Shown: positions 1 to 64,000 of the stretch, piece after piece
Position numbering within the stretch: the stretch's first letter is position 1
Layout of the letters: every line of letters starts with the position of its first letter
Source: Pseudomonas silvicola
GTDB lineage: Bacteria > Pseudomonadota > Gammaproteobacteria > Pseudomonadales > Pseudomonadaceae
Length of the DNA stretch: 64,000 bases
Direction: 5' to 3'
NCBI RefSeq assembly: GCF_026651855.1
Contig: NZ_CP093280.1
Location: 5,062,001 to 5,126,000, forward strand
Translations under genes and position numbers: made by a program
Notes under the pieces: generated by a model
What the model was told of the DNA's origin: nothing
The model's database searches: none
What the model saw: only the letters and a program-made list of their open reading frames with translations

Positions 1-1
1 T

Positions 2-3000
2 CTCCGGCCACCTGTCCCCATCCCCGTGTTAGCGGCGATCTCTTCTCTTCCGGAAAGCGCTGTCCGAAGTTTTGCACTGGACCTTGGACGCCCGCTATTC
101 ATGAAATCGAATACCCTTCACTTCCTGGATGAGCCTGCGGAAACTTGGTTTCGGGAGCGATTCAAGCCGACACGCGCTAATCTCGACGCCTTCATCGAGC
201 GGCTGATGCCGCTGGCCAGCAATAGCTCCTACGTCGCAGCCACGTTACCGCAACTGCTGCTATCCGGGGAGCGCATCGATGATTTGGTTCGGTTAGCGCT
301 TTCGGAAGAAAGTCTGCCGACGACAAACCCCCTTGAACGCAGGGACGTCGAGCTTCAGCGCCTACATTTCGCGATCAAGGCGTGCTTGCGCACCGACCGC
401 TACCCTGCTGCGGCCAAGCTGGCACTAAAAGCGGCCGGGGAAGCAGCCGGGGAAGCCCGCCAGATCAGCCTGATCCAGAGCAATACCGACCTGGCTGCTG
501 GCCTACTTTCTGCTGAGCGCATTCAGGAACTGGTAGCGAAGCGTACCTTTGAGGCTGGCTGGTTGGGATCAAATCATGCCTATGACGCAGGAGTACTCTC
601 GGGCCAATCAGAGCTTTTGCCTGAGGCTGGCAGCCAGCTTCGAATGGCCATGGAATGGTTGATGTCCTGGGGGCGTCTTCCAGAAAAGGAGCGTGAGAAC
701 GAGCAGGTCAGTGACCACGACCGTGCCGAGATGGCGCTGGCTCATCTGCAGGTCGATGGCGCAGCGGCAGCTGTGGGCTTTCTACGCCTCTGGAGGCCAC
801 AGTCGCTCGTGTTCAAGGCAGGCCTGCAACTGGCAAGCCGCCTCGTGGACATGGGCAAATTTGGCCTGCTTGATGCCCTCGCGGTGGAAGGAACTGCTGA
901 TACATGGCTGTTGCTCGCGATAGCAAGGGAAGCAGGCTTGGTAGGACATCATCTACCCGTCCAGCCATTGCGCGCCTTGATGCAAGAATTAGACGACAGC
1001 CAAGCAACCTTGGAGTACTCCGCTCAAGCGCCCGAGCAATGGCTTCTGCTCGAGGCCGTCACAGCCGCCGTAACCATGTCATTGAAGTTGCTGCCTCGCA
1101 CGCAGGAGCGTTGGGCAGAGACAATCCGGCGCTATTTGCCGACCACTCCGCCGCATGAGCTGTCAAGCTTTCATGGCGGAGACACAAGTCCTTTACTCCG
1201 GGCATACGCGCTGCATTCAGCGCTCCTAGGCGAAAAACTGGAGCTGGAGTCGCTAGCGCCGCCACAGGCCCAGGAGCAGCTTTCTGGTGACAACAGGCGT
1301 GGGCGCGCCCGTGACGTCAGCGCTTTAAAAATGATGACGGGGGGCATTCTCCCCTGGTTTGTACTCGGCGCTGAAATCGCCTGTCACAGGACTCCCGTTG
1401 ATATTGCCGCAGCAATCGACGATGCATTGACGGTCACGGATCGAGTAGCGCGCGATGACCATCAACGTATCTTCAATGGTCAGCAAATCGCGGCGATTGA
1501 GTGGGCACGACTTTTACGGGACTCAGCTGAACTAAGCGAGGAAGCTATCCGCACCTTTCGTGGCTGGCTGGATAAGTCCCCCGCCATCCTCGATGCGACA
1601 GGGTTGATCGCGATTTGTAGGATTGCGTCGCGCACTGAAGGGCTGAGCAATCTGGCATTGGATCTTTCCGTCCAGGCATTCGCCTGGCTAGACCAGCATA
1701 GAGAACATGCCGAGACCCAGATCGAGGGGATACAGCAATTGGCTCGGGCGGTGTACACCGTAAGTCGCAGGGAAGCAGGTGCCTACTTCGCCCGGGCGGT
1801 CGAGATCGCCAGTCGCATCGGTGAAGAAAACACACAACGTTGGTCGGCGCTTTTACAGCTGGCCGAGGCGGGCGCGGCTGGCGCGCTTTCGCGCCCGCGG
1901 ACCGCGTACCGCTTATCAAGGGCCGCGGAACTGACCTATGAATACGTTTACAGAGATAAACATTTCGATTGGGGCGGCACCGTCAGTGCGCTGTCGAAGC
2001 TATGCGGATCGTCGACGCTGGCCATCCTCAGTCGATGGCGTGATCGCGGTTTTGGTGATCCTGATCGTCTGATCAGATTCGCCATCAATGAGCTTGTGAG
2101 TGACGGTCAGTTGTCCGCTGTAACGCCGGTTGCCCTGCTGGGGCTGGCCGCTGGCTGGGACTCTCTGCAGGTGATTCGTAGCGCAATCGATGACGAGCCT
2201 GACATCGCTAAGCGCAAACAGATTTTGCACACAGCTTTCCGCTATTGCCGGGTACAACCTCATGGCCTCTCTGACTGGTCGGCCTTTGCTTCCCTTGCGA
2301 CCGAGCTCGGCACCCTTCTCCCCGATGGAGAAAGGCTGCTGCGGTTTGCCGAAATGGCAGAAGACAACGGGCGACCAACTGTTGCAGCCAAAGCGGGAGG
2401 AGCAAGACCGGAAAAGGACGGACCTGATTGGGATGCACTGTTTGCAGGGATTGATCTGGAGGATCCGAATGGACTGCTGGGTATTCGCAATGAGCTACAG
2501 AACGCAGATCAAGGGTCTCGCACGGCTTCACTGATGAAGGAAGCCGTCGCCCGGGCATCGCCCGGCGCCCTGCCTGGAGTGATAGACGCGATCGCGGCCT
2601 GGCCAACTTTCGGCATTTTTGACCTCAAAGATCTTATCGCCGCCATCCCCTCCACGATGGTCTCGCTTCTTTCCGTCCGCAATGCCTTGAAGGAGGCGGT
2701 ACTGACCGCGTGCCGCAACAATCCCGAGCTAGCCCAGCGCAAGGGTTGGGGCAATGTGTTGAAATTCGAAAACCTCTATGCAGCCGGAGTGCTGACTGAG
2801 CATGCGGTGGTCACCGCGGTGCTGGAGGGTTACGGGCGGAAGGAAGATTTCGAAAGCAGTGATTTTTTCGCGCTAATTGATCCATTGGCCTCGCGTTTGA
2901 CTGCCGATCAGGCCGACGAAGTACTGGGGTTTGGGTTGGACTTGCTGGAGAGTATCCTGCAGCCAGCGGACGGTGATGGTCCTTGGCACGAGCGGCTGCA

Positions 3001-4600
3001 TCCCCCTGCGCAAGTGATAGACGCCCTCGCTGGCTATCTATGGGTGAGGCTTGGCTCTCCGGCCGCGGCAGAGCGGTGGAAGGCTGCACACGTTGCGAGG
3101 AGCTGCATAGAGCTTGAATATGAACCGCTCATTCGGGCGCTAGCCGCTCGTGCGTCGTCCGCGTCACCGGCCCCCTTTACTGACCAGCGGTTGGATTTTT
3201 ACCAATGGCATGCGCACCAATGGTTTCTCTTCGCGGTAGCACACGCTGCTCGTGACAAACCGGATCTGGTGATGCCCCTCCTGCCGTTCCTCAAGACCTC
3301 TACAATCCAAGAGCATGTCATCATTCGGCATTATGCTGCGGAGGCGATGATGAGCTTGCATCAAGCCAGCTATTTGGCTGCAGATGAGGTTGGAGGACTC
3401 AACACAATCAACGCAGGCGAACTCCCTCTATGGGATTACTCCGGCTGGCGAGCTGAGACCGAAGAACAGGACGCGCTGGACGGCGACGATGCGCAGGCGC
3501 ACTCCTTCGACATCGACATCAGCCAGTACTGGTTCAGTCGCTTAGGAAGAGTATTTGGTCTATCCGCCACCACGGTGGAGCGAATGGCTCTAGACGTCAT
3601 TCGTCGAGAACTTGGCAATCCCGGCAACGCCCAGGATGATGCGCGGTACACATTAAATCTGTTCAAAGATCAGGCCACCCGCCATTCCCATGGCTCTTTG
3701 CCGCGAGTGGATGATCGTCAAGCCTATCAGGCCTATCACGCAATGATGATCCTGGCAGCACGCCTGCTCAAAACGCACCCCATAGGGCGCAGCGAGTATA
3801 GTGCGCAAAACGATTTCGAAGAGTGGCTCAAGTATCTGACGCTAACCCGCGCGGACGGACGCTGGACTGCTGACCGGCGGGATCCGTCATTGGTCAAGCA
3901 AGTTGAGAAGCCAACCCGATACGGCGATACCGACTGGTGCTGGGAGATTACTCGGGAGAGTTTGGATCGTCATTGGCTTGCCGATGATGGCCTACGGGTC
4001 GTGTGGGGAGATTGGCGCACTGGTGACCAGCAATACGAAGAGACTGTTTCAATACGCAGCGCGCTGGTGACCAAGAATGCTGCTGGAGCATTGCTCGCTG
4101 CGTTGCAGACAGCGCCAAATCCCGACGCCGTTTATTTCCCGACCCCAGACGCGACTCATCTCCTCGGCGGCAAAAGCCTGGCCATTACCCTGTGGGTTGA
4201 GGAGGAAGGGGGGGCACTCGGACTGGATGAGTATGATCCTTGGGCCGCCGGGCTCAGCTACCCTGGACCAGGACCCACAATGAGCACAGTGGGAACGTTG
4301 GGACTGACTACGGATGCGGACAACCGGCTCTGGCAGACGCCAACCGGAGCGATGCTGCGAAGTGAGGTCTGGGCAACTGCAGTCGGCTTCGACAGGGACG
4401 AAGAGTACATCTCTGGTACGCGGCTCAGCGTTGATGCCTCTTTTATGGCCGAGCTACTGGCCGCGTATCCGAATGACTGCCTGCTGATTCGTACCTCCGT
4501 GCGGCGGCGCCTGCCTGGTCATGACCGGACCAGTGCCTATGAGCCGCGTCCTTGGCCCTATGAACGTTATTTCCTGGTAGAAAATGATGGAATCACTTGA
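2..4600 (+). CDS. Large helical-repeat protein, C-terminal part (5' end outside window)
   Basis: The frame is open from base 2, so the GTG at 26 is probably internal and the gene starts to the left of the window. At least 1,530 residues are visible. The first 40 or so look like the end of a winged-helix or NTPase-adjacent segment. Residues about 50-1,150 are almost wholly alpha-helical, rich in Ala/Leu and without membrane segments, as in the superhelical sensor part of STAND/NACHT-type proteins. The last 250 residues are more beta-rich and Trp/Tyr-rich. No Walker motif is visible here; if the protein is a STAND ATPase, that domain lies upstream. The stop overlaps the next gene by 17 nt, implying co-translation. 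The neighbourhood of transposition modules and nuclease-like genes suggests anti-phage defence, but that is inference. I do not recognise the family precisely. Confidence 0.8.
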   Translation, partial: LRPPVPIPVLAAISSLPESAVRSFALDLGRPLFMKSNTLHFLDEPAETWFRERFKPTRANLDAFIERLMPLASNSSYVAATLPQLLLSGERIDDLVRLALSEESLPTTNPLERRDVELQRLHFAIKACLRTDRYPAAAKLALKAAGEAAGEARQISLIQSNTDLAAGLLSAERIQELVAKRTFEAGWLGSNHAYDAGVLSGQSELLPEAGSQLRMAMEWLMSWGRLPEKERENEQVSDHDRAEMALAHLQVDGAAAAVGFLRLWRPQSLVFKAGLQLASRLVDMGKFGLLDALAVEGTADTWLLLAIAREAGLVGHHLPVQPLRALMQELDDSQATLEYSAQAPEQWLLLEAVTAAVTMSLKLLPRTQERWAETIRRYLPTTPPHELSSFHGGDTSPLLRAYALHSALLGEKLELESLAPPQAQEQLSGDNRRGRARDVSALKMMTGGILPWFVLGAEIACHRTPVDIAAAIDDALTVTDRVARDDHQRIFNGQQIAAIEWARLLRDSAELSEEAIRTFRGWLDKSPAILDATGLIAICRIASRTEGLSNLALDLSVQAFAWLDQHREHAETQIEGIQQLARAVYTVSRREAGAYFARAVEIASRIGEENTQRWSALLQLAEAGAAGALSRPRTAYRLSRAAELTYEYVYRDKHFDWGGTVSALSKLCGSSTLAILSRWRDRGFGDPDRLIRFAINELVSDGQLSAVTPVALLGLAAGWDSLQVIRSAIDDEPDIAKRKQILHTAFRYCRVQPHGLSDWSAFASLATELGTLLPDGERLLRFAEMAEDNGRPTVAAKAGGARPEKDGPDWDALFAGIDLEDPNGLLGIRNELQNADQGSRTASLMKEAVARASPGALPGVIDAIAAWPTFGIFDLKDLIAAIPSTMVSLLSVRNALKEAVLTACRNNPELAQRKGWGNVLKFENLYAAGVLTEHAVVTAVLEGYGRKEDFESSDFFALIDPLASRLTADQADEVLGFGLDLLESILQPADGDGPWHERLHPPAQVIDALAGYLWVRLGSPAAAERWKAAHVARSCIELEYEPLIRALAARASSASPAPFTDQRLDFYQWHAHQWFLFAVAHAARDKPDLVMPLLPFLKTSTIQEHVIIRHYAAEAMMSLHQASYLAADEVGGLNTINAGELPLWDYSGWRAETEEQDALDGDDAQAHSFDIDISQYWFSRLGRVFGLSATTVERMALDVIRRELGNPGNAQDDARYTLNLFKDQATRHSHGSLPRVDDRQAYQAYHAMMILAARLLKTHPIGRSEYSAQNDFEEWLKYLTLTRADGRWTADRRDPSLVKQVEKPTRYGDTDWCWEITRESLDRHWLADDGLRVVWGDWRTGDQQYEETVSIRSALVTKNAAGALLAALQTAPNPDAVYFPTPDATHLLGGKSLAITLWVEEEGGALGLDEYDPWAAGLSYPGPGPTMSTVGTLGLTTDADNRLWQTPTGAMLRSEVWATAVGFDRDEEYISGTRLSVDASFMAELLAAYPNDCLLIRTSVRRRLPGHDRTSAYEPRPWPYERYFLVENDGIT

Positions 4601-5252
4601 CCGCTCCAGCGCCGTAATTGAACTGGGGCGCCTGTTGGTGAAACAACTCAACTTGGGGGACGACCTGATGGCTCAGTGGCTGGCCCATCTGGTTGCAGAG
4701 CGCATGGCCGAGGCCGAAAGTGCCGTGGGCGATGAGCGAGTTGCAGCCCAGGCGAAATGCCAGCAAATGATCCTCACCCTCTGGGAGTACCGCAACAGTT
4801 TTCCTTCGGAGCAGCGTCCATTCAACGGGCTTGAGCCACTGATGGCAACACTGCAGTCCCTGGACATCAGCAGTGAGCAACGCTTTCGCTACTTCCGTCG
4901 GCACCCAACCCCAGGCGAGCTCGATGAGGTTGGGACAGGCAAGGAGTTACTAGATGCGGCGGCAAGCCTGGACAAAGCCGCACGCGTATTGATTCATCAA
5001 CTGCTCGGTGACGCCGCGAAGGTTGCGGCAGTGCAGGCGAAGCCTTGGATCGAGGCTGCGGGGCAAGCAGGGGCAGATGCGGCAGCTGAATTGGCCGTCC
5101 TGGAGTTCGTCTTGAGTGACGATGAAGCGCTCGACGGCAATGAACAACAACGCCCTACGATTACCCAGAAAGTGGCGGCCTTGGAGGTCTTTATTGAGCT
5201 TGCGGCCATCGCCGCCGCGGAGTATCGCGCCTTACTGGCAACTCCGAGGTGA
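4584..5252 (+). CDS. Hypothetical 222-aa partner of the upstream giant protein
   Basis: The ATG lies inside the last codons of the preceding gene (17-nt overlap), so the two are translationally coupled and probably form one functional unit. A second in-frame ATG follows immediately and could be the true start. The product is soluble and predicted almost entirely helical, with no signal peptide, no Cys/His cluster and no recognisable catalytic motif. Acidic and alanine-rich helices dominate the C-terminal half (from about residue 130). A small helical protein encoded after a large helical-repeat protein could be a regulator or adaptor of it. I do not recognise the family. Confidence 0.8.
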   Translation: MMESLDRSSAVIELGRLLVKQLNLGDDLMAQWLAHLVAERMAEAESAVGDERVAAQAKCQQMILTLWEYRNSFPSEQRPFNGLEPLMATLQSLDISSEQRFRYFRRHPTPGELDEVGTGKELLDAAASLDKAARVLIHQLLGDAAKVAAVQAKPWIEAAGQAGADAAAELAVLEFVLSDDEALDGNEQQRPTITQKVAALEVFIELAAIAAAEYRALLATPR

Positions 5253-5633
5253 TCCAGGCGAACGGTTACTGCTTCAGTGGGATTCGGCGCTCAAACTGCA
5301 GGCGCCTGCCATCCCGTGTTGCCCCCTTCCCCGCCTAGAGTATCAGTAAGCCAATCCGAGGACAGTGGCCACAAGCCCTGCAAGCATCAGACCGACACAC
5401 ACGAGACCCGCCAGGGTGATCAGACGATCGAGCTTGCCATCGAAGCTCGTCACTTTCTCCTCCAGGAGTTTGAGGCGAGCAGCAAGGGGCTGCCAAGCAT
5501 TGCCATCAGTAGCCCAGGCTTGGTAGACAGCCAGTGCCACACCGTTGTGGTACGTTTCAAGGATGTAGCTCCCACATCTCAGCCTAAGTCATTCCAGGCC
5601 TAAACCTCGGGACCTTGACTCAGTTTTCCACGC
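5253..5633. other. Intergenic stretch with at most one doubtful small gene
   Basis: These 381 bases separate the two-gene unit on the left from tnpT on the right. The only candidate gene is the small minus-strand membrane ORF at 5343-5540. I see no RNA gene, no strong repeat and no clear promoter. Confidence 0.5.
5343..5540 (-). CDS. Possible small single-pass membrane protein (65 aa)
   Basis: The ORF starts at GTG with no convincing Shine-Dalgarno. The frame is open upstream to a stop at about 5589, so the true start may be further out. It encodes an amphipathic, Leu/Lys-rich segment of about 20 residues (coiled-coil-like, residues 20-40), followed by a hydrophobic helix from about residue 43 to the end. 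This helix-plus-one-TM layout resembles small phage-like or accessory membrane proteins, but no family is identifiable. It could be a chance ORF or a remnant. Confidence 0.35.
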   Translation of the reverse strand: MALAVYQAWATDGNAWQPLAARLKLLEEKVTSFDGKLDRLITLAGLVCVGLMLAGLVATVLGLAY

Positions 5634-6617
5634 CTAAGCTCGCCCCTTGGGCGCGTTTTTTTTCTGTGACCGGGTAGTTGAGCTGGCGAGCGCCTCGGCA
5701 CGCGCCTGCGCCGCCGCTGCTCGCTCACGAGCACTCGCCAACTCTTCACGCAGAGCCTGCAACGCGCTGTGCAAATCGCTGTTTTGCTCGCTCAGCGCGA
5801 TTGACCGTTGCTGAGCCTGGTCCAGCTGCGCGGTCACCAGTTGCGCTTGGGCGCGCGCCGTCTGCGTCTGTTCGCGGCTGTCCGCAAGAGTGAGTTGATC
5901 CGCCTGCAAGGCCTGCTGGGCTACGCTGAGCCGGCCCAGAGCATCCTTGAGTTGCAACCCCATCACCTTGTTCTCTTCGCGGGCACGATCAATTTCGCGG
6001 TAGGCACGGTCTTCAACGTCGCGGCTGTAGCGCTGCTGCTCCGCGCGCGCCTGCTCGGCCTGCGCAAGACTGGTGTGTAAGCGTTGCTGGATATCCCCCA
6101 GTTGCTGACGAGCGTCATCGCACTGGGTCAGGAGCTCTTCGCGCTGTGCACGCAGGTCATCGATCTGCGCCTGCCGTTGGGCCAACAGCTGTTCCAGGTC
6201 GGTCAGGCGAGTTTCGATACGCTGCCGGCTGGCTATCGCCTCGACCGCCTGGCGCTGCGCCTCAACGACCTCCAGCCGCCTCTTCGCCTCCACCTCAGCC
6301 AATGCCTCCCTCTCGTCGGCAAGCACTTGGCGCTGCGCCGCCATCGACTGTTCCATCACGCCCTGGGCCAGTGTCGTCGCCTGTTGCCAGAGGGCGACAA
6401 ACGCCTGCGCGACCTCCGCCGGCAGTCCTGGTAACCGAGTTTCGCCGCGCAGGCGACTCGCCAGTTGCTCCCACCATTGGTCGAGCAAGGCGCCAACCCG
6501 CGCCGGACTTCCCTTCCCGAGCTCCAGGCGCACGCGCTCAACGGTCGGCCGTTCACCCCGGGCCAGCACCGCGTCCGCCGCGGCAAACACCTCGTGTTCC
6601 GGTACTCCTACGGCCAT
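5634..6617 (-). CDS. tnpT: TnpT/KfrA-like coiled-coil DNA-binding protein
   Basis: Of the 327 residues, about 1-60 match the KfrA N-terminal helix-turn-helix domain (plasmid replication DNA-binding N-terminal type), including the segment around 'RGERPTVERVRLELGKGS'. Residues about 85-310 form a long, uninterrupted, Gln/Ala/Glu-rich coiled coil, and the tail is basic. The gene is divergent from a tyrosine recombinase with a short, AT-rich, palindrome-bearing gap. This is the arrangement of tnpS-rst-tnpT in Tn4651-type (Tn3-family) transposons, where TnpT is the accessory DNA-binding protein of cointegrate resolution. Length matches TnpT (about 330 aa). Without a transposase nearby, the gene could equally be called a KfrA-family protein. 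A paralogue lies at 46465-47454. Confidence 0.75.
   Translation of the reverse strand: MAVGVPEHEVFAAADAVLARGERPTVERVRLELGKGSPARVGALLDQWWEQLASRLRGETRLPGLPAEVAQAFVALWQQATTLAQGVMEQSMAAQRQVLADEREALAEVEAKRRLEVVEAQRQAVEAIASRQRIETRLTDLEQLLAQRQAQIDDLRAQREELLTQCDDARQQLGDIQQRLHTSLAQAEQARAEQQRYSRDVEDRAYREIDRAREENKVMGLQLKDALGRLSVAQQALQADQLTLADSREQTQTARAQAQLVTAQLDQAQQRSIALSEQNSDLHSALQALREELASARERAAAAQARAEALASSTTRSQKKNAPKGRA
5641..5663 (+). terminator. Possible rho-independent terminator for rightward transcription
   Basis: A five-base-pair GC stem (CGCCC/GGGCG with a three-base loop) is followed by eight T residues on the plus strand. It lies inside the 3' coding end of tnpT, which is on the other strand, and could stop rightward transcripts from the two-gene unit ending at 5252. 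The stem is short, so this may be coincidental. Confidence 0.3.
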
Positions 6618-6643
6618 GACCAGCAGCTCCTTAATTTAGGTAT

Positions 6644-6704
6644 GATAATGAAATGTTATCCGATGTTATTTTATCGAAACTGGAATTATAATACGTTGAA
6701 CGTA
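6644..6704. promoter_or_regulatory. Inverted repeats between tnpT and tnpS; candidate resolution (rst) site
   Basis: The short AT-rich gap contains GATAA at 6644-6648 facing TTATC at 6656-6660 with a 7-nt spacer, then the 13-nt odd palindrome TACGTTGAACGTA at 6692-6704. A related half-site, GAT...TTATC, lies between them around 6662-6675. In Tn4651 the rst recombination site sits between divergent tnpS and tnpT, and tyrosine recombinases bind short inverted repeats around a 6-8 bp core. Assignment is by position and symmetry only. Confidence 0.45.
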
Positions 6705-7814
6705 ACAAATATTACAGATCAGTTTTTACTGCTCGATGAACCGCCTCTGGACCCGCATTTCCTTGCGCTCAGCGCCCAGGAAGCGGCTGCCGCGTTCGTC
6801 GCTGCCGGTACGGCTGCCAATACGGTCCGCAGCTACCGCAGCGCCCTCGCCTACTGGTCGGCCTGGCTGCAGCTGCGCTATGGCCTGGTGCTGGGCGAGA
6901 CACCGCTGCCGGCGACGGTGGCTGTGCAATTCATCCTCGACCACCTGGCCCGGCCGCTCGCCGACGGTACCTGGACCCATCTGCTGCCGTCGACGATCGA
7001 CGCCGCACTGGTCCGCGCCCGGGTCAAAGCCAACACCGGGGCATTGGCCTACAACACAGTCAGCCACCGCCTGGCGGTGCTGACCAAGTGGCACCGACTG
7101 CATGACTGGGACAGTCCCACCGAGGCGCCGGCGGTGAAAACCTTGCTGCGTGAAGCCCGCAAGGCACAGTCGCGGCAAGGCGTGGCGGTGCGCAAGAAGA
7201 CCGCGGTGGTGCTCGAACCCCTGCAGGCGATGCTCGCCACCTGCGACGATGGCGTGCGCGGGATCCGCGACCGCGCCCTCCTCCTCCTGGCCTGGAGCGG
7301 TGGCGGTCGACGGCGCTCGGAAGTGGTGAGCCTGCAGGTCGGCGACGTGCGCCGACTGGACGCCGACACCTGGCTCTACGCCTTGGGCGCGACCAAAACC
7401 GATACCGGCGGCACGCGCCGTGAAAAGCCGCTGCGCGGCCCCGCAGCCCATGCGCTGACGGCCTGGCTAGCGGCAGCTCCCGCTAGCAGCGGCCCGCTGT
7501 TTCGGCGACTGTACAAGGGCGGCAAGGTGGGCACGACAGGGTTATCGGGCGACCAGGTGGCACGGATCGTCCAGCGCCGCGCCCAGCTGGCCGGGCTTGA
7601 GGGAGATTGGGCGGCGCACAGCCTGCGCTCGGGGTTCGTCACCGAAGCCGGGCGCCAGGGCGTGCCGCTCGGCGAGGTGATGGCCATGACCGAGCACCGC
7701 AGCGTCAGCACGGTGATGGGCTACTTCCAAACGGGGTCGCTGCTAGACAGCAAGGCCACCACCCTCATGACGCCGTCAGCCGCCAACTTGGACCAGTCAG
7801 GGAAAGACTCATAA
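6648..7814 (+). CDS. tnpS: TnpS-like tyrosine recombinase (cointegrate resolvase)
   Basis: This is a site-specific tyrosine recombinase with a complete catalytic set. The first Arg is in 'GGGRRRSEVVSL', the Lys in 'GATKTD', the third-block His and Arg in 'HSLRSGF', and the last His and the Tyr nucleophile in 'EHRSVSTVMGYFQ'. The N-terminal half (about residues 30-150) is a SAM-like core-binding domain. The ORF is open upstream to 6465, overlapping tnpT on the other strand. I chose the ATG at 6648 because TTTAGG precedes it by 7 nt; ATGs at 6642 and 6663 are alternatives. The divergent tnpT supports the Tn4651-type resolvase assignment. A decayed copy of its 3' half occurs at 10431-10999 in the same orientation. 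No Tn3-family transposase is seen in the window. Confidence 0.8.
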   Translation: MKCYPMLFYRNWNYNTLNVTNITDQFLLLDEPPLDPHFLALSAQEAAAAFVAAGTAANTVRSYRSALAYWSAWLQLRYGLVLGETPLPATVAVQFILDHLARPLADGTWTHLLPSTIDAALVRARVKANTGALAYNTVSHRLAVLTKWHRLHDWDSPTEAPAVKTLLREARKAQSRQGVAVRKKTAVVLEPLQAMLATCDDGVRGIRDRALLLLAWSGGGRRRSEVVSLQVGDVRRLDADTWLYALGATKTDTGGTRREKPLRGPAAHALTAWLAAAPASSGPLFRRLYKGGKVGTTGLSGDQVARIVQRRAQLAGLEGDWAAHSLRSGFVTEAGRQGVPLGEVMAMTEHRSVSTVMGYFQTGSLLDSKATTLMTPSAANLDQSGKDS

Positions 7815-8158
7815 ACCCCGGCGATCCGCTGGCCCACCAGGCCGGCGCTAACCTAAAGCCATCCCGCCGCTGCGATCAGCACGCGCGCCCATGAACGGAC
7901 CAATGCTTGGATTCCTAGTGTTCGTAGGTGTAGGGATATTTTCCTGGCTAAGGCGCTTTGTCGATCCGTAGCGTGTTGGCGCTGATGGGATTTTGATCCA
8001 TGGGTCAATTCGGCTTGAGCAACAACACGTCCCGAATCACCTAATACTACCTAGACAACAATACCGCCCACATATACAGATAATGCGGAAGTCGCTTCCC
8101 CGGTCGGCCAAGCGGCAGGCGCCCTTGATCGCCCGCCCTTAGCCGAATTTAGGCGCGG
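7815..8158. other. Intergenic stretch without a gene
   Basis: These 344 bases lie between the convergent ends of tnpS and the 648-aa nuclease-like gene. I see no coding frame, no RNA gene and no convincing terminator; only an imperfect palindrome (TTGATCCATGGGTCAA) near 7993-8008. Confidence 0.5.
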
Positions 8159-10105
8159 TCAGGTTTGAATTGCGACCGTTCCGTCTGCGTTGACCAGCAA
8201 GGTTGCCATCTTCCAGTCGCCCAATTGCACTCCATGCGTAGGCGGGGTTACCACGAGAGTGCTGTTCCGGAGGGTGATACGGCCGCGCAGGTGTCCCGCT
8301 GGAAAATGGCCCGGCTCGCTATAATTACGCACGATGACTTCATAGCGCTTTGCATTGAGTTGGTAGATGTTGATCATCTCGACGCCAGGACCCTCTCGCA
8401 CGTCTTCGAGTAATTGCGCGAAAAACGGCGCCTTCAGCCCTCCCCGGTTTCTGAAATCAACCATGACTTGCTCATTGCTCGTGTCGAGATTAAAGGCAAG
8501 TGCTAGGTCGATATCTTGCAAAGTCTCGTCCCACTCCACTTCCAACGACACCTGTGGGTGCGCTAACTCTCCTACCGGTATGACAACCTTAGTAGCATCA
8601 GCGCGCGGTTGCGAACGCGGCTCTGGAGTCGATGAAAGCGTCGCGGGTGCCGAAAACAGCGTTGCCCGTAAGAATTCTTGCAGCCCATCCGAAGCGTTCG
8701 GTACCGCGTCTCCAATGAACCGTGCGCGATTGCGAACCTCAGGCTCTAAGGCATCCAATAATGCTGCCTCGGTCACCGGGCCATGGTTAACCACCAATAC
8801 GGTCGCAAAACAGCAACTGCGCGCATAATCGTTAGCTGCACTGGAGAAGTTGGAAGTGCTTTGCTGCAGGTAATGTTTGCACTCAACCACCAAGCGGGTG
8901 GCATCGTTCGTTGTTGCCGTCCCACCTTCACGAATCACCCTGAAGTCCGGCTGGATGGCGCGCTTGCGCTTGCGGCTTGCCCCCACCAGTTCACTGCGTA
9001 CTTCACAGTGAATGGAAAAACGCTCGCCATGCGCCTCGTAACTGGCCAACGAACTACCCCCAAAGGCGAACGACAGCACCCTATCGCGAGGATGGAATTC
9101 AAGTTGGCGTGCGTGCTGCTTGGCGACGTTCAGTAGGCGTGTCCCGACCCAGACCGAATAGAGCTCATGGCGTCGTTTCCAGGTCGGTAGGTTCAACAGG
9201 TCAAGTAACTCCTGGTAGCTCTCATCGATCCACTGTTGCTTGACCGGAATCAATTCTACCGCCCGCATAAGTATTTCGAAAGTACGGTCTTGCTCCAGGT
9301 CCCGTGTGCTCAGGCCGTCCTTGATGAAGTTGATACTATCGACAATTGAAACATCCCAAAAATCGGTTGCATCCACGATCCTATCGAACTCCTCCTGTTG
9401 CTCCGCAGTCCTGGGGGTGCCTTGCCGTTGCTCATTTAGGCGACGAAAGTTGTCTGTCCGCGATAGCCCAACGGAGCTGCAGCGCTGCAGAAAATCTGCC
9501 ACGGCGGCTTCCAGCGCGAGCAAAGGCACACGAAATCTTGCAGGAGCAGGTCTGGCATTGACCTGAGGCGCGTCTGGCAGGCTATCGTCCGGGCGATTTT
9601 TCCAATGCAAGCGGAGGTCGGACAGTATGTTACTGATTTGCCAACGCTGTTGCTGTGACAGCGGTACGAAGCGGCTGGCGCACACCCGACGCGTACGCTG
9701 CTCATACACTTGGAACTGCTCAAGAGTCAACTTCAGCGGGCCTGCCACAGCATCAAAGTTGAATTCGAACTCAAGGTTGCTTTCGCCCAAGGTACCCTCT
9801 GCCATGACGAGCGTTTCGAGAATCTCGTTCATCATGGCCGCAAAGCCCTTCTGCGATTCCAATAAGGCAATCAGCAAGCGCTCCACCGTCACCGTCGGTA
9901 CAGGTAAATCCTGGTCAGCCTCTAGTAAGGCTCTGATCGTTTGGTATGCCCCGGCGGTGCCTCTGGCGGGGTCCAGTTGCTGGAGAACGGCCACCTCCAT
10001 ATCAGCATCCCGCCCCGGCTTTTGTTTAAGCCGAAGCTCTAGGCCAGCCTGTTTGATCAAACGTGTCCATAGTTGGCTGGGTGTCAAATTCTTTGCGCTT
10101 GGCAT
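8159..10105 (-). CDS. Predicted PD-(D/E)xK nuclease with C-terminal YfaP-like domain
   Basis: The 648-aa product has three parts. Residues about 1-300 are helical and unrecognised. Residues about 305-450 resemble a PD-(D/E)xK nuclease core: a helix with Glu314 in 'HELYSVWV' (like the first-helix Glu of McrC/DUF2357-type nucleases), Asp387 in 'IQPDFRV' and Glu408-x-Lys410 in 'VVECKHY'. Residues about 515-648 are beta-rich and share the Asp-rich start (Asp531-Ile-Asp-Leu), the 'GPGVE' step and the 'YEVIVRNYS' strand with YfaP/DUF2135 domains. The gene stands alone, facing tnpS, and is bracketed by the two tnpS copies. Host-defence or DNA-conflict function is inferred from the nuclease core and context. 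The domain assignments were made by eye. Confidence 0.75.
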   Translation of the reverse strand: MPSAKNLTPSQLWTRLIKQAGLELRLKQKPGRDADMEVAVLQQLDPARGTAGAYQTIRALLEADQDLPVPTVTVERLLIALLESQKGFAAMMNEILETLVMAEGTLGESNLEFEFNFDAVAGPLKLTLEQFQVYEQRTRRVCASRFVPLSQQQRWQISNILSDLRLHWKNRPDDSLPDAPQVNARPAPARFRVPLLALEAAVADFLQRCSSVGLSRTDNFRRLNEQRQGTPRTAEQQEEFDRIVDATDFWDVSIVDSINFIKDGLSTRDLEQDRTFEILMRAVELIPVKQQWIDESYQELLDLLNLPTWKRRHELYSVWVGTRLLNVAKQHARQLEFHPRDRVLSFAFGGSSLASYEAHGERFSIHCEVRSELVGASRKRKRAIQPDFRVIREGGTATTNDATRLVVECKHYLQQSTSNFSSAANDYARSCCFATVLVVNHGPVTEAALLDALEPEVRNRARFIGDAVPNASDGLQEFLRATLFSAPATLSSTPEPRSQPRADATKVVIPVGELAHPQVSLEVEWDETLQDIDLALAFNLDTSNEQVMVDFRNRGGLKAPFFAQLLEDVREGPGVEMINIYQLNAKRYEVIVRNYSEPGHFPAGHLRGRITLRNSTLVVTPPTHGVQLGDWKMATLLVNADGTVAIQT

Positions 10106-10430
10106 TGCTCATCCGTGGCATGTTGAAGAAGGTGTATATGCTAAAGCCATATCACTACAGAATGTCAATGTGCCACCCCGCTGTCGCCTGTGGATCTGAG
10201 CTTTATTCTTACTCCGCCTTACCTACCAGTCACGGCACGGCGAAATGAATTCGCGGTAGTGGATCCTCCGCATGAAAGCCTCACTGAGCTCCGCTGCTCT
10301 CGCCAGATAGAGCGGCAACGGAAACCTCAACAGAAGAAGCTTTATGGGGCTGCTAGCTCACGTCCTATCGCTTGCCGTCTTCAGCTCGAGGAATTTACGC
10401 AAGAGCACGACCGCCACGGTTTTGCAAAAT
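10106..10430. other. Intergenic stretch between the nuclease-like gene and the tnpS remnant
   Basis: These 325 bases include the presumed promoter of the leftward 648-aa gene. Short overlapping frames exist but none has plausible coding character. The right edge is where sequence matching tnpS begins abruptly. Confidence 0.45.
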
Positions 10431-10999
10431 GGACGTGCGCGGAATCCGCGACCGCGCCCTCCTCCTGGCCTGGAGCGGTGGCGGTCGACGGCGCTCGGAA
10501 GTGGTGGGCCTGCAGGTCGGCGAGGTTCGCCGGCTGGACGCCGACACCTGGCTGTACGCCTTGCGCGACAACAAACCGATACCGGCAGCACGCGCTGTGA
10601 AAAGCCGCTGCGCGGCCCCGCAGCTCAAGCGCTGGCGGCCTGGCTAGCGGCAGCTCCCGCTACAAGCGGCCCGCTGTTTCGGCGGCTGTTCAAGGGCGGC
10701 AAGGTGTGGATAGGAGGACTGTCGGCTGATCAAGTCGCCAGGATTGTGCAGCGTCGCGCCCAACTGGCCGGCCTGGAGGGGATCGGGCAGCGCACAGCTT
10801 GCGTTCGGGATTCGTTACCGAAGCCGGCCGCCAAGGCGTGCCGCTCGGCGAGGTAATGGCCATGACCGAGCACCGCAGCGTCAGCACTGTGATGGGCTAC
10901 TTTCAGGCTGGATTACTCCTGGACAGTCGCGCCAGTCAGCTGGTCCGTGACCAGGAGGATGGAACGCCGGCTGCAGCACCTGGGGCCGCAACAGACTGA
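10431..10999 (+). pseudogene. Decayed 3' fragment of a tnpS-like tyrosine recombinase
   Basis: The sequence from 10431 to about 10935 closely matches 7251 to about 7760 of the intact tnpS, base for base over long runs. The match starts abruptly inside the gene, at the catalytic-domain Arg block, so the N-terminal half is missing. The reading frame is broken at least twice: near 10566, around the equivalent of 'GATKTD', and near 10785, before the His-x-x-Arg block. One codon is also missing near 10470. The final frame runs through the His/Tyr block to a stop at 10999. The two copies are direct repeats bracketing the 648-aa gene. The fragment cannot encode an active recombinase. Confidence 0.85.
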
Positions 11000-11063
11000 C
11001 TGGCGTCGCTTGTTCACGCGCCCTGGCCGCCATCATCCGCCGATTGGCGCTCGGATGCCATGG

Positions 11064-12071
11064 TCAGAGTCCAGCACCACTGAACGTCATCGGTTCAGGT
11101 GCTGCGATGATCACCTGGTCGTGCTCTATCCGCAGCGCGAAGTGGTGGCGGTTCCGCGCGCTCACCTGGCGAGAGAAGAACCGGTAAAACTCATGAGGTT
11201 CTTCCATTTCGATATCAAAGGTGATCGCCCTTATTTTATGGCGATCCAGCAGCTTTTTCAGGCCGTTTCTGAGTCTGCCATATTCAGCTATTTTGTTGCA
11301 CTCCTGGCTCTTGGCGCCGAAGTAGTGAATGAGCCCATGCTCCAGCAGCTCCCCCTCTTCGACCCGCTGGACCTCGTCGATCAGCGAGTTCGCGATCATG
11401 AAGTTCAGCATGAAATTACTGTTCTCTGCCACGGAAACCACGCTGAAAATGTTGTAGAACACGAAGACGTCGGTTTCTTCCGGCGACAGTGGATAAACAG
11501 AGTCGCCATAACCTCGGTGATCGCGGCTCAACGGACGCGTGGCAGGATCATCCGTAGACCCAACGTAGAGCACTTCGGTGTCGATCCCCAGATTGACGTC
11601 ATGAAGGATCAAAAAATCATGGATAGGCAACGCGATCGCCTGCTGACCTTCCTCGCCCTCGACCAGGATAAAACGCCCATCCTCAGTCAAGGTTGGCAGG
11701 GCGAACCGGCGTGCCTCCTTGGGTATTTCCAAGCGAAGCTGTTTCAATTTTTTTGCCCGCCCAACCTCGAGGTGGATCACCAGGTACTTTCGAGACAGGG
11801 ATCGTTTCGGTGGCCTGCGGCAACAGAACCTTACCCGCTGCCGTGCAGCGATGAAGTACACAAATCGCTTATCGGCGCTATTGCGGACGGCCTCCCGGTG
11901 ACTATCGAGGAGTGCTGCAGCTTGCCGCTGGACGTCACACCCCTCCGGTGGGTTGACGATCAGGTCAAACCAGAAAAACTTCGAGTGGAGCAAGCCGACC
12001 CGCCACTCTTTCTGCGCCTCGGTGTACGCCGGTTGATTGGCAATGAAATTGAAATAACCTCGCGTGCTCAT
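11064..12071 (-). CDS. Hypothetical protein with GIY-YIG-like C-terminal half (335 aa)
   Basis: The frame is open to 12203, but the ATG at 12069-12071 is preceded by AAGGAG at about 8 nt, so I take that start. Residues about 150-262 contain an ordered set resembling a GIY-YIG nuclease: 'LYVGST' (168-173, YIG-like), Arg179 and His185 in a basic loop, and a helix with Glu241/Glu244 in 'ELLEHGLIHYF' leading to Asn259. The last pattern matches the metal-binding Glu helix of that fold. No clear first GIY strand is visible, so the match is partial. The N-terminal 150 residues are mixed alpha/beta and unrecognised. It is divergent from the 1259-aa gene with about 180 bp between starts, suggesting shared control. 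Function is not known; a nuclease or modifier in a defence locus is an inference. Confidence 0.75.
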   Translation of the reverse strand: MSTRGYFNFIANQPAYTEAQKEWRVGLLHSKFFWFDLIVNPPEGCDVQRQAAALLDSHREAVRNSADKRFVYFIAARQRVRFCCRRPPKRSLSRKYLVIHLEVGRAKKLKQLRLEIPKEARRFALPTLTEDGRFILVEGEEGQQAIALPIHDFLILHDVNLGIDTEVLYVGSTDDPATRPLSRDHRGYGDSVYPLSPEETDVFVFYNIFSVVSVAENSNFMLNFMIANSLIDEVQRVEEGELLEHGLIHYFGAKSQECNKIAEYGRLRNGLKKLLDRHKIRAITFDIEMEEPHEFYRFFSRQVSARNRHHFALRIEHDQVIIAAPEPMTFSGAGL

Positions 12072-12252
12072 CAGCGGCACTCCTTGCACAATGGTCTGAA
12101 ATAAACTCGGTGTCAGCAGAATCCAGCTGTAGCCAAGACCCAGAATAATCCCGGCAGGCAGCTTCCCAGCCGGCGCCTTGTCGCCTATGGTCCGCGCCAG
12201 CATAATGCCTCTACCATTAGCAGGCAGCGTTCAGCTGGGCAACGGACGGCAC

Positions 12253-15200
12253 ATGCACAAGCTTTCAGAAAACTGGCATCTCCTCAAGACAATTCTCGAT
12301 GGTCGTGTTCGCCATCCTCCTGCAGAAGACCCTTACAGCTACGCCGCCCATGTGCAGGCGTCGGCAAAAGCGATCTTCCTGGCGAATGCGAGCCTAGCGA
12401 CGCCTCAACTCAGCCGCGAAGTCGTCGAGCAGTTGCTCAGTGGCGAGCTCTGGTGGCCAAGCGGCTCGCCCTCCGCCAGGACGCCAACGGAGCTTGCCCC
12501 CCTGGCCACCCTGGAGCGCTTTGGCGTGGTGGCCTTCTACGCAAACTGGTGCAGTCTGCACTGTGACTCCCTGCGAAAGCTCGACGACATTGACCCCAGC
12601 TTGCAGCCGTTGGTCAATTCGATCCACCTCCTCCAAGCGATCATCTCCGGCAGCAACGGCTTCCTCCGCCCTGACTTCAGGCTACCTGCCCCGCAACTGG
12701 ATGCGCAGCTGGCATCCAAGTTCAGCAGTCAGGCCGCCACCGAGGTGCTCCCGCAACTATCCTTGCACGCGGGCTATTATCACCTCACGGGTGATGGCTG
12801 GAGCCCGCTGGACAGTACACATTTGTGGATGAATCTGCGGGAGACCCTCAGCGCTGAAGAGGCCATGCAACGGTGGTTACTGTGTCAGCGCGTGATCTGC
12901 GCCTGGGCCACGCCGGTACTTTTCGAGCATCTCGAATACGAAGAACGTTTTCAGTTCGAAAATAGCCTCCTTGCTTATCTGGCCGACGACCCGGCACTCG
13001 GTGGCTCGCTGGATAGCCTTTATCGACAGATGATCAACCGCGATCGATTTTCCAGCCTGCTGTGCCCAGTCGAGATACACATCCATACGCGGGTCGATGC
13101 CGACGGCACCACGCAGCGACACGACCAAGAAGTCGCAGGCACCCAGCCAACGCTGGCGACCTTTGAGGACTGCTATCCCGCCCACAGGGACTCACCCTTG
13201 AGCGAATTGCAGTTTGCTTGTCAGCGATCGCCCTTCGTTCAGGGCCGAGAGCTGGAACTTTTCTACCCCTGGCTCCTGGCCAGCGTTGCTGAAACGAGCG
13301 TGCGCATTGACCGGCTCGACCTGAGTGCATCACCGTTTGTCGCCACGCTGATCCAACAGGCTGCCGACCGGCCGATTCTCAAGCACCTGCTCTACAACAC
13401 TTTGCTCGACTACGAGCACTCGGCATACAAGTTGTTTCTGCTCTCGGAGGCTTCCACCTGCGATGTGGCGCTACACCATTTGAGCCAGCGCCTGTTTTCG
13501 AGTATGCCGCGGGAGCCGCAGCCGTTCCATCAGTACCTCGATGACGGCTATCGACACCTGGTTTGCCAGCAATACCTGCGCTCCCTCGGCGACGCGGATA
13601 CCGCGGGTGACCGACTCCTGGAGGTGGTGTCGATGCTGGGAGAGCGGTGCGCTTGGGATGGCAAAGAGTTTGCTAGCTCCTTCGAATACCGCTTTTTACA
13701 GTGCCTGCTTGAGCAGTTGAACTCGCCACATGCCGAACAGCTGGCCGAGCGCTGGATTCAACATCTGCTAAATTCGCGATTCCCGGAGCCCTTCCGTGCT
13801 GCGCCGCACCACTGGTATTTTGTGGGCTTCTGGCTGCTGGAGCGCCTTGAGGCCGTCGAGCTGGATTCTCCTCGGACCATACGGCAATCCCTGAAAGAGG
13901 CCCTGCTCTCTTACTACAGCCGCGATTTCACCGCCACCCTGGAAGGAGAGCAGCGTAATCTGTTACCTACCGTACTGTTCTCCTCGTTGCCTTGGCACAA
14001 GCTGCTAGGCACTGAAGAAGCAGTGCCCCTGCTTGCGCTGTCCCGTGGACATAAGCAGTGGTGCACAAAGCTTAGTTTTGCCAACGAACAAGGCTTTTCC
14101 GCTGCCTCTGCGGTGCGGCAATACTTGCAGGTGCTGATGCAGATCGGCCGTCCCTTGCGCAGCAGCGAAACGTGGTCGCGCGTAGCCTTGAGAATCGTTG
14201 ATATTGTCAAAACCTGGGGATTTGGAACCAGGGAAGACGGCATTTTCCTGTTCGACCATGCCTTGCTCGACCGGGAGTATGATCCGTGGCCGACCTTCTG
14301 TGCCTATACCAACCTGCTGAGTAATGAGGTCTACGAGGACTTTGTAGATCAGTGTGCGGAGATCATCCCTCTTGACCGACTGTTCAGTTTGCTTGAACAC
14401 TCTTCCGTCATCGTCAGAGCACGGCAAATCCAAGAAATTATCGCGGCTCGTGATACCACCGTTAACGACGACATGGGACTGCCCGCGCTCGAACAAGCCT
14501 TCCTATCCGCCTGCCACGCTGGCCATACCACGCTGGCCAAAGCCGTGATGACGAAAGCAGTTGACTTTCTCCACCAAGAGCGCTTCGCCACCACGAAAAA
14601 CCCTAATATCTTGCGAGCCCGCACCGTTTGGCAGACCTACGAGTATAAATGGCAGTTGCTGCAACTATTGGACTCGTCTCAAACGCCTGCATCGGATTTT
14701 GCCAACGCGGTCAACCAGGTCCAAATTCCCCACAGCAGCCGCCCCTATGAGCCAGCGGCTCGGGGGCAGCGGCAAGAATGTGAGCGTTTCCGCCGTTATA
14801 TTCTTGCGGTTGGCTACTGCGAGGCAGAGCCGGAAAAGACCGTGACGATCATGGAAGCGCTGTATGCAGAAACAGGCCAGTCTTTTCACGCCTTCCAGCT
14901 ATTTAAAGGTCGGCTCGCAGCCCAGCGGGACATGAGTGACGCTGATCAAATCAACCGCGCCATCACTCAGTTTCTGCGCAGTGTTGATTCAATTGCCCCT
15001 GAAGACATGCCTACCGCATGGGTGGTGGCGGTCCTTGAAAGCTACGCGAAACTTCGGGAGCTTGAGCACTGCGAGGACTTCTGGCGCCGGCTCAGCCCGG
15101 ATCAGCAGTTCCGAATCGAAATCCTGAAGCCTTATTGCCTGGCGCTCATTGCCGGTGGAAAGCCATTGGTTGCCCAACAACTCGTGCATGGCTACCGGGA

Positions 15201-16032
15201 ATTCAACGCGCAGTCTGAAGAGGACCTTGGCCTGGACACCTTGGTTGACGAACTGGCCAAAGCTCAACCGAAGGAACTGTCGATCAGCCGAATGATTGAC
15301 GTTCTGAATGAAGACTCGCAACGTAGCAATGTGCAACTGACCAAGCATTACGCACAGATCATTGCGAAAGAGCTTGAGGATTTTGTGCTCATCACTGGCC
15401 AGGGACGATCCGTAGCCGAATACCTCAAAGACGCCGTTCTGGCTGTTGCCAAGGAACTACAACTGCGCACAAAAAATCTGCAGATCGCTGCTGGGCCAAC
15501 GCCAACCTCGATCAATAGCCGGATTACGAAAGAAGACGAGATCAATGATTGGTTCACGTCGCTTTTTGACCAGCGTATGGCCGGTGCGCGCATTGGGCTG
15601 CGGGATCAAAAGCGTGGAGGTGTTTCCCCCAGCGGCAAGAGCCCTGGCGAAATCGATGGATACGTCACCAGCGCGACTAATCGGCGTGTCGCAATTTTTG
15701 AGGCGTTTCGCTTATTTTCTGCAGATACAAACGTAATTTTTGATCACTTAGGCAAACTCGCTGGCTACGATCAAGAGTCGTTGAGTCCTGTTTTTATCGT
15801 TGCCTACTGCGATGTTGCAGACTTTGAGCGCCTGGTAAAATCGTATAAAGACCTGGTTGCCCAGCACTCCTACCCCGGTTTTGCGCCCCTATCGGACACT
15901 GCGGCGATCACTGATCTGGAGGATGGCGAGCAACTTTGGCTGGGGACTGAGACTCGTCTCCGTGGGCCACGGGAGGTCATCTTCTTTCACTTGCTGCTGA
16001 ACATGCGCCTCCAGTCGGTCGGGGGCGGTTAA
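12253..16032 (+). CDS. Very large helical protein with C-terminal degenerate PD-(D/E)xK-like domain (1259 aa)
   Basis: The frame is open from a TTG at 12178 with ATGs at 12187, 12205 and 12253. I prefer 12253 because the sequence becomes protein-like there, though no strong ribosome site decides it. Residues 1 to about 1,040 are helical and lack signal peptide, membrane segments or Walker motifs. The last 170 residues form a compact alpha/beta domain with 'GEIDGYV' (Asp1135) and 'AIFEAFRL' (Glu1150), then a helix containing His-Leu-x-Lys-Leu. This Asp...Glu-Ala arrangement resembles restriction-endonuclease-fold domains in which the usual ExK lysine is replaced. The gene is divergent from the GIY-YIG-like gene and lies between mobile modules. 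A two-gene conflict system is plausible but unproven. Confidence 0.8.
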   Translation: MHKLSENWHLLKTILDGRVRHPPAEDPYSYAAHVQASAKAIFLANASLATPQLSREVVEQLLSGELWWPSGSPSARTPTELAPLATLERFGVVAFYANWCSLHCDSLRKLDDIDPSLQPLVNSIHLLQAIISGSNGFLRPDFRLPAPQLDAQLASKFSSQAATEVLPQLSLHAGYYHLTGDGWSPLDSTHLWMNLRETLSAEEAMQRWLLCQRVICAWATPVLFEHLEYEERFQFENSLLAYLADDPALGGSLDSLYRQMINRDRFSSLLCPVEIHIHTRVDADGTTQRHDQEVAGTQPTLATFEDCYPAHRDSPLSELQFACQRSPFVQGRELELFYPWLLASVAETSVRIDRLDLSASPFVATLIQQAADRPILKHLLYNTLLDYEHSAYKLFLLSEASTCDVALHHLSQRLFSSMPREPQPFHQYLDDGYRHLVCQQYLRSLGDADTAGDRLLEVVSMLGERCAWDGKEFASSFEYRFLQCLLEQLNSPHAEQLAERWIQHLLNSRFPEPFRAAPHHWYFVGFWLLERLEAVELDSPRTIRQSLKEALLSYYSRDFTATLEGEQRNLLPTVLFSSLPWHKLLGTEEAVPLLALSRGHKQWCTKLSFANEQGFSAASAVRQYLQVLMQIGRPLRSSETWSRVALRIVDIVKTWGFGTREDGIFLFDHALLDREYDPWPTFCAYTNLLSNEVYEDFVDQCAEIIPLDRLFSLLEHSSVIVRARQIQEIIAARDTTVNDDMGLPALEQAFLSACHAGHTTLAKAVMTKAVDFLHQERFATTKNPNILRARTVWQTYEYKWQLLQLLDSSQTPASDFANAVNQVQIPHSSRPYEPAARGQRQECERFRRYILAVGYCEAEPEKTVTIMEALYAETGQSFHAFQLFKGRLAAQRDMSDADQINRAITQFLRSVDSIAPEDMPTAWVVAVLESYAKLRELEHCEDFWRRLSPDQQFRIEILKPYCLALIAGGKPLVAQQLVHGYREFNAQSEEDLGLDTLVDELAKAQPKELSISRMIDVLNEDSQRSNVQLTKHYAQIIAKELEDFVLITGQGRSVAEYLKDAVLAVAKELQLRTKNLQIAAGPTPTSINSRITKEDEINDWFTSLFDQRMAGARIGLRDQKRGGVSPSGKSPGEIDGYVTSATNRRVAIFEAFRLFSADTNVIFDHLGKLAGYDQESLSPVFIVAYCDVADFERLVKSYKDLVAQHSYPGFAPLSDTAAITDLEDGEQLWLGTETRLRGPREVIFFHLLLNMRLQSVGGG

Positions 16033-16948
16033 TGATTCGGCCAGCCCTCCCGGCGCGTGCAACTCCCAGAATATCCTCGTAATAGTGGCTGTTGCTTACC
16101 CTATCCACGGGTGCGGTGGAAAGCCGCTGCTCGACCGAGGTGTAGCCACATCCAGCACCCTGATTGCTGGTCTGGTTGAATTGGCCCTGCGCCCTAAGTG
16201 CAGGCACCTTTCTATCGCCACCGTACGGTTTGATGGCGTAGCTCCAATTGCGCTTTTGGGCATAGCCGTCCACTTCTGGCCGAGCGCTTGGGTCGGAGGC
16301 AGCCTCTCGGCGGGACGTAAGGAACACAAATTGACAGCTATGAACTGGCGCACGCGATGCCGTTACTCCACACCTCTCGCGACGCCCCGGTCGTAATTTT
16401 CTAGTCGTTGTAGGGATGGTGTCCCAATCCGATTCACTAAATGACCGGACCGCACCGCAAGTGCGCGTGTAAAAGCTACCTGTAGTCTAGTGCCAGCAGT
16501 CTAAGCCGTTGCAGTAGGTATTTCGCTTTAAGCCGTGCCCAGGCAGCGTGCAGGCACCTTTTTGCGATGAAGTCGGTTTTTAACCAGCCAACCGGCCTAT
16601 TGGCTCAAACTCGCGGCCTTTTGCCAAAGCAAGATCGAGAAAACGGCTGGGGTTGTCAGCCCGCTGAGCCAGTGTTGCGCGTGCTTCCGCCTGATAACGA
16701 GCAGCCATTATTGGCTTCGCTTCGTGTTTTGGCTTTTTCATGCAAACCTCGCGGGTTGAAAGAGAGGAACAGATAGTATTGCGGTTTGACTACAATGACA
16801 AACCTGCTTGTCTACACCAGCTTCATGATCGACCAGTCCAAGCCCATCCTACGGCCAGTACCCATGCGCGCGGCCAAGCAGGCCGCATACCCGCTTATAA
16901 AAGGTCCAGTGGGGAATCACTGGCATGCCCCTCACGGGCCAATCCCGG
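16033..16948. other. Long non-coding or degenerate stretch
   Basis: These 916 bases lie between the 1259-aa gene and the XRE gene. Short frames occur on both strands (for example 16567-16776 plus, 15977-16327 minus), but none has a ribosome site or recognisable product. A 14-base direct repeat, GTGCAGGCACCTTT, occurs at 16198 and 16548. It is most likely a graveyard of decayed island sequence. Confidence 0.5.
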
Positions 16949-17236
16949 TCAGCACAGGTCAGCGGCACCGCGAGTTTCTTCCCGAATAATTTCGAGCAAC
17001 GATGTCAGCGTAAGCGAAGAATTAGCGGCCAAGAACGCCTCCGTCATTAAGGTCAATGGATGTACTTTCAACACGGAGGCCAGCTCGACGACCTTCTCAA
17101 GCGTGGGGCATTTGATACCCCGCTCAAGTGTGCTGAGGTAGGTGCGGCTGCTAATTTCCGAGAAGTCTTCCTGAGTGAGACCGCTTGCCTGTCGTCGAGC
17201 ACGGAGCGCCGCGCCAAACGCCTGTTTTATGTCCAT
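16949..17236 (-). CDS. XRE-family transcriptional regulator
   Basis: The 95-aa product is a single cro/cI-type helix-turn-helix domain (about residues 6-66: 'SGLTQEDFSEISSRTYLSTLERG' region, then 'PTLEKVVELASVL') plus a short helical tail that could mediate dimerisation. It is divergent from the 141-aa gene. An 8-bp perfect inverted repeat with a 17-bp spacer covers that gene's promoter, so this protein is the likely repressor of the pair. Small XRE proteins beside an unknown gene occur in toxin-antitoxin loci, phage remnants and defence-gene regulation. The 141-aa partner does not match a toxin family I know. Confidence 0.85.
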   Translation of the reverse strand: MDIKQAFGAALRARRQASGLTQEDFSEISSRTYLSTLERGIKCPTLEKVVELASVLKVHPLTLMTEAFLAANSSLTLTSLLEIIREETRGAADLC

Positions 17237-17271
17237 TTTTCATCGCTCGCAAAAGAAACGATGAGGCCTTA

Positions 17272-17300
17272 TTGAACACTTTAGGGCTACAATCTATAGT
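17272..17300 (+). promoter_or_regulatory. Sigma-70 promoter of the 141-aa gene
   Basis: TTGAAC at 17272-17277 and TATAGT at 17295-17300 are separated by 17 bp, close to consensus, and end 25 bp before the ATG at 17326. Both hexamers overlap the inverted repeat at 17273-17305, so a bound repressor would block polymerase. Confidence 0.65.
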
Positions 17301-17305
17301 GTTCA
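17273..17305. promoter_or_regulatory. Inverted-repeat operator (TGAACACT-N17-AGTGTTCA)
   Basis: A perfect 8-bp inverted repeat occupies 17273-17280 and 17298-17305 in the gap between the divergent XRE gene and the 141-aa gene. It overlaps the -35 and -10 of the rightward promoter. Spacing of about two and a half helical turns between half-sites fits two dimers or one extended dimer. The XRE protein is the obvious candidate ligand; that link is inferred. Confidence 0.6.
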
Positions 17306-17325
17306 TTTTCCACGAGAACGCCTTG

Positions 17326-17751
17326 ATGTTTTTTACCCACCCGTCGGCAGAGCTCCGGCCTCCATTGACCTTCGACCTGGCGACCAAGCGTTGGTCAGTG
17401 GTTGAGCGCGATCTCGAGTGCCCATGGTTCCACCTGAGCCTTGAGGTTAGCGAGGCTGGTTACGATTTCAAACGAACCCTCCTGATATCAGATGCAGTGC
17501 ATCTCGTCCATCTGCTTGATGAACTTCCTGAAGCGACAGTGGTGAACTCCTTAATGGTGATGACTCCCCCTCATTTGAACCGCTCCTCCCTTTGGCGTCT
17601 GGAAAATGTTATTTCATTCGACATTGAGGTAGGCGAAGTGCATTGTTCGAGCGTGTTTATCGTATCTACGGAACTTGGAATGTATCGACTTCCTGCGGCC
17701 GGTTTAGCGCGAAGCCGAAGAGTCTATGACAAGGAACATAGTACCAACTGA
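17326..17751 (+). CDS. Hypothetical protein (141 aa) controlled by the XRE operator
   Basis: The frame is open from 17185, but that start would overlap the XRE gene and the operator. The ATG at 17326 lies just downstream of a good promoter, with a weak GAG-type ribosome site. The protein is soluble, mixed alpha/beta, and without signal peptide or cysteine clusters. It has a hydrophobic central strand-helix segment (about residues 55-90) and a basic C-terminus. No catalytic motif is visible and I do not recognise the family. Tight pairing with a small repressor suggests it must be kept low, as for a toxin or a mobile-element function. Confidence 0.7.
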   Translation: MFFTHPSAELRPPLTFDLATKRWSVVERDLECPWFHLSLEVSEAGYDFKRTLLISDAVHLVHLLDELPEATVVNSLMVMTPPHLNRSSLWRLENVISFDIEVGEVHCSSVFIVSTELGMYRLPAAGLARSRRVYDKEHSTN

Positions 17752-18296
17752 TCGACGCTGATAATAACGTCGTACAGAGAAGGCCACTTATACGAGAGCG
17801 GACGCGTGGTGGCCATTCGCTTTGAGAATTCTAGATGACTGGACAGCCCATCTAGCCAGTACACATGAAATAGGTCCAAGCGCGTTAACTGAGATAAAGA
17901 TTACCTTGATTAGCCCATTGTTAAAAGCCAGCATAGAACGTTCAGCCGCTAGCAATGCAGCGCCACTATGGTAACCACACCACCACACCAACATGTATCC
18001 TCTCTCCTTCTGACTTAAGCACAGCGACTAGGCGCTTTGAGCCACTCCCGATTGCCTGATCAATAGCTATTCCCCTGATAGTTCAATTTGAAGGGGGCCA
18101 ATAGCATTAGTCCGGTTCGCACCATCCACTACGCTACCACCGAACATTTAACGCCATTCGTGGGTGACACTATTATTGCTATTTAAGCTGGGCAGCCAAT
18201 ATACCCACCTCGAAGCAAAGCCTGGCTTTCCGTTTCGGAATTTAACTATCCAGATGCGTTTAAACGTGACGGGCATGCATCCAATCCGTTCTGCGC
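17752..18296. other. AT-richer intergenic stretch left of tniQ
   Basis: These 545 bases lie between the 141-aa gene and the 3' end of tniQ. Composition is already AT-richer than typical Pseudomonas coding sequence. I see no gene. I looked for a counterpart of the candidate right end (a TGTCGAGAT-like tip or AAAGATGCGAAAAT-like repeats) and found none, so the transposon left end is not here or is diverged. Confidence 0.45.
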
Positions 18297-19349
18297 TCAA
18301 CCTACCAGTAAATAGTTAAAGGATTTTTTAATCGACGGCGCCCAAGCTTGAGATCGGTCACGCAACCAAGCTAGATAGCCCTGGTTAAATCCGACTTCAC
18401 TATGCATTCCCCACCATAGCCTTTCGACCCCATCGCTATAAGGTCTAGAACGAGTGCTTGTTAGATAAATCCGCATGCAGCCTGGAATTTTGATGAACAG
18501 CCCTAACAATGCGAACATTGCCATCCGCACCGGAGGGGTGTGCTCCCCCGGAGAAAAACATAAAAGACGCTCACAGCCCGCAGATGGTGAGAGATCAGAG
18601 CTCAAAGTAGACCAGCCTTTGATATCCAGCAAGCGGGCGATGTAAGATCTCGCATCATATGGGTGACGCCTTTTCTTCCCTATGATGGCCAAAACGTCAT
18701 CCATGAACAACTCAAACTGATCCTGGCGAGCGTCTATTACTTGGCCTGCGATAACAAAACGATTTTTGTGCACCGCTGTCAAATACCATTGCTGAAAAGC
18801 CGATGCCATCAAAATAAGCATTTTATAGGATGGGGGCCCAACCTTTCTCATTTGCCAAACTGCGTAGGACTCATGCCTGCGCCAAACTATTTCGGGACCC
18901 CATATTGCGTCCAGTGCGTTAAAGAGTGCAATAGCCGGTTCAGTGCTGTTTAGGCGTTTCAAAATGCCCCCATGTTCAAGGCAAACGTTGAACCATAAAT
19001 GGCCCCAAAGCCTGCGCGTTGTCGGCTGGCGGTGACACTTGAAATCCTCGATCAGGCAATGTTCGCACATAAACTCTCGCTCAATACCGGGTATCACAAG
19101 CCAATTACCAGTGGGAGAGAATGCATGGTTAAGTAGTGTTGGAGAGACATTTAAAGTCGTAGCTATTTGTGAAAGAATCCTAGGCGGGATCGGGACATTA
19201 TTTTCGGATAGATTATATTTTAAAAGTTGCTCGCGTGCGCGAGCAAAAGGTAACGGGTTCGCACTTGCCTCCCCGCGAAGCAGCCAGGCGGAAAAAAGTT
19301 CATTGTCGAGTGGCTTTATCAAACCAAACAGTTCAGAATTACTTCTCAT
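18297..19349 (-). CDS. tniQ: TniQ/TnsD-family target-selection protein
   Basis: The 350-aa product has the TniQ signature: an N-terminal 'ELFSAWLLRGE' helix, then a zinc ribbon with Cys95-x2-Cys98 and Cys123-x2-His126 around 'HLWFNVCLEHG'. A helical C-terminal region follows. TniQ proteins connect the AAA regulator to the insertion target and, in Tn7 relatives, can bind specific DNA. The length is between Tn5053 TniQ (about 400 aa) and the short CRISPR-associated TniQ. It overlaps the tniB stop by 11 nt. The C-terminal 200 residues may carry the DNA specificity, but no defined helix-turn-helix can be placed by eye. Confidence 0.88.
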   Translation of the reverse strand: MRSNSELFGLIKPLDNELFSAWLLRGEASANPLPFARAREQLLKYNLSENNVPIPPRILSQIATTLNVSPTLLNHAFSPTGNWLVIPGIEREFMCEHCLIEDFKCHRQPTTRRLWGHLWFNVCLEHGGILKRLNSTEPAIALFNALDAIWGPEIVWRRHESYAVWQMRKVGPPSYKMLILMASAFQQWYLTAVHKNRFVIAGQVIDARQDQFELFMDDVLAIIGKKRRHPYDARSYIARLLDIKGWSTLSSDLSPSAGCERLLCFSPGEHTPPVRMAMFALLGLFIKIPGCMRIYLTSTRSRPYSDGVERLWWGMHSEVGFNQGYLAWLRDRSQAWAPSIKKSFNYLLVG

Positions 19350-20271
19350 ATTTTTTGTAATCTACATAGGGCGGAATAAAAGCAGCTTTAGCCAAGCACT
19401 CCATGTCAATTTGTTCCTTTTGATCCATAATTGCCCATATAGCACCGCGCTTAATACGCTTAACGATGCCATCGGTAATACCCAACGTTGCGTTGAGCAG
19501 ATACCTGACCTTTTCCTGTCGCCAGAGTTCGGACGGTTTTTTCAGCGGCAGGAGGCTTTCATAGGCCGCGAGAAACGACCTAAATGCCTCGTCTTCTTTC
19601 CAGCGGTTTAGTTCGTATTTTTCAAAACGCCGGTCCAGTTGATCATCACTGGCTAACGCAAATTTGGCATCTTGTGTCCCGAACGCGATCAGTGACAGGG
19701 ACAATGGCGGACCTGTCATCGATCTGAAGAAAGTTAATACCTTTCTTTGCTCAACCTTATTTGCATTAAGTAGATCATGAATCTCATCTATCATCACCGC
19801 CTTGATGCTCCGTAAGCGCGCCATCCGGACAAAAGGCTTAGGGATTAATCCATTCCGGATGCTTCCAAAGGGTACACCTAGTGCTGCACCCATGCTCTCC
19901 TCGAATCCTTTGAGGGATGGATCAGGTGCTAGTGTGAAGGATATATAGCTTCGTGGGTCATGATGGCGTTTCCTTAGCAAGTCGAAGTCGCTGGCTACCT
20001 TATTAAAAAGGCTTGTTTTGCCCATGCCGGACACTCCTGAAACAACCACGCACTGAGCCTGGGTGGTGGGTGGCATTTCATAGACAGCCCTGATGACCGA
20101 CCTTACAGAATTAACCTCGGAATGGTTTACCCAACAATCCTTGAGGATTACCTGAAATCGGGAATTATCGTCAAGTGTTGCTAGGTGACGGCGTGATTGT
20201 GAGATGTGATCAAGGTTCTCTAGAGCCATTTTTTTCATAAACTCACCGACACTTAGGCTAATCTTCCACAT
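19339..20271 (-). CDS. tniB: TniB/TnsC-like AAA+ ATPase (transposition regulator)
   Basis: The 310-aa product carries Walker A 'GVSGMGKT' (79-86), Walker B 'AVMIDE' (158-163) and a sensor-like 'IAFGTQDA' segment. An arginine-rich 'DRRFEKY' motif (about 213-219) closes the ATPase core. Proteins of this group polymerise or assemble on DNA in an ATP-dependent way and bridge the target factor and the transposase. The first ATG overlaps tniA by 14 nt; an ATG 11 codons downstream, after the tniA stop, is an alternative start. Position and size match TniB of Tn5053 (about 300 aa). Confidence 0.9.
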   Translation of the reverse strand: MWKISLSVGEFMKKMALENLDHISQSRRHLATLDDNSRFQVILKDCWVNHSEVNSVRSVIRAVYEMPPTTQAQCVVVSGVSGMGKTSLFNKVASDFDLLRKRHHDPRSYISFTLAPDPSLKGFEESMGAALGVPFGSIRNGLIPKPFVRMARLRSIKAVMIDEIHDLLNANKVEQRKVLTFFRSMTGPPLSLSLIAFGTQDAKFALASDDQLDRRFEKYELNRWKEDEAFRSFLAAYESLLPLKKPSELWRQEKVRYLLNATLGITDGIVKRIKRGAIWAIMDQKEQIDMECLAKAAFIPPYVDYKKYEK

Positions 20272-22102
20272 CGAATAACTTAGGTTTCCGACTATAATCA
20301 GCTGATACCGAAGTCATCGATGAGGGTTGACCAGAATTTAGTGGATGGGCGGGATCTGTCTGCCTTTGGTGCTTGCGTTCCCTATGTTTTCTAACCTGTT
20401 TCGTCTGTTTTACCGCGTTCTGCACTAAATTCTCGTTGCGGTTTATCAAAGCAAATACCTGTTCAGGCGTAACCCGGCGATCACTATCCTGCGCGAGCTT
20501 TTTCCTGGCATAATTGAACTCGGACAAGGATGTATCTGGCATCCGAACGTCAGAATAGGTCAGCTCAATATATTTTGTCTCTCCCTCAGGCATGACCCAT
20601 ATCTTACTAATGGATTCGGGGTCATACCGAACTATACAGCGATGCCCGATATTGAAATATTTCAGGCTGGCAGAGTAATAATCAATGTTATGTAACCTCA
20701 CCCCTCTCCTTCCTATGACTCGCCTTTTAAGTGGCATAAAATCGATAAGCAAGCGTACCCGGTCTTCAATTATTGGCGGATAAGAAAATGAACCGTTTGA
20801 AGTTAAAAAATGCCTCTCCCATTTGAGAAGTGGTGAACAACCTAATTCGGAATGTGTTTTCTTATGGTATATTTCGATCTCGTTTACAAACCATTCGCGA
20901 AATTCTGAAAAAGTCAAAGCCGAGTGCTTCTGGCTATCGTACTTCCCCCTTTGTTTCACCGACGACATCGTTGTACCTGGCAGCAAGTGAACCTTCTTCA
21001 TCAAGGTCCCAATCAATCGCTCGATATGCGCTCCGTTATGAGGCATCGCTGGAGGTCTATATGTGAGTTTAATGTCATACAGTCGACAACTGTTTTTTAA
21101 CGTTTGCGATTTAAACTCCTTGGCGTTATCAACATGAATTCTTTTTGGCACTCCGTAAAATGGGTAGTCTATCGATTCAATGCCATACTTCTTTAACCAC
21201 CAATCTTTTGGCAATACCATGTGAGCGATACATAACGCAACAGACATCGAGGAAGGATGCGCAAGGGATAAGTGAATCCCTACAACAGATCGTGTAAAAA
21301 CATCGATGGCTAATGTTGCCCAAGGTCGCCCCAAGGGTAAGCGTTCTTTGCTGTCAACTATGATGCAGTCGACGAGCGCATGGTCCATTTGAACAAGTTC
21401 AAGTGGGGCCAGTGGAAGTATTTTCCCTCCACGCACTTCATATGCTTGTGAAGCAACCTTTGAACCTTCTACTTGCTTCAGAAGCTCTTTTGGATCTTTG
21501 CTTTTAATTCGCTGAGTAATCGTACCGTCACTAGGGGCGACTATCCTCAACTCTCGACAGCGATCCTTAACCTTCTCGATCACCACTTGAAAAGTCGCGC
21601 CTTTTCCGACGTAATCTGTTTCAATCACTTCTTCGATAATTTCCTCTGCATCAGCTGCAATCTGTTTCTCACCTTTTAATCGACCACGTTTCTGAGGAAG
21701 CAAACTCATGAAGCCTGAATTAACATCAAGCCTTGCAATCAACCTATAAAGTTGTGAAACGCTCAACCCTAAATCTACAGCTAAAAATTGAGATTCCTGC
21801 TTCGTCATTTTTTTATTCTTGAGGGGAAGCAATACTTCATAGCGCCGTTCAGCTAGCATTATTTCAGTCTCACCCACATTGTCTAGAAGCGTGATATTTC
21901 TATCAATATTTTTGGGGGTGAGTTCGCTGCCCGACATTTCTCGTCCAATTTCAAAATCGATGTCGGCTGCGCGGATCGAGATAACTTCTCCAGTGCTGAT
22001 ATCTCTGGCTGGAAAAATAGAAATCGATTTGGACGGAAGAATTTCGAGTTTTCTATTACCCGCAACCACTATGACTCCGGGTTTCAAGTCAATTGTTTTC
22101 AT
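20258..22102 (-). CDS. tniA: TniA/TnsB-like DDE transposase
   Basis: The 614-aa product is a Mu/TnsB-type transposase. Residues about 100-200 contain helix-turn-helix segments for binding transposon ends. The RNase H-like core has Asp240 ('QMDHALVD'), Asp325 ('IHVDNAKEF') and Glu361 ('HIERLIGT'), giving the expected DD(35)E spacing. A beta-barrel Mu C-terminal type domain follows (about 450-540), and the tail is basic. It is the first gene of the leftward tniA-tniB-tniQ operon. The start at 22102 has only a weak ribosome site, and about 600 AT-rich bases lie between it and the presumed element end. No tnsA partner is seen, so replicative (cointegrate) or resolution-dependent movement is expected by analogy with Tn5053. 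Confidence 0.92.
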   Translation of the reverse strand: MKTIDLKPGVIVVAGNRKLEILPSKSISIFPARDISTGEVISIRAADIDFEIGREMSGSELTPKNIDRNITLLDNVGETEIMLAERRYEVLLPLKNKKMTKQESQFLAVDLGLSVSQLYRLIARLDVNSGFMSLLPQKRGRLKGEKQIAADAEEIIEEVIETDYVGKGATFQVVIEKVKDRCRELRIVAPSDGTITQRIKSKDPKELLKQVEGSKVASQAYEVRGGKILPLAPLELVQMDHALVDCIIVDSKERLPLGRPWATLAIDVFTRSVVGIHLSLAHPSSMSVALCIAHMVLPKDWWLKKYGIESIDYPFYGVPKRIHVDNAKEFKSQTLKNSCRLYDIKLTYRPPAMPHNGAHIERLIGTLMKKVHLLPGTTMSSVKQRGKYDSQKHSALTFSEFREWFVNEIEIYHKKTHSELGCSPLLKWERHFLTSNGSFSYPPIIEDRVRLLIDFMPLKRRVIGRRGVRLHNIDYYSASLKYFNIGHRCIVRYDPESISKIWVMPEGETKYIELTYSDVRMPDTSLSEFNYARKKLAQDSDRRVTPEQVFALINRNENLVQNAVKQTKQVRKHRERKHQRQTDPAHPLNSGQPSSMTSVSADYSRKPKLFDVED

Positions 22103-22778
22103 TAAGGTCTCACAGAAAACGGCATTACGCCTCTAAAAACCCTAGCTAAAACTGCAAAAAATGCAACCGCGCACAGCATATTGGCTCAACTACTTAGATT
22201 TTTTAACAGGCGTACAGAAGTGCGGTGCTCGATCTTCCTTCTACGATCATAACCACTAGAATCAAGGTTGCAGCCGAATTTACTTGCGCTACAGATCAAG
22301 TATTACCTCAGTGACGGGGCACGCGGGGCTAGCAATAAATTACCTGATCGGGGTGATATCTAGGTGTTGTGCATTGCTCGCCGGACCTTGTTGGTAAATT
22401 CAAGAGCGCCGACGCATGTGCAAATTCTCGGTCGGTACCTCGCCCTTGCAGGCTCGCCAAATAAAAAACCTGTTGAACCTGCCGCAGGCCTCGTCGCTAT
22501 TCGCGCTAGCAGTGTGGAAAAAAAGGTGGTGTAGCTGTTGTGGAAAATCCACAAAAAATCTAGGCGCCTCGCCCATAGTTAAAGATGCGAAAATCCTCTG
22601 ACAACTCAATGAAAGATGCGAAAATTGCCAATTATCGCTTGAACAATTTACCGTGATGAAAATAGTTCCAATAAAATCAACAACATAGCTCTTTCGCAGC
22701 TTTTGATAATCTCGACAGTGTGGCGCTTTCCGAGAGCCAGCCCTCAAACCCAGGCCAGCTCCCACCTTGAATACCTCG
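22103..22778. other. AT-rich transposon end region and junction to the chromosome
   Basis: These 676 bases hold no gene I can support. They contain a 14-base direct repeat (22581, 22612) and a related inverted copy near 22690. A 7-bp hairpin (TTGTGGA/TCCACAA, 22538-22554) is also present. The AT-rich sequence ends about 22715, after which composition is GC-rich, leading into the 3' end of yidD at 22779. Confidence 0.55.
22581..22715. repeat. Candidate transposase-binding repeats and right terminus
   Basis: AAAGATGCGAAAAT occurs at 22581-22594 and 22612-22625 (31-bp spacing). An inverted relative, TTTCGCAGCTTT, lies near 22690-22702. Just beyond is ACA at 22713-22715, which reads TGTCGAGATT inward on the lower strand, matching the 5'-TGT tip of this transposon superfamily. 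Composition changes at the same place. The terminus is a prediction without its partner end. Confidence 0.45.
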
Positions 22779-22985
22779 TCAAGGATAGTCAGTCCCGCCA
22801 TGCGGAACCCGGCACCGATGAATCCGCTTCAGCGCCATCTTCCATCCACGCACCGCGCCATGCTTCTCAATCGCCAACACCGCATACCGCGAACAACTCG
22901 GTTCAAACCTGCAGGCATTTCTCAACCGTCCAGGTGCCACGCGCTGGTAACCTCGAATGGCGCACACCGATAGCCAGGCGATCAT
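22779..22985 (-). CDS. YidD-family membrane protein insertion efficiency factor (paralogue)
   Basis: The 68-aa product carries the YidD core: a hydrophobic N-terminal helix, then 'CRFEPSCSRYA', 'HGAVRGW' and a final 'RIHRCRVPHGGTDYP' with the conserved Cys and Gly-Gly-x-Asp. YidD assists membrane protein insertion alongside YidC. The canonical gene sits between rnpA and yidC; this copy is elsewhere and follows a DUF4177 gene with a 4-nt ATGA overlap, so the two are co-translated. Its stop is about 60 bp from the presumed transposon end. The ORF extends upstream of the chosen ATG, but that would overlap the previous gene entirely. Confidence 0.85.
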   Translation of the reverse strand: MIAWLSVCAIRGYQRVAPGRLRNACRFEPSCSRYAVLAIEKHGAVRGWKMALKRIHRCRVPHGGTDYP

Positions 22986-23224
22986 GTGGGTTTGCGAAAC
23001 GAGATCACATAGTAATTGGCCGTGGAGTCTTTCTTGCCCGACAGTGCGTCGAAGCACCCGGCCTTGATCGAGACGCCGATGGTGTCGACCCGATGAAATT
23101 CCCAACCTTGGGCGGCGTGTTCGTTGACCACGTTCTGCAGGTAGACGGCGGCTTCGTTGCCTCGGTGCTTGCTGGCCTGAACTTCGATGTTGGGTGGTAC
23201 CTGGACCATTTTATAGACGTACAC
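22982..23224 (-). CDS. DUF4177-family small protein
   Basis: The 80-aa product matches the DUF4177 pattern: 'MVQVPPNIEV...YLQNVVNEHAAQGWEFHRVDTIGV' near the start and 'YYVISFRKP' at the end. The family is a small alpha/beta protein of unknown function, usually cytoplasmic. It is the first gene of a two-gene unit with the yidD-like gene, sharing an ATGA overlap. The start at 23224 sits behind an AAGGAG-type ribosome site. Confidence 0.88.
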   Translation of the reverse strand: MYVYKMVQVPPNIEVQASKHRGNEAAVYLQNVVNEHAAQGWEFHRVDTIGVSIKAGCFDALSGKKDSTANYYVISFRKPT

Positions 23225-23731
23225 AGTGACTCCTTTCCAAGGATAAGCTGTCTTGCCGGACAGTAACGTGGCCGGAGGGTATCAGCCACCGATTGGGTCT
23301 CAGCCGTTCATGGCCGGTATGCGGTGCGACTACGCTGTTATGTCCTGGCCGCAACGGAGCGATGGTTTCGGCCGATTTTTCTCATAAGAGCGCTAAAAAG
23401 TCGTTCTAAATCATGCGCCTACGTGAAATCTGGGTGGTCGAGCAGGCCCAAACCCCTCGCTTTTCAAGCAGATGCGCGCCCGAATAGCACTTAATCGAGT
23501 TCAGGACTTCGCCGGTCAACCTGATCGGCGCATGCATTCAGGAATGCATGAAGCCTGGCAATATGATCGATCACTAGGTGCGCAAGTCCATGAACGACCT
23601 GTAGGATAGGTGCCCTGCTTCCCCGGCTTTCGTGGGTGTTATTAATAACTCAACTAAAGAACTATTTAGTTGAGTTATTAATTTGGATGATGGGGATGGC
23701 GCACAAGGCCCCTCCTCTCATCAACGAGCCT
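23225..23731. other. Intergenic stretch with a large AT-rich palindrome
   Basis: These 507 bases contain the promoter of the DUF4177-yidD pair at the left. No gene is apparent. The only strong structure is the 18-bp perfect inverted repeat at 23641-23682. Confidence 0.55.
23641..23682. promoter_or_regulatory. 18-bp perfect inverted repeat, possible MarR-type operator
   Basis: ATTAATAACTCAACTAAA at 23641-23658 is mirrored exactly at 23665-23682 with a 6-nt spacer. It is too AT-rich and lacks a T-tract for a normal terminator. The half-site TAGTTG/CAACTA recurs in the palindrome in front of the marR gene at 24610-24627. That suggests a regulator operator, possibly left behind by a deleted operon. 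Confidence 0.45.
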
Positions 23732-24604
23732 TCACCTCAAGTTGAAGTCGTATTGAAGCGTCATCTTCACATCAAAATACTCGAGGCGATCCCCAAGCGA
23801 ACTTGCATCTCTTCTTTCGCGCGCCAGGCTGAGGGTCAACAACGAACGAAAGCCCTTGAGCACCCCATCCCGGGGGCTATACCCAACGTAGACATCAGTG
23901 GCGGCCCCACGCACCAGGACGTTTCGGTGGTAATCCTCATAGCCTCTCGTAAAGAGTTGGGCAACCCCGACAAATGTGTCACGCGGCAGATCCCAGGTAT
24001 GCCCGGCCTGCCAAGACCACATCTCGCTGTAATTCCGATCGATGCTCAGCTCAAACGTATAGCTCAAGTCCGTATCAACGCCGGCCAACCAGTTCAACTT
24101 CGGCCCCGCCTTGCCTACCGCCACGAACGTTGCCCCATCCTGGTTGATATAGCTGAGCTTCCCGCCCATCACGTAGGTATGGTCCGAGCCATCATAGCGG
24201 GTCGACATGCCATTCAAGCGGGCGTAGAACGCGATAAATTCCGGTTTTACAAAGCTTTGCCCGTCGGCGCTGATAGCGTAGCGCTGCGCTACCCGGCCCA
24301 TGACCTGGCCAGACACGTCATCCTGCCATGAGGCGCTAAACGCATAGGTATCAAGGTTTTTGTGGTAAACCGTGGAAACCAGGTACTGAGGGCGCAAGAG
24401 GTCGTAGGTATAGGTGTCGGGATTGATGGGCCCCGCCTTGTGTACACCCAGTGCTACGTCGGGGTAGTTGTACACCCCGGTGCGATACATACCGTATACA
24501 TCGATATTGAACTGCGGGCTATATTTGAGCAGTGCACCATCCGATAAAGACGGCTGAGTGCGCTGTGATGACGAATTTATCAGGGGAATATCATCAGAAT
24601 CCAA
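23732..24604 (-). pseudogene. N-terminally truncated outer-membrane beta-barrel protein
   Basis: The 290-residue frame has the alternating-hydrophobicity, Tyr/Trp-rich strands of an outer-membrane barrel and ends in a typical terminal strand ('YFDVKMTLQYDFNLR'). It lacks any signal peptide. Its TTG start is directly preceded by an in-frame TAA, so the frame cannot extend upstream. Porins of this type are normally about 400 residues or more, so the 5' third is missing. It is divergent from a marR gene, with a palindrome between them. The family is porin-like; the substrate cannot be assigned. It could be a functional short barrel only if another start supplied an export signal, which I do not see. 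Confidence 0.65.
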
Positions 24605-24609
24605 TTATA

Positions 24610-24627
24610 TAGTTGCGGTATCAACTA
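24610..24627. promoter_or_regulatory. Palindrome TAGTTG-N6-CAACTA upstream of marR
   Basis: A perfect 6-bp inverted repeat with a 6-bp spacer lies between the divergent porin remnant and the marR gene. The 18-bp total length is typical of MarR-family operators. The half-site is shared with the larger palindrome at 23641-23682. Confidence 0.5.
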
Positions 24628-24666
24628 GTTTTTCGGGCCGTTCATCATCCTTCAAGGCATTTCTCC

Positions 24667-25140
24667 ATGGTGCAAACCAACAAGCTGGATCTCGATCGCT
24701 ACGTTCCAGCCATGCTCACGTTCCTGGCGAACAAGCTGGCCACGGGCGCCTCGCTCAGTTACCGCAAGCATTTCGGTATTGGCGTCGTCGAATGGCGCCT
24801 GATCGCCCTGCTGGCGGTGGAAGACAAGATCACCGCCAATCGCATCTGCCAGGTCATCGGTCTTGATAAAAGCGCGGTCAGCCGGTCACTGCAGATCCTG
24901 GAAGCGGCTGGGCGAATCTCGGGCCAGGTCGACACCAAGGATGCACGCCGCTACGCCGTCAGCCTCACGGCCGAGGGTAAGGCGCTGCATGACCGCGTGC
25001 TAGGGGTCGCGCTGGAACGAGAGCGGCGCCTGCTGAGTGGGCTATCGTCAGCAGAGGTCGACACCCTGGTCGACCTGCTGGGACGCCTGCAGACAAAGGT
25101 GTCCTATGTTAACGAATACGATCCACCCGCGGACTGTTGA
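24667..25140 (+). CDS. MarR-family transcriptional regulator
   Basis: The 157-aa product has the MarR winged-helix layout. An N-terminal dimerisation helix comes first; the recognition helix region is 'TANRICQVIGLDKSAVSRSLQILEAAGRI' (about residues 57-85), and the wing is 'DTKDARRYAVSLTAEG' (about 89-105). A long C-terminal dimerisation helix closes the protein. The upstream ATG at 24613 would add 18 unlikely residues and overlap the operator, so I use 24667. It probably represses itself and the divergent porin gene. The inducer is unknown; such regulators often respond to aromatic acids. Confidence 0.9.
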   Translation: MVQTNKLDLDRYVPAMLTFLANKLATGASLSYRKHFGIGVVEWRLIALLAVEDKITANRICQVIGLDKSAVSRSLQILEAAGRISGQVDTKDARRYAVSLTAEGKALHDRVLGVALERERRLLSGLSSAEVDTLVDLLGRLQTKVSYVNEYDPPADC

Positions 25141-25233
25141 GGAGTGCCGGCAACTGTCCATGAGTGCTGAGCCAATGACCGTGGGCGATAGTCGCGGCAC
25201 CCTGGCGCCGCGGCATGCAGCACAAAGCTTCTG

Positions 25234-26583
25234 CTACGTCCGCTCCAGCACGAGCTTGCGCAAAGTACCCATGCTCAGAAACGCCAGCGCCCCCACCAAC
25301 GCATGCCCAGCCACGACATACAACGCCCCTTCGAACGACCCGGTGGTCTGGACGATGTAGCCGATGGCAATCGGCGTGAAGATGCCGGAAATGTTCCCGC
25401 ACATGTTGAACAGCCCGCCCGCCATGCCGGTGATCTGCTTGGGCGCGGTGTCGGACACCAGTGTCCAGTCCACCGCCACCACGCCCTTGCCGAAGATGGC
25501 CAGCGACATCAGCAGCGTCACCACCCACACCGAATCGGTGAAGTTGCACAGCACCAGCGTGGCCCCGACGCTCATGCCGCACACCAGCGGGATCTTGCGC
25601 GCCACGGTCAGCGAGACCCCTCGGCGCAACAGGTAGTCGCACACCGCCCCTCCACACAGCGCGCCCAGCAGCCCGCACACACCCGGTACCGCGGCGATGG
25701 CACCGGCTTCCATGATGTTCAACCCGCGCCCCTTCACCAGGTAGATCGGGAACCAGGTGAGGAAGAAATACTGCAGCGAGGTATCGCAGTATTTGCCCAG
25801 GTAAATCGACCACATCATCGGGCTTTTCAACAGCACCTTGAGGTCGGAAAATCTCGGTTTGAATGCCCCGGCGACCTTGGGCTTGTCCATGTCCACTTCC
25901 GCCCCGCCGCTCTTGAGGTGTGCCAGCTCGGCGCTGTTCACCAGCGGGTGGTCGCCAGGCGCCTTGACCAGGCGGAACCACACCAGGCTGACCAGAATGC
26001 CCAGGCCACCCATGAACCAGTACACATGCTCCCAGCCATAGCTGTGGGCGATGAAGCCCATCAACGGCGCCAGGAGCACCACCGACAGGTACATGGAGGA
26101 GTTGTAGATGACCGTGGCCAGCCCGCGCTCCTGCAGCGGGAACCAGGCCGCGACGATGCGGTTGTTGGCCGGGTACACCGGCGCCTCGATCAACCCGAGC
26201 AGGAAGCGCAAGGCAAACAGCGTGACCACCGCCACCGGTACCGACAGAAAGCCGATCAGCCCCTGGGCCAAGGTAATGGCCGACCAGAGGAACAGCGATG
26301 TGCCATACACCCGCGCCGAACCGAACTTGTCCAGCAACCAGCCGCCGGGTAACTGGCCGATGACGTACGCCCAGGCGAACGCAGAGAAAATGTAGCCCAG
26401 CGTGATCGAGTCGATGCCCAGCACCTGGGTCAGCGCCGTGCCGGTGATGGACAGGGTGGCGCGGTCGCCTACGTTGATGGCCGTGACGATGAACAGCATG
26501 GCCAGAATGATATAGCGCACCTTGCTGCGGGCGACAGTGTCGGCAACGGGTACCGCGGGTTCTGCAACATTGGAATGTTCCAC
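25234..26583 (-). CDS. MFS transporter, anion:cation symporter family (hexuronate/sugar-acid type)
   Basis: The 449-aa product has twelve membrane segments and the ACS-family motifs 'NVGDRATLS' in TM1, 'LPGGWLLDKFG' after TM2 and 'RFLLGLIEAPVYPANNRI' in TM4. These are typical of glucarate, galactarate and galactonate carriers (GudP/DgoT group). The frame is open to 26667, but a GTG at 26581-26583 follows GAGGA at 7 nt, and the extra 28 residues are not protein-like. It is the last gene of the leftward unit MFS - talarate/galactarate dehydratase - MFS, so it likely imports a substrate of that enzyme. Two carriers in one operon suggest distinct diacid or aldonate specificities. Confidence 0.9.
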   Translation of the reverse strand: MEHSNVAEPAVPVADTVARSKVRYIILAMLFIVTAINVGDRATLSITGTALTQVLGIDSITLGYIFSAFAWAYVIGQLPGGWLLDKFGSARVYGTSLFLWSAITLAQGLIGFLSVPVAVVTLFALRFLLGLIEAPVYPANNRIVAAWFPLQERGLATVIYNSSMYLSVVLLAPLMGFIAHSYGWEHVYWFMGGLGILVSLVWFRLVKAPGDHPLVNSAELAHLKSGGAEVDMDKPKVAGAFKPRFSDLKVLLKSPMMWSIYLGKYCDTSLQYFFLTWFPIYLVKGRGLNIMEAGAIAAVPGVCGLLGALCGGAVCDYLLRRGVSLTVARKIPLVCGMSVGATLVLCNFTDSVWVVTLLMSLAIFGKGVVAVDWTLVSDTAPKQITGMAGGLFNMCGNISGIFTPIAIGYIVQTTGSFEGALYVVAGHALVGALAFLSMGTLRKLVLERT

Positions 26584-26667
26584 ATGGACGTCCTCATCTT
26601 GTCGTTGTTGTAGGTCGTTATTCACGGGACAGACAACCGCGCCAGGGGCCTGGCGCGGTCGAGACAC

Positions 26668-27828
26668 TCAAGGACGCTTGCCCACCTCCACCTGCTGGGC
26701 AGTCCAGGCCTTGACCTGCTCGCTCAGGCTCAGCCCCAGGCCAGGCCGCTTGGGCACCAGCATGCGGCCGTCGCGGGTTTCCAGGCGCTCATTGAACAGC
26801 GGCTCCAGCCACTCGAAATGCTCCACCCAAGGCTCGGTCGGGTACGCGGCGGCCAGGTGCACGTGCAGTTCCATGGCAAAGTGCGGGGCCAGCATCAGGC
26901 CGGCGTTCTCGGCCATGGCAGCCACCTTCAGGTATGGGGTGATGCCCCCCACGCGCGGGGCATCGGGCATCAGGAAGTCGGCGCCGCGCAGCTTGATGAA
27001 CTCGGCGTGCTCGGCCACGCTGGTGAGCATTTCACCGGTGGCGATGGGCGTATCGAACTGTTGCGCCAATGCCGCGTGGCCCTCGGCGTCGTAGCAGTCC
27101 AGAGGTTCCTCGATCCAGATCAGGTTGTACTGCTCGAACTGCCGGCACATGCGCTGGGCGGTAGGCCGGTCCCACTGCTGGTTGGCGTCCACCATCAAAG
27201 GAAACTTGTCGCCCAGGTGACGACGCACTGTGCTGACCCGCTCGATGTCGATGGCACAATCGGGCTGGCCCACCTTGAGTTTGATGCCGCCAATGCCCTT
27301 TTCCCGGGACAGGTCAGTGTTCTTCAACAACTGATCCAGCGGCGTGTGCAGAAAGCCGCCGGAGGTGTTGTAGCAGCGCACGCTGTCACGCTGGGCCCCC
27401 AGCAAGCGCGCCAGTGACAGGTTGGCGCGCTTGGCCTTGAGGTCCCACAAGGCCACGTCGAAAGCGCCGATAGCCTGGGTGGACAGACCGCTGCGGCCCA
27501 CCGAGGCGCCTGCCCAGCACAGCTTGGTCCACAGTTTGGCGATGTCGCTGGGGTTCTCGCCGATCAGGGCCGGGGCGATCTCCTGGGCATGGGCGAATTG
27601 CCCCGGCCCCCCTGCCCGCTTGGAATAACTGAAACCCAGGCCGCGGTGGCCATCCTTGGTCTCGATCTCGGCGAACAGGATGGCGATCTCGGTCATCGGC
27701 TTCTGCCGCCCGGTGAGTACCTTGGCGTCGCTGATGGGGTTGGCCAGCGGCAGGAACACCGAGGACACGCGAACCCAGGCAATGGCGTCGTCATCACCGG
27801 TGGGCAAGTCTTGTTGTTGTGCGAGCAT
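26668..27828 (-). CDS. L-talarate/galactarate dehydratase (enolase superfamily)
   Basis: The 386-aa product belongs to the mandelate-racemase group. The acid/base pair Lys183-x-Lys185 ('IKLKVGQ'), metal ligands Asp214 ('VDANQ'), Glu240 ('IEEP') and Glu266 ('ATGEM'), and His316 ('APHFAM') are all present. They align with a constant 12-residue offset to the catalytic residues I recall for Salmonella TalrD/GalrD. The 'GFSYSKRAGG' loop (65-74) is diagnostic of that family. It dehydrates L-talarate or galactarate to 5-keto-4-deoxy-D-glucarate. It sits 14 nt after one MFS gene and about 85 nt before another, in a LacI-controlled operon. Later pathway enzymes are not in the window. Confidence 0.9.
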   Translation of the reverse strand: MLAQQQDLPTGDDDAIAWVRVSSVFLPLANPISDAKVLTGRQKPMTEIAILFAEIETKDGHRGLGFSYSKRAGGPGQFAHAQEIAPALIGENPSDIAKLWTKLCWAGASVGRSGLSTQAIGAFDVALWDLKAKRANLSLARLLGAQRDSVRCYNTSGGFLHTPLDQLLKNTDLSREKGIGGIKLKVGQPDCAIDIERVSTVRRHLGDKFPLMVDANQQWDRPTAQRMCRQFEQYNLIWIEEPLDCYDAEGHAALAQQFDTPIATGEMLTSVAEHAEFIKLRGADFLMPDAPRVGGITPYLKVAAMAENAGLMLAPHFAMELHVHLAAAYPTEPWVEHFEWLEPLFNERLETRDGRMLVPKRPGLGLSLSEQVKAWTAQQVEVGKRP

Positions 27829-27842
27829 GAACGCTCTCCTTG

Positions 27843-29207
27843 TTAACGGGACGGGAAGGAATCAGGTGTCGCCACAGGGGTGGCCTGGGCAAGCGGTTCG
27901 GGAAAATCATCCAGCTCCAGGCGCTTCAGTGGCCCGACAACGAACAGGTAGGCAAAGGCGCCAAGCAGTCCCATGGCGGCCACGTACATCAGCGCCACGT
28001 CAAAAGAGCCCAACTGATTGATCATCACGCCGATGGCAATGGGGGTGACGATGCTGGCCAGGTTGCCGCAAAAGTTGAACATGGCGCCGCTGACGCCCAT
28101 GGCCCGCGCGGGTGACACGTCGCCGACGATGCACCAGCCCAGGTTGCCGACACCCTTGGCGAAGAAGGCCAGGGACATAACCGCGATCACCACGGTGAGC
28201 GAGGCGCTGTAGTTGGCGATGACGATGCTGCTGGACAGCAGCAGGCCACAGATGATCGGGGTCTTGCGTGCGGCGGTCAGGCTGAAGCCCCTGCGCAGCA
28301 TCCAGTCCGACCACACGCCCCCCACCATCCCGCCCAGGCAGCCAGCGATGGGCGGGATGGCCGCCACCAGGCCGACCTTGAGCAGGGTCATGCCCTTGGC
28401 TTCGATCAGATAGGTGGGGAACCAGGTGAGGAAGAACCAGGTGATGGAAGTGAGACAGAACTGGCCCAGGTAAATGCCGGCCATCATGCGGTTGGCACCG
28501 ATGGCCTTGACGCGTTTCCAGCTGAACGGTGTTTTCACGTCGCCAATGGTGGGCAGGCCGCCGCCGGCCTCGATGTAGTCGATTTCAGCCTGGTTGACGC
28601 GGTGGTCCTTGCGCGGTTCGCGCACCAGGCGGAACCACACAAGGCCAATGACGATGCCGGCCAGGCCGGTGACCCAGAACACGTGCTGCCAGCCCCAGGT
28701 GCTGACCAGCCATACCATCAGCGGCGTGAACGCGGCCAGGGCGAAATACTGGGCCGACTGGAACACTGCCGTGGCCAGGCCACGCTCCTGGCGCGGGAAC
28801 CACATGACGGTGAGGCGGTTGTTGGCCGGAAACGCCGGGGCCTCGGCCACGCCCATGAGGAAGCGCAGGCCGAACAGCACCAGAAACGCCGAGGCGAAGT
28901 AGTCGACGTAGCCCTGCAGGAAGGTCAATGCCGACCACAGGATCAGGCTAGCGCCCAGCACCACCCGAGAGCCGTAGCGGTCGAGGACCACCCCGCCCGG
29001 CAGTTGCATGGCGGTGTAGGCCCACCCGAAGGCGGAGAAAGCGATACCCATCGTCATGGCGTCGAAGCCAAGGTCGCCGCGCATGCTGGGGGCGGCGATG
29101 GACAGTGTGGCCCGGTCGACGTAGTTGAATACCGTGACGATGAAAATGAGGGTCAGGATCAGGTAGCGGACACGGGTCCTGGCGACTGGCGGCATGGTTG
29201 GGTTCAC
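27843..29207 (-). CDS. MFS transporter, GudP-like (glucarate/galactarate type)
   Basis: The 454-aa product has twelve membrane segments and shows ACS-family signatures: 'NYVDRATLSIAAP' in TM1, 'LPGGVVLDRYGSR' after TM2 and 'RFLMGVAEAPAFPANNRL' in TM4. It closely resembles the second MFS gene of the operon, suggesting an old duplication. It is the first gene of the leftward unit, and its upstream region carries two LacI-type operators. By context it imports galactarate or talarate by proton symport. The substrate is inferred from the adjacent dehydratase. Confidence 0.9.
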   Translation of the reverse strand: MNPTMPPVARTRVRYLILTLIFIVTVFNYVDRATLSIAAPSMRGDLGFDAMTMGIAFSAFGWAYTAMQLPGGVVLDRYGSRVVLGASLILWSALTFLQGYVDYFASAFLVLFGLRFLMGVAEAPAFPANNRLTVMWFPRQERGLATAVFQSAQYFALAAFTPLMVWLVSTWGWQHVFWVTGLAGIVIGLVWFRLVREPRKDHRVNQAEIDYIEAGGGLPTIGDVKTPFSWKRVKAIGANRMMAGIYLGQFCLTSITWFFLTWFPTYLIEAKGMTLLKVGLVAAIPPIAGCLGGMVGGVWSDWMLRRGFSLTAARKTPIICGLLLSSSIVIANYSASLTVVIAVMSLAFFAKGVGNLGWCIVGDVSPARAMGVSGAMFNFCGNLASIVTPIAIGVMINQLGSFDVALMYVAAMGLLGAFAYLFVVGPLKRLELDDFPEPLAQATPVATPDSFPSR

Positions 29208-29268
29208 TTGTTATTTTCCTTGTTGTGAGTACTGCGGTGGATCGGTGCACGACTTTTCAGTGGGCTGA

Positions 29269-29284
29269 TGATTGCGCAATCATT
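29269..29284. promoter_or_regulatory. LacI-type operator 1 (ATGATTGCGCAATCAT)
   Basis: A 16-bp perfect palindrome with the central CG typical of LacI/GntR-family operators lies 62 bp upstream of the first MFS gene, between it and the divergent lacI gene. A near-identical copy lies 61 bp further on. Confidence 0.75.
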
Positions 29285-29344
29285 TGAATCGATAAAAACG
29301 GCCACGTGCATCGGGTGCCGCAGCCAATGAACCTGAGCTTACAC

Positions 29345-29358
29345 TGATTGCGCAATCA
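29345..29358. promoter_or_regulatory. LacI-type operator 2 (TGATTGCGCAATCA)
   Basis: A 14-bp perfect palindrome repeats the core of the site at 29269. Centre-to-centre distance is about 75 bp, roughly seven helical turns, which would allow a looped or cooperative repressor complex. The regulator encoded at 29472 is the likely ligand. Confidence 0.72.
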
Positions 29359-29471
29359 TTCAAGGCATTCCGACGAGGAGGTACGATGACTCCGGCTGAC
29401 GCGACACCATACAACTCAGGCGCCACAAGGTAAGATAAGGTCCCCACTCCACGCTGGAACCCGCCCCCCTG

Positions 29472-30542
29472 ATGGCCAAGAAGTCGAACAAGGACCTTTC
29501 ACTTTCCGGCAGTGACCCCACAGGTGTGCCCGGCTACACATTGATCGACGTGGCACGCGTGGCTGGCGTCTCGCCCATCACCGTGTCACGCGCGCTGCAC
29601 CGCCCCGAACTGGTAAGCGAGCGTACGCGCGACAAGGTGCGCGAGGCTGCACGGGCCATGGGCTACGTGCCGAACATGCTGGCCGGTGGCCTGGCCACCA
29701 ACAAGAGTCGGCTGGTGGCGATTTTCCTGCCCACCATCGCCAACTCGATCTTCGCCGATACCGTACAGGCGGTGATGGACCGTCTCACCGCCGCCGGCTA
29801 CCAGACCCTGATCGGCCTGACCGGTTACAGCGCCGAGCAGGAAGAGGCACTGCTGGAAGCCGTGTTGGGCCGCCGCCCCGATGGCATCGTGCTGACCGGC
29901 ACCTTGCACACCGAGGCCAGTCGCCAACGCCTGGCCTCGGCGCGCATCCCCGTGGTGGAAGCCTGGGACTTGAGCGAGGCGCCCATCGACATGCTGGTGG
30001 GCTTCTCCCACGAACAGGTGGGCGTGTGCATCGCCCGCAACCTGCTGGAAAAAGGCTACCGGCGCTTCGCCGTGGTGACCCTCGACGACCCGCGCGGGCT
30101 AAGGCGTGTCGCCAGCCTGAAAGCGGAGCTGCAGGCCCACGGCATCATCGATACCCCCACCGAAATACTTCCCGCCCCCGCCACCCTGGCCTCGGGTCGG
30201 TTGGGCTTGCAGGGCATGCTGGAAAAGGGACACAGCCCGCAGGTCGTGGTGTGCAGCTCCGATACCATCGCCCAGGGCGTGCTGGCCGAGGCGGCGAGTC
30301 GCGGCCTTCGCGTGCCCGAGGATTTGGCCGTGATGGGTTTCGGCGACTTGAGCAGCGCCGCCCATGTGCACCCGCCCCTTTCGACAGTGCGGGTCAATGG
30401 CACGATGATTGGCCAGCAGGTGGCGGAGGCGTTGCTGGCACGATTGCGCACGGCGCCGGGGGTGAAGGCGCCGCCGGTGTGTATTGACACGGGTTTTACC
30501 ATCATTGATCGAAGCAGCACCGGCCACATGGGGGCAAAGTAA
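29472..30542 (+). CDS. LacI-family transcriptional regulator of the talarate/galactarate operon
   Basis: The 356-aa product has an N-terminal LacI helix-turn-helix ('TLIDVARVAGVSPITVSRALHRPELVSERTRDKV', about residues 22-55), with the hinge 'YVPNMLAGGLAT' after it. A periplasmic-binding-protein-like effector domain occupies residues about 75-350. The sequence is of the GntR (gluconate) type. It is divergent from the MFS-dehydratase-MFS operon, with two matching palindromes in the gap. It probably represses that operon and is relieved by galactarate, talarate or a catabolite; the effector is inferred. Confidence 0.9.
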   Translation: MAKKSNKDLSLSGSDPTGVPGYTLIDVARVAGVSPITVSRALHRPELVSERTRDKVREAARAMGYVPNMLAGGLATNKSRLVAIFLPTIANSIFADTVQAVMDRLTAAGYQTLIGLTGYSAEQEEALLEAVLGRRPDGIVLTGTLHTEASRQRLASARIPVVEAWDLSEAPIDMLVGFSHEQVGVCIARNLLEKGYRRFAVVTLDDPRGLRRVASLKAELQAHGIIDTPTEILPAPATLASGRLGLQGMLEKGHSPQVVVCSSDTIAQGVLAEAASRGLRVPEDLAVMGFGDLSSAAHVHPPLSTVRVNGTMIGQQVAEALLARLRTAPGVKAPPVCIDTGFTIIDRSSTGHMGAK

Positions 30543-30602
30543 TCGCAGGTCCCGGCCCCGCTCGCCAGATACCGGGAACGGGCCAAACGAATGCCCCACT
30601 GC

Positions 30603-31412
30603 TCAATTGCCATCGCCAATGGTGGTGCCACCGTCGACAATGATGTTCTGCCCCGTCATGAACGCCCCCCCTGGGGCAGCCAGCAGCAGCGCCAGGGCCG
30701 CCACCTCGTCGGGTGTGCCGACGCGCCGCAGCGGGGTCAGCGCCAGGCGCCGCTCCATTACCTCAGGCTGGCGGGTGAGTGGCTGGGCAAAGTGAGTTTC
30801 GATCACCCCCGGGCTGATAGCGTTGACCCGCACGTTGGCCGGCCCCCACTCCACGGCCAGGTTGCGGGCCAGTTGGGCCAGTGCCGCTTTTGACAGGCCA
30901 TACAGGCCCAGCCCCTTGTTTCCTCGCACGCCAGCGATACTGGCGATCAGCACCACACTGCCCTCGCCCGCCACCGCCATGCCGGGTATCAAGGCGTTGG
31001 TCAGCCACACGGCACTGCGCAGGTTGACGTTCAGGGTCAGTTGCCATTGGGCGTCACTGGCTGTGGCCAGAGGCCCCATGTGTGGCGCTACACCGGCGTT
31101 GCACACCAGCACGTTGACCTGACCGAAGCGCGCCTGCATGGCGTCCGCCAGCGCCGTTACCTCGCTGTGACGGCTGAGGTCAGCCGCCACGCCAAAGGCA
31201 TCGAAGCCTTGTGCTTGCAACTGCGAAACAGTGTGAAGGCAATCCTCGGCGCTTTCGCTACTGATGCCCAGCCGCGCGCCTGCCTGGCCAAATTGGCGGG
31301 CGATCGCCAGGCCAATGCCGCGGGTAGCGCCGGTAATCAAGGCGACTTTGCCGTGCAGGGAGAACAGCGGGTTGGGGAGGAGCTGTTGCGTGTGTGGGGC
31401 CGTTGATGACAT
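30603..31412 (-). CDS. Short-chain dehydrogenase/reductase
   Basis: The 269-aa product is a classical SDR: 'TGATRGIG' nucleotide loop (about 27-34), Asp near residue 80, 'NAG' (about 107-109), catalytic Ser in 'IASIAGV' and Tyr-x3-Lys in 'YGLSKAA'. The C-terminal 'MTGQNIIVDGG' is also characteristic. The frame is open to 31637, but the ATG at 31412 follows GGAGAAAG and begins a normal SDR N-terminus. It is convergent with the lacI gene. A palindrome lies 127 bp upstream of its start. A role in sugar-acid metabolism is possible but not shown. Confidence 0.88.
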   Translation of the reverse strand: MSSTAPHTQQLLPNPLFSLHGKVALITGATRGIGLAIARQFGQAGARLGISSESAEDCLHTVSQLQAQGFDAFGVAADLSRHSEVTALADAMQARFGQVNVLVCNAGVAPHMGPLATASDAQWQLTLNVNLRSAVWLTNALIPGMAVAGEGSVVLIASIAGVRGNKGLGLYGLSKAALAQLARNLAVEWGPANVRVNAISPGVIETHFAQPLTRQPEVMERRLALTPLRRVGTPDEVAALALLLAAPGGAFMTGQNIIVDGGTTIGDGN

Positions 31413-31538
31413 CGAGCGCTTTCTCCAGCGGGGCGAGTGTTCAACAGACACTACCCGTGGGCTCGCGCTGCCACCAATCCGTTTTTCAGGTGGGTGGTAT
31501 TCGTCCGGTGGATGGCAGAACGTCGGGGCTCCTGACCA

Positions 31539-31556
31539 GGAGTACATTTGTACTCC
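31539..31556. promoter_or_regulatory. Palindrome GGAGTACA-TT-TGTACTCC
   Basis: A perfect 8-bp inverted repeat with a 2-bp centre lies between the divergent SDR gene and the 195-aa membrane protein gene. Size and symmetry fit a TetR- or GntR-type operator. No regulator gene of those families is adjacent. Confidence 0.5.
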
Positions 31557-31635
31557 AGCCTTTAACAAGCGGTTCGGGTTGTTTTCATCTGTCATTCGGG
31601 CATCATTCGCGCCTTTGAGAACATGGACGCTCGTC

Positions 31636-32223
31636 ATGCCCCTTCTGCCCCCGACACTTCAACTTCGTGCCTACCAGGCCGTCAGCGCCCTGGCCTTGTG
31701 CTCGATACTCGCGGACATCGCCTACGTCCTGTATTGGGGCCTCATGCCTATCGATGTCAGCGGCACGCTGATGGGGGGCGGCTACGGGCAGTTGATGTAC
31801 ATGATGCGGTGGTGCGTCACCCTCGCCGGCCTGGGGGTGTGCAGCCTGGTGGGGTTGCCCGGCCACCGGCTGGCCTGGGGCGCCGCGGGCATGCTGCAGG
31901 TGGGCATCGGCCTGTGGTGGCGGGTGGGTTACCCCACGGATGAAAACCTGATCTACCTGCCGGAAGCGGGCGACATCACCAGTGCGATCGTCATTGGCCT
32001 GGGCACGACCGCCCTGGCGGTGTGGCGCAGCCGTGCGGCGCGCGTGCGCGTAGGCACCGCCGCGATGGCCCCCCGCTCGGTCATGGCGCTGGCGCTGATC
32101 CTTGGCTACCTGGGGGTGCCGTTGCATGAGTGGCTGAGCGAGCCACTGCCGTATTGCAGCTTCGACAAGGCGGGCAACCAGCTCACGATCTGCCTGGGCG
32201 ATGAGCCCAGGGTTTACCGGTGA
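31636..32223 (+). CDS. Hypothetical inner-membrane protein (195 aa)
   Basis: The ORF is open from 31264, but upstream residues are antisense to the SDR gene and not protein-like; the ATG at 31636 begins a normal hydrophobic protein. About five membrane helices are visible (roughly residues 12-33, 50-70, 76-92, 110-130, 145-165). A short polar C-terminus has two cysteines. No family is recognised. It is convergent with the GlxA-type regulator and divergent from the SDR gene. Confidence 0.7.
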   Translation: MPLLPPTLQLRAYQAVSALALCSILADIAYVLYWGLMPIDVSGTLMGGGYGQLMYMMRWCVTLAGLGVCSLVGLPGHRLAWGAAGMLQVGIGLWWRVGYPTDENLIYLPEAGDITSAIVIGLGTTALAVWRSRAARVRVGTAAMAPRSVMALALILGYLGVPLHEWLSEPLPYCSFDKAGNQLTICLGDEPRVYR

Positions 32224-32277
32224 CGAACCCGGTGTTTCGGTCCGGCTTCTGTGGGGGTGGGTACACCACGGCGCTGC

Positions 32278-33288
32278 CTATTTGACCCGCCGCGTTTCCT
32301 TGGACGGCCGATAACCGAAGTAGCTGCTGTAGCACCGACTGAAATGGCTGGGCGACACGAACCCGCAGGCCACCAGCACTTCCACCATCGACAGCTCGGT
32401 GTGCTGCAGCAACCGCCGTGCTTCGATGATGCGCACTTCCATGTAATAGCGTTGCGCAGTGGTGCCCAGTTGCTCCTTGAACAGCCGCTCGATATGCCGC
32501 CGCGAGCGGCCGGCGTAGGCGGCCAGCTGGGCCAGTTCCAGGGGTTCTTCCAGGTTGCTGTCCATCAGGTCGATGACTTCGCGCAGCGCTGGGCTCACCG
32601 ATAGCTTCGCCGAGGGTGTCAGGCGCCGGTAGCGCGACTCACCGAACGCCAGGATGTCTTCGATCCCTTCGATCAGCGCCTTGTCGTGCAAGCCTTTGAC
32701 CCACTCCAGAGTCATCTGCAAAGCCCCTGCGGGGCTTGAGGCGGTGAGGCGGTCGCGGTCCAGCACGTAGGCCTCACTGGTGACATGCGCCGCCTTGGCG
32801 ATTTCCGCCAGGGCCGGCCGGTGCTCCGGGTGCGCCACACAGCGGTAACCGGCCAGCAACCCGGCACTGCCCAGAAACCAGGCACCATTCCACAGGCCGG
32901 CCAGGCTGCGGCCCGCCTGTGCGGCGCTAGTGAGGAAAGCGCTCAAGGGCGGGCTGCCTTTGAGCCCGGTGCGGTGGCCGCCGCAGACCACCAGCAGGTC
33001 GAAGTCCGCGGCGTGGGCCGCCTCCAGGCTGGTATCGGGACGAATGACCAACCCCAGGTCGCTGACCACCTCACCGGCGTGCAGGCCCAAGGTGGTTGTG
33101 CTGAACAACCCGGGCCGCAGCAGGTTGGCGGTCACCAGGGTGTCCAGCGCCTGGGTGAAGGCAGGCAGCGAGAAATGCTCCAGCAGGATAAACCCGACCC
33201 GCGCCTGACGCGCCTGCGGCTGTGGGGTGGGCAGGCTCGGGGAAGCGCCAACGGTGAGGGCGACAGGCGTTATGCGGTGCGAAATCAC
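32278..33288 (-). CDS. GlxA-family AraC regulator with DJ-1/PfpI-like domain
   Basis: The 336-aa product has an N-terminal class-I glutamine-amidotransferase-like domain (about residues 28-200; 'FDLLVVCGGHR', 'LAGLWNGAWFLGSAGLL'). A C-terminal AraC double helix-turn-helix follows (about 225-330; 'LELAQLAAYAGRSRRHIERLFKEQLG' and 'SMVEVLVACGFVSPSHFSRCYSSYFGYRPS'). The catalytic nucleophile Cys of amidotransferases is replaced by Asn-Gly-Ala, as is usual in ligand-sensing members. In Pseudomonas this family controls arginine, carnitine, glycine-betaine and similar catabolism. The target here is not evident from the neighbours. Confidence 0.9.
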   Translation of the reverse strand: MISHRITPVALTVGASPSLPTPQPQARQARVGFILLEHFSLPAFTQALDTLVTANLLRPGLFSTTTLGLHAGEVVSDLGLVIRPDTSLEAAHAADFDLLVVCGGHRTGLKGSPPLSAFLTSAAQAGRSLAGLWNGAWFLGSAGLLAGYRCVAHPEHRPALAEIAKAAHVTSEAYVLDRDRLTASSPAGALQMTLEWVKGLHDKALIEGIEDILAFGESRYRRLTPSAKLSVSPALREVIDLMDSNLEEPLELAQLAAYAGRSRRHIERLFKEQLGTTAQRYYMEVRIIEARRLLQHTELSMVEVLVACGFVSPSHFSRCYSSYFGYRPSKETRRVK

Positions 33289-33348
33289 AGTGTTCTCTTA
33301 GGGTATTGGGTCGACGGCTCGGGGGGTCGCAGGCCATGACCGCGGGCC

Positions 33349-33873
33349 TCAGAGCTGGCGGCGAAAGAACAGCGTGACCTGCCCGACTTCCACGCCCAGC
33401 TTGCTCATGGTGGTGCGGTTTATCAAGGTATCGTCATCCATCTGGTACATCCAGTCGTCCATGTCCATCAGCCAATGCTTGCCGTCCACCGGCAGATCAA
33501 GGCGGTAGCGCCACCGCAAGGCGTTGCCCGCCACTTCCCCGCGGGCTTCACCGACTACATCACCGGCGCGGCCGCGCCAACGGCCGGGGCCATCGGGTTG
33601 CAGGGTCCATATGCGCTCCTGGCGCGTGCCATCGCTGTAGACGAAACGCTCGTCCAGGATCAGGCGTTCACCGTCGCGGTGGCTCTGGATGTCGACGTGA
33701 AAACGCTTGGCCACCTCCCCCGAGCGCTTCTGGAACATACCCCAGGCCTGCACCGGTTTGGAAAAGAAGGCCACCAGGTCCAGGGACGGACGCTCGTTGG
33801 CGTATTGCTGCACAGTGACATTCGCGCAACTGCTCAGCATCAGGCAACTCGATAGAGCAAGGACATAACGCAT
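33349..33873 (-). CDS. DUF3833-family lipoprotein
   Basis: The 174-aa product has a lipoprotein signal with the cleavage box 'LMLSSC' (Cys at about 16). The DUF3833-type body is beta-rich: 'GMFQKRSGEVAKRFHVDIQ', 'WRGRAGDVVGEARGEVAGNALRWRYRLDL' and 'WMYQMDDDTLINRTTMSKLGV'. An excellent ribosome site (GGAGG) precedes the ATG at 33873, and the longer frame to 34272 is antisense to ybaK. Function is unknown; the lipocalin-like character suggests binding of a hydrophobic ligand at the outer membrane. Confidence 0.88.
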   Translation of the reverse strand: MRYVLALSSCLMLSSCANVTVQQYANERPSLDLVAFFSKPVQAWGMFQKRSGEVAKRFHVDIQSHRDGERLILDERFVYSDGTRQERIWTLQPDGPGRWRGRAGDVVGEARGEVAGNALRWRYRLDLPVDGKHWLMDMDDWMYQMDDDTLINRTTMSKLGVEVGQVTLFFRRQL

Positions 33874-33957
33874 GCGGCCTCCTGTTGTTGGGAGTAAGTG
33901 TAGATAAACGGCATGGTAAGGTAAGGCCGATTCCTGAACCGTGCCCAAGGAGCAGCA

Positions 33958-34419
33958 ATGAGTCTGGAAACCGTCAAATCCTTTCTGGCAGCCAATGCCC
34001 CCGACCTGTCGGTCATCGAGCTTGCCGAAAGCACCGCCACCGTGGCCCTGGCTGCGACGGCCCATAACGTCGAGCCCGGGCAGATTGCCAAGTCGTTGTC
34101 CCTGCGGGTGAACGACCAGGTCATCCTGATCGTGACCCGCGGCGATGCGCGCCTGGACAACAAGAAGTTCAAGGCACGGTTCGGGGTCAAGGCCAAGATG
34201 CTCGACGCCACCGAAGTCCAGGCGCACACCAGCCATCCGGTGGGCGGCGTATGCCCGTTCGGTTTGCCCCACGACGTGGCCGTGTACTGCGACGTGTCAT
34301 TGCAGGCCTTCGATGAAGTGCTGCCCGCCGGCGGTGCCACCAACGCCGCCGTGCGGCTATGCCCTCAACGCATGGCGGAACTGGTCAATGCGCAGTGGGT
34401 GGACGTGGCCCAGGCCTGA
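33958..34419 (+). CDS. YbaK/EbsC-family aminoacyl-tRNA deacylase
   Basis: The 153-aa product carries the YbaK/ProX core: 'GQIAKSLSLRV' with the catalytic-pocket Lys, 'TRGDARLDNKKFKARFG', 'GGVCPFGLP' and 'GGATNAAVRL'. Proteins of this family hydrolyse mischarged tRNA (Cys-tRNA(Pro) or Ala/Ser variants) in trans. The gene is alone, divergent from the DUF3833 gene and convergent with the aldolase. The exact misacylated substrate cannot be told from sequence by eye. Confidence 0.9.
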   Translation: MSLETVKSFLAANAPDLSVIELAESTATVALAATAHNVEPGQIAKSLSLRVNDQVILIVTRGDARLDNKKFKARFGVKAKMLDATEVQAHTSHPVGGVCPFGLPHDVAVYCDVSLQAFDEVLPAGGATNAAVRLCPQRMAELVNAQWVDVAQA

Positions 34420-34427
34420 CCGCGCTT

Positions 34428-35447
34428 TCAGTTTTCCATCGAGGGGTGGTACTGGCCTTGGGCGGCGGCGCCGTTGCACCGGGCCCGCTGCACCAGGGCT
34501 TGTTGAGCACGCCCCACATGGGCGTCGTCGCCCGCCCATACGTGCAAGGCTTCGTCCTGCAACGCCCGACCGTAGGAAAACGTCAGCGGCCACGGCAAGG
34601 AGGCGCCTTGGTGCATGGCATTCAGATGCGCCGTGGCCAGGGGTGAAGACTGCCCCCCTGACAGAAAAGCGATGCCGGCCACGGCCGCCGGTACTGTGCG
34701 CAGAAAGCTTTCGACCGTGGCGTGGGCCACAGCTTCCAGGGTAGCGGTGACGGGGCTGTCCTGGCCGGGCAGCACCATGTTGGGCTTGAGGATCATCCCT
34801 TCCAGCAGGATGCGGTGTTGGTGCAACTGCTCGAACACCTGCCCCAGCACTTCAGTGGTCACGGCCTGGCAGCGCGCCAGGCTGTGGTCGCCGTCCATGA
34901 GAATTTCCGGCTCGACGATGGGCACCACCCCGGCCTCCTGGCACAGCGCGGCGTAACGGGCCAGTGCCTGGGCATTGGCCTGGATGGCGAAGCGGCTGGG
35001 CAGTTGCTCGGTGATGTTCAGCACCGCGCGCCATTTGGCGAAACGGGCACCCTGCCCCGCGTAGGCCTTCAGGCGCTCGCGCAAGCCGTCCAGGCCCTCG
35101 GTGATGCGTTCACCGGGGAATGCGGCCAACGGCTGGGCGCCGGCGTCCACCTTGATACCCACGACAATGCCGGCCGCCTGCAGGACTTCGACGAATGGAA
35201 CGCCATCGGCGGTGCGCTGGTACAGGGTTTCCTCGAACAGAATCGCGCCACTGATGTGCGACGCCAGGCCAGGCGCCGTGACCAGCAGTTCGCGGTAGCG
35301 GCGGCGGTTTTCCTCGGTAGGGTCGATGCCTGCCTGGGTAAACCGGCGGTTGCAGGTACCCAGGCTCTCGTCCATTGCCAGAATCCCTTTGCCAGGAGCC
35401 ATCAAGGCCTGGGCCGTGTCGATCAAGGTCTGTGTGTCAAGGGGCAT
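34428..35447 (-). CDS. Class I fructose-bisphosphate aldolase
   Basis: The 339-aa product is a eukaryote-type Schiff-base aldolase: 'PGKGILAMDES' near the N-terminus, 'LFEETLYQ', 'GIKVDAG', 'KWRAVLNI', and the Schiff-base region 'ILKPNMVLPG' with the catalytic Lys. 'AFLSGGQSS' for phosphate binding is also present. It cleaves fructose 1,6-bisphosphate to triose phosphates. Pseudomonas also has a class II enzyme, so this is probably an additional or condition-specific isozyme. It is a single gene with its own upstream region. Confidence 0.93.
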   Translation of the reverse strand: MPLDTQTLIDTAQALMAPGKGILAMDESLGTCNRRFTQAGIDPTEENRRRYRELLVTAPGLASHISGAILFEETLYQRTADGVPFVEVLQAAGIVVGIKVDAGAQPLAAFPGERITEGLDGLRERLKAYAGQGARFAKWRAVLNITEQLPSRFAIQANAQALARYAALCQEAGVVPIVEPEILMDGDHSLARCQAVTTEVLGQVFEQLHQHRILLEGMILKPNMVLPGQDSPVTATLEAVAHATVESFLRTVPAAVAGIAFLSGGQSSPLATAHLNAMHQGASLPWPLTFSYGRALQDEALHVWAGDDAHVGRAQQALVQRARCNGAAAQGQYHPSMEN

Positions 35448-35544
35448 GGTGGCCTCCGTATCATCGGGTTAGCCACCAAGGATAGGCGTGACCGGCCGGC
35501 TTTGCGCGCTACCGGCCGGGAGGGCCGCCTTCACGGCGGGAGGT

Positions 35545-38484
35545 TCAGCCTTTCTGCCAGGAATGCGCTTGGCCAATCAGCACCTTGGCCTTCTGCCGAA
35601 ACGGCTGGTAGAACTCCTGTGCCGCCACCCGGCTGGCCTCGTAGCTCTTGGACACCACCGTGATCTCGTTAGGCGACGGGTTCTTGATGAAGCTGGCGTA
35701 ATAGTCGGGTCGCTGGGCCTTGAGCACATCGTTGAACAGCCCCGGCCCGGTACGCTTGAATATCTGCTTCATGTACTGCCGGAACCGCTCGGTAGAGGCC
35801 GGGGTTTCCACACCATCGGCATCGACTTCCCGCACCGGCCGCGGCTCACTGTAGAACGTCGGGTCTGCATCGAAACGCGAGCGCAGGGTGTTGATCATCT
35901 CCTTGAGCACCGGGTTTTTCGGGAGCGAGGCGAAATTGTCGTTGTTGTAGCCGCGAAAGTCGTATTGCTCCAGGGTAACGCCACGGTTGACCAGCACGTC
36001 GCCATGGCCGGCCGACAGGTCGATATGGGAAAGGTTGACGTCCAGCAGGTCATCCATGTCCATGTAAATGCCGCCATACTCCTCCAGCAGCGAATAGCGC
36101 AGCACGTCGGCGGCACCGGCCATGTTGCGGCCCGGGCCGTGGCGCATGGCCGTGTAGATGTCGGCGCTGGGGCTGGCCATGAAGCGCTTGAAAAACCCGC
36201 TGCCCTTCAGGTTGTTGATCTTCAGGTTGCCAGGACGCAGTTCCTTGTCCGCGCGCAGGGCTTTCTTCAATGCACTCACCAACCCCTCATCCTCCAGGTC
36301 GACGTGAATGATGTTCTCGTAGCCGGGGCTGCGCAGCGCCGTGAGCTTGACCCCTTCCAGCAAATCTTCCGCAGGTAACTGCGCGCCTACCCATACGTGG
36401 TGAATCAACCGCGGGATGGGTTGGACCGCCTCAGGCAAGGCTGGCAACGGCGGCAGCTCGACCGTGACGGTACGCTCCGGTGCCAGGCGCGCCTGCGCAG
36501 CCTGATCCAGATAATGCCGTACCCCACTGTTCCACTCCCCCGGAACTTCACGCCATACGTACAGGCGCGTATCGAAGCGGGCGAAGTACCAGGCCTTGGC
36601 GTCCACGTCATAGCGGACCAGTTGCGGTTTCCCTTCCAGGAGGATTTCATAATCACTGCCTACCTGCACCACATCGTCCATGGGCAGTTCGACCGTCACG
36701 GCCGGCAGCTGCGGACGCACCAGCACCTCCGGGGTGGGTAGCCTGGCCGGCCGTTTCAGCAGTCGCGACCAGGGGCCGCCGCCCTTGAGCTGGAAGCCCC
36801 CGCCCATTTCCCACTCCCCCGCCTCGTTCAGGCGCACCGCACGTGCCCCGAAAAATGCCTCGGGGTTCTGCGGGTTGACCACCAGCAGTGTCTCCATGGC
36901 CTTGTCGTAGCGCACCCGGTAGGGCAACCCGTCGATCTCGATGTGCAGTTCCCCGTTGTCGCCCACGTGCACACCCTGATACGGGCCGGGCGCGGTTTGC
37001 GCTTCGGTCTCCAGCAGCACATTGTCTTCCAGGCCGTGCAGCGCCTTTTCCATTTCCGACGGTGTGAAGGGGGCCGGTGGCTCGATAGACGGTGCTTCGG
37101 GCGCCAGCGCCGGCGTGCCGGGGACGTCCTCTGGCGGGGCCGGCGGCGCCCAATCGGACGTGTCTGGTGTTTCGAAGGGGTCGCTCAGCTTGCCATGAGG
37201 AAAGGCCGCCATGGCGTTGAACAGCAGGTTGATCGAATCAAAAACAGCCCCGACGATAGCGCGGGTGCGCTCGTGAGCATCGGTCGAATTGACCGCCTGG
37301 TCTATATCAAGCGACAACTTCGCCATGCAGGCGCCAGCGGTCGCCAGGGCGATCGGCCAGAAGGCCGGGGCCAGGGCGCTGCCCAGCGTGACCGCGACGC
37401 CCAGGTAGCTGATCCACAAACTCTTGGTCAGGGACGCGTTGAAGACCAGGCGGCGGTTGGCGAACTCTTCCATACGCAGGCGGGAGGATGTTTGCAGCCA
37501 ATCAAATGGGTCGTCGGTGATGACCTGGTTGGCGCGGTTGACCCAGTCGCGGTTGCGCTCCCAATCGTGGTAGAACACCTGGTCGATCTTGTGATGCAGG
37601 CTCGACCACGCCTCGCTGTCGTGGGTTTCGTTGGGCAGGAAATGCACCATGAACGAGGCACGGGCGGCATCCTTGCAGCGTGAGCGGACCCAGGCATATA
37701 CCTCCGCGGCGCCATCGCACACCTGGAAGGCCGGCCGCTCTCCTGACAGATAAAGGATCTCGCGCCCGCCTGGGGTGACCACGCGCAGGATGTCCTTGGC
37801 GCTGATGCCATCGATGTCGAACTCGCGCACGGTGGCGATGGCCTCATCTGGCGTGACTGGCGCTTGCAACTGCTGCAGGGACAACGGCAGTTGAGTACTG
37901 CCCACCAGTGCCGCCAGCACGCACTCGCAGTCCGTCTGGCTGAGCTGGCCCTCGCGGCACTGGTGCAGGGCCTGACCGATCATTTCCACCTTGGCGAGTA
38001 CCTTGTACGTTGCGCCCTGCTCGGCCCAGAACTGCGCGAGCGCTTCGAGGTAGCGGCTGGCGAAGCCGATCGCCCAGAAGTCATTCAGCAGGTCCCGCGG
38101 CAGCACGCGGACTTCGTTGTGCTCGTCGTAGAGCTTGGCGCCCGGCCCTTCCAGGTACAGGCCCCCGAACAGGCTGAGCAGGTCCGCGTTGTCCTGATCG
38201 TGCACATTGAAACGGTGGATCACCAGCTCGGCCAGGGTCATCGACTCGATGGGCGCGCCGTAATGCTCCCAGCCGGTGAAAGTGCGTGGTGAACTGACGC
38301 CGTTGTGCCAGCGGTGCCAATAGACGTGATGGGGGTCAATGACGTCGGGGGTGTGCCGGGCCAGGAGCGCTGCGCCGGTCTGCTCGGCGATGGTGTACAG
38401 ATCCGGGTAGGCCGCCACCCATTGCTGGGCCAGGTCCTTGAGGGCTTGCTGGTCGCCCGTGGATACGATGGTTTGCTCGGTCAT
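35545..38484 (-). CDS. Predicted glycosylating toxin (TcdA/TcdB-like glycosyltransferase C-terminus)
   Basis: The ATG at 38484 follows AGGAAG; an upstream in-frame TTG is less likely. The 979 residues comprise an N-terminal alpha-rich region (1-350, dermonecrotic-toxin-like N-terminal type), a hydrophobic stretch (about 357-388) that could insert into a membrane, and a Pro-rich linker (about 430-470). From about 690 to the end is a glycosyltransferase domain with 'IPRLIHHVWVG', the Asp of 'GAADVLRYSLLEEYGG' (Asp793) and a DxD motif (Asp809/Asp811 in 'YMDMDD'). This fold modifies host GTPases in large clostridial toxins. There is no signal peptide, so secretion by a contact-dependent system, or release, is presumed. 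No immunity gene is obvious next to it. Confidence 0.85.
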   Translation of the reverse strand: MTEQTIVSTGDQQALKDLAQQWVAAYPDLYTIAEQTGAALLARHTPDVIDPHHVYWHRWHNGVSSPRTFTGWEHYGAPIESMTLAELVIHRFNVHDQDNADLLSLFGGLYLEGPGAKLYDEHNEVRVLPRDLLNDFWAIGFASRYLEALAQFWAEQGATYKVLAKVEMIGQALHQCREGQLSQTDCECVLAALVGSTQLPLSLQQLQAPVTPDEAIATVREFDIDGISAKDILRVVTPGGREILYLSGERPAFQVCDGAAEVYAWVRSRCKDAARASFMVHFLPNETHDSEAWSSLHHKIDQVFYHDWERNRDWVNRANQVITDDPFDWLQTSSRLRMEEFANRRLVFNASLTKSLWISYLGVAVTLGSALAPAFWPIALATAGACMAKLSLDIDQAVNSTDAHERTRAIVGAVFDSINLLFNAMAAFPHGKLSDPFETPDTSDWAPPAPPEDVPGTPALAPEAPSIEPPAPFTPSEMEKALHGLEDNVLLETEAQTAPGPYQGVHVGDNGELHIEIDGLPYRVRYDKAMETLLVVNPQNPEAFFGARAVRLNEAGEWEMGGGFQLKGGGPWSRLLKRPARLPTPEVLVRPQLPAVTVELPMDDVVQVGSDYEILLEGKPQLVRYDVDAKAWYFARFDTRLYVWREVPGEWNSGVRHYLDQAAQARLAPERTVTVELPPLPALPEAVQPIPRLIHHVWVGAQLPAEDLLEGVKLTALRSPGYENIIHVDLEDEGLVSALKKALRADKELRPGNLKINNLKGSGFFKRFMASPSADIYTAMRHGPGRNMAGAADVLRYSLLEEYGGIYMDMDDLLDVNLSHIDLSAGHGDVLVNRGVTLEQYDFRGYNNDNFASLPKNPVLKEMINTLRSRFDADPTFYSEPRPVREVDADGVETPASTERFRQYMKQIFKRTGPGLFNDVLKAQRPDYYASFIKNPSPNEITVVSKSYEASRVAAQEFYQPFRQKAKVLIGQAHSWQKG

Positions 38485-38566
38485 GGTCAACTTCCTGTCA
38501 GAGATGGACAGTCAGTGGATCATCCCGCCAGCGTGCAAGGGCGTTACCCCAGTACGACCCGTTGTT

Positions 38567-38896
38567 TTATTTTCGCGCTAGCCGGTAGTGGATGCAGCCC
38601 TCGTAGAAGGTCTCGCGCACCACGGCTGGCTTGGCCTTCGAGGCGCTGTCGTAGGTCTGTTCGGTGATCCCCATGGCCATCATGCGCATCCAGCCCTTGC
38701 TGAACCGGTAGGTCTGGATCTTCTGTCGGGCGGCATACAGGGACACCCCGCTCAATTTCAGCTCCTGGGCTTTGGCCGCCGTGCCGGCGCCCCAACTGCA
38801 CATGTAGCGGTCATCGGCCCGAATTTCCCTCGCTTCAGCACAGACAGTGGCCCCCGTCAGCACCACAGCCGACAACGCGATCATCATGTTTCGCAT
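38567..38896 (-). CDS. Small secreted hypothetical protein (109 aa)
   Basis: A Sec signal peptide ('MIALSAVVLTGATVCAEA', cleavage about residue 22) leads to a basic, roughly 87-residue mature protein. Its two remaining cysteines, in 'RYMCSWGAG' and 'YEGCIHYRLARK', could form one disulfide. No family is identified beyond a general Pseudomonas periplasmic hypothetical. It lies upstream of the toxin-like gene on the same strand with an 82-bp gap, so co-transcription is possible. An immunity role is conceivable but unsupported. Confidence 0.75.
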   Translation of the reverse strand: MRNMMIALSAVVLTGATVCAEAREIRADDRYMCSWGAGTAAKAQELKLSGVSLYAARQKIQTYRFSKGWMRMMAMGITEQTYDSASKAKPAVVRETFYEGCIHYRLARK

Positions 38897-38976
38897 TCAA
38901 ACCCCACCCCAAGCACCTGAAAGTAGGATGATTTTGCCTCCAGGAAATCATTCAGGGGGCCAGTATTGCGCCAGCC

Positions 38977-39771
38977 TCAATCACGTTTCTGCAACCGCGA
39001 CGCCAGGAAGCGGTGCTGAGGCGAAAACACCCGTCGGTAGGTCAACAGCACTGCCACCACCGTGCCCAGTCCGCAGGCCGCGGCGATCAGGAACATGATG
39101 ATGATCTGGTAGCGCACTGCTTGCAGCGGGCTTTCCCCTGCCAGCACCTGGCCCGTCATCATGCCCGGCAGGCTGACCAGCCCCACCACCGACATTTGGT
39201 TGAGCGTGGGAATCATCCCCGCCCTCACCGCCTGGCGTGCCGCCAGTTGCGCAGCTTCCCAGCGAGTACCGCCCAACGCCAGCGTCATTTCCACCTGGCC
39301 CCTGCCTGCGGTGAGTTCGTGGAGCATGCGCTCTATGCCCAGCGACACGCCGGTCAGCGTGTTGCCCAGAATCATCCCCAGAATGGGAATAGCGTACTGC
39401 GGTTCATACCAGGGGTGGATGCGGATCACCGCGAACAACCCCACGGCCGCCACCAGCCAGCTGCTGACCCAGATGGAGACAATGCTGTCCAGACGCTGGC
39501 CAGCGTAGGTACGCTTGCCACGCCCGGCCGCCGACAACCCGGCGATCAAGGTCATCAGGCACATCACGGGCAATACCACGTACCACTGGGCATTGGCGAA
39601 GATCCAGCTCAGCACATACCCGATGGCGAGCAATTGCACCACGGTGCGCAGGGCCGCGATCAACAACTGGCGCCCCAGGCCCAGCTTGAGGCACACCGAC
39701 AGTGCGCCGTTGATGAAGATCAGCGCGGCGGCGATGGCGATATCCAGGTTGGAAAGGCTCTGGTAGTTCAC
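38977..39771 (-). CDS. fetB: FetB-like ABC transporter permease (YbbM family)
   Basis: The 264-aa product has about seven membrane helices with the UPF0014 pattern: 'LGRQLLIAALRTVVQLLAIGYVL', 'PILGMILGNTLTGVSLGIERM', 'EMTLALGGTRWEAA' and 'GLVSLPGMMTGQVLAGESPLQA'. The E. coli homologue FetB, with ATPase FetA, lowers cytoplasmic iron under oxidative stress. Its start codon overlaps the stop of the ATPase gene by 4 nt (ATGA), so the two are coupled. The iron-export assignment is by homology. Confidence 0.88.
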   Translation of the reverse strand: MNYQSLSNLDIAIAAALIFINGALSVCLKLGLGRQLLIAALRTVVQLLAIGYVLSWIFANAQWYVVLPVMCLMTLIAGLSAAGRGKRTYAGQRLDSIVSIWVSSWLVAAVGLFAVIRIHPWYEPQYAIPILGMILGNTLTGVSLGIERMLHELTAGRGQVEMTLALGGTRWEAAQLAARQAVRAGMIPTLNQMSVVGLVSLPGMMTGQVLAGESPLQAVRYQIIIMFLIAAACGLGTVVAVLLTYRRVFSPQHRFLASRLQKRD

Positions 39772-40451
39772 GCCAGTACCCCCGCCTTCATGACGTGCTG
39801 GCGATGGCTGACCCGCAGGGCCTGTGCAGGGTCGTGGGAGACCCAGACCAGCGCACGGCTGTCGTCGAACCAGGCGTCCACCAAGGCTTCGACCTGCTGC
39901 ACGGAAACCGGGTCCAGGGCTGCCGTGGGCTCGTCCAGCAACAGCACCCGGGGGTTGAGCTGCAGGGCTCGCACCAAGGCCAGCACCTGAGCTTCGCCGC
40001 CAGACAGTTCACTGGCTTGACGGGTCAGAAAACCGACCGGTTTGCCGGCAACCTCCAGCAAGCGCAGTACCGCATCACGCTGAAAGCGGCTACCGGCGTG
40101 AACCTTGAGGCTGTAGGGGTAGCGCAGGTTGTCCTCCACACTGCCATCCAGCAGGGCCGGTTTCTGGGCGATATAGCAGACCTGGCGGCGATAGTCGGGA
40201 ATGTGCCGGTCCGCGATGGCCTGGCCCTGGTAGCGCAGTTCGCCACTGTCCGGGGCATCGAGCATTGCGAGGAGGCGCAGCAGCACACTCTTGCCGGAGC
40301 CAGAGGGGCCGGTGATGGCGACTCGATCACCGGGGTTCAGTGCGTAGTTCAGCGTTTCAAGCAGCCATCCTGTGCCCGGGTTATCGTGCCGTGACACGCT
40401 GATGGCCTCGATCAAGGGAGGCTGATTCAACCGAAAGATTTCCTGCATCAA
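39768..40451 (-). CDS. fetA: FetA-like ABC transporter ATP-binding protein
   Basis: The 227-aa product has Walker A 'GPSGSGKSVLLRLL' (about 49-62), signature 'LSGGEAQVLALVRAL' and Walker B 'VLLLDEPTAALD', followed by 'VSHD'. It is the upstream member of a two-gene operon with the permease. Two consecutive Met codons open the ORF. The N-terminal segment 'NQPPLIEAISVSRHD' is typical of YbbL/FetA. The putative iron-exporter role comes from the E. coli FetAB pair. Confidence 0.88.
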   Translation of the reverse strand: MMQEIFRLNQPPLIEAISVSRHDNPGTGWLLETLNYALNPGDRVAITGPSGSGKSVLLRLLAMLDAPDSGELRYQGQAIADRHIPDYRRQVCYIAQKPALLDGSVEDNLRYPYSLKVHAGSRFQRDAVLRLLEVAGKPVGFLTRQASELSGGEAQVLALVRALQLNPRVLLLDEPTAALDPVSVQQVEALVDAWFDDSRALVWVSHDPAQALRVSHRQHVMKAGVLA

Positions 40452-40578
40452 GGGTATCGCGTTGGGCTGAGTGCGCCCAGTCTTCGCCGATCAGGCCAGG
40501 ATCGCGGGACGACCCACGGGTGTTGTTCGCCACCTGTACACGGCCGCTCAGGCCAATGCAACGCAGATGCTGCCATGA

Positions 40579-41196
40579 TCACACCACCTTCTTGATGGCC
40601 GGCAGGTTCCAGCCATAGCGCAGCGACAGCATGCGCAGCGCTGTGCACAGGCCTATACCCAGCCAGGCGCTGATGTGCAGCGGCAGCCACTGCAATTCGC
40701 CGGTCAGCTGTACCAGCGCCCCGACCAGGGCTGCCGACGCATAGATGTCCTTGCTGAGGATGACTGGCACCCGGCCCAGCAGCACGTCGCGCAGCACCCC
40801 GCCCCCCACGGCGCTGACCACCCCCAGGAGCACGGCCAGTTCGATGTCGGGCACCAGGGTGTAGGCCTTGTGCACACCGAAGGCGGCGAAGAACCCCAGG
40901 CCGATAGCGTCGAAGAATAGCGTCGGTTGGGCCAGGCGCAACAGGCGTGTCTGGAATAAGCCGGCCAGCGCCACCGCCAGGCCAACCACGCCCAGGTAGG
41001 CCAGGTTGACCAGCCCCGCCGGCGGCAAGGCGCCAATGCACAGGTCGCGGATGAGACCGCCGCCACAGGCGGTGACGAAGGCTATCACCACCACGCCGAA
41101 CAGGTCCAGGCGCTTGTCGATGGCCGCCAGGGCACCACTGAGGGCAAAGACAAAGGTTCCCAGCAGATCGATGTACCAGAACGCTTCAAAACCCAT
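40579..41196 (-). CDS. TRIC-type cation channel / UPF0126 (YicG-like) membrane protein
   Basis: The 205-aa product contains two internally related repeats of three helices plus a seventh helix. Each repeat carries the Gly-rich motif 'GGGxxRDxxxG' ('ACGGGLIRDLCIGALPP' and 'AVGGGVLRDVLLGRVP'), diagnostic of this family. Bacterial members form trimeric cation-permeable channels; the physiological ion in Pseudomonas is unknown. The ATG at 41196 follows AGGAATT; the upstream start at 41229 is not needed. Confidence 0.9.
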   Translation of the reverse strand: MGFEAFWYIDLLGTFVFALSGALAAIDKRLDLFGVVVIAFVTACGGGLIRDLCIGALPPAGLVNLAYLGVVGLAVALAGLFQTRLLRLAQPTLFFDAIGLGFFAAFGVHKAYTLVPDIELAVLLGVVSAVGGGVLRDVLLGRVPVILSKDIYASAALVGALVQLTGELQWLPLHISAWLGIGLCTALRMLSLRYGWNLPAIKKVV

Positions 41197-41198
41197 GG

Positions 41199-42230
41199 TC
41201 AATTCCTGTTCGTGGCGAATGCCGGCCATGGTGCCAGAAACCCTGTGCGCCTCGCCCGCGCGTGTTTATCAAGCGGTTGCGCGGCGCTCACGGCAGCCAG
41301 TTGCGCTTGCAACCCGTCCGCCAGCTGGTTGACCCCCGCCATGACGCCGCCCTGGGGGTCGTTGAGCACCTTGAGCCAGGCCTGGTCGAAGGCAATGCCC
41401 AGGTCATGGCGTAACTGCGCCTCGGTGTCCGGCCGCTCGCCAGCATGGGCGATGGCGCGGATACCGGCCATGCCCAGGGATATCAGCGGCCCGGCGATCT
41501 TGCCGGCTACCGCGGCCGCCACGCTGCCGGCGCCGCGGGTGCTCATCTGTGCCTGAAGCTTGCTGTTGGTGGCTTTGGCGACATTGCCCAGCCCCTGGGG
41601 CGAGGCCTCGGCACCGGCACGCAAGCGCTGCAGCAGTGCCGCGTAGGCCCGCACTTTCGTGGGCGGCTGGGTATGAGTCAGCTCATGGAGGGAAGCGTTG
41701 GCCGGCGGCAGCAGCACGATGGCGCCCAGGTGCTGTGCATATTGCGCCTTGGGCAACCGGTATTGCTCGCCGATGGCCGTCACCTGGCCACTGAGCAGTT
41801 GCACGTAGAAGTCGGTCGCGTCCACCGCAATGGCGTTGGGCTCGACTTCCACCGCGACCGGCGCCAGCACCCGGTCGTGATACTGCTCCTGCAGGTAGGC
41901 TTCGAGCCGCTGCCCAGGCTGCGCGGGGTCATGGCCGCTGCTGAGGGTGTACCAGCTGACCCGCATCGACAGCCATTCCTGGGTCCAATAGCTGTTGAAC
42001 CAGGGGACGAACACCTCGTCGGTCTGCTGGTAGACCCGGGTGCGCCAGTGGTCCAGGGAACCACGGGCATAGACCCGGGCCTGTTCCCTGGCATCATCGG
42101 ACGCGGCCAGCAGTGCGGCGTCCACCTGCTGCCAGGTCACCGGGCTGACCACCGGTTCCACCAAGGTGCCGCGCCCGGCGCAGGCGCTCAGCAGTAAAAA
42201 CAGGACCACCACCAGTGCGCGCAGGATCAT
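41199..42230 (-). CDS. Hypothetical lipoprotein (343 aa)
   Basis: A lipoprotein signal ('VLFLLLSAC', Cys at residue 17) precedes a largely helical mature protein. It contains 'SLHELTHTQPPTKVRAYAALLQRLRAG' and a Gly/Ala-rich hydrophobic helix (about residues 228-250, 'SVAAAVAGKIAGPLISLGMAG') that could be membrane-associated. No domain family is recognised. The gene ends immediately before the YicG-like start (2-nt gap), so the two are probably one operon. Confidence 0.82.
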   Translation of the reverse strand: MILRALVVVLFLLLSACAGRGTLVEPVVSPVTWQQVDAALLAASDDAREQARVYARGSLDHWRTRVYQQTDEVFVPWFNSYWTQEWLSMRVSWYTLSSGHDPAQPGQRLEAYLQEQYHDRVLAPVAVEVEPNAIAVDATDFYVQLLSGQVTAIGEQYRLPKAQYAQHLGAIVLLPPANASLHELTHTQPPTKVRAYAALLQRLRAGAEASPQGLGNVAKATNSKLQAQMSTRGAGSVAAAVAGKIAGPLISLGMAGIRAIAHAGERPDTEAQLRHDLGIAFDQAWLKVLNDPQGGVMAGVNQLADGLQAQLAAVSAAQPLDKHARARRTGFLAPWPAFATNRN

Positions 42231-42389
42231 GACCGCGGTTCCGTATCGGCATGGTTACAGGTATTGTCCTGAGTATAGGGCCTGCGCCGGCGGCCGGCAG
42301 TGCTTGCCGTGACGGCCGATACCAACGAGATACGTCGTTTTGCAAACAGAATGTTATGGTTTGAATAAATGCCTGCCTGGCCGTACACG

Positions 42390-42983
42390 ATGAATCCTTC
42401 CCGCACCTTGTTTGCTCGCCTGTTCACTGTCTCGCTGGGTGCGATCGTGCTCGCCCATGGGCTGACATACCTGTGGATCCTGCACTACCGCATCCCGCCA
42501 CCGCCGCGCCTGGGCATTACCGACCAGACCCTGGACCCGGCCCAGGCGCTGGAAGCCAGCTCCCACTATGTACTGGTCTGGCCCAAGGCGATGCTGGCGT
42601 TCCAGGGGTTGGCGCTGGTCGGTATCGCCTGGTACGTCAGCCGCTCGCTGACCCGGCCACTGAAGCGCTTCAGCCGTGCGGCCGAGCGCCTGGGCCATGA
42701 CCTGGATAGCGCACCGCTGGAGGAAACCGGGGGCATCGAGGCTCGCCAGGTCGCCAAGCGGCTCAACCGCATGCAGCAGGCCATACGCGACCAGGTGGAC
42801 ATGCGCCGACGCATGCTCGGCGCGGTCTCCCATGACCTGCGCACGCCGTTGTCACGGCTCAAACTGCGGTTGATGCTGCTGGACGACCCGGCCTTGGTAG
42901 CGTCGATGTCCAAGGACATCGACGCCATCGTCCGGGTGCTCGATGCCACGCAGCACTACCTGCACGACAACCCGCCAGGCTGA
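42390..42983 (+). pseudogene. Truncated EnvZ-like sensor histidine kinase
   Basis: The 197-residue frame has an N-terminal membrane helix (about 8-32), a short periplasmic loop and a second helix (about 60-84). A HAMP domain follows ('RSLTRPLKRFSRAAERLG'), then a HisKA helix with phosphoacceptor His148 in 'SHDLRTPLSRLKLRL'. It stops there: the HATPase domain is absent and is not found in any frame downstream. No response-regulator gene is adjacent. It is either a pseudogene or a rare kinase-less phosphotransfer/phosphatase protein. An ATG at 42369 would add seven residues. Confidence 0.7.
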
Positions 42984-43063
42984 ACGTGCCCCTGCAGCGC
43001 CCAGTGGTCGAAGGACGATAGAAAACCTCATTGAATCAATCAGTTGAACGATTAAATAAATGT

Positions 43064-44026
43064 TCATTCAACGACAGGGAAGTGGGTCTTCAGGAACTTG
43101 ATCAGGTGGCGATTTACCGTCTCCGGCTGCTCGCTTTGCAGCCAATGCCCGCACCGGGCCAGGACGTGCTGTTCCAGGTGTGGCACGCGGCGCGGCATGC
43201 GCGCCAGGGTATGCGCCTCCAGCACCCCGACGGGGTCGAGGTCGCCGATCAGGAACAGCGCGGGTTGTCGCACATCGGCATCCGTCAGGCATTGGGTTCG
43301 CTGCCAAGTGCGCTCGAAGTTGCGGTACCAGTTGAGTGCCGGACCGAAACCGCGCCCGGCGAACGTCTGCACATACACCTGGAAGTCCTCGAGGCTGCAC
43401 CATGAGGGCAACTGGTCAGGGCTGTTGACGCCCTCGAAGAGGGTGGCGCTGGCCGGTTTGTCGCTGAGGATCAGGTCCCCGTTGTCGCCACCTTGCATGA
43501 ACAGCCGCAGGGTGCGAGCGATGTCGGCGTCCAGTTCAGCCTCCGCGACCCCAGGTGTCTGGAAGTACAGCATGTAGTTGAAGCGGTCCTTGAAGTGCTG
43601 GCGCAGGCTGTCGATGGCCGGCTGTCGCGGCCGGCCGGCAAAGGGCACCGACAGCGCCGCCACCGCCCTGACCCGCCGCGGCTCCAGCAACGCCAGGTGC
43701 CAGGCGACCGGCGCGCCCCAGTCATGACCCGCCACGCACACCTGATGGTGGCCCAGCACGTCCATTGCCGCTTGAATGTCGGCGCACAGCGTCAGCAGGT
43801 CATAGGCCTCCACTGCCTGGGGCGCGGAACTGGCGCCGTAGCCACGCATTTCCGGTAGCCACACCTGGTACCCCGCCGCCACCAACGGCGCTACCTGGTG
43901 ACGCCAGGAATACCAGCATTCGGGAAACCCATGCAGCAACCACACAGGCAGGCCTTGGTCGGGGCCGGCGCTGTGCAGGCTAAGGCTGATGCCGTTGACA
44001 TCCAGGCGGTGTTGTCGGGTATCCAT
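43064..44026 (-). CDS. Alpha/beta hydrolase, epoxide-hydrolase type
   Basis: The 320-aa product shows the soluble epoxide hydrolase layout: oxyanion motif 'HGFPE' (32-36), nucleophile Asp102 in 'AGHDWGAP', a helical cap (about 130-220) with Tyr residues and 'GDLDPVG' acid loop. The catalytic His lies in 'RCGHWLQSEQP'. It is predicted to open epoxides to diols. It stands alone between the kinase fragment and an AraC regulator on the same strand, which may control it. Confidence 0.87.
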   Translation of the reverse strand: MDTRQHRLDVNGISLSLHSAGPDQGLPVWLLHGFPECWYSWRHQVAPLVAAGYQVWLPEMRGYGASSAPQAVEAYDLLTLCADIQAAMDVLGHHQVCVAGHDWGAPVAWHLALLEPRRVRAVAALSVPFAGRPRQPAIDSLRQHFKDRFNYMLYFQTPGVAEAELDADIARTLRLFMQGGDNGDLILSDKPASATLFEGVNSPDQLPSWCSLEDFQVYVQTFAGRGFGPALNWYRNFERTWQRTQCLTDADVRQPALFLIGDLDPVGVLEAHTLARMPRRVPHLEQHVLARCGHWLQSEQPETVNRHLIKFLKTHFPVVE

Positions 44027-44088
44027 CGTCCGTGCTCGCTTGACTGTATGCGCCCTACCCTAGCAAATCGCCGGCACCGCGCTAACCA

Positions 44089-45006
44089 TCATTGATCAGC
44101 CCGATGGGCGCGCTGCTGTCGGCGGAATTGCCCCGGTGCCAAGCCCTGGGTCTGGCGAAAGCGCCGGGAAAAATAGGCTTCGTCGGCGAAGCCGCAGCGT
44201 TGGGCGATGTGGCTGATGGCCTCGTCACTGTTGAGCAGGTAGGTGCGCGCCAGGCGCATGCGCCGTTCCAGCACCAGCTCGCTGAAGGTGCTGCCGGTGT
44301 CCTTGCGCAACAGGTGGGTCAGGTAGTTGGGCGACAGGAACGCCGCGGCGGCGGCATCCTTGAGCGTCAGGCCGGGATCGGCGATATGCGCACGGATGTG
44401 GGCAGTAACCCGCGCCAGGGCGTCGCGGCGGCCGCGGTGGGTGGCACGCTCGCTGGCCAACTGCTGCAGGGGTTCGGCGAACTGTCGGCTGACCAGGCCG
44501 ATCAGCTCCAGCAGGCCGGCGCGCAGCAACGTGCTGGTGCCGAAGTCACGCGTGCGGTCCAGTTCCCGCAAGCGCTCCAGCAGGGCCTGCACTTTGGCGA
44601 AGGTGGGGTCGTCGAGAATGAAGTCCAGGTGTTCCTGAAACTGGAACGGTGCCAGCTCCGGCGCTTGATCCAAGGCAACATCTTCCAGGTCCAGGGGGTC
44701 GCATGGCAAATGCGGCAACAGAAACCCCTGGGCGAAGTTGATCAGCATGAAGTTGCCGTGCTCGGGGTGTGGGATCAGGTGCAGCCGGTGGGGCAGGATG
44801 AAGCTCAGGGCGTTGCGCGGAAACGGCCTGACGGCGCCGCCGATATGCTGCACGGTGTCACCGCCCAGGTTGATCTGGATCTGGAAGTACTCGTGGCGGT
44901 GTGGCGCTGTCAGCGCTTCGCGCTCGTGCTTGTCACGGATATAGAAATCGTCGCGGTTGCTGCGCTGCTGCATGCCATAGGTGGGCACGCGGGACAGGGA
45001 CGACAT
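44089..45006 (-). CDS. AraC-family transcriptional regulator
   Basis: The 305-aa product has a cupin-type sensor domain at the N-terminus ('APHRHEYFQIQINLGGD', about residues 35-52). The AraC DNA-binding domain is at the C-terminus (about 200-300: 'LTLKDAAAAAFLSPNYLTHLLRKDTGSTF' and 'AISHIAQRCGFADEAYFSRRFRQTQGLAPGQFR'). I use the ATG at 45006, preceded by GAGG; the longer frame to 45129 would run into a REP pair. It lies upstream of the epoxide hydrolase gene on the same strand and may regulate it. Confidence 0.88.
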   Translation of the reverse strand: MSSLSRVPTYGMQQRSNRDDFYIRDKHEREALTAPHRHEYFQIQINLGGDTVQHIGGAVRPFPRNALSFILPHRLHLIPHPEHGNFMLINFAQGFLLPHLPCDPLDLEDVALDQAPELAPFQFQEHLDFILDDPTFAKVQALLERLRELDRTRDFGTSTLLRAGLLELIGLVSRQFAEPLQQLASERATHRGRRDALARVTAHIRAHIADPGLTLKDAAAAAFLSPNYLTHLLRKDTGSTFSELVLERRMRLARTYLLNSDEAISHIAQRCGFADEAYFSRRFRQTQGLAPGQFRRQQRAHRADQ

Positions 45007-45078
45007 GGCAGGCAACCTCGGGCAGGCACGGGACGCCGCCAGTCTAAAGCGATCGGCGCCCAAGGTGTAGCTGTCGTT

Positions 45079-45165
45079 GTGGACGCGTGGCTTGCCAGCG
45101 ACACAAGCAGCGCGGTATCCCTGACACACCGCGCTGCAGCGTTCGCCAGCAAGCTGTGCGCCTAC
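45079..45165. repeat. REPIN-like element (two inverted REPs around a 9-bp palindrome)
   Basis: Pseudomonas REP cores occur in opposite orientation at about 45079-45100 (TGGCTTGCCAGCG type) and 45141-45165 (GTTCGCCAGCAAGC type). They enclose a perfect 9-bp inverted repeat, CAGCGCGGT (45108-45116) and ACCGCGCTG (45128-45136). It sits between the araC start and the 3' end of the FAH-family gene. Confidence 0.7.
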
Positions 45166-45215
45166 GAGCCAGGTTCCGGCGGGCGGGAGCCTGGGAAGCC
45201 GACGCTGCTGCCGGG

Positions 45216-45908
45216 TCAGTGACCGATGCGCAATTCCAGTTCGCCGATGCCGTCGATGCCTGCGCTGACGTTGTCTCCCGGTTGCAGGGCGCCAACGCCC
45301 GCCGGTGTGCCGGTGAAAATCAGGTCGCCTGGCTGCAAGGCCACCGAGCGTGACAGGTAGCTGATCACGTCGGGCACCGCCCAGATCTGGTCGGCCAGGT
45401 CACCTTGCTGGCGAGCCTGCCCGTTGACCTTCAACCAGATCGCACCCTCGGCCGGGTGGCCCAGCTGGCTGGCGGGAATCAGTGCGGTGCAAGGGGCCGA
45501 TTCGTCGAAGCCCTTGGCCCAGTCCCAGGGCCGGCCCTGTTTCTTGGCCTGGGCTTGCAGGTCGCGGCGGGTCAGGTCCAGGCCCACGCCATAGCCCCAC
45601 ACGTGGGCCAACGCCTGGCCCGGTTCAATGTCGACACCGCCCTCACCGATGGCCACCACCAGTTCCACTTCGTGGTGCAGGTCTTCGGTCAGCGGCGGAT
45701 AGGCAATCACACCCTCGGCAGGTACCACGGCATCGGCGGGCTTGCAGAAGAAAAACGGTGGTTCGCGGTCGGGGTCATGGCCCATTTCCCGGGCGTGCTC
45801 GGAATAGTTGCGGCCTACGCAGAACACCCGGCGGATCGGGAAGCGGCGGCTATCGCCGGCAATCGCGACGCTGGCGGCAGGCGGCGGGGCAATGATGTAC
45901 TCGGTCAT
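45216..45908 (-). CDS. Fumarylacetoacetate hydrolase family protein
   Basis: The 230-aa product has the FAH fold signatures: 'VFCVGRNYSEHAREMG' (about 29-44), 'PFFFCKPADAVV', metal ligands in 'HHEVELVVAIGEGG' and 'GYGVGLDLTRRDLQ', 'KGFDESAPC' and 'GDLIFTGTPAGVG'. Related enzymes hydrolyse fumarylpyruvate or act on 2-oxo acid intermediates of aromatic catabolism. The ATG at 45908 follows GGAG; the much longer open frame upstream is antisense to the next gene. The substrate is not determined by context. Confidence 0.9.
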   Translation of the reverse strand: MTEYIIAPPPAASVAIAGDSRRFPIRRVFCVGRNYSEHAREMGHDPDREPPFFFCKPADAVVPAEGVIAYPPLTEDLHHEVELVVAIGEGGVDIEPGQALAHVWGYGVGLDLTRRDLQAQAKKQGRPWDWAKGFDESAPCTALIPASQLGHPAEGAIWLKVNGQARQQGDLADQIWAVPDVISYLSRSVALQPGDLIFTGTPAGVGALQPGDNVSAGIDGIGELELRIGH

Positions 45909-46047
45909 GCTGGGCTCCATGGCTTGGTTACGACACCCAGTGTGCACGCAAACCACAGCGTCTGGCTTGGACACCACCGCCGCGTTTCTGGACAGGTCAA
46001 CGCAATGGCGCATACTCCAGGGATAAGCGTCGCGTACAGGAGCCTCC

Positions 46048-46458
46048 ATGACCGAGTACCACGACAATATCGTTCCCCTGCGCCGCGGCCGGGTATTCGC
46101 CGACGATGGCCGCGACCCGACCCCGCTGGATGACGACTTTCGCCAACTGGCCCAGCAGACGTTCGCCGGCACCGACGTGGATTGCGGTGCCCTGGGCAAC
46201 CGCGGGCAGTACGCCCAGGCGCTGGAATACGTGGTTCGGCAGATCCTCGAGGGGCCACAGCCGGGCGAAAACCTGCTGGCCTTCGTGGTGAAGGCCGTGC
46301 ACCTGCCGGGTGACGCGGTCCTGCGACTGCAGGGGTGTGCCAAGGCGCTGCGCGACCTTGGCAACGGCGTGCCTGGCGCGTCTGAACAACTGGCCCGAGC
46401 CCGGCGCCGGTTGTGCAGCAACCTGCACCCGGCAGGGCCCGACGACCTGCCAGGGTAA
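46048..46458 (+). CDS. Hypothetical protein (136 aa)
   Basis: A strong ribosome site (AGGAG) precedes the ATG. The product is small, acidic at the N-terminus ('DDGRDPTPLDDDF'), helical in its centre ('QYAQALEYVVRQIL') and without signal peptide or membrane segment. I do not recognise the family. It is divergent from the FAH-family gene and convergent with the KfrA-like gene, ending 6 nt from it. Confidence 0.75.
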   Translation: MTEYHDNIVPLRRGRVFADDGRDPTPLDDDFRQLAQQTFAGTDVDCGALGNRGQYAQALEYVVRQILEGPQPGENLLAFVVKAVHLPGDAVLRLQGCAKALRDLGNGVPGASEQLARARRRLCSNLHPAGPDDLPG

Positions 46459-46464
46459 GGCAGG

Positions 46465-47454
46465 CTACTCGGCGCTGGCGGCCGCGCGGTCGGCCCGCCA
46501 CTGCGCCAGGGTGGCATTGGCCTGCTGCAGTTGCTGTTCCAGCCGGGCTTCACGCAGTACGTGCTGTTGCGCCGCCTTGACCTGCGCGGCCTGCTCCTGG
46601 CGGAACATCTCGATCTGTCGCTCCAGCGCTTGGCGAACACCCAGGGCCTGGGCCAGCTGCGTGGTCAGGCCAGTGGTTTCGGCCACCTTGTCGGCCAGCG
46701 CCTGGGCTGCGCCCGCCTGATCCTTGCGCGCCTGCCGCGCTTCCACCAGCATGCGTTCGTTATCGCGGCTCAAACGCATCAGTTCGTCCTGCTTGACGAT
46801 CAACCCCTGCTGCAACTGGCGCACTTCCACCTGTGCCTGTTGCACCTGAGCTTCGTGGCGGCGCTGGTCCTGCTCGCGCTGCTCCTTGACGGCCTGGCGG
46901 TAATGTTCCAGCGCGTCGCGAGCGTGCTGGTGCTTTTCTTCCAGGGAGCGGATGTGCTCGTCCTTTTCGTTCAGGCGGATCTGCAGGTCACTGCACTCCT
47001 GGGTCAGGCGCGCATTGCGGGTGTGCTCGGTCTGCAACGAAGTGCGGCACACCGACAGGTGTTCCGATTCGCTGGCCAGCGCCTCGGCCTGTATCTCGAA
47101 TTGCTGCTGCAAGGCAGCCTGGGCTTTGACCGCGGTGTCCAGGTCGGCCTGCAATACGGCTTTCTGCAGGTCGAAACGCGCCTGCGCCTGCTGTACGTAT
47201 TCGTCGCCCTCCTCCTTCAAACGCTCGGCCAGGCGCCCTACCAGTTCGCCCAGCTCCTGGGTCAGGTGCTCACGCGGGGCCAGCCGACGCTGGTCCGTGT
47301 CCTCCAGTTCCTTGAGGTAGCGGTGGATGGTGGTCTTGGAGCCGGTGTTGCCCATGGCCACGCGTACAGCGTCGATAGTAGGGTTTTCCCCCCGGGCCAG
47401 CAGCGCTTCACGCGCCTTTTGCACCACTGCCTTGTTGATCCCGCCGCGTGCCAT
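46465..47454 (-). CDS. KfrA-like coiled-coil DNA-binding protein
   Basis: The 329-aa product begins with a KfrA-type helix-turn-helix ('VVQKAREALLARGENPTIDAVRVAMGNTGSKTTIHRYLKEL', about residues 10-50). The rest is a long Gln/Glu/Arg-rich coiled coil (about 60-320). It has the same architecture and length as the TnpT-like protein at 5634-6617. In plasmids KfrA is an autoregulated DNA-binding scaffold; chromosomal copies are poorly understood. A GNAT gene and a tyrosine recombinase follow to the right, so a KfrA-like protein and a recombinase are again close together. Confidence 0.85.
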   Translation of the reverse strand: MARGGINKAVVQKAREALLARGENPTIDAVRVAMGNTGSKTTIHRYLKELEDTDQRRLAPREHLTQELGELVGRLAERLKEEGDEYVQQAQARFDLQKAVLQADLDTAVKAQAALQQQFEIQAEALASESEHLSVCRTSLQTEHTRNARLTQECSDLQIRLNEKDEHIRSLEEKHQHARDALEHYRQAVKEQREQDQRRHEAQVQQAQVEVRQLQQGLIVKQDELMRLSRDNERMLVEARQARKDQAGAAQALADKVAETTGLTTQLAQALGVRQALERQIEMFRQEQAAQVKAAQQHVLREARLEQQLQQANATLAQWRADRAAASAE

Positions 47455-47567
47455 GTGTGCTCCTGTCGGTGTACTGCGTTACGTATTCTGTATGGCCGGC
47501 GAATATACCACGGCAATCACCCGCCGAGGCAGGTAGACTGGCCGTTTCAGCCGAGACACTGCCCTGT

Positions 47568-48080
47568 ATGCCAGCGCCTGTTCTACTGCATGAAGTTACC
47601 GTTGAGGCCATACCGAGCACCCGTGACTACGTGATGCAGGCCCGGGCACAGATTTTCCCGATGCTCGACGCCAGCGTCTTGCCCGCAGACCTGGCGAACT
47701 TTCCCCAGACCTATGGGGCGGGTACCCAAGGGCGCTTTCTGATCGCCACGCTGGCGGGCGAGATAGTCGGCGCCATCGGTTACCTGCCCTACGACCATCG
47801 CTTCGCCCAGCTGGATTACCGCGGGTTCAACACCGTCGAAATCGTGCGCCTCTACGTCAGCCCCGGGCAGCGCGGGCTGGGCTTGGCCCGACTGCTGTAC
47901 GAAGCGTTGAAGGCCTTGGCGCAAGCAGACCAGGTGCAGGTGCTGTACCTGCATACTCACCCCTTTCTGCCTGGGGCGATCGAGTTCTGGCACAAGCAGG
48001 GGTTTGTCACGGTCGATACCGAGGATGACCCGGTGTGGCGCACCACGCATATGCACCTGCGGGTACCTGGCTTTCAGTGA
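47568..48080 (+). CDS. GNAT-family N-acetyltransferase
   Basis: The 170-aa product has the GNAT core: 'GEIVGAIGYLPYD' (strand pair), the acetyl-CoA loop 'RLYVSPGQRGLGLARLLYEAL' (Gln/Arg-x-x-Gly-x-Gly/Ala type, about 106-126), and a C-terminal 'FWHKQGFVTV'. The frame opens at 47448, but the ATG at 47568 is the natural start. The acceptor is unknown. It is divergent from the kfrA-like gene and convergent with the recombinase gene (16-nt gap). Confidence 0.88.
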   Translation: MPAPVLLHEVTVEAIPSTRDYVMQARAQIFPMLDASVLPADLANFPQTYGAGTQGRFLIATLAGEIVGAIGYLPYDHRFAQLDYRGFNTVEIVRLYVSPGQRGLGLARLLYEALKALAQADQVQVLYLHTHPFLPGAIEFWHKQGFVTVDTEDDPVWRTTHMHLRVPGFQ

Positions 48081-48096
48081 CCCGTGGCAGTGGCCG

Positions 48097-49026
48097 TCAG
48101 GGCGCCTCGAGCGCCGGCAGGCGAAAGTCGGCCTGGGCGTCGACGTACCGCAGGGCTGATTTGCTGTCTTTCCAGCCCACGTACGTCATCAGTGACTTCT
48201 GGTCCCACCCACTCTGGCTCGCCCAGTTGGCAAAGCCACGACGCAGCGAGTGACTGCTGTAGGCATCACCGTCCAGCCCTGCGCCTTGCAGCGCGTCGCG
48301 CAACAGGTGCATGACGCTGTAAGGGTGCAACGCGCTATCACTGAGCCGCCCCCAGCGATCGATGCCGCGAAACACTGGCCCATGGGCGATGCCGGCGGTT
48401 TGCAGCCAGTCGCAATATGCGTCCACCGGGCACAACCGCTCCAGCGCCGGAGCCGAATGGGTAGTGCCGCGGTTATCGCGATCGGCCTTGCTCCGGGGCA
48501 GGAAGATGCGCATGCCTTCCCCCCGCCTGGCCTGAATGAACCGCACGTCCAGGCGGCTCAGTTCGTCACTGCGAAACGCCCGCCAGAAACCCACCAGGAT
48601 CAACGCCTTGTCTCGGCTGCAGCGCAGCAGCCGCTTGCTGTCGCCTGCCCCGCGGGCACCCTCTATCTGCCCGTCAAGCCAACGCACGCAACGCTCCAAT
48701 GCCAGCAACTGCAGGGGCTCGGCCTGTTTTTCCTGTTGCGGGTGCACCGCACGGATGCCTTTCATCACCTGCTTGACCTGGGGGCTCTTGGTCGGGTCCG
48801 GAAAACCTTGACTGGCGTGCCACTGGGCCAGCGCGGCCAGGCGCAAACGCAAGGTATTGAGCGACAGCTTGCCAGCGAAGGCCGCCAGGTAGCGGGCGAT
48901 AGCGTCGCTGGTCGCCGGCAGGAAACCACCCCAGGTGACTTCATAGTGCTCGACCGCGGACTGGTAGCTGCGCCGGGTGTTCTCCCGGGTGCCAGCGGCA
49001 ATGTAGCGGTCTACGTCGGAAACCAT
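48097..49026 (-). CDS. Tyrosine recombinase / site-specific integrase
   Basis: The 309-aa product has an N-terminal SAM-like domain ('NTRRSYQSAVEHYEVTWGGFLPA', about 16-40) and a catalytic domain. Arg is in 'FWRAFRSDELSRL', Lys in 'LPRSKADRDNRG', His and Arg in 'SHSLRRGFANW' and Tyr in 'DSKSALRYVD'. The second His position is Trp in 'YVGWKD', a substitution seen in many active members. The ATG at 49026 gives the expected size; the longer frame to 49167 is unlikely. No tRNA or att repeat is visible beside it. It may be a domesticated resolvase-type recombinase working with the nearby KfrA-like protein. Confidence 0.87.
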   Translation of the reverse strand: MVSDVDRYIAAGTRENTRRSYQSAVEHYEVTWGGFLPATSDAIARYLAAFAGKLSLNTLRLRLAALAQWHASQGFPDPTKSPQVKQVMKGIRAVHPQQEKQAEPLQLLALERCVRWLDGQIEGARGAGDSKRLLRCSRDKALILVGFWRAFRSDELSRLDVRFIQARRGEGMRIFLPRSKADRDNRGTTHSAPALERLCPVDAYCDWLQTAGIAHGPVFRGIDRWGRLSDSALHPYSVMHLLRDALQGAGLDGDAYSSHSLRRGFANWASQSGWDQKSLMTYVGWKDSKSALRYVDAQADFRLPALEAP

Positions 49027-49184
49027 CGGGGCAAGGGCCTCAGCGCAAGGGGGAACATGCGCCCAGTATACGGCGCAACGGCGCGCCATTGCGCACGCAA
49101 CGTGATGCAGGCCATTCCAGGCAGGCCATTGATGCCACCCCTCCAAGGCATATGCTGCGGTAAACAATGAAAGCGAGCTTTGCC

Positions 49185-50606
49185 ATGAGCAGCCCCCGCA
49201 CCCTGTATCAAAAACACATCGACAGCCACACCGTGTGTTCCCTGGACGACCAGGGCCACGTGTTGCTGTATATAGACCGTCAGGTCGCCAACGAATACAC
49301 CAGCCCTCAGGCCTTCAGCGGCCTGCGCGAGGCCGGGCGGCCGGTCTGGCGGCCAGCCGCGACCTTGGCGGTGGTGGATCACGTGAACCCCACCACACCC
49401 CGGCGCACCGCCGTCATGGGCGATGCCGGTGGCGCTCGCCAGGTCGAGTACTTCAGCGAAAACTGCCATGATTTCGGCATCCCGCTGTTCGACGTGCTTG
49501 ACCGCCGCCAAGGTATCGAGCACGTGGTCGCCCCCGAACAAGGCTTCATTCTGCCCGGCATGGTCGTGGCCGCCGGCGACAGCCACACCACCACCTATGG
49601 CGCGCTGGGCGCGTTCGGTTTCGGTATCGGCACCTCTGAAATCGAGCACCTGCTGGCCACCCAGACGCTGGTGTACAAGCGCTTGAAAACCCTGCGCGTC
49701 TGGGCCACCGGCGAGCTGGGCCCAGGGGTGACGGCCAAGGACATCATCATGGCGCTGATTGTCCAGATAGGCGCCTCGGGGGCCACCGGCTACGCTATCG
49801 AATTCGCCGGACCGGCCATCGATGCCCTCAGCGTCGAAGCGCGCATGACCGTCTGCAACATGGCGGTGGAAGCCGGCGCGCGGGGCGCCTTCATGGCGCC
49901 CGACGACAAGGTCTTCGCTTACCTGCAAGGCCGCCCACGCGCCCCCCAAGGTGCGCTCTGGCAGGCAGCCGTGGCCAGTTGGCGACAGTTGCACACTGAC
50001 CCGGGCGCCACCTTCGACCGTGAAGTGCAACTGGACGTACAGGCGCTACCGCCGATGGTCAGTTGGGGCACCAGCCCCGACCAGGCCGCCGCCATCACCG
50101 GCCATGTGCCAGACCCGCTGCACGAGCCCGATCCCATCGTGCGCCAGGGCCAGCAGCGCGCCCTGAACTACATGGGACTGGAGCCGGGAATGGCCCTGCA
50201 CGATGTGATGATCAGTCACGCCTTCATCGGTTCTTGCACCAACGCCCGCCTGGAAGACTTGCGCGACGCCGCCCGGGTGGTCAAGGGCAAACAGGTGGCC
50301 GCGCACGTGCGGGCGATGATCGTGCCTGGCTCCACCCTGGTGCGCGAACAAGCGGAGCAAGAAGGCCTGGCGCGAATTTTCCTCGACGCCGGTTTCGAAT
50401 GGCGTCAGTCCGGCTGTTCCATGTGCCTGGCCATGAACGACGACGTGCTCGCCGCCGGCGACCGTTGCGCCTCCAGCACCAACCGCAACTTCGAAGGCCG
50501 CCAGGGCGCCGGTGCGCGCACCCACCTGATGAGCCCGGCCATGGTCGCGGCGGCGGCGATCGCCGGGCACCTGACTGACGTTCGCACTGTTGCCCCGGAG
50601 GCCTGA
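49185..50606 (+). CDS. Aconitase-family large subunit, LeuC-like (paralogue)
   Basis: The 473-aa product shows 3-isopropylmalate dehydratase large-subunit motifs: 'VAAGDSHTTTYGALGAFGFGIGTSEIEHLLATQ', 'SHAFIGSCTNARLEDL' with the first cluster Cys, and 'SGCSMCLAMNDD' with the other two, binding a [4Fe-4S] cluster. It forms a heterodimer with the small subunit encoded 3 nt downstream. An upstream ATG at 49167 adds six residues. Several loops look diverged from biosynthetic LeuC, and the location away from leuB suggests a role on another malate-type substrate. That is inference. Confidence 0.88.
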   Translation: MSSPRTLYQKHIDSHTVCSLDDQGHVLLYIDRQVANEYTSPQAFSGLREAGRPVWRPAATLAVVDHVNPTTPRRTAVMGDAGGARQVEYFSENCHDFGIPLFDVLDRRQGIEHVVAPEQGFILPGMVVAAGDSHTTTYGALGAFGFGIGTSEIEHLLATQTLVYKRLKTLRVWATGELGPGVTAKDIIMALIVQIGASGATGYAIEFAGPAIDALSVEARMTVCNMAVEAGARGAFMAPDDKVFAYLQGRPRAPQGALWQAAVASWRQLHTDPGATFDREVQLDVQALPPMVSWGTSPDQAAAITGHVPDPLHEPDPIVRQGQQRALNYMGLEPGMALHDVMISHAFIGSCTNARLEDLRDAARVVKGKQVAAHVRAMIVPGSTLVREQAEQEGLARIFLDAGFEWRQSGCSMCLAMNDDVLAAGDRCASSTNRNFEGRQGAGARTHLMSPAMVAAAAIAGHLTDVRTVAPEA

Positions 50607-50609
50607 ACC

Positions 50610-51221
50610 ATGCAACCTTTCGACACTGTTACCGGCAGCGCCGCACCGCTATTGGCTGCCAACATTGACACCGACGTGATCATGCCCAAGCAATTCCTCA
50701 AGGGCATTGACCGCAGCGGCCTGGCGCAGGGTGTGTTCTTCGACCTGCGCTTGCTGCCCGATGGCACACCCAATCCCGAGTTCATCCTCAACCAGCCGGC
50801 CTGGCAGCAGGCGAGCTTCCTGGTGACCGGGCCCAATTTCGGTTGCGGCTCCAGCCGTGAGCATGCGGTGTGGGGGCTCAGGCAACGGGGTATTCGCGCG
50901 CTGATCGGCACCCGGTTTGCCGGAATATTCCAGGACAACTGCCAGCGCAACGGCGTGCTGGTCATTCAGGTGGACGAGGCGCGGTTGGCGAGTATCGCCG
51001 AGGTGGTCAGCCAACCGGCAACCGCGCAGCTGAGCGTCGACCTGCCCCGCCAGCAGATTCGGTTGGCGGATGGCACGGTAATACCTTTCCTCATTGATGA
51101 ATTGGGCAAGCAAGCATTGATGCAGGGCCTGGATGCGGTTGGTGCGACCCTGCAGCGCGCCGAGCAGATCCGCGCGTTCGAGCGACAGCACCTGCGCGAC
51201 AACCCTTGGTTGAACCTGTAG
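50610..51221 (+). CDS. Aconitase-family small subunit, LeuD-like (paralogue)
   Basis: The 203-aa product carries LeuD features: 'AANIDTDVIMPKQFLKGIDRSGL', 'FLVTGPNFGCGSSREHAVWGLRQRGIRALIGTRFAGIFQDNCQRNGVL' (swivel domain). A short C-terminal helix, 'RQHLRDNPWLNL', follows. It begins 3 nt after the large subunit stop and is certainly its partner. Length is normal for LeuD. Confidence 0.9.
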   Translation: MQPFDTVTGSAAPLLAANIDTDVIMPKQFLKGIDRSGLAQGVFFDLRLLPDGTPNPEFILNQPAWQQASFLVTGPNFGCGSSREHAVWGLRQRGIRALIGTRFAGIFQDNCQRNGVLVIQVDEARLASIAEVVSQPATAQLSVDLPRQQIRLADGTVIPFLIDELGKQALMQGLDAVGATLQRAEQIRAFERQHLRDNPWLNL

Positions 51222-51268
51222 CAGTGGCCGAGAGGCGGCGTCCGCGATGTGCCTGATACGCCGTGGCG

Positions 51269-51410
51269 CCTGCTTCCCGAGCTTGCGCCCGGTCCCACAG
51301 GGTTGCGCGTGCTGTTTTTGGAGGACTGGGCGAAGCTCGGGAAAGGGCCATCGCGTTGATTCAGGCCTACCGCTGCGCCCGGTCCTGCAACCCGGCTCCC
51401 ACGAAGACAG
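51269..51410. repeat. REP-like sequences downstream of leuD
   Basis: A REP-type core (CCCGAGCTTGCGCCCGGTCCCAC) spans about 51278-51299. A degenerate relative, GCCCGGTCCTGCAACCCGGC (51377-51396), runs into GGCTCCCAC near 51402. Both fill the convergent gap between leuD and the LysR gene, a usual location for Pseudomonas REPs. Confidence 0.5.
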
Positions 51411-51416
51411 TTGCTG

Positions 51417-52337
51417 CTACACGACGGGCGATAGGTTGCGCAAGTAGGTTTCGAGAAACTCCACGCACACCCGCAACTTCGCCGACTGGCTCAGGCGTGT
51501 CGGGTACACGGCCCAGACATTGGCGCTCTGACTGTAGTCATTCAGCACCTGCACCAGGCGGCCTTGATCAAGCATGGGTTTGACGTCCCACAGCGAACGC
51601 AGAATGATTCCGGCACCGTCCAACGCCCACTGCAACACAATTTCACCATTGTTCGACGACAGCGGGCCACTGACCTTGACCGACTCCGCGCGCCCTTCTC
51701 GGCTCAGGGTCCACACGCCGAAGGCATTGTCGCGCTCCTTGAGCACCAGGCAGTCGTGCTCGACCAAGTCATCCAGAGACTGGGGCGTGCCGCGCCGCCG
51801 CAGGTAGTCAGGCGCGGCGCAGAGCACCCGGTAGTTGTGCAGCAATTGCCTGCCCAGGTGTTCGCCGACCAGGTCGTCGCCTACGCGGATTTCCAGATCG
51901 AAGCCCTCGTTGACCATATCGACCACACGGTCGAATACATCCAGGCGGATATCCAGCCGCGGGTAAGCCCGGGACAGAGCCGAGATCGCCGGCGCCACGT
52001 GGTTGCGGCCAAACCCGAAGCTGCTGCAAATGTGCAGCGCACCGCGCGGCGCCTGGCGCGCTTCGGAAATTTCGCCGAGGAAGTCATCGATATCCCCCAG
52101 CAGCCGCTGCGCCCACACCCGCACCCGTTCGCCGTCATCGGTCAGGGCAATACGCCGCGTGCTGCGATGCAACAGCTTTGCCCCCAAGGTGGTTTCGAGA
52201 ATGGAAATGCGTTTGCTCACGTACGCTGGGGAGAAACCCAGCGCTTCGGCTGCGGTGGCGAACCCGTTCTTGCGGATGACCATAAGGAATACCCGCAGGT
52301 CTTCCGGCAGCGGCAACGGATCGCGAAGGGTGGTCAT
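51417..52337 (-). CDS. LysR-family transcriptional regulator
   Basis: The 306-aa product has the LysR winged helix ('LRVFLMVIRKNGFATAAEALGFSPAYVSKRISILETTLGAKLLHRSTRRIALTDDGE', about residues 14-68). An effector-binding domain of the DmlR/TtuA type follows ('RGALHICSSFGFGRNHVAPAISAL'). Its ATG overlaps the stop of the dehalogenase-like gene by 4 nt, so it is the second gene of that operon. Related regulators control tartrate or malate catabolism, which may link it to the neighbouring leuCD-like genes. The target is not proven. Confidence 0.9.
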   Translation of the reverse strand: MTTLRDPLPLPEDLRVFLMVIRKNGFATAAEALGFSPAYVSKRISILETTLGAKLLHRSTRRIALTDDGERVRVWAQRLLGDIDDFLGEISEARQAPRGALHICSSFGFGRNHVAPAISALSRAYPRLDIRLDVFDRVVDMVNEGFDLEIRVGDDLVGEHLGRQLLHNYRVLCAAPDYLRRRGTPQSLDDLVEHDCLVLKERDNAFGVWTLSREGRAESVKVSGPLSSNNGEIVLQWALDGAGIILRSLWDVKPMLDQGRLVQVLNDYSQSANVWAVYPTRLSQSAKLRVCVEFLETYLRNLSPVV

Positions 52338-53218
52338 GGCGCTGGGCGCAGGAACGCCAGCGCTTCTTCCAGCAATACCTGCGCGGCCTCCTCGGCAATG
52401 TAGTGGCCGGCGGGCACGGCCTTGCCGCGCACATCCGTGGCCACTTTGCGCCACTCCTCCAGCGGTTCGAAACAGCGCCCCACGGTGCCCTCGGCCCCCC
52501 ACAGCACCAGCAATGGCAGCGTCAACACGTGGCCGTTATCAATATCCGCACGGTCATGCTCAAGGTCAATGGCCGCGCTGGCACGGTAATCCTCGCAAAT
52601 ACCCTGCGCGCTACCCGGCCGCTGCAGGCAGCGCAGGTACTCGGCGAAAGCCTCGTCGGTGAAGGGCGCCAGCCCCGCGCTACGGCTGCCCATGACACTG
52701 CGCAGGTAGCCTTCGGGGTTGGCTTCGATCAGGGTCTCAGGCAGCGGCGCCGGCCGGATCAGGAAAAACCAGTGCCAGTACGCCCGGGCAAAGGCTTCGG
52801 TGGTCTGGGCATACATGGCCAGGGTCGGTGCGATGTCCAACAGCACCATGCGCTGCACCGCCTCGGCGTGGTCCAGCGCCAGGCGGTGGGCCACCCGAGC
52901 GCCACGGTCGTGGGCCAGCACACTGAAGGTATCGAAGCCCAGCGCCGCCATCAGGGCCACGTTGTCCTGGGCCATCGTGCGTTTGCTGTAGGCGGCGTGA
53001 TCAGTGCTGGCGGCTGGCCGGTCGCTATCCCCATAACCCCGCAGGTCGGCGGCGACCACGGTGAAATGCCTGGCCAGTGGCTCGGCGAGCTTGTGCCAGA
53101 TCACATGAGTCTGCGGGTGCCCGTGCAACAGCAACAGCCCCGGGCCACTGCCCCCAATGCGGTAGGCGATATCGACGCCATTGACGTGGCGGTGCGTTTT
53201 GTTGAATCCGGCAAACAT
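52334..53218 (-). CDS. Haloacetate (fluoroacetate) dehalogenase-type alpha/beta hydrolase
   Basis: The 294-aa product matches the haloacetate dehalogenase group: 'HGHPQ' (32-36), nucleophile Asp104 followed by Arg105 and Arg108 in 'AHDRGAR' (carboxylate binding), His149-Trp150 in 'YWHWFFL', Tyr211 in 'CEDYR' and catalytic His in 'AGHYI'. The Asp/Arg/Arg/His/Trp positions keep a constant 6-residue offset to those I recall for Rhodopseudomonas RPA1163, whose His-Trp-Tyr pocket holds fluoride. It should hydrolyse 2-haloacids to 2-hydroxyacids. It is co-translated with a LysR gene. Natural substrate could still be another ester or halide. Confidence 0.85.
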   Translation of the reverse strand: MFAGFNKTHRHVNGVDIAYRIGGSGPGLLLLHGHPQTHVIWHKLAEPLARHFTVVAADLRGYGDSDRPAASTDHAAYSKRTMAQDNVALMAALGFDTFSVLAHDRGARVAHRLALDHAEAVQRMVLLDIAPTLAMYAQTTEAFARAYWHWFFLIRPAPLPETLIEANPEGYLRSVMGSRSAGLAPFTDEAFAEYLRCLQRPGSAQGICEDYRASAAIDLEHDRADIDNGHVLTLPLLVLWGAEGTVGRCFEPLEEWRKVATDVRGKAVPAGHYIAEEAAQVLLEEALAFLRPAP

Positions 53219-53525
53219 CGAAGGCGTTCCTTGTGGGTGTTCTGGCCCCTACAGGATAGGCGGCCCCAGCCGGGTATCAATAGGTTGTGCGCGATGCCAT
53301 GGAACACGGAGCGTGGCCAATGCTGCTTGTGGGGAGGCTTTTCGTACCGTTTTAAGGGGTGTGGAGGTTCAAAATCGAGATGACATTTGATAATCCTATA
53401 TTATCAAATATGTAAAATACCTCATAAAACCCAAAAATATAACCAATTTTGGTATGTATTTACATGGTACGTAATACAGTACGAAATCGTCACGCAGATA
53501 GCTGTCGGTAACACAAAGCGGACTA
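53219..53525. other. AT-rich intergenic segment with nested inverted repeats
   Basis: The region upstream of the dehalogenase gene is unusually AT-rich from about 53380 to 53500. It holds a 10-bp perfect inverted repeat with a 5-bp spacer (ATTTGATAAT 53385-53394, ATTATCAAAT 53400-53409). CCAAAA/TTTTGG (about 53431-53455) and an imperfect ATGTAAAATACC/GGTATGTATTTACAT pair (53409-53466) are also present. No gene is seen. It may hold the dehalogenase promoter and operators. Confidence 0.55.
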
Positions 53526-54265
53526 GGTGATGGCACAGACATAACTGGCCCGAAACAAACGTGGGAGCAGAGCTTGCTCGCGAAGCGCCGCGCGGGCGGC
53601 GCACGGCCTCAAGGGCGCCGAAAAAACAAAGGCATGCGCCTGGCGGCCCTGACCCAATCCCAAGGCGAACTAACAAGGCGGGCCAGGCAATGGCACAGGC
53701 ATAACTAGCCCGAAACAGATGTAGGAGCAGAGCTTGCTCGCGAAGCGCCGCGCGGGCGGCGCACGGTCTCAAGGGCGCCGGAAACCTTGAGCCATGCACC
53801 TGGCGGCCTTGATACGGTTTCAAGCCAAGCAAACAAGGCGGTCGAGGCAATGGCACAGACATAACTGGCCCGAAACAGATGTGGGAGCAGAGCTTGCTCG
53901 CGAAGCGCCGCGCGGGCGGCGCACGGTCTCAAGGGCGCCGAAAAAACAAAGGCATGCGCCTGGCGGCCCTGACCCAATCCCAAGGCGAACTAACAAGGCG
54001 GGCCAGGCAATGGCACAGACATAACTGGCCCGAAACAGATGTGGGAGCAGAGCTTGCTCGCGAAGCGCCGCGCGGGCGGCGCACGGTCTCAAGGGCGCCG
54101 GAGAAACCCAAGCCATGCCCCTGGCAGCCCTGACCCAATCCCAAGGCGAACTAACAAGGCGGGCCAGGCAATGGCACAGACATAACTGGCCCGAAACAGA
54201 TGTGGGAGCAGAGCTTGCTCGCGAAGCGCCGCGCGGGCGGCGCACGGTCTCAAGGGCGCTACAAC
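53526..54265 (+). repeat. REP array, forward block (five units, 160-bp period)
   Basis: Five near-identical units have their GTGGGAGCAGAGC cores at 53561, 53721, 53881, 54041 and 54202. Each unit has the REP core, then a GC hairpin (GCGCCGC/GCGGCGC), then a roughly 70-bp linker that is itself conserved. The whole 160-bp unit, not only the REP, has therefore been amplified. Long ORFs through here are artefacts of the repeat. Confidence 0.9.
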
Positions 54266-54344
54266 ACCATCGACTAGCGCTTGGTGGCCATGATGAGATC
54301 TCCAGCGGGGCCCCAAAAGCCTGTCATGAAATCGCATCAGGGCC

Positions 54345-54785
54345 GCCAGGTGCATGGCTTTGGTTTAATGGCGCTCTTGCGACCGTGCGCCGCCCGCGCG
54401 GCGCTTCGCGAGCAAGCTCTGCTCCTACATCTGTTTCGGGCCAGTTATGTCTGTGGGATTGCCTCGACCGCCTTGTTTTTCCGGCTTGAAACCGTATCAA
54501 GGCCGCCAGGTGCATGGCTCAAGGTTTCCGGCGCCCTTGAGACCGTGCGCCGCCCGCGCGGCGCTTCGCGAGCAAGCTCTGCTCCTACATCTGTTTCGGG
54601 CCAGTTATGTCTGTGGGATTGCCTCGACCGCCTTGTTTTTCCGGCTTGAAACCGTATCAAGGCCGCCAGGTGCATGGCTCAAGGTTTCCAGCGCCCTTGA
54701 GACCGTGCGCCGCCCGCGCGGCGCTTCCCGGGCAAGCCCGGTCCCACATCTGTTTCGGGCCAGTTATGCCTGTGGGATTGCCTGG
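54345..54785 (-). repeat. REP array, inverted block (three units, 160-bp period)
   Basis: Three units in opposite orientation to the forward block have cores ending near 54430, 54590 and 54750. The first two keep the GTAGGAGCAGAGC variant; the third carries a GTGGGACCGGGC variant and is next to the mntH 3' end. The roughly 80-bp centre (54265-54345) between the blocks is unrelated sequence. The two blocks together form a very large inverted repeat. Confidence 0.9.
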
Positions 54786-54825
54786 TCCGCCTGGCTCGCT
54801 CAGCAGCAGCTCGACCTGATGTGCA

Positions 54826-56178
54826 TCAGGCCACGGTATCCCATAGCAATTTGAGGTTCAGCGCGACTATCACCGTCGCTACCAACCACGCCAGCACCTG
54901 GGTGACGGGGCCGATGGCCAGCGCCCCCATGCGCTCACGGTTGGACACGAACGTCACCAGTGGAATGACCGCGAACGGCAGCTGCATCGACAACACCACC
55001 TGGCTGAACACCAGCAGTTGCGCGGTGCCTTGCTCGCCATACAGGCTGGTCACGACCACCACTGGCACGATGGCGATGCCCCGGGTCAGCAGACGGCGCG
55101 CCCAGTCAGGGATGCGCAGCTCGAGGAAGCCTTCCATGATGATCTGCCCGGCCAGGGTGGCCGTGACGGTCGAGTTGATGCCCGAGGCCAGCAGCGCCAC
55201 GCCGAGTAGCACCGAGGCAATGCCAACGCCCAGCAAGGGCGATAGCAAGTGGTAGGCCTGCTCGATTTCCACCACGTCAGTGTGCCCGTTGCTGTGGAAT
55301 ACCGCCGCGGCGGTGATCATGATCGCCGCGTTGACGAACAGTGCCAGGGTCAGGGCAATGGTGCTGTCGGCCACCGCCCAGCGCAGACCGCTTTTGCGCC
55401 CTTCGGGGGTGCGCGGGTAGGCGCGGGTCTGCACGATGGAGGAATGAAGGTACAGGTTGTGGGGCATCACCGTGGCGCCAACGATGCCAATGGCGATGTA
55501 GAGCATCGCCGGGTGCGTGACGATGCTGGCCTGGGGAATGAAGCCGGCGAATACCTCGTGCCATTGCGGCTGGGCTAGCACCAGTTGCGCAGCGAAGCAG
55601 GCGAAGATCAGGGTCAGCAAAGCGATGACGAAGGCTTCCAGCGCCCGGAAGCCGCGGTTCATCAACAGCAGGATGAGAAATACGTCCAGCGCGCACAGAA
55701 TAGCGCCCCAGAGCATGGGAATACCGAACAGCAGCTTGAGGGCGATGGCGGTGCCAATCACTTCGGCCAGGTCGCAGGCGATGATGGCCGCCTCGCAGGC
55801 CAGCCACAGGGCAACGCACACAGGCCGTGGGTAATGTTCGCGACAGGCCTGGGCCAGGTCCAGGCCGGTAGCGATGCCCAGGCGCGCTGCCAGTGCCTGC
55901 AACAATACGGCCATCAGGTTCGACAGCAGGATAACGGAGAGCAAGGTGTAGCCGAATTGCGAACCGCCCGCGATGTCGGTGGCCCAGTTGCCTGGGTCCA
56001 TGTACCCCACTGCTACCATGTAACCTGGCCCGGCGAAGGCCAGCAGGCGGCGCAGCCAATGGCCATTCGCGGGCACGGCGACACTGCCGTTCATCGCTCC
56101 CAGACTGGGGCGGGCGGCATGAGGCAACGGGCGCCGATGGCGGGCCGAGTAGTCGGCCTGATGGTTATCAGTGTTCAA
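54826..56178 (-). CDS. mntH: Nramp-family divalent metal transporter (MntH-like)
   Basis: The 450-aa product has eleven membrane helices and Nramp metal-site motifs '[12 protein letters not shown]' in TM1 and '[15 protein letters not shown]' in TM6. It is a proton-coupled Mn2+/Fe2+ importer. The N-terminal 40 residues are polar and longer than in E. coli MntH; a Met at residue 29 could be an alternative start. It stands alone, with the REP array behind its 3' end. No MntR site or yybP-ykoY riboswitch could be recognised upstream. Confidence 0.92.
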
Positions 56179-56351
56179 GGTCGCGCTTCGCTTTACTGAA
56201 TCGGAAATAACCGGCGAAACAAAGCGCCTATTACCAGAACGTAGCGGCTTTGCGAAAATTTACTCGCCCAATGAATTATTTCCGACCACGGGGGGCGCGG
56301 AAGGTCACCGATAACGGATCAGTGGTCGCCAAAGCTCCTGGATCCAGGGCG

Positions 56352-56885
56352 CTACGGCAGTTGCAACCTGAGGCCATCGCGAATCGTCCGCACCTCGGCA
56401 ACATGGGCCTCATAGCCCTGTGCCGAGCCCGCATACGACAAGGAATACGCTGCCCCCGCCGTACTCGCCGCCACCAGGGTCTGGGTCATCACGTGGCCAC
56501 CGTTGAGGCTGATCTTGCAAGTGGTTTCCACCGCCGCGATGTCCCCCAGCTTCGCGTCGTGCACCTTAGTGCACACACTCTGGTAGCCCCCATGGCTGAA
56601 GTTCACCTGCAAGGCTTTGCGCATTTCCAGCACCACCCCACCCAGGTTCACCTGATGGTCCGGCGCCAGGGCGGTGCGAGTCAGTTCCACCACCATCTGC
56701 GGGTCACCGTTCGCATCATTGATGGCCGCGCGCTGGCGGTGCACCGTGGAGCCAGCAGGGTCAGGCAAACTCTCGACCTCCCAGCCAGCAGGCCAGGTGA
56801 TGATCACCTCGTCGGCCATGGCCAGGGGCGCGGCCAACAGCAGGCCGAGGGTAAACAGGGTGCAGCGGCGGTACGCAAAAGTCAT
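56352..56885 (-). CDS. DUF4946-type exported protein
   Basis: The 177-aa product has a Sec signal peptide ('LFTLGLLLAAPLAMA', cleavage about residue 24). The mature domain begins 'VIITWPAGWEV' and contains two cysteines ('SVCTKVHD', 'ETTCKISL') spaced for a disulfide; it ends in 'EVRTIRDGLRL'. This matches the Pseudomonas DUF4946 pattern, of unknown periplasmic function. It is divergent from copC. Confidence 0.82.
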   Translation of the reverse strand: MTFAYRRCTLFTLGLLLAAPLAMADEVIITWPAGWEVESLPDPAGSTVHRQRAAINDANGDPQMVVELTRTALAPDHQVNLGGVVLEMRKALQVNFSHGGYQSVCTKVHDAKLGDIAAVETTCKISLNGGHVMTQTLVAASTAGAAYSLSYAGSAQGYEAHVAEVRTIRDGLRLQLP

Positions 56886-57029
56886 GAAGGCACGAGGTCC
56901 GGTAGAATGGAAAGCGGCTCAGAGGGCTGCGAGGTTGCCGCAAGTGTGACTTCAAGTAAAACATTTCACCCGCCTGCTACCCTCAGATCGTGTTTAATTG
57001 CGCCAATTTTACTGCCCGAGGTTCTCATC

Positions 57030-57404
57030 ATGACTGCCCTGCCCCTGAAAAAGCTCCTCAGCGGTGCCGCCCTGCTGCTGGGTTGCGCGCTGTCGCCACT
57101 GGTATTCGCCCACGCTCACCTGGCAAGCGCCATTCCGGCGGCCGACGCCACGGTCAGTGCGCCTGCCGAGCTCAGCCTGGTGTTTACCGAAGGCGTCGAG
57201 CAAAGCTTCACCAAGGTAGAGCTGAGCCAGGACGGCAAGGACGTTCTGGTCAAGAGCATCGCGACCCAGGGCGCCGACAAGAAAACCCTGATCGTGACCC
57301 CGGCCGCGCCATTGGCACCCGGCCAATACACGGTGAAGTGGCATGCCGTGTCGGTAGACACTCACAAGAGCGAAGGCAGCTACAGCTTCAAGGTGGCCCC
57401 GTAA
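57030..57404 (+). CDS. copC: CopC-like periplasmic copper-binding protein
   Basis: The 124-aa product has a signal peptide ending 'VFA', giving a mature N-terminal His ('HAHLASAIPAADATV') that serves as a Cu(II) ligand in CopC. The beta-sandwich motifs 'LSLVFTEGVEQSFTKVEL', 'PGQYTVKWHAVSVDTHKSEGSYSFKV' include the second His cluster (His-x-x-x-x-x-x-His). The ATG at 57030 follows a GAGG site; the longer upstream frame is antisense to the DUF4946 gene. It lies 4 nt before copD. Confidence 0.92.
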   Translation: MTALPLKKLLSGAALLLGCALSPLVFAHAHLASAIPAADATVSAPAELSLVFTEGVEQSFTKVELSQDGKDVLVKSIATQGADKKTLIVTPAAPLAPGQYTVKWHAVSVDTHKSEGSYSFKVAP

Positions 57405-57408
57405 CCCC

Positions 57409-58272
57409 ATGAGTGCTTTGGTAGCGGTTCGTTTTCTGCATTTCTGTGTGGTGCTGCTGGTGTTCGGCGCACTGCTTTTCCGGCCTCTGCTGCTGGGCGA
57501 ACCTCGCCAGCAGGCGCGCATGCGCCAGTGGCTTGACCCGCTGTTGTGCCTGCTGTCGGGCATCGGCCTGATCACCGCGGTGGCCTGGCTGATGCTGACC
57601 ACCGCCGACATGACCGGCAACTGGCAGTCGGCGCTGCAAGGCGACATGATCATGAAAGTGCTGACCCAGACCTTCTTCGGCAAGGCCTGGTTCGTGCACC
57701 TGTTCGCCAGCCTGGTGCTGCTGATGTGCCTGCGCATTCCGCTGCGCCTGCCGCCCTGGCTGCCCATGGGCCTGAGCACGGTGCAACTGGCGACCCTGGC
57801 CCCCGTGGGCCACGCGGCCATGCTCAGCGGGTTGCCGGGCGTGCTGCTGATCCTCAACCAGCTGGTGCACCTGCTGTGCGTGGCCGGCTGGATGGGCGCC
57901 CTGCTGCTGTTGATCTTCGTGCAGGCGCGGCCAAACGGCTATGACCTGCGCGGCACACTGCTGCGTTTCAGCCGCTATGGCCTGATGCTGGTGGCGGGTA
58001 TCATCGTCACCGGGCTGATCAACGTTCGGGTGCTGACCGGTGCGCTATGGCCCACGCCGCTGACGGGCGGGTTTGGCCTGGTGCTGGCGGTAAAGGCATC
58101 GCTGGTGATCTGCATGCTGATGCTGGCCCTGTTCAACCGCGCGGCGCTGAATAACCAGCGCATTGCCTTGAACACCCTGCGCCAGACCGTGCTGGTGGAA
58201 TGGTTGTGTGGGCTGGCGGCCATCGCCGCGGTGTCGCTGCTGGGCACCCTGAGCCCCGTGCCGCTGGTGTGA
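57409..58272 (+). CDS. copD: CopD-family copper resistance/uptake membrane protein
   Basis: The 287-aa product has about eight membrane helices. CopD features are visible: an early 'VRFLHFCVVLLVFGALLFRPLLL', conserved His/Met positions in 'PVGHAAMLSG' and 'NQLVHLLCVAGWMGALLLL', and 'GIIVTGLINVRVLTG'. With CopC it is thought to move copper across the inner membrane. It forms an operon with copC (4-nt gap). No CopRS pair is adjacent. Confidence 0.9.
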   Translation: MSALVAVRFLHFCVVLLVFGALLFRPLLLGEPRQQARMRQWLDPLLCLLSGIGLITAVAWLMLTTADMTGNWQSALQGDMIMKVLTQTFFGKAWFVHLFASLVLLMCLRIPLRLPPWLPMGLSTVQLATLAPVGHAAMLSGLPGVLLILNQLVHLLCVAGWMGALLLLIFVQARPNGYDLRGTLLRFSRYGLMLVAGIIVTGLINVRVLTGALWPTPLTGGFGLVLAVKASLVICMLMLALFNRAALNNQRIALNTLRQTVLVEWLCGLAAIAAVSLLGTLSPVPLV

Positions 58273-58352
58273 CACCGGTGTTGTGAGCGCTGGCCTGCCA
58301 GCGCGCGGTTGGCGTACGCTGTCGCGATATTCTGCCGCCGGCCCGCATCACC

Positions 58353-59792
58353 ATGGAACTGCACATCACCTTTCAGGGCCGCAAGGACCTGAGCGAACAG
58401 CTTTACCGGCAACTGCGCGATGCCATCGACAGCGGTCGCCTGGCCGCGGGCACGCAAGTACCGCCCACCCGCTTGCTGGCCACGCAGTTGGGGGTGTCGC
58501 GCAAGACCGTGGCCGAAGCTTATTCACGCCTGACCTACGACAGCCGCCTGAGCGGCCGCGTGGGCAGCGGCACGTTCGTCAGCCCCCGCCCCGCCGCGCA
58601 TCACCCTGCGCAACCACCCTCGCCGCTGGCCAGTGCCGCGGTCGTGGCCATGTGGCGCGACATGCCCATGCCCATGAGCCATGCCGCCGCCCAAACGCGC
58701 GCCCGCTACGACTTCATCGGCGGCGCATCGCTGAAAAGCCAGTTTCCGTTCGACACCTGGCGCCGTTGCACCCTGTACGCGCTGCGCCAGTGCACCCGCT
58801 CGGCCTCCTTGCACGGCGACCCCCAGGGCTTGCCCGAGCTGCGCGAAGCCGTGGCCCGGCACATCGGCTTCGCCCGTGGCGTGCAGGCCAGCGTCGATAG
58901 CGTGCTGGTCACCAACGGCGCCCAGCAGGCGCTGGACCTGGTGTCTCGCGTGCTCATCGAGCCCGGCTGCAAGGTGGTGATGGAAGACCCGGGCTACCCC
59001 CCGGCGCGCTTGCTGTTCACGGCCCAGCGCGCGGACGTGGTCAACGTGCCGGTGGATGACCAGGGGCTGCGCGTGGAGCTGATCCCCGAAGGCACCCGGC
59101 TGATCTACGTCACCCCTTCCCACCAGTTCCCCCTGGGCATGCCCATGAGCCTGGCCCGGCGCCATGCCTTGCTGGCCAGGGCCGCGGAGCTCGGGGCGAT
59201 CGTCATTGAGGACGACTACGACAGCGAATTCCGCTACCAGGGCCCGCCCACCGACTCCCTGCAGAGCCTGGACACTCAAGGGCTGGTCGCCTACCTGGGC
59301 ACCTTCTCCAAGACCTTGCTGCCAGAACTGCGACTGGGCTATGCGGTACTGCCCCATGCCCTGTTGCAGGCCGTGCGGGTGGCCAAGCAACTGAGCGATT
59401 GGCACACCCCCACGCTCAACCAGTGGGCGCTGGCAAAGTTCATCAACGAGGGGGAATTGCTCAAGCACATCCGCCGCTGCTTCGATGTCTACAGCGGCCG
59501 CCGCGAGCGCATCCTGCAGCGCCTGGACAGTGACCTGGCGCCCTGGTTCCAGGCGGTGCCAGCCGTGGCAGGCTACCATTTGAGCGCACTGGCCCAAGTG
59601 CCGGTGGACTTGTCCCTGCTGGTGCAGGTGGCGCGCCAGGCAGAGGTCGGGCTTTACCCCTTGATGCCGTTTTATGGGCAACAACCCGCTGGGCAAGGAT
59701 TGCTGTTCGGGTTCGGGGCCATAGAGCGCCTGGACATCGACCCGGCGCTGGACCGGGTGCATGGCATCCTTCAGCAATTGGCCCCTGCATAA
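58353..59792 (+). CDS. MocR-family PLP-dependent transcriptional regulator
   Basis: The 479-aa product joins a GntR winged helix (residues 1-75: 'LYRQLRDAIDSGRLAAGTQVPPTRLLATQLGVSRKTVAEAYSRL') to an aminotransferase class I fold (about 115-479). The PLP-Lys lies in 'GTFSKTLLPELRLGY', with the phosphate Arg close behind and the 'IEDDYDSEF' PLP-pyridine Asp. Such regulators sense PLP or an amino-compound such as GABA or taurine. The adjacent gene on the same strand encodes an AhpD-like protein, a common MocR neighbour and probable target. The stop codon lies inside a terminator-like stem. Confidence 0.92.
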   Translation: MELHITFQGRKDLSEQLYRQLRDAIDSGRLAAGTQVPPTRLLATQLGVSRKTVAEAYSRLTYDSRLSGRVGSGTFVSPRPAAHHPAQPPSPLASAAVVAMWRDMPMPMSHAAAQTRARYDFIGGASLKSQFPFDTWRRCTLYALRQCTRSASLHGDPQGLPELREAVARHIGFARGVQASVDSVLVTNGAQQALDLVSRVLIEPGCKVVMEDPGYPPARLLFTAQRADVVNVPVDDQGLRVELIPEGTRLIYVTPSHQFPLGMPMSLARRHALLARAAELGAIVIEDDYDSEFRYQGPPTDSLQSLDTQGLVAYLGTFSKTLLPELRLGYAVLPHALLQAVRVAKQLSDWHTPTLNQWALAKFINEGELLKHIRRCFDVYSGRRERILQRLDSDLAPWFQAVPAVAGYHLSALAQVPVDLSLLVQVARQAEVGLYPLMPFYGQQPAGQGLLFGFGAIERLDIDPALDRVHGILQQLAPA

Positions 59793-59803
59793 AGGGGCCA
59801 ATT
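59776..59803 (+). terminator. Hairpin containing the mocR stop codon
   Basis: AATTGGCCCCT (59776-59786) and AGGGGCCAATT (59793-59803) form a perfect 11-bp stem with a 6-nt loop that holds the TAA stop. A T-tract is lacking, so it may be an intrinsic pause or mRNA-stabilising structure rather than a strong terminator. It separates mocR from the AhpD-like gene. Confidence 0.5.
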
Positions 59804-59871
59804 GGCTATTCGGTCTCAGGCCCCGGCTCGTTAAGGTATCTCCCACACCCTACTTACCCGGAGACACCGAA

Positions 59872-60312
59872 ATGAGCACTCGCATCGAATGGTCCAAGCA
59901 AGCCCCCGACGCGTACAAAGCCATGGTCGGCCTGGAAATGGCCCTGGCCAAGTCCGGCCTGGAAAGCGACCTGCTGGAACTGGTGCGCCTGCGCGCTTCG
60001 CAATTGAACGGCTGCGCCTACTGCATCAACATGCACGCCAATGATGCCCGCAAGGCAGGTGAAACCGAAGCCCGCCTGCAGACCCTCTCGGTATGGCAGG
60101 AAACCCCGTTCTTCACCCCACGCGAACGCGCCGCCCTGGCCTGGGTGGAAAGCCTGACATTGCTGTCCATCCACCATGCCCCCCAGGACCAGTACCAGGC
60201 GCTGCTGGAGCACTTCAGCGACGTGGAAGTGGTCAACCTGACCCTGGCCATCGCCACCATCAACGCCTGGAACCGCTTTGGCGTAGGCTTCGCCATGGTC
60301 CCCCAGGCCTGA
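59872..60312 (+). CDS. Carboxymuconolactone decarboxylase / AhpD-like protein
   Basis: The 146-aa product is an all-helical AhpD-fold protein with the redox motif Cys-x-x-Cys in 'NGCAYCINMHANDARKAGET' (about residues 46-55) and the proton-relay His just after. 'ALAWVESLT' and 'NLTLAIATINAWNRFGV' are typical of the family. It likely acts as an alkylhydroperoxidase-type thiol protein. The ATG at 59872 is the natural start. It follows mocR and is probably linked to it in function. Confidence 0.9.
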   Translation: MSTRIEWSKQAPDAYKAMVGLEMALAKSGLESDLLELVRLRASQLNGCAYCINMHANDARKAGETEARLQTLSVWQETPFFTPRERAALAWVESLTLLSIHHAPQDQYQALLEHFSDVEVVNLTLAIATINAWNRFGVGFAMVPQA

Positions 60313-60439
60313 GCAACTGGGGGCTGGGCACACAGGGCCGCTACTGCCCCGCTGCAGGAACTGGGTTGCCATGCCTGCATGGAGTCTCCCGTAAAGCAGC
60401 TACACTGGTGAGCACGCCCACTTATTTTCCCGGTCGCCG

Positions 60440-61996
60440 ATGCTGGACAACCTGCAGCAGCGCATCATCACCAAGGCTCGCCCTTCGGCTCAACGTCTCG
60501 CCGTTGGCTTCATGGCCCTGGTGCTCCTGTCATTGCTGGGCCTGGACGCCTGGCAGATCTGGACGGCTCGCGACCACGTCCTGCGCGAAGCCCACACCGA
60601 CACCAACAACCTGGCGCGCTCCCTGGCCCAGCACGCCGAGAGCACCGTGCAGGAAGCCGACACGGTGCTCAGCGACCTGGTCGAGCGGGTGCAGGTCGAC
60701 GGCACCGGCCCTGTGCAACTGGCCCGCCTGCACCGGCTGATGCAAATCCGCACCCACGAACTCAACCAACTGCATGGCCTGTTCCTGTACGACAAGAACG
60801 GCAACTGGCTCGCGACCGCCAACGACGTCGACCCGCAGGGCGTCAACAATGCCGACCGTGAATACTTTCAATTCCACCGTTTCAACCGAAGCACGGCCGT
60901 GCACATCGGCCCGGTGATCCGCAGCCGCACCAACAACCAATTGGTCATTCCGGTATCACGGCGCATCGACGCCGCCGACGGGACGTTTGCCGGGGTGGTG
61001 CTGGCGACCCTCGACCTGGAGTTCTTCAACCGCTTCTACCAGTCCTTCGACCTGGACCACCAGGGCGTGATCCTGCTGGCCCTGAGCAACGGCACGGTAC
61101 TGGCCCGGCGGCCTTTCGACGAACACGTGATCGGCACCAGCCTGGCCCGTGGCCGGGTGTTCAGCGAGCTGCTGCCCAACCAGCCCGCGGGCAGCAGCAT
61201 GATGCCCTCGCTGATCGATGGCGTGGCCCGTCTGTTCAGCTACAAGGCTTTGGACAAATACCCCCTGGTGGTGGAAGCCGCCCAGTCCAAGGACGCGATC
61301 TACGCGACCTGGTACGCCAACCTGGTGCGTTCGATTCTCTTCTTGCTGTTGGTGGGCGGAGCCTTGTCGGTGTTCGGGGTCATCCTGCTGCGCGAGATCC
61401 GTCGCGGCCTGATGACCGAGGCCAAGCTGCGCAACGCCCACGCCGCGCTGGAGATCCTCGCCATGCAGGACGCCTTGACCGGCCTGGCCAACCGCCGTCA
61501 ACTGGACGCCGCCCTGCCCCATGAAATCGGCCGCGCCCGACGCAGCGGCAAGCCGTTGGGGCTGATCATGATCGACGTTGACCATTTCAAGCGCTTCAAC
61601 GACTTGTATGGCCACCCCGCGGGTGACCAGTGCCTGAGCGACGTGGGCCGCACGGTACTTGATTGCGTGGGCCGCAGCACCGACCTGGTGGTGCGCTACG
61701 GCGGCGAGGAAATGCTGGTGCTGTTGCCCGAAAGCGATTGGGCCGGCACCTGGCGGGTGGCCGAAAAGATTCTGCACAGCGTGCGTGCTCTGGCGATTCA
61801 CCATGCCGGCAACGATGGTGGGCTGGTCACGGTGAGCGCCGGCGTGCATGTATGGATGCCGGAGGGCAACGAGACGCACCCCAATGCACTGGTGCAAGCG
61901 GCGGACGAGGCCCTGTACAAGGCCAAGAGCCAGGGGCGCAACCGTATGTTCCCGCCCCACCAGGTGCGCCACGCCCAGAGCGAGGCGGCCTTGTGA
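60440..61996 (+). CDS. Diguanylate cyclase with periplasmic PDC/dCache sensor
   Basis: The 518-aa product has a first membrane helix (about 20-40), a periplasmic double-PDC domain (about 45-285, 'LFLYDKNGNWLATANDV', 'REYFQFHR', 'RIDAADGTFAGVVLATLDLEFF') and a second membrane helix (about 290-315). A GGDEF domain (about 345-505) follows with active-site Gly421-Gly-Glu-Glu424 and the product-inhibition site Arg412-x-x-Asp415 five residues before it. All key residues are present, so it should make c-di-GMP in response to a periplasmic small molecule. It is a single gene. Confidence 0.93.
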   Translation: MLDNLQQRIITKARPSAQRLAVGFMALVLLSLLGLDAWQIWTARDHVLREAHTDTNNLARSLAQHAESTVQEADTVLSDLVERVQVDGTGPVQLARLHRLMQIRTHELNQLHGLFLYDKNGNWLATANDVDPQGVNNADREYFQFHRFNRSTAVHIGPVIRSRTNNQLVIPVSRRIDAADGTFAGVVLATLDLEFFNRFYQSFDLDHQGVILLALSNGTVLARRPFDEHVIGTSLARGRVFSELLPNQPAGSSMMPSLIDGVARLFSYKALDKYPLVVEAAQSKDAIYATWYANLVRSILFLLLVGGALSVFGVILLREIRRGLMTEAKLRNAHAALEILAMQDALTGLANRRQLDAALPHEIGRARRSGKPLGLIMIDVDHFKRFNDLYGHPAGDQCLSDVGRTVLDCVGRSTDLVVRYGGEEMLVLLPESDWAGTWRVAEKILHSVRALAIHHAGNDGGLVTVSAGVHVWMPEGNETHPNALVQAADEALYKAKSQGRNRMFPPHQVRHAQSEAAL

Positions 61997-62002
61997 CGGG
62001 GC

Positions 62003-62710
62003 CTACCCCACCGGCCGCTCCGGCACGTTGACCGCTTCCAGCGCCGCCAGCTCCATCAGGGTGAAATAACCCTCGCTCCAGCCTGCCGTGTCGATGTGCC
62101 AGACATTGCCCAGGCGACGCGGGCGACGCAGGGGCGTGTGGCCGACGATCACGGCGCGCACATCGCGAATGCCGGAACCGTCCCCACGCTTGATCCGTGC
62201 CCGTGACCACTGGCAGCCCTCGTCGGTGTAAGTATCGTCCGGCCAGCGATGCTGCACGAATTCACGCAACTGCCGCCACGTCGGGTAAGGGCAATCGGCG
62301 TGCACCAGCCCTACCAGGCCTCTGGAAGTCTCGACCTCCATGGCCACGGGCAACTGCGCGAAACGCTGGGCGTACAGGCGTTGTTTTTCCGGGCTGGCAT
62401 CCAGGAACCAGGCGCCGCCGCTGGCCCGGTACATGCGCTCGTCGACGCTGATATTGGCATGGTGCTGGATGGCCAGGGCTTCATGGTTGCCCTGCACGGC
62501 GAAAAACCAGGGGCGGTCGAGCCACTCCAGGCAGTGTTCGCTTTGCGGGCCGCGGTCCACCAGGTCACCGACACTGAACAGCCGGTCGGTGGCCGGGTTG
62601 AAGCCAGCACTGTCGAGGGCAACCTGCAGGCGCTCGAAGTGCCCATGAATATCGCCCACGGCAAAATCGCGCCCCAGGAGGTTACGCGAATGATGGGCAA
62701 ACTTGTTCAT
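62003..62710 (-). CDS. PPP-type metallophosphoesterase (PrpA/PphA-like phosphatase)
   Basis: The 235-aa product has the PPP phosphatase signature in order: 'GDIHGHF' (about 19-25), 'GDLVDRGP' (about 48-55), 'GNHE' (about 74-77) and 'VGHTPL', with a late His in 'HIDTAGW'. These bind two metal ions for dephosphorylation of Ser/Thr/Tyr phosphoproteins. It resembles E. coli PrpA/PrpB in length. It is convergent with the diguanylate cyclase gene (6-nt gap). Confidence 0.9.
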   Translation of the reverse strand: MNKFAHHSRNLLGRDFAVGDIHGHFERLQVALDSAGFNPATDRLFSVGDLVDRGPQSEHCLEWLDRPWFFAVQGNHEALAIQHHANISVDERMYRASGGAWFLDASPEKQRLYAQRFAQLPVAMEVETSRGLVGLVHADCPYPTWRQLREFVQHRWPDDTYTDEGCQWSRARIKRGDGSGIRDVRAVIVGHTPLRRPRRLGNVWHIDTAGWSEGYFTLMELAALEAVNVPERPVG

Positions 62711-62789
62711 GGCATCTCTCCTTTGCCGGCTGCACCACGATCTTCTGCCCGTGGCGCCGCGCGGTCAATGGATAGCGTGCCTGGCAGGC

Positions 62790-63005
62790 TCAGAGCTTGG
62801 CGATGGACACTTCGGTGGACTTGACGAAAGCGATCACTTCGCTGCCCACTTTCAGCTCCAGTTCATGGATGGAGCGGGTGGTGATCACCGAGGTGACAAT
62901 GCCGGAAGCGGTCTGCACGTCGATTTCAGACACCACCGGGCCTTCGATGATTTCCTTGATCACGCCTTTGAACTGGTTGCGAACGTTGATGGCTTTAATG
63001 GTCAT
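62790..63005 (-). CDS. Mop-type molybdate-binding protein (TOBE domain)
   Basis: The 71-aa product is a single TOBE/Mop domain: 'INVRNQFKGVIKEIIEGPVVSEIDVQTASGIVTSVITTRSIHELELKVGSEVIAFVKSTEVSIAKL' pattern in full. Such molbindins oligomerise to store molybdate or tungstate. It is a monocistronic gene between the phosphatase and ABC exporter genes. An imperfectly spaced 8-bp inverted repeat (ATCAAAAG/CTTTTGAT, 63077-63104) upstream could be regulatory. Confidence 0.92.
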   Translation of the reverse strand: MTIKAINVRNQFKGVIKEIIEGPVVSEIDVQTASGIVTSVITTRSIHELELKVGSEVIAFVKSTEVSIAKL

Positions 63006-63131
63006 GGCACGGTTCCCTTGTGATGAAAGCTGCGGCCAGTGCCGCGATGGGTTTACTGTGCCTCAGGTTATTTAAAATCAAAAGGAATTGATTGTGCTTT
63101 TGATATTCCTGATCAGCATAAGCCAAGTAAC

Positions 63132-63207
63132 AGCGGACCTGGCCGCGTCGGCGGTACATGCGGTATGGCGGATACTGCGCGGCGTTCGTGACGCGGCCAG
63201 GTCCGCT
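63132..63207 (-). repeat. Long hairpin: 18-bp perfect inverted repeat with 40-nt loop
   Basis: AGCGGACCTGGCCGCGTC (63132-63149) is exactly mirrored at 63190-63207. It lies 12 nt beyond the stop of the leftward ABC exporter gene and upstream of mop. It could be a REPIN-like mobile hairpin, or a structure that ends or protects the ABC transcript. Confidence 0.7.
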
Positions 63208-63218
63208 ACTACGCGCGA

Positions 63219-64000
63219 TCATGCCGGCTCTTCCACCCCCTGCGCCTGGCGGCTCCACAACCGATAGTAGTGCCCGCGCCGACGAAGGAGCTCGTCGTGA
63301 CTGCCGTCTTCCACCAACCGCCCCTGGTCCATCACCAGGATACGGTCCAGGTGTGCCACGGTGGACAAGCGGTGGGCCACCACCAGCACGGTCTTGTCTT
63401 CCATGATCTCATCCAGTTTGTCCTGGATGAACCGCTCGGTGATCGAGTCGAGGCTGGAGGTGGCTTCGTCCATCACCAGGATCGGCGCGCCCTTCAGAAT
63501 CACCCGGGCAATGGCAATGCGTTGGCGCTGGCCGCCCGACAGTTTCACCCCACGCTCACCCACCAGCGAGTCGTAGCCGTGCTCCATCTGGCCGATGAAA
63601 CCCTCGGCACCGGCCCGGTGGATGGCGGCGTCCAGTTCTTCGTGGCTGGCGTCCAGGCGGCCGTAGTGGATGTTTTCACGAATGGTGCGGTGGAACAGCC
63701 CCGGTTCCTGAGGGATCAGGCCTATCTGGGCATGCAAGGAGTGCTGGGTGACCTGGCGCACGTCCTGGCCATCGATCAGCACCGTGCCGCCCTGCACGTC
63801 GTACAGGCGCAGCAGCAAGCTCAACAGGGTCGATTTGCCTGAGCCGGAAGAACCCACCAGCCCTACCCGCTGGCCAGCCGGGATGGTCAGGTCGAACCTT
63901 TGGAAGATGGGCTGCCCAACGCCGTAGCCAAACGTTACCTGACGAAATTCGATCTGCCCGCGCTTGACCTCCAACGGTTGTGCCTGGGCACGGTCCGTGA
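63219..64000 (-). CDS. ABC exporter, ATP-binding C-terminal part (5' end outside window)
   Basis: The frame is open to the right window edge, so the N-terminal membrane domain is not seen. The TTG at 63974 sometimes taken as start is internal. The visible part is a full exporter-type nucleotide-binding domain. It has Walker A 'GLVGSSGSGKSTLLSLLLR', Q-loop 'GLIPQEPGLF', signature 'LSGGQRQRIAIARVIL', Walker B 'ILVMDEATSSLD', H-loop 'VAHRLSTVAHLDRI', and the MsbA/LmrA-type tail 'GHYYRLWSRQAQG'. The substrate cannot be told. Confidence 0.88.
   Translation of the reverse strand, partial: TDRAQAQPLEVKRGQIEFRQVTFGYGVGQPIFQRFDLTIPAGQRVGLVGSSGSGKSTLLSLLLRLYDVQGGTVLIDGQDVRQVTQHSLHAQIGLIPQEPGLFHRTIRENIHYGRLDASHEELDAAIHRAGAEGFIGQMEHGYDSLVGERGVKLSGGQRQRIAIARVILKGAPILVMDEATSSLDSITERFIQDKLDEIMEDKTVLVVAHRLSTVAHLDRILVMDQGRLVEDGSHDELLRRRGHYYRLWSRQAQGVEEPA

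Follow-up and report, generated by a model that had tools for sequence, protein, structure and literature searches.

A giant alpha-solenoid protein of Pseudomonas silvicola with a mobile nuclease-like C-terminal module: a suggested new kind of phage-defence protein

In the window, a stretch of 64,000 nucleotides from Pseudomonas silvicola (contig NZ_CP093280.1, positions 5,062,001 to 5,126,000), a gene for a protein of 1259 amino acids lies divergently from a smaller gene with a GIY-YIG-like pattern. The locus raises the question of what the large protein does and whether it acts with its neighbour. The large protein had been described in a first-pass annotation as mostly helical, and both the open reading frame (12,253-16,032, plus strand) and the predicted model bear this out. 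The computed frame opens at a TTG at 12,178; the start was placed at the ATG at 12,253 because relatives of the gene support the latter. The gene is real: its layout, an alpha-solenoid followed by a C-terminal nuclease-like module, was found in 14 distinct relatives (about 22-45% identity), 11 of full length and three broken or cut. This count includes both L005 and L014, which are 95% identical. It excludes as non-independent G772 (the genome of L014), L022 (inside L023), L084 (the contig of L021) and L079/L083 (one near-copy, at 99%, of P2-EC5), and it also leaves aside L007, a C-terminal piece adjoining an insertion element. The 1259-residue protein had no significant match in Pfam, NCBIfam, PHROGs or PADLOC.

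It had been proposed that the two divergent genes work as a two-gene defence system controlled from the promoter region that they share. Their starts are 181 bases apart in the window, and the neighbour, like the large protein, has no significant Pfam or NCBIfam match. However, the two genes rarely occur together, an outcome that the first-pass annotation had itself named as refuting. Both were present in none of the 80 loci examined outside their own genome; a GIY-like gene was absent from the fetched flanks of all 14 distinct relatives of the large gene (10 of the 14 with at least 8 kb on both sides), and the large gene was absent from 14 GIY-family loci, which are partly redundant. Moreover, a phage integrase adjoins the GIY relatives of the phage and of both E. 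coli chromosomes that were examined, and a genome of the same genus carries a GIY copy and no match to the large protein. The pairing was rejected on this co-occurrence, and a divergent two-gene system seems to us highly improbable.

The neighbour gene (11,064-12,071, minus strand; 335 amino acids) belongs to a separate family, PHROG_7779, and is probably not a partner of the large gene. Its start is M45 of a 379-residue open reading frame, which agrees with its relatives. The YIG-like and glutamate motifs noticed in the first-pass annotation do exist as a conserved sequence pattern, YxGxT..P..R..HRG and E...I.YF, of which YxGxT, R, H and E are invariant in the four sequences aligned. The GIY-YIG fold is putative: the best profile match to PF01541 falls at the YIG string with a probability of 5.6% (control, 0.1%), and the model of the neighbour, with a pLDDT of 31.5, is unusable for assigning the fold. 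The accessible text of PMC12923530 describes CMoRE / PD-T4-3 as a GIY-YIG single-gene defence, the GIY-YIG domain of CMoRE being N-terminal. The neighbour resembles these systems in its GIY-YIG-like pattern and in being able to occur as a lone gene, whereas its YIG-like string lies in the middle of the protein; it gave no PADLOC match and no relevant PDB match, in libraries that may lack CMoRE.

The surroundings of the window copy and of some relatives point to defence. The 3' part of an Avs3a gene (its frame opens outside the window, at about -1621) and Avs3b occupy 26-5,252 (plus strand) and end about 7 kb from the 1259-residue gene; GajA-like and PDC-M01AB genes belong to the same island. 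On the minus strand lie a 648-residue gene with a VVECKHY string and no significant family match (8,159-10,105) and the Tn7-like genes tniQ (18,297-19,349), tniB (19,339-20,271) and tnsB (20,258-22,102). Among the relatives, one (L004) is preceded by an OLD gene at a distance of under 100 bases; another (L017) has qatA and qatC upstream, with the end of qatC about 1 kb before it; a third (L011) follows PDC-S06, which ends about 4.7 kb before it, and an LmuA-like gene, which ends about 1.9 kb before it; and TnsB-like genes are near those of L013 and L015. The PADLOC scan of neighbours covered chosen neighbours. The accessible text of PMC8649781 describes Tn7-like elements as common bearers of defence genes. 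A defence role is therefore indicated by the Avs3, GajA-like, PDC-M01 and Tn7-like neighbours, together with OLD, qat and TnsB-like genes near some relatives. The relatives in L014 and L012 adjoin ordinary metabolic or housekeeping genes. No conserved partner gene of any kind emerged when flanking open reading frames (at least 90 residues) of 14 loci and 11 window genes were compared all against all; this gave scattered pairs only, for example the TnsB-like genes of L013 and L015.

The same transposition genes could be read in another way, namely that the gene is cargo with a different role, such as guarding the transposon from rival elements or acting as a regulatory scaffold of the host. The presence of TnsB, TniB and TniQ near the window copy and of TnsB-like genes near two relatives would fit this reading, as would a Roco gene bearing the same C-terminal module, which is flanked by tniB and tniQ within a type I-F CRISPR-associated transposon. 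However, copies of the large gene also occur on a plasmid, on contigs classified as viral and next to a TraI_2 gene of conjugation type, and no TnsB relative was among the genes seen there. We consider such a cargo role quite unlikely.

Most of the protein (residues about 83-1076, or 24-1017 of the model; 12,499-15,480, plus strand) is predicted to be an alpha-solenoid, as judged from the model, which has a mean pLDDT of 78, and from matches to solenoid-type folds. The fold searches with this model matched the solenoid only, so that the C-terminal module was barely probed by them. Avs/STAND proteins are large, with a repeat-like helical region and a nuclease-like effector at one end, and the protein resembles them in all three respects. 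Unlike them, it matched no P-loop NTPase family (NACHT, AAA or STAND), and its effector is C-terminal. The string GVSPSGKS within the module could be taken for a Walker A motif (GxxxxGKS-like). This was rejected because the string is not conserved: other aligned modules have SGQS, SGLS, SDKN, SAKS or a gap there.

The module itself comprises residues about 1090-1259 (15,520-16,029, plus strand) and, in the numbering of the model, consists of a helix (1035-1049), three strands (1056-1059, 1075-1080 and 1086-1095), a helix (1100-1113) and a strand (1121-1127). Ten-residue means of pLDDT in its core range from 63 to 89, except for one loop at 39; pLDDT falls below 50 in the loop preceding the GEID motif. 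This predicted order of strands and helices fits PD-(D/E)XK nucleases, a superfamily that includes restriction enzymes and effector nucleases such as Cap4 and NucC. Twelve modules were aligned: seven from the solenoid family, two AAA-linked, two from Roco proteins and one from a 1217-residue protein of genome G758. The following residues are invariant in 12/12, across four protein architectures: E1094 in the first module helix (15,532-15,534); D1135 of the GEID motif (residues 1132-1135; 15,646-15,657); E1150 of the FEA motif (residues 1149-1151; 15,697-15,705); and the H and K of an HxxK motif (residues 1165-1168; 15,745-15,756), all on the plus strand. In the model, D1135 falls on the second core strand and E1150 on the third. 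An Asp...Glu-Ala motif resembling a PD-(D/E)xK core had been noticed earlier and is conserved, as GEID and FEA. The C-terminus had also been called lysine-less, which holds for the classical E-x-K place only, two positions after E1150, where all 12 modules lack lysine; the invariant K1168, in the helix that follows the third core strand, is a candidate shifted catalytic lysine. The module is similar to the superfamily in predicted secondary-structure order and in its acidic E...D...E residues, and differs from it in the replaced E-x-K lysine and the invariant lysine of the next helix.

The putative nuclease fold rests on this motif and on the order of elements in the model, without significant profile support. 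A Pfam scan of the window module returned no match at E up to 10, and PDB sequence searches yielded none of relevance. Profile-to-profile comparison, which covered one nuclease family, PDDEXK_4, aligned the module in the right register with a probability of 0.8% (GIY-YIG control, 0.9%), and a wider alignment of modules reached 1.9% (control, 0.2%). Given these values and the loss of the classical lysine from every aligned module, the module might have a nuclease fold that has lost catalysis and serves solely in binding or oligomerisation. The invariance of E, D, E and K across four architectures argues against this, since an inactive fold would have no need of it, and we think it rather unlikely.

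The module is not confined to solenoid proteins. A tblastn search with P2-EC5 ORF333 located it in Roco proteins, with E values of 1e-9 and 5e-7, and in the product of a gene that follows an AAA_15 ATPase gene. In the Roc-COR-LRR GTPases of Photobacterium toruni (WP_256385014.1) and Spirosoma linguale (ADB42932.1), the same kind of module is C-terminal, as in the 1259-residue protein, whereas LRR, Roc GTPase and COR domains take the place of the solenoid. Pairs of an AAA_15-type ATPase and a module protein were found in P2-EC5 (ORF555/ORF333), in Vibrio coralliilyticus p337 and, as a third pair, in G655. In these the second protein of the pair carries the module, again C-terminally; in contrast to the 1259-residue protein, the module protein has no solenoid, and the ATPase is encoded by a gene of its own immediately upstream. 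Because the module is attached to such different sensor-like proteins, and because anti-phage genes are neighbours, these results suggest that the large protein represents a type of phage-defence protein not yet described. The first-pass picture is thereby retained for the scaffold, here the solenoid, with its nuclease-like alpha-beta module among defence genes, and given up for the two-gene pairing.

Upx is reportedly an uncharacterised PD-(D/E)XK protein. A published single-gene defence system might already include the large protein. One example is Upx (Gao et al. 2020), named as a defence system in the accessible part of the literature; the large protein is likewise nuclease-like and encoded by a single gene, with a relative in an enterobacterial NCTC strain. 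However, comparison of 13 family rows with PADLOC gave one match, a weak one to Cas3 (E 0.027), and none to Upx, for which PADLOC may hold no model; we rate membership in a published system as improbable.

We therefore favour, with confidence slightly above even, a single-gene sensor-effector defence protein in a defence island by Tn7-like transposition genes, with putative trigger, substrate and activity. The solenoid of about 1000 residues would recognise an infection product, and recognition would set the C-terminal module free or bring about its assembly. The module would act as a PD-(D/E)XK-like nuclease with its lysine in the next helix (E1094, D1135, E1150, K1168, as conservation and the model suggest) and would cut phage DNA, or any DNA in an abortive response. 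More tentatively, and well short of an even chance, the module may be an undescribed, horizontally mobile effector nuclease with a helix-shifted lysine (E...DQ...GExD...E...HxxK), carried by at least three unrelated kinds of sensor: giant NTPase-free alpha-solenoids, Roco GTPases and AAA_15-type ATPases. The solenoid protein would then function as an NLR-like immune receptor, both sensing and acting with no NTPase switch, and would offer four residues to mutate. One effector module would tie giant solenoid proteins, bacterial Roco GTPases and AAA ATPase pairs into one defence logic, and bacterial Roco proteins, of the family to which the accessible literature assigns human LRRK2, would gain a testable output.

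Upstream of the gene, weak sigma-70-like hexamers (TTGTCG-17-CATAAT; 12,178-12,206, plus strand) end 46 bases before the ATG, and four sites of this kind occur in the scanned region (mean in shuffles, 1.7).

The 1259-aa reading frame of the big gene (12253-16032, + strand) is supported by relatives. A mechanical ORF opens further upstream, at TTG 12178; the frame read in the first-pass annotation is nevertheless real, and its start, ATG 12253, is the position where the relatives start. The product gave zero matches in Pfam, PADLOC and NCBIfam and noise alone in PHROGs (E 0.7). When 13 rows of the solenoid family (the big protein and its relatives) were compared with PADLOC, one was matched, weakly (Cas3, E 0.027). 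In listings from literature searches by terms, no description of this family was found. Its novelty is in doubt mainly on account of Upx (Gao et al. 2020), reportedly a single PD-(D/E)XK protein.

An AlphaFold2 model was obtained for residues 60-1259 with 13 aligned rows (mean pLDDT 78, pTM 0.59). As had been read from the sequence, the predicted protein is mostly helical. In the model, residues 24-1017 are mostly a helical chain, and an alpha-beta unit ends the protein. Foldseek and VIA-align related the chain to importin-, APC/C- and TPR-type solenoids, which is expected for any helical chain. In the predicted C-terminal unit (model residues 1035-1191), a helix is followed by three strands, a second helix and another strand, and then by a third helix and further strands. 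This succession agrees with the alpha-beta-beta-beta-alpha-beta order of the PD-(D/E)XK core. D1135 is placed on the second strand, E1150 on the third and K1168 on the following helix.

Conservation was examined in a 12-row alignment of this module (residues ~1090-1259), 7 rows from the solenoid family and 5 from elsewhere. An E, a D-Q, two G, a D, an E, an H, a K and a Y are invariant, and none of the 12 rows has a lysine two residues past the second glutamate. The tail had been called lysine-less: this holds for the usual place, but not for the module as a whole, since an invariant lysine lies in the next helix. Because the lysine is absent at the E-x-K place and invariant in the next helix, a candidate catalytic lysine shifted to that helix is preferred over a lysine-less site. 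In its predicted order and in the predicted strand places of D and E the module would resemble the PD-(D/E)XK superfamily; it differs in having no lysine two residues past the glutamate. Profile and PDB sequence searches gave no significant link between the module and known nucleases. In hhalign against PDDEXK_4, GEIDG...FEA was set on the catalytic strands, but with a probability of 0.8%, no better than the 0.9% obtained with the same profile against GIY-YIG as control; with a wider alignment the values were 1.9% and 0.2%. ORF333, a module protein of E. coli phage P2-EC5, gave weak hints against PDDEXK_4 (E 0.08 for the whole protein, 0.038 for the module only) and against the PADLOC CARF-PDDEXK model (E 0.0042). 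Motif and predicted structure agree on a putative nuclease.

The module is also found outside the solenoid family. ORF333 was reached from the big protein with E 4e-4, and with ORF333 as query the module was found in 4 plasmid records; matches were to a Vibrio coralliilyticus protein (1e-19), Roc-COR-LRR proteins of Photobacterium toruni (1e-9) and Spirosoma linguale (5e-7), and the Burkholderia pyrrocinia big protein (1e-4). The P. toruni protein carries the nuclease-like tail (L080:3697-6435, plasmid NZ_CP101696.1), and its Roco gene, accompanied by an HTH gene, is flanked by tniB and tniQ in a CRISPR-associated Tn7-like element of type I-F. When 12 modules were combined into a profile, 4 of 398 genomes gave a signal, G655 being new; there an ORF555-related gene is followed directly by an ORF333-related module gene. 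An AAA_15-type gene, called by Pfam match in P2-EC5 and V. coralliilyticus and by similarity in G655, directly precedes the module gene in these three places. These conserved two-gene units, at L010:243-2913 (P2-like proviral locus), L082:3344-5966 (Vibrio plasmid) and L089:5257-8016 (G655), are a candidate defence pair. In addition, a divergent copy was found in a 1217-aa protein of genome G758 (L040:5367-9020, - strand), which had no match in Pfam or in the plasmid collection. What at least three and perhaps four architectures have in common is the module; the front part or the partner gene varies.

Immune proteins of the sensor-effector kind, such as STAND and CBASS effectors, are usually built in this way, with a constant effector and a variable front. 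Established for the big protein are its anatomy, as predicted, its residue conservation, the reuse of its module and its genomic setting. Given the constant module and varying front, the solenoid part may be the sensor and the module the effector. The effector would most likely be a metal-dependent DNase, whose cleavage could have an abortive or a direct outcome.

The big gene is rare. A tblastn search detected it in five plasmid records out of 72,556, three of which (B. pyrrocinia, Salmonella enterica and Edwardsiella ictaluri) cover 80% or more of its length, in 3 viral contigs and at nine bacterial genome loci (Janthinobacterium, Sideroxydans, Halothiobacillus, Citrobacter, two Acinetobacter, Leclercia, Pseudomonas and Vibrio). 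Among 398 genomes from the phylum, a profile of the protein gave a signal in three, namely P. silvicola, the L014 genome and G758, the last through the C-terminal module alone. After removal of duplicates 14 distinct loci were retained (L004, L005, L006, L011-L019, L021 and L023), L005 and L014, 95% identical, each being counted. Identity to the big protein ranges from ~22% to 45% in the main pieces; the gene is in pieces at L016, split close to its end at L018 and truncated by the contig edge at L019.

The first-pass annotation had tentatively joined the big gene to the divergent GIY-YIG-like gene in a two-gene system. The spacer between them is 181 bases, with one weak sigma-70-like site. 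Both proteins were searched by tblastn against 80 loci, those of the own genome excluded: the big protein was present in 19 (14 distinct) and the neighbour in 14, several of these being near-identical prophages, and no locus contained both. At 10 of these 14 distinct loci, flanks of at least 8 kb were available on both sides; one flank is short at L012 and at L021, and little about pairing can be read from L013 and L019. The proposed pairing is therefore not upheld in these loci.

The neighbour gene (11064-12071, - strand) is read as 335 aa because its relatives begin at its residue M45. Its product belongs to PHROG_7779 (E 2.7e-51). Relatives occur in 61 of 5,426 E. coli genomes, chromosomally in all, and in an E. 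coli phage; in the phage and in the two chromosomes examined they adjoin an integrase. The plasmid collection held relatives in one Serratia and four Acinetobacter records, and the one Acinetobacter copy examined adjoins Tn7-like genes. Among the 398 genomes a profile signal was seen in P. silvicola only; the same-genus genome G023 has a ~92% identical copy, whose 337-aa ORF spans nearly the whole gene, two stops counted there belonging to a longer frame. The YIG-like and Glu motifs noticed earlier stand, YxGxT...R...H...E being kept in all four aligned sequences. The GIY-YIG fold is putative: the structure model was unusable for it and a PDB search gave no match. The profile aligned with PF01541 best at the YIG string (5.6% probability vs 0.1% for the control). 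GIY-YIG domains are mentioned, in excerpts of PMC12923530 and PMC10952713, for PD-lambda-1 and for PD-T4-3/CMoRE, a defence system of one gene.

Avs3 begins upstream of the window, where a GajA-like gene and a Septu-like pair, PDC-M01AB, also lie; within the window follow the rest of Avs3 (Avs3a/b, 26-5252, beginning before the window), a 648-aa gene, the neighbour and big genes, and then tniQ, tniB and tnsB. A dense defence island (Avs3a/b, the GajA-like gene and the PDC-M01AB pair; window 26-5252, L037:8724-17468) surrounds the big gene. The 648-aa gene (8159-10105, - strand) has a VVECKHY string like a PD-(D/E)XK motif; its product gave no significant family match, and partial relatives occur in 5 plasmid records, for the most part rhizobial. 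Among the relatives, an OLD gene lies less than 100 bases upstream of the big gene at L004, qatA and qatC lie upstream at L017, one ORF separating qatC from it, and PDC-S06 and an LmuA-like gene lie upstream at L011. TnsB-like genes were found at L013 and L015, and a TraI_2 gene at L018. The suggested defence setting is consistent with Avs3, GajA-like, PDC-M01AB, OLD and qat genes nearby; at L012 and L014 the big gene adjoins housekeeping or metabolic genes. The setting is a pattern rather than an enrichment, because the PADLOC scan covered only chosen neighbours. According to part of PMC8649781, many defence genes ride on Tn7-like transposons. G+C is 44-60% to ~26 kb of the window, except for 65% at 6-8 kb, and 62-67% beyond. 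The P. silvicola genome (8.65 Mb, 8% estimated contamination) exceeds the other listed genomes of the genus in size. Beyond tnsB, AAAGATGCGAAAAT is present in two exact copies (22581-22625), and look-alikes in the same orientation lie ~15.3 kb before the window; they could be sites for TnsB that belong to a single element or to two.
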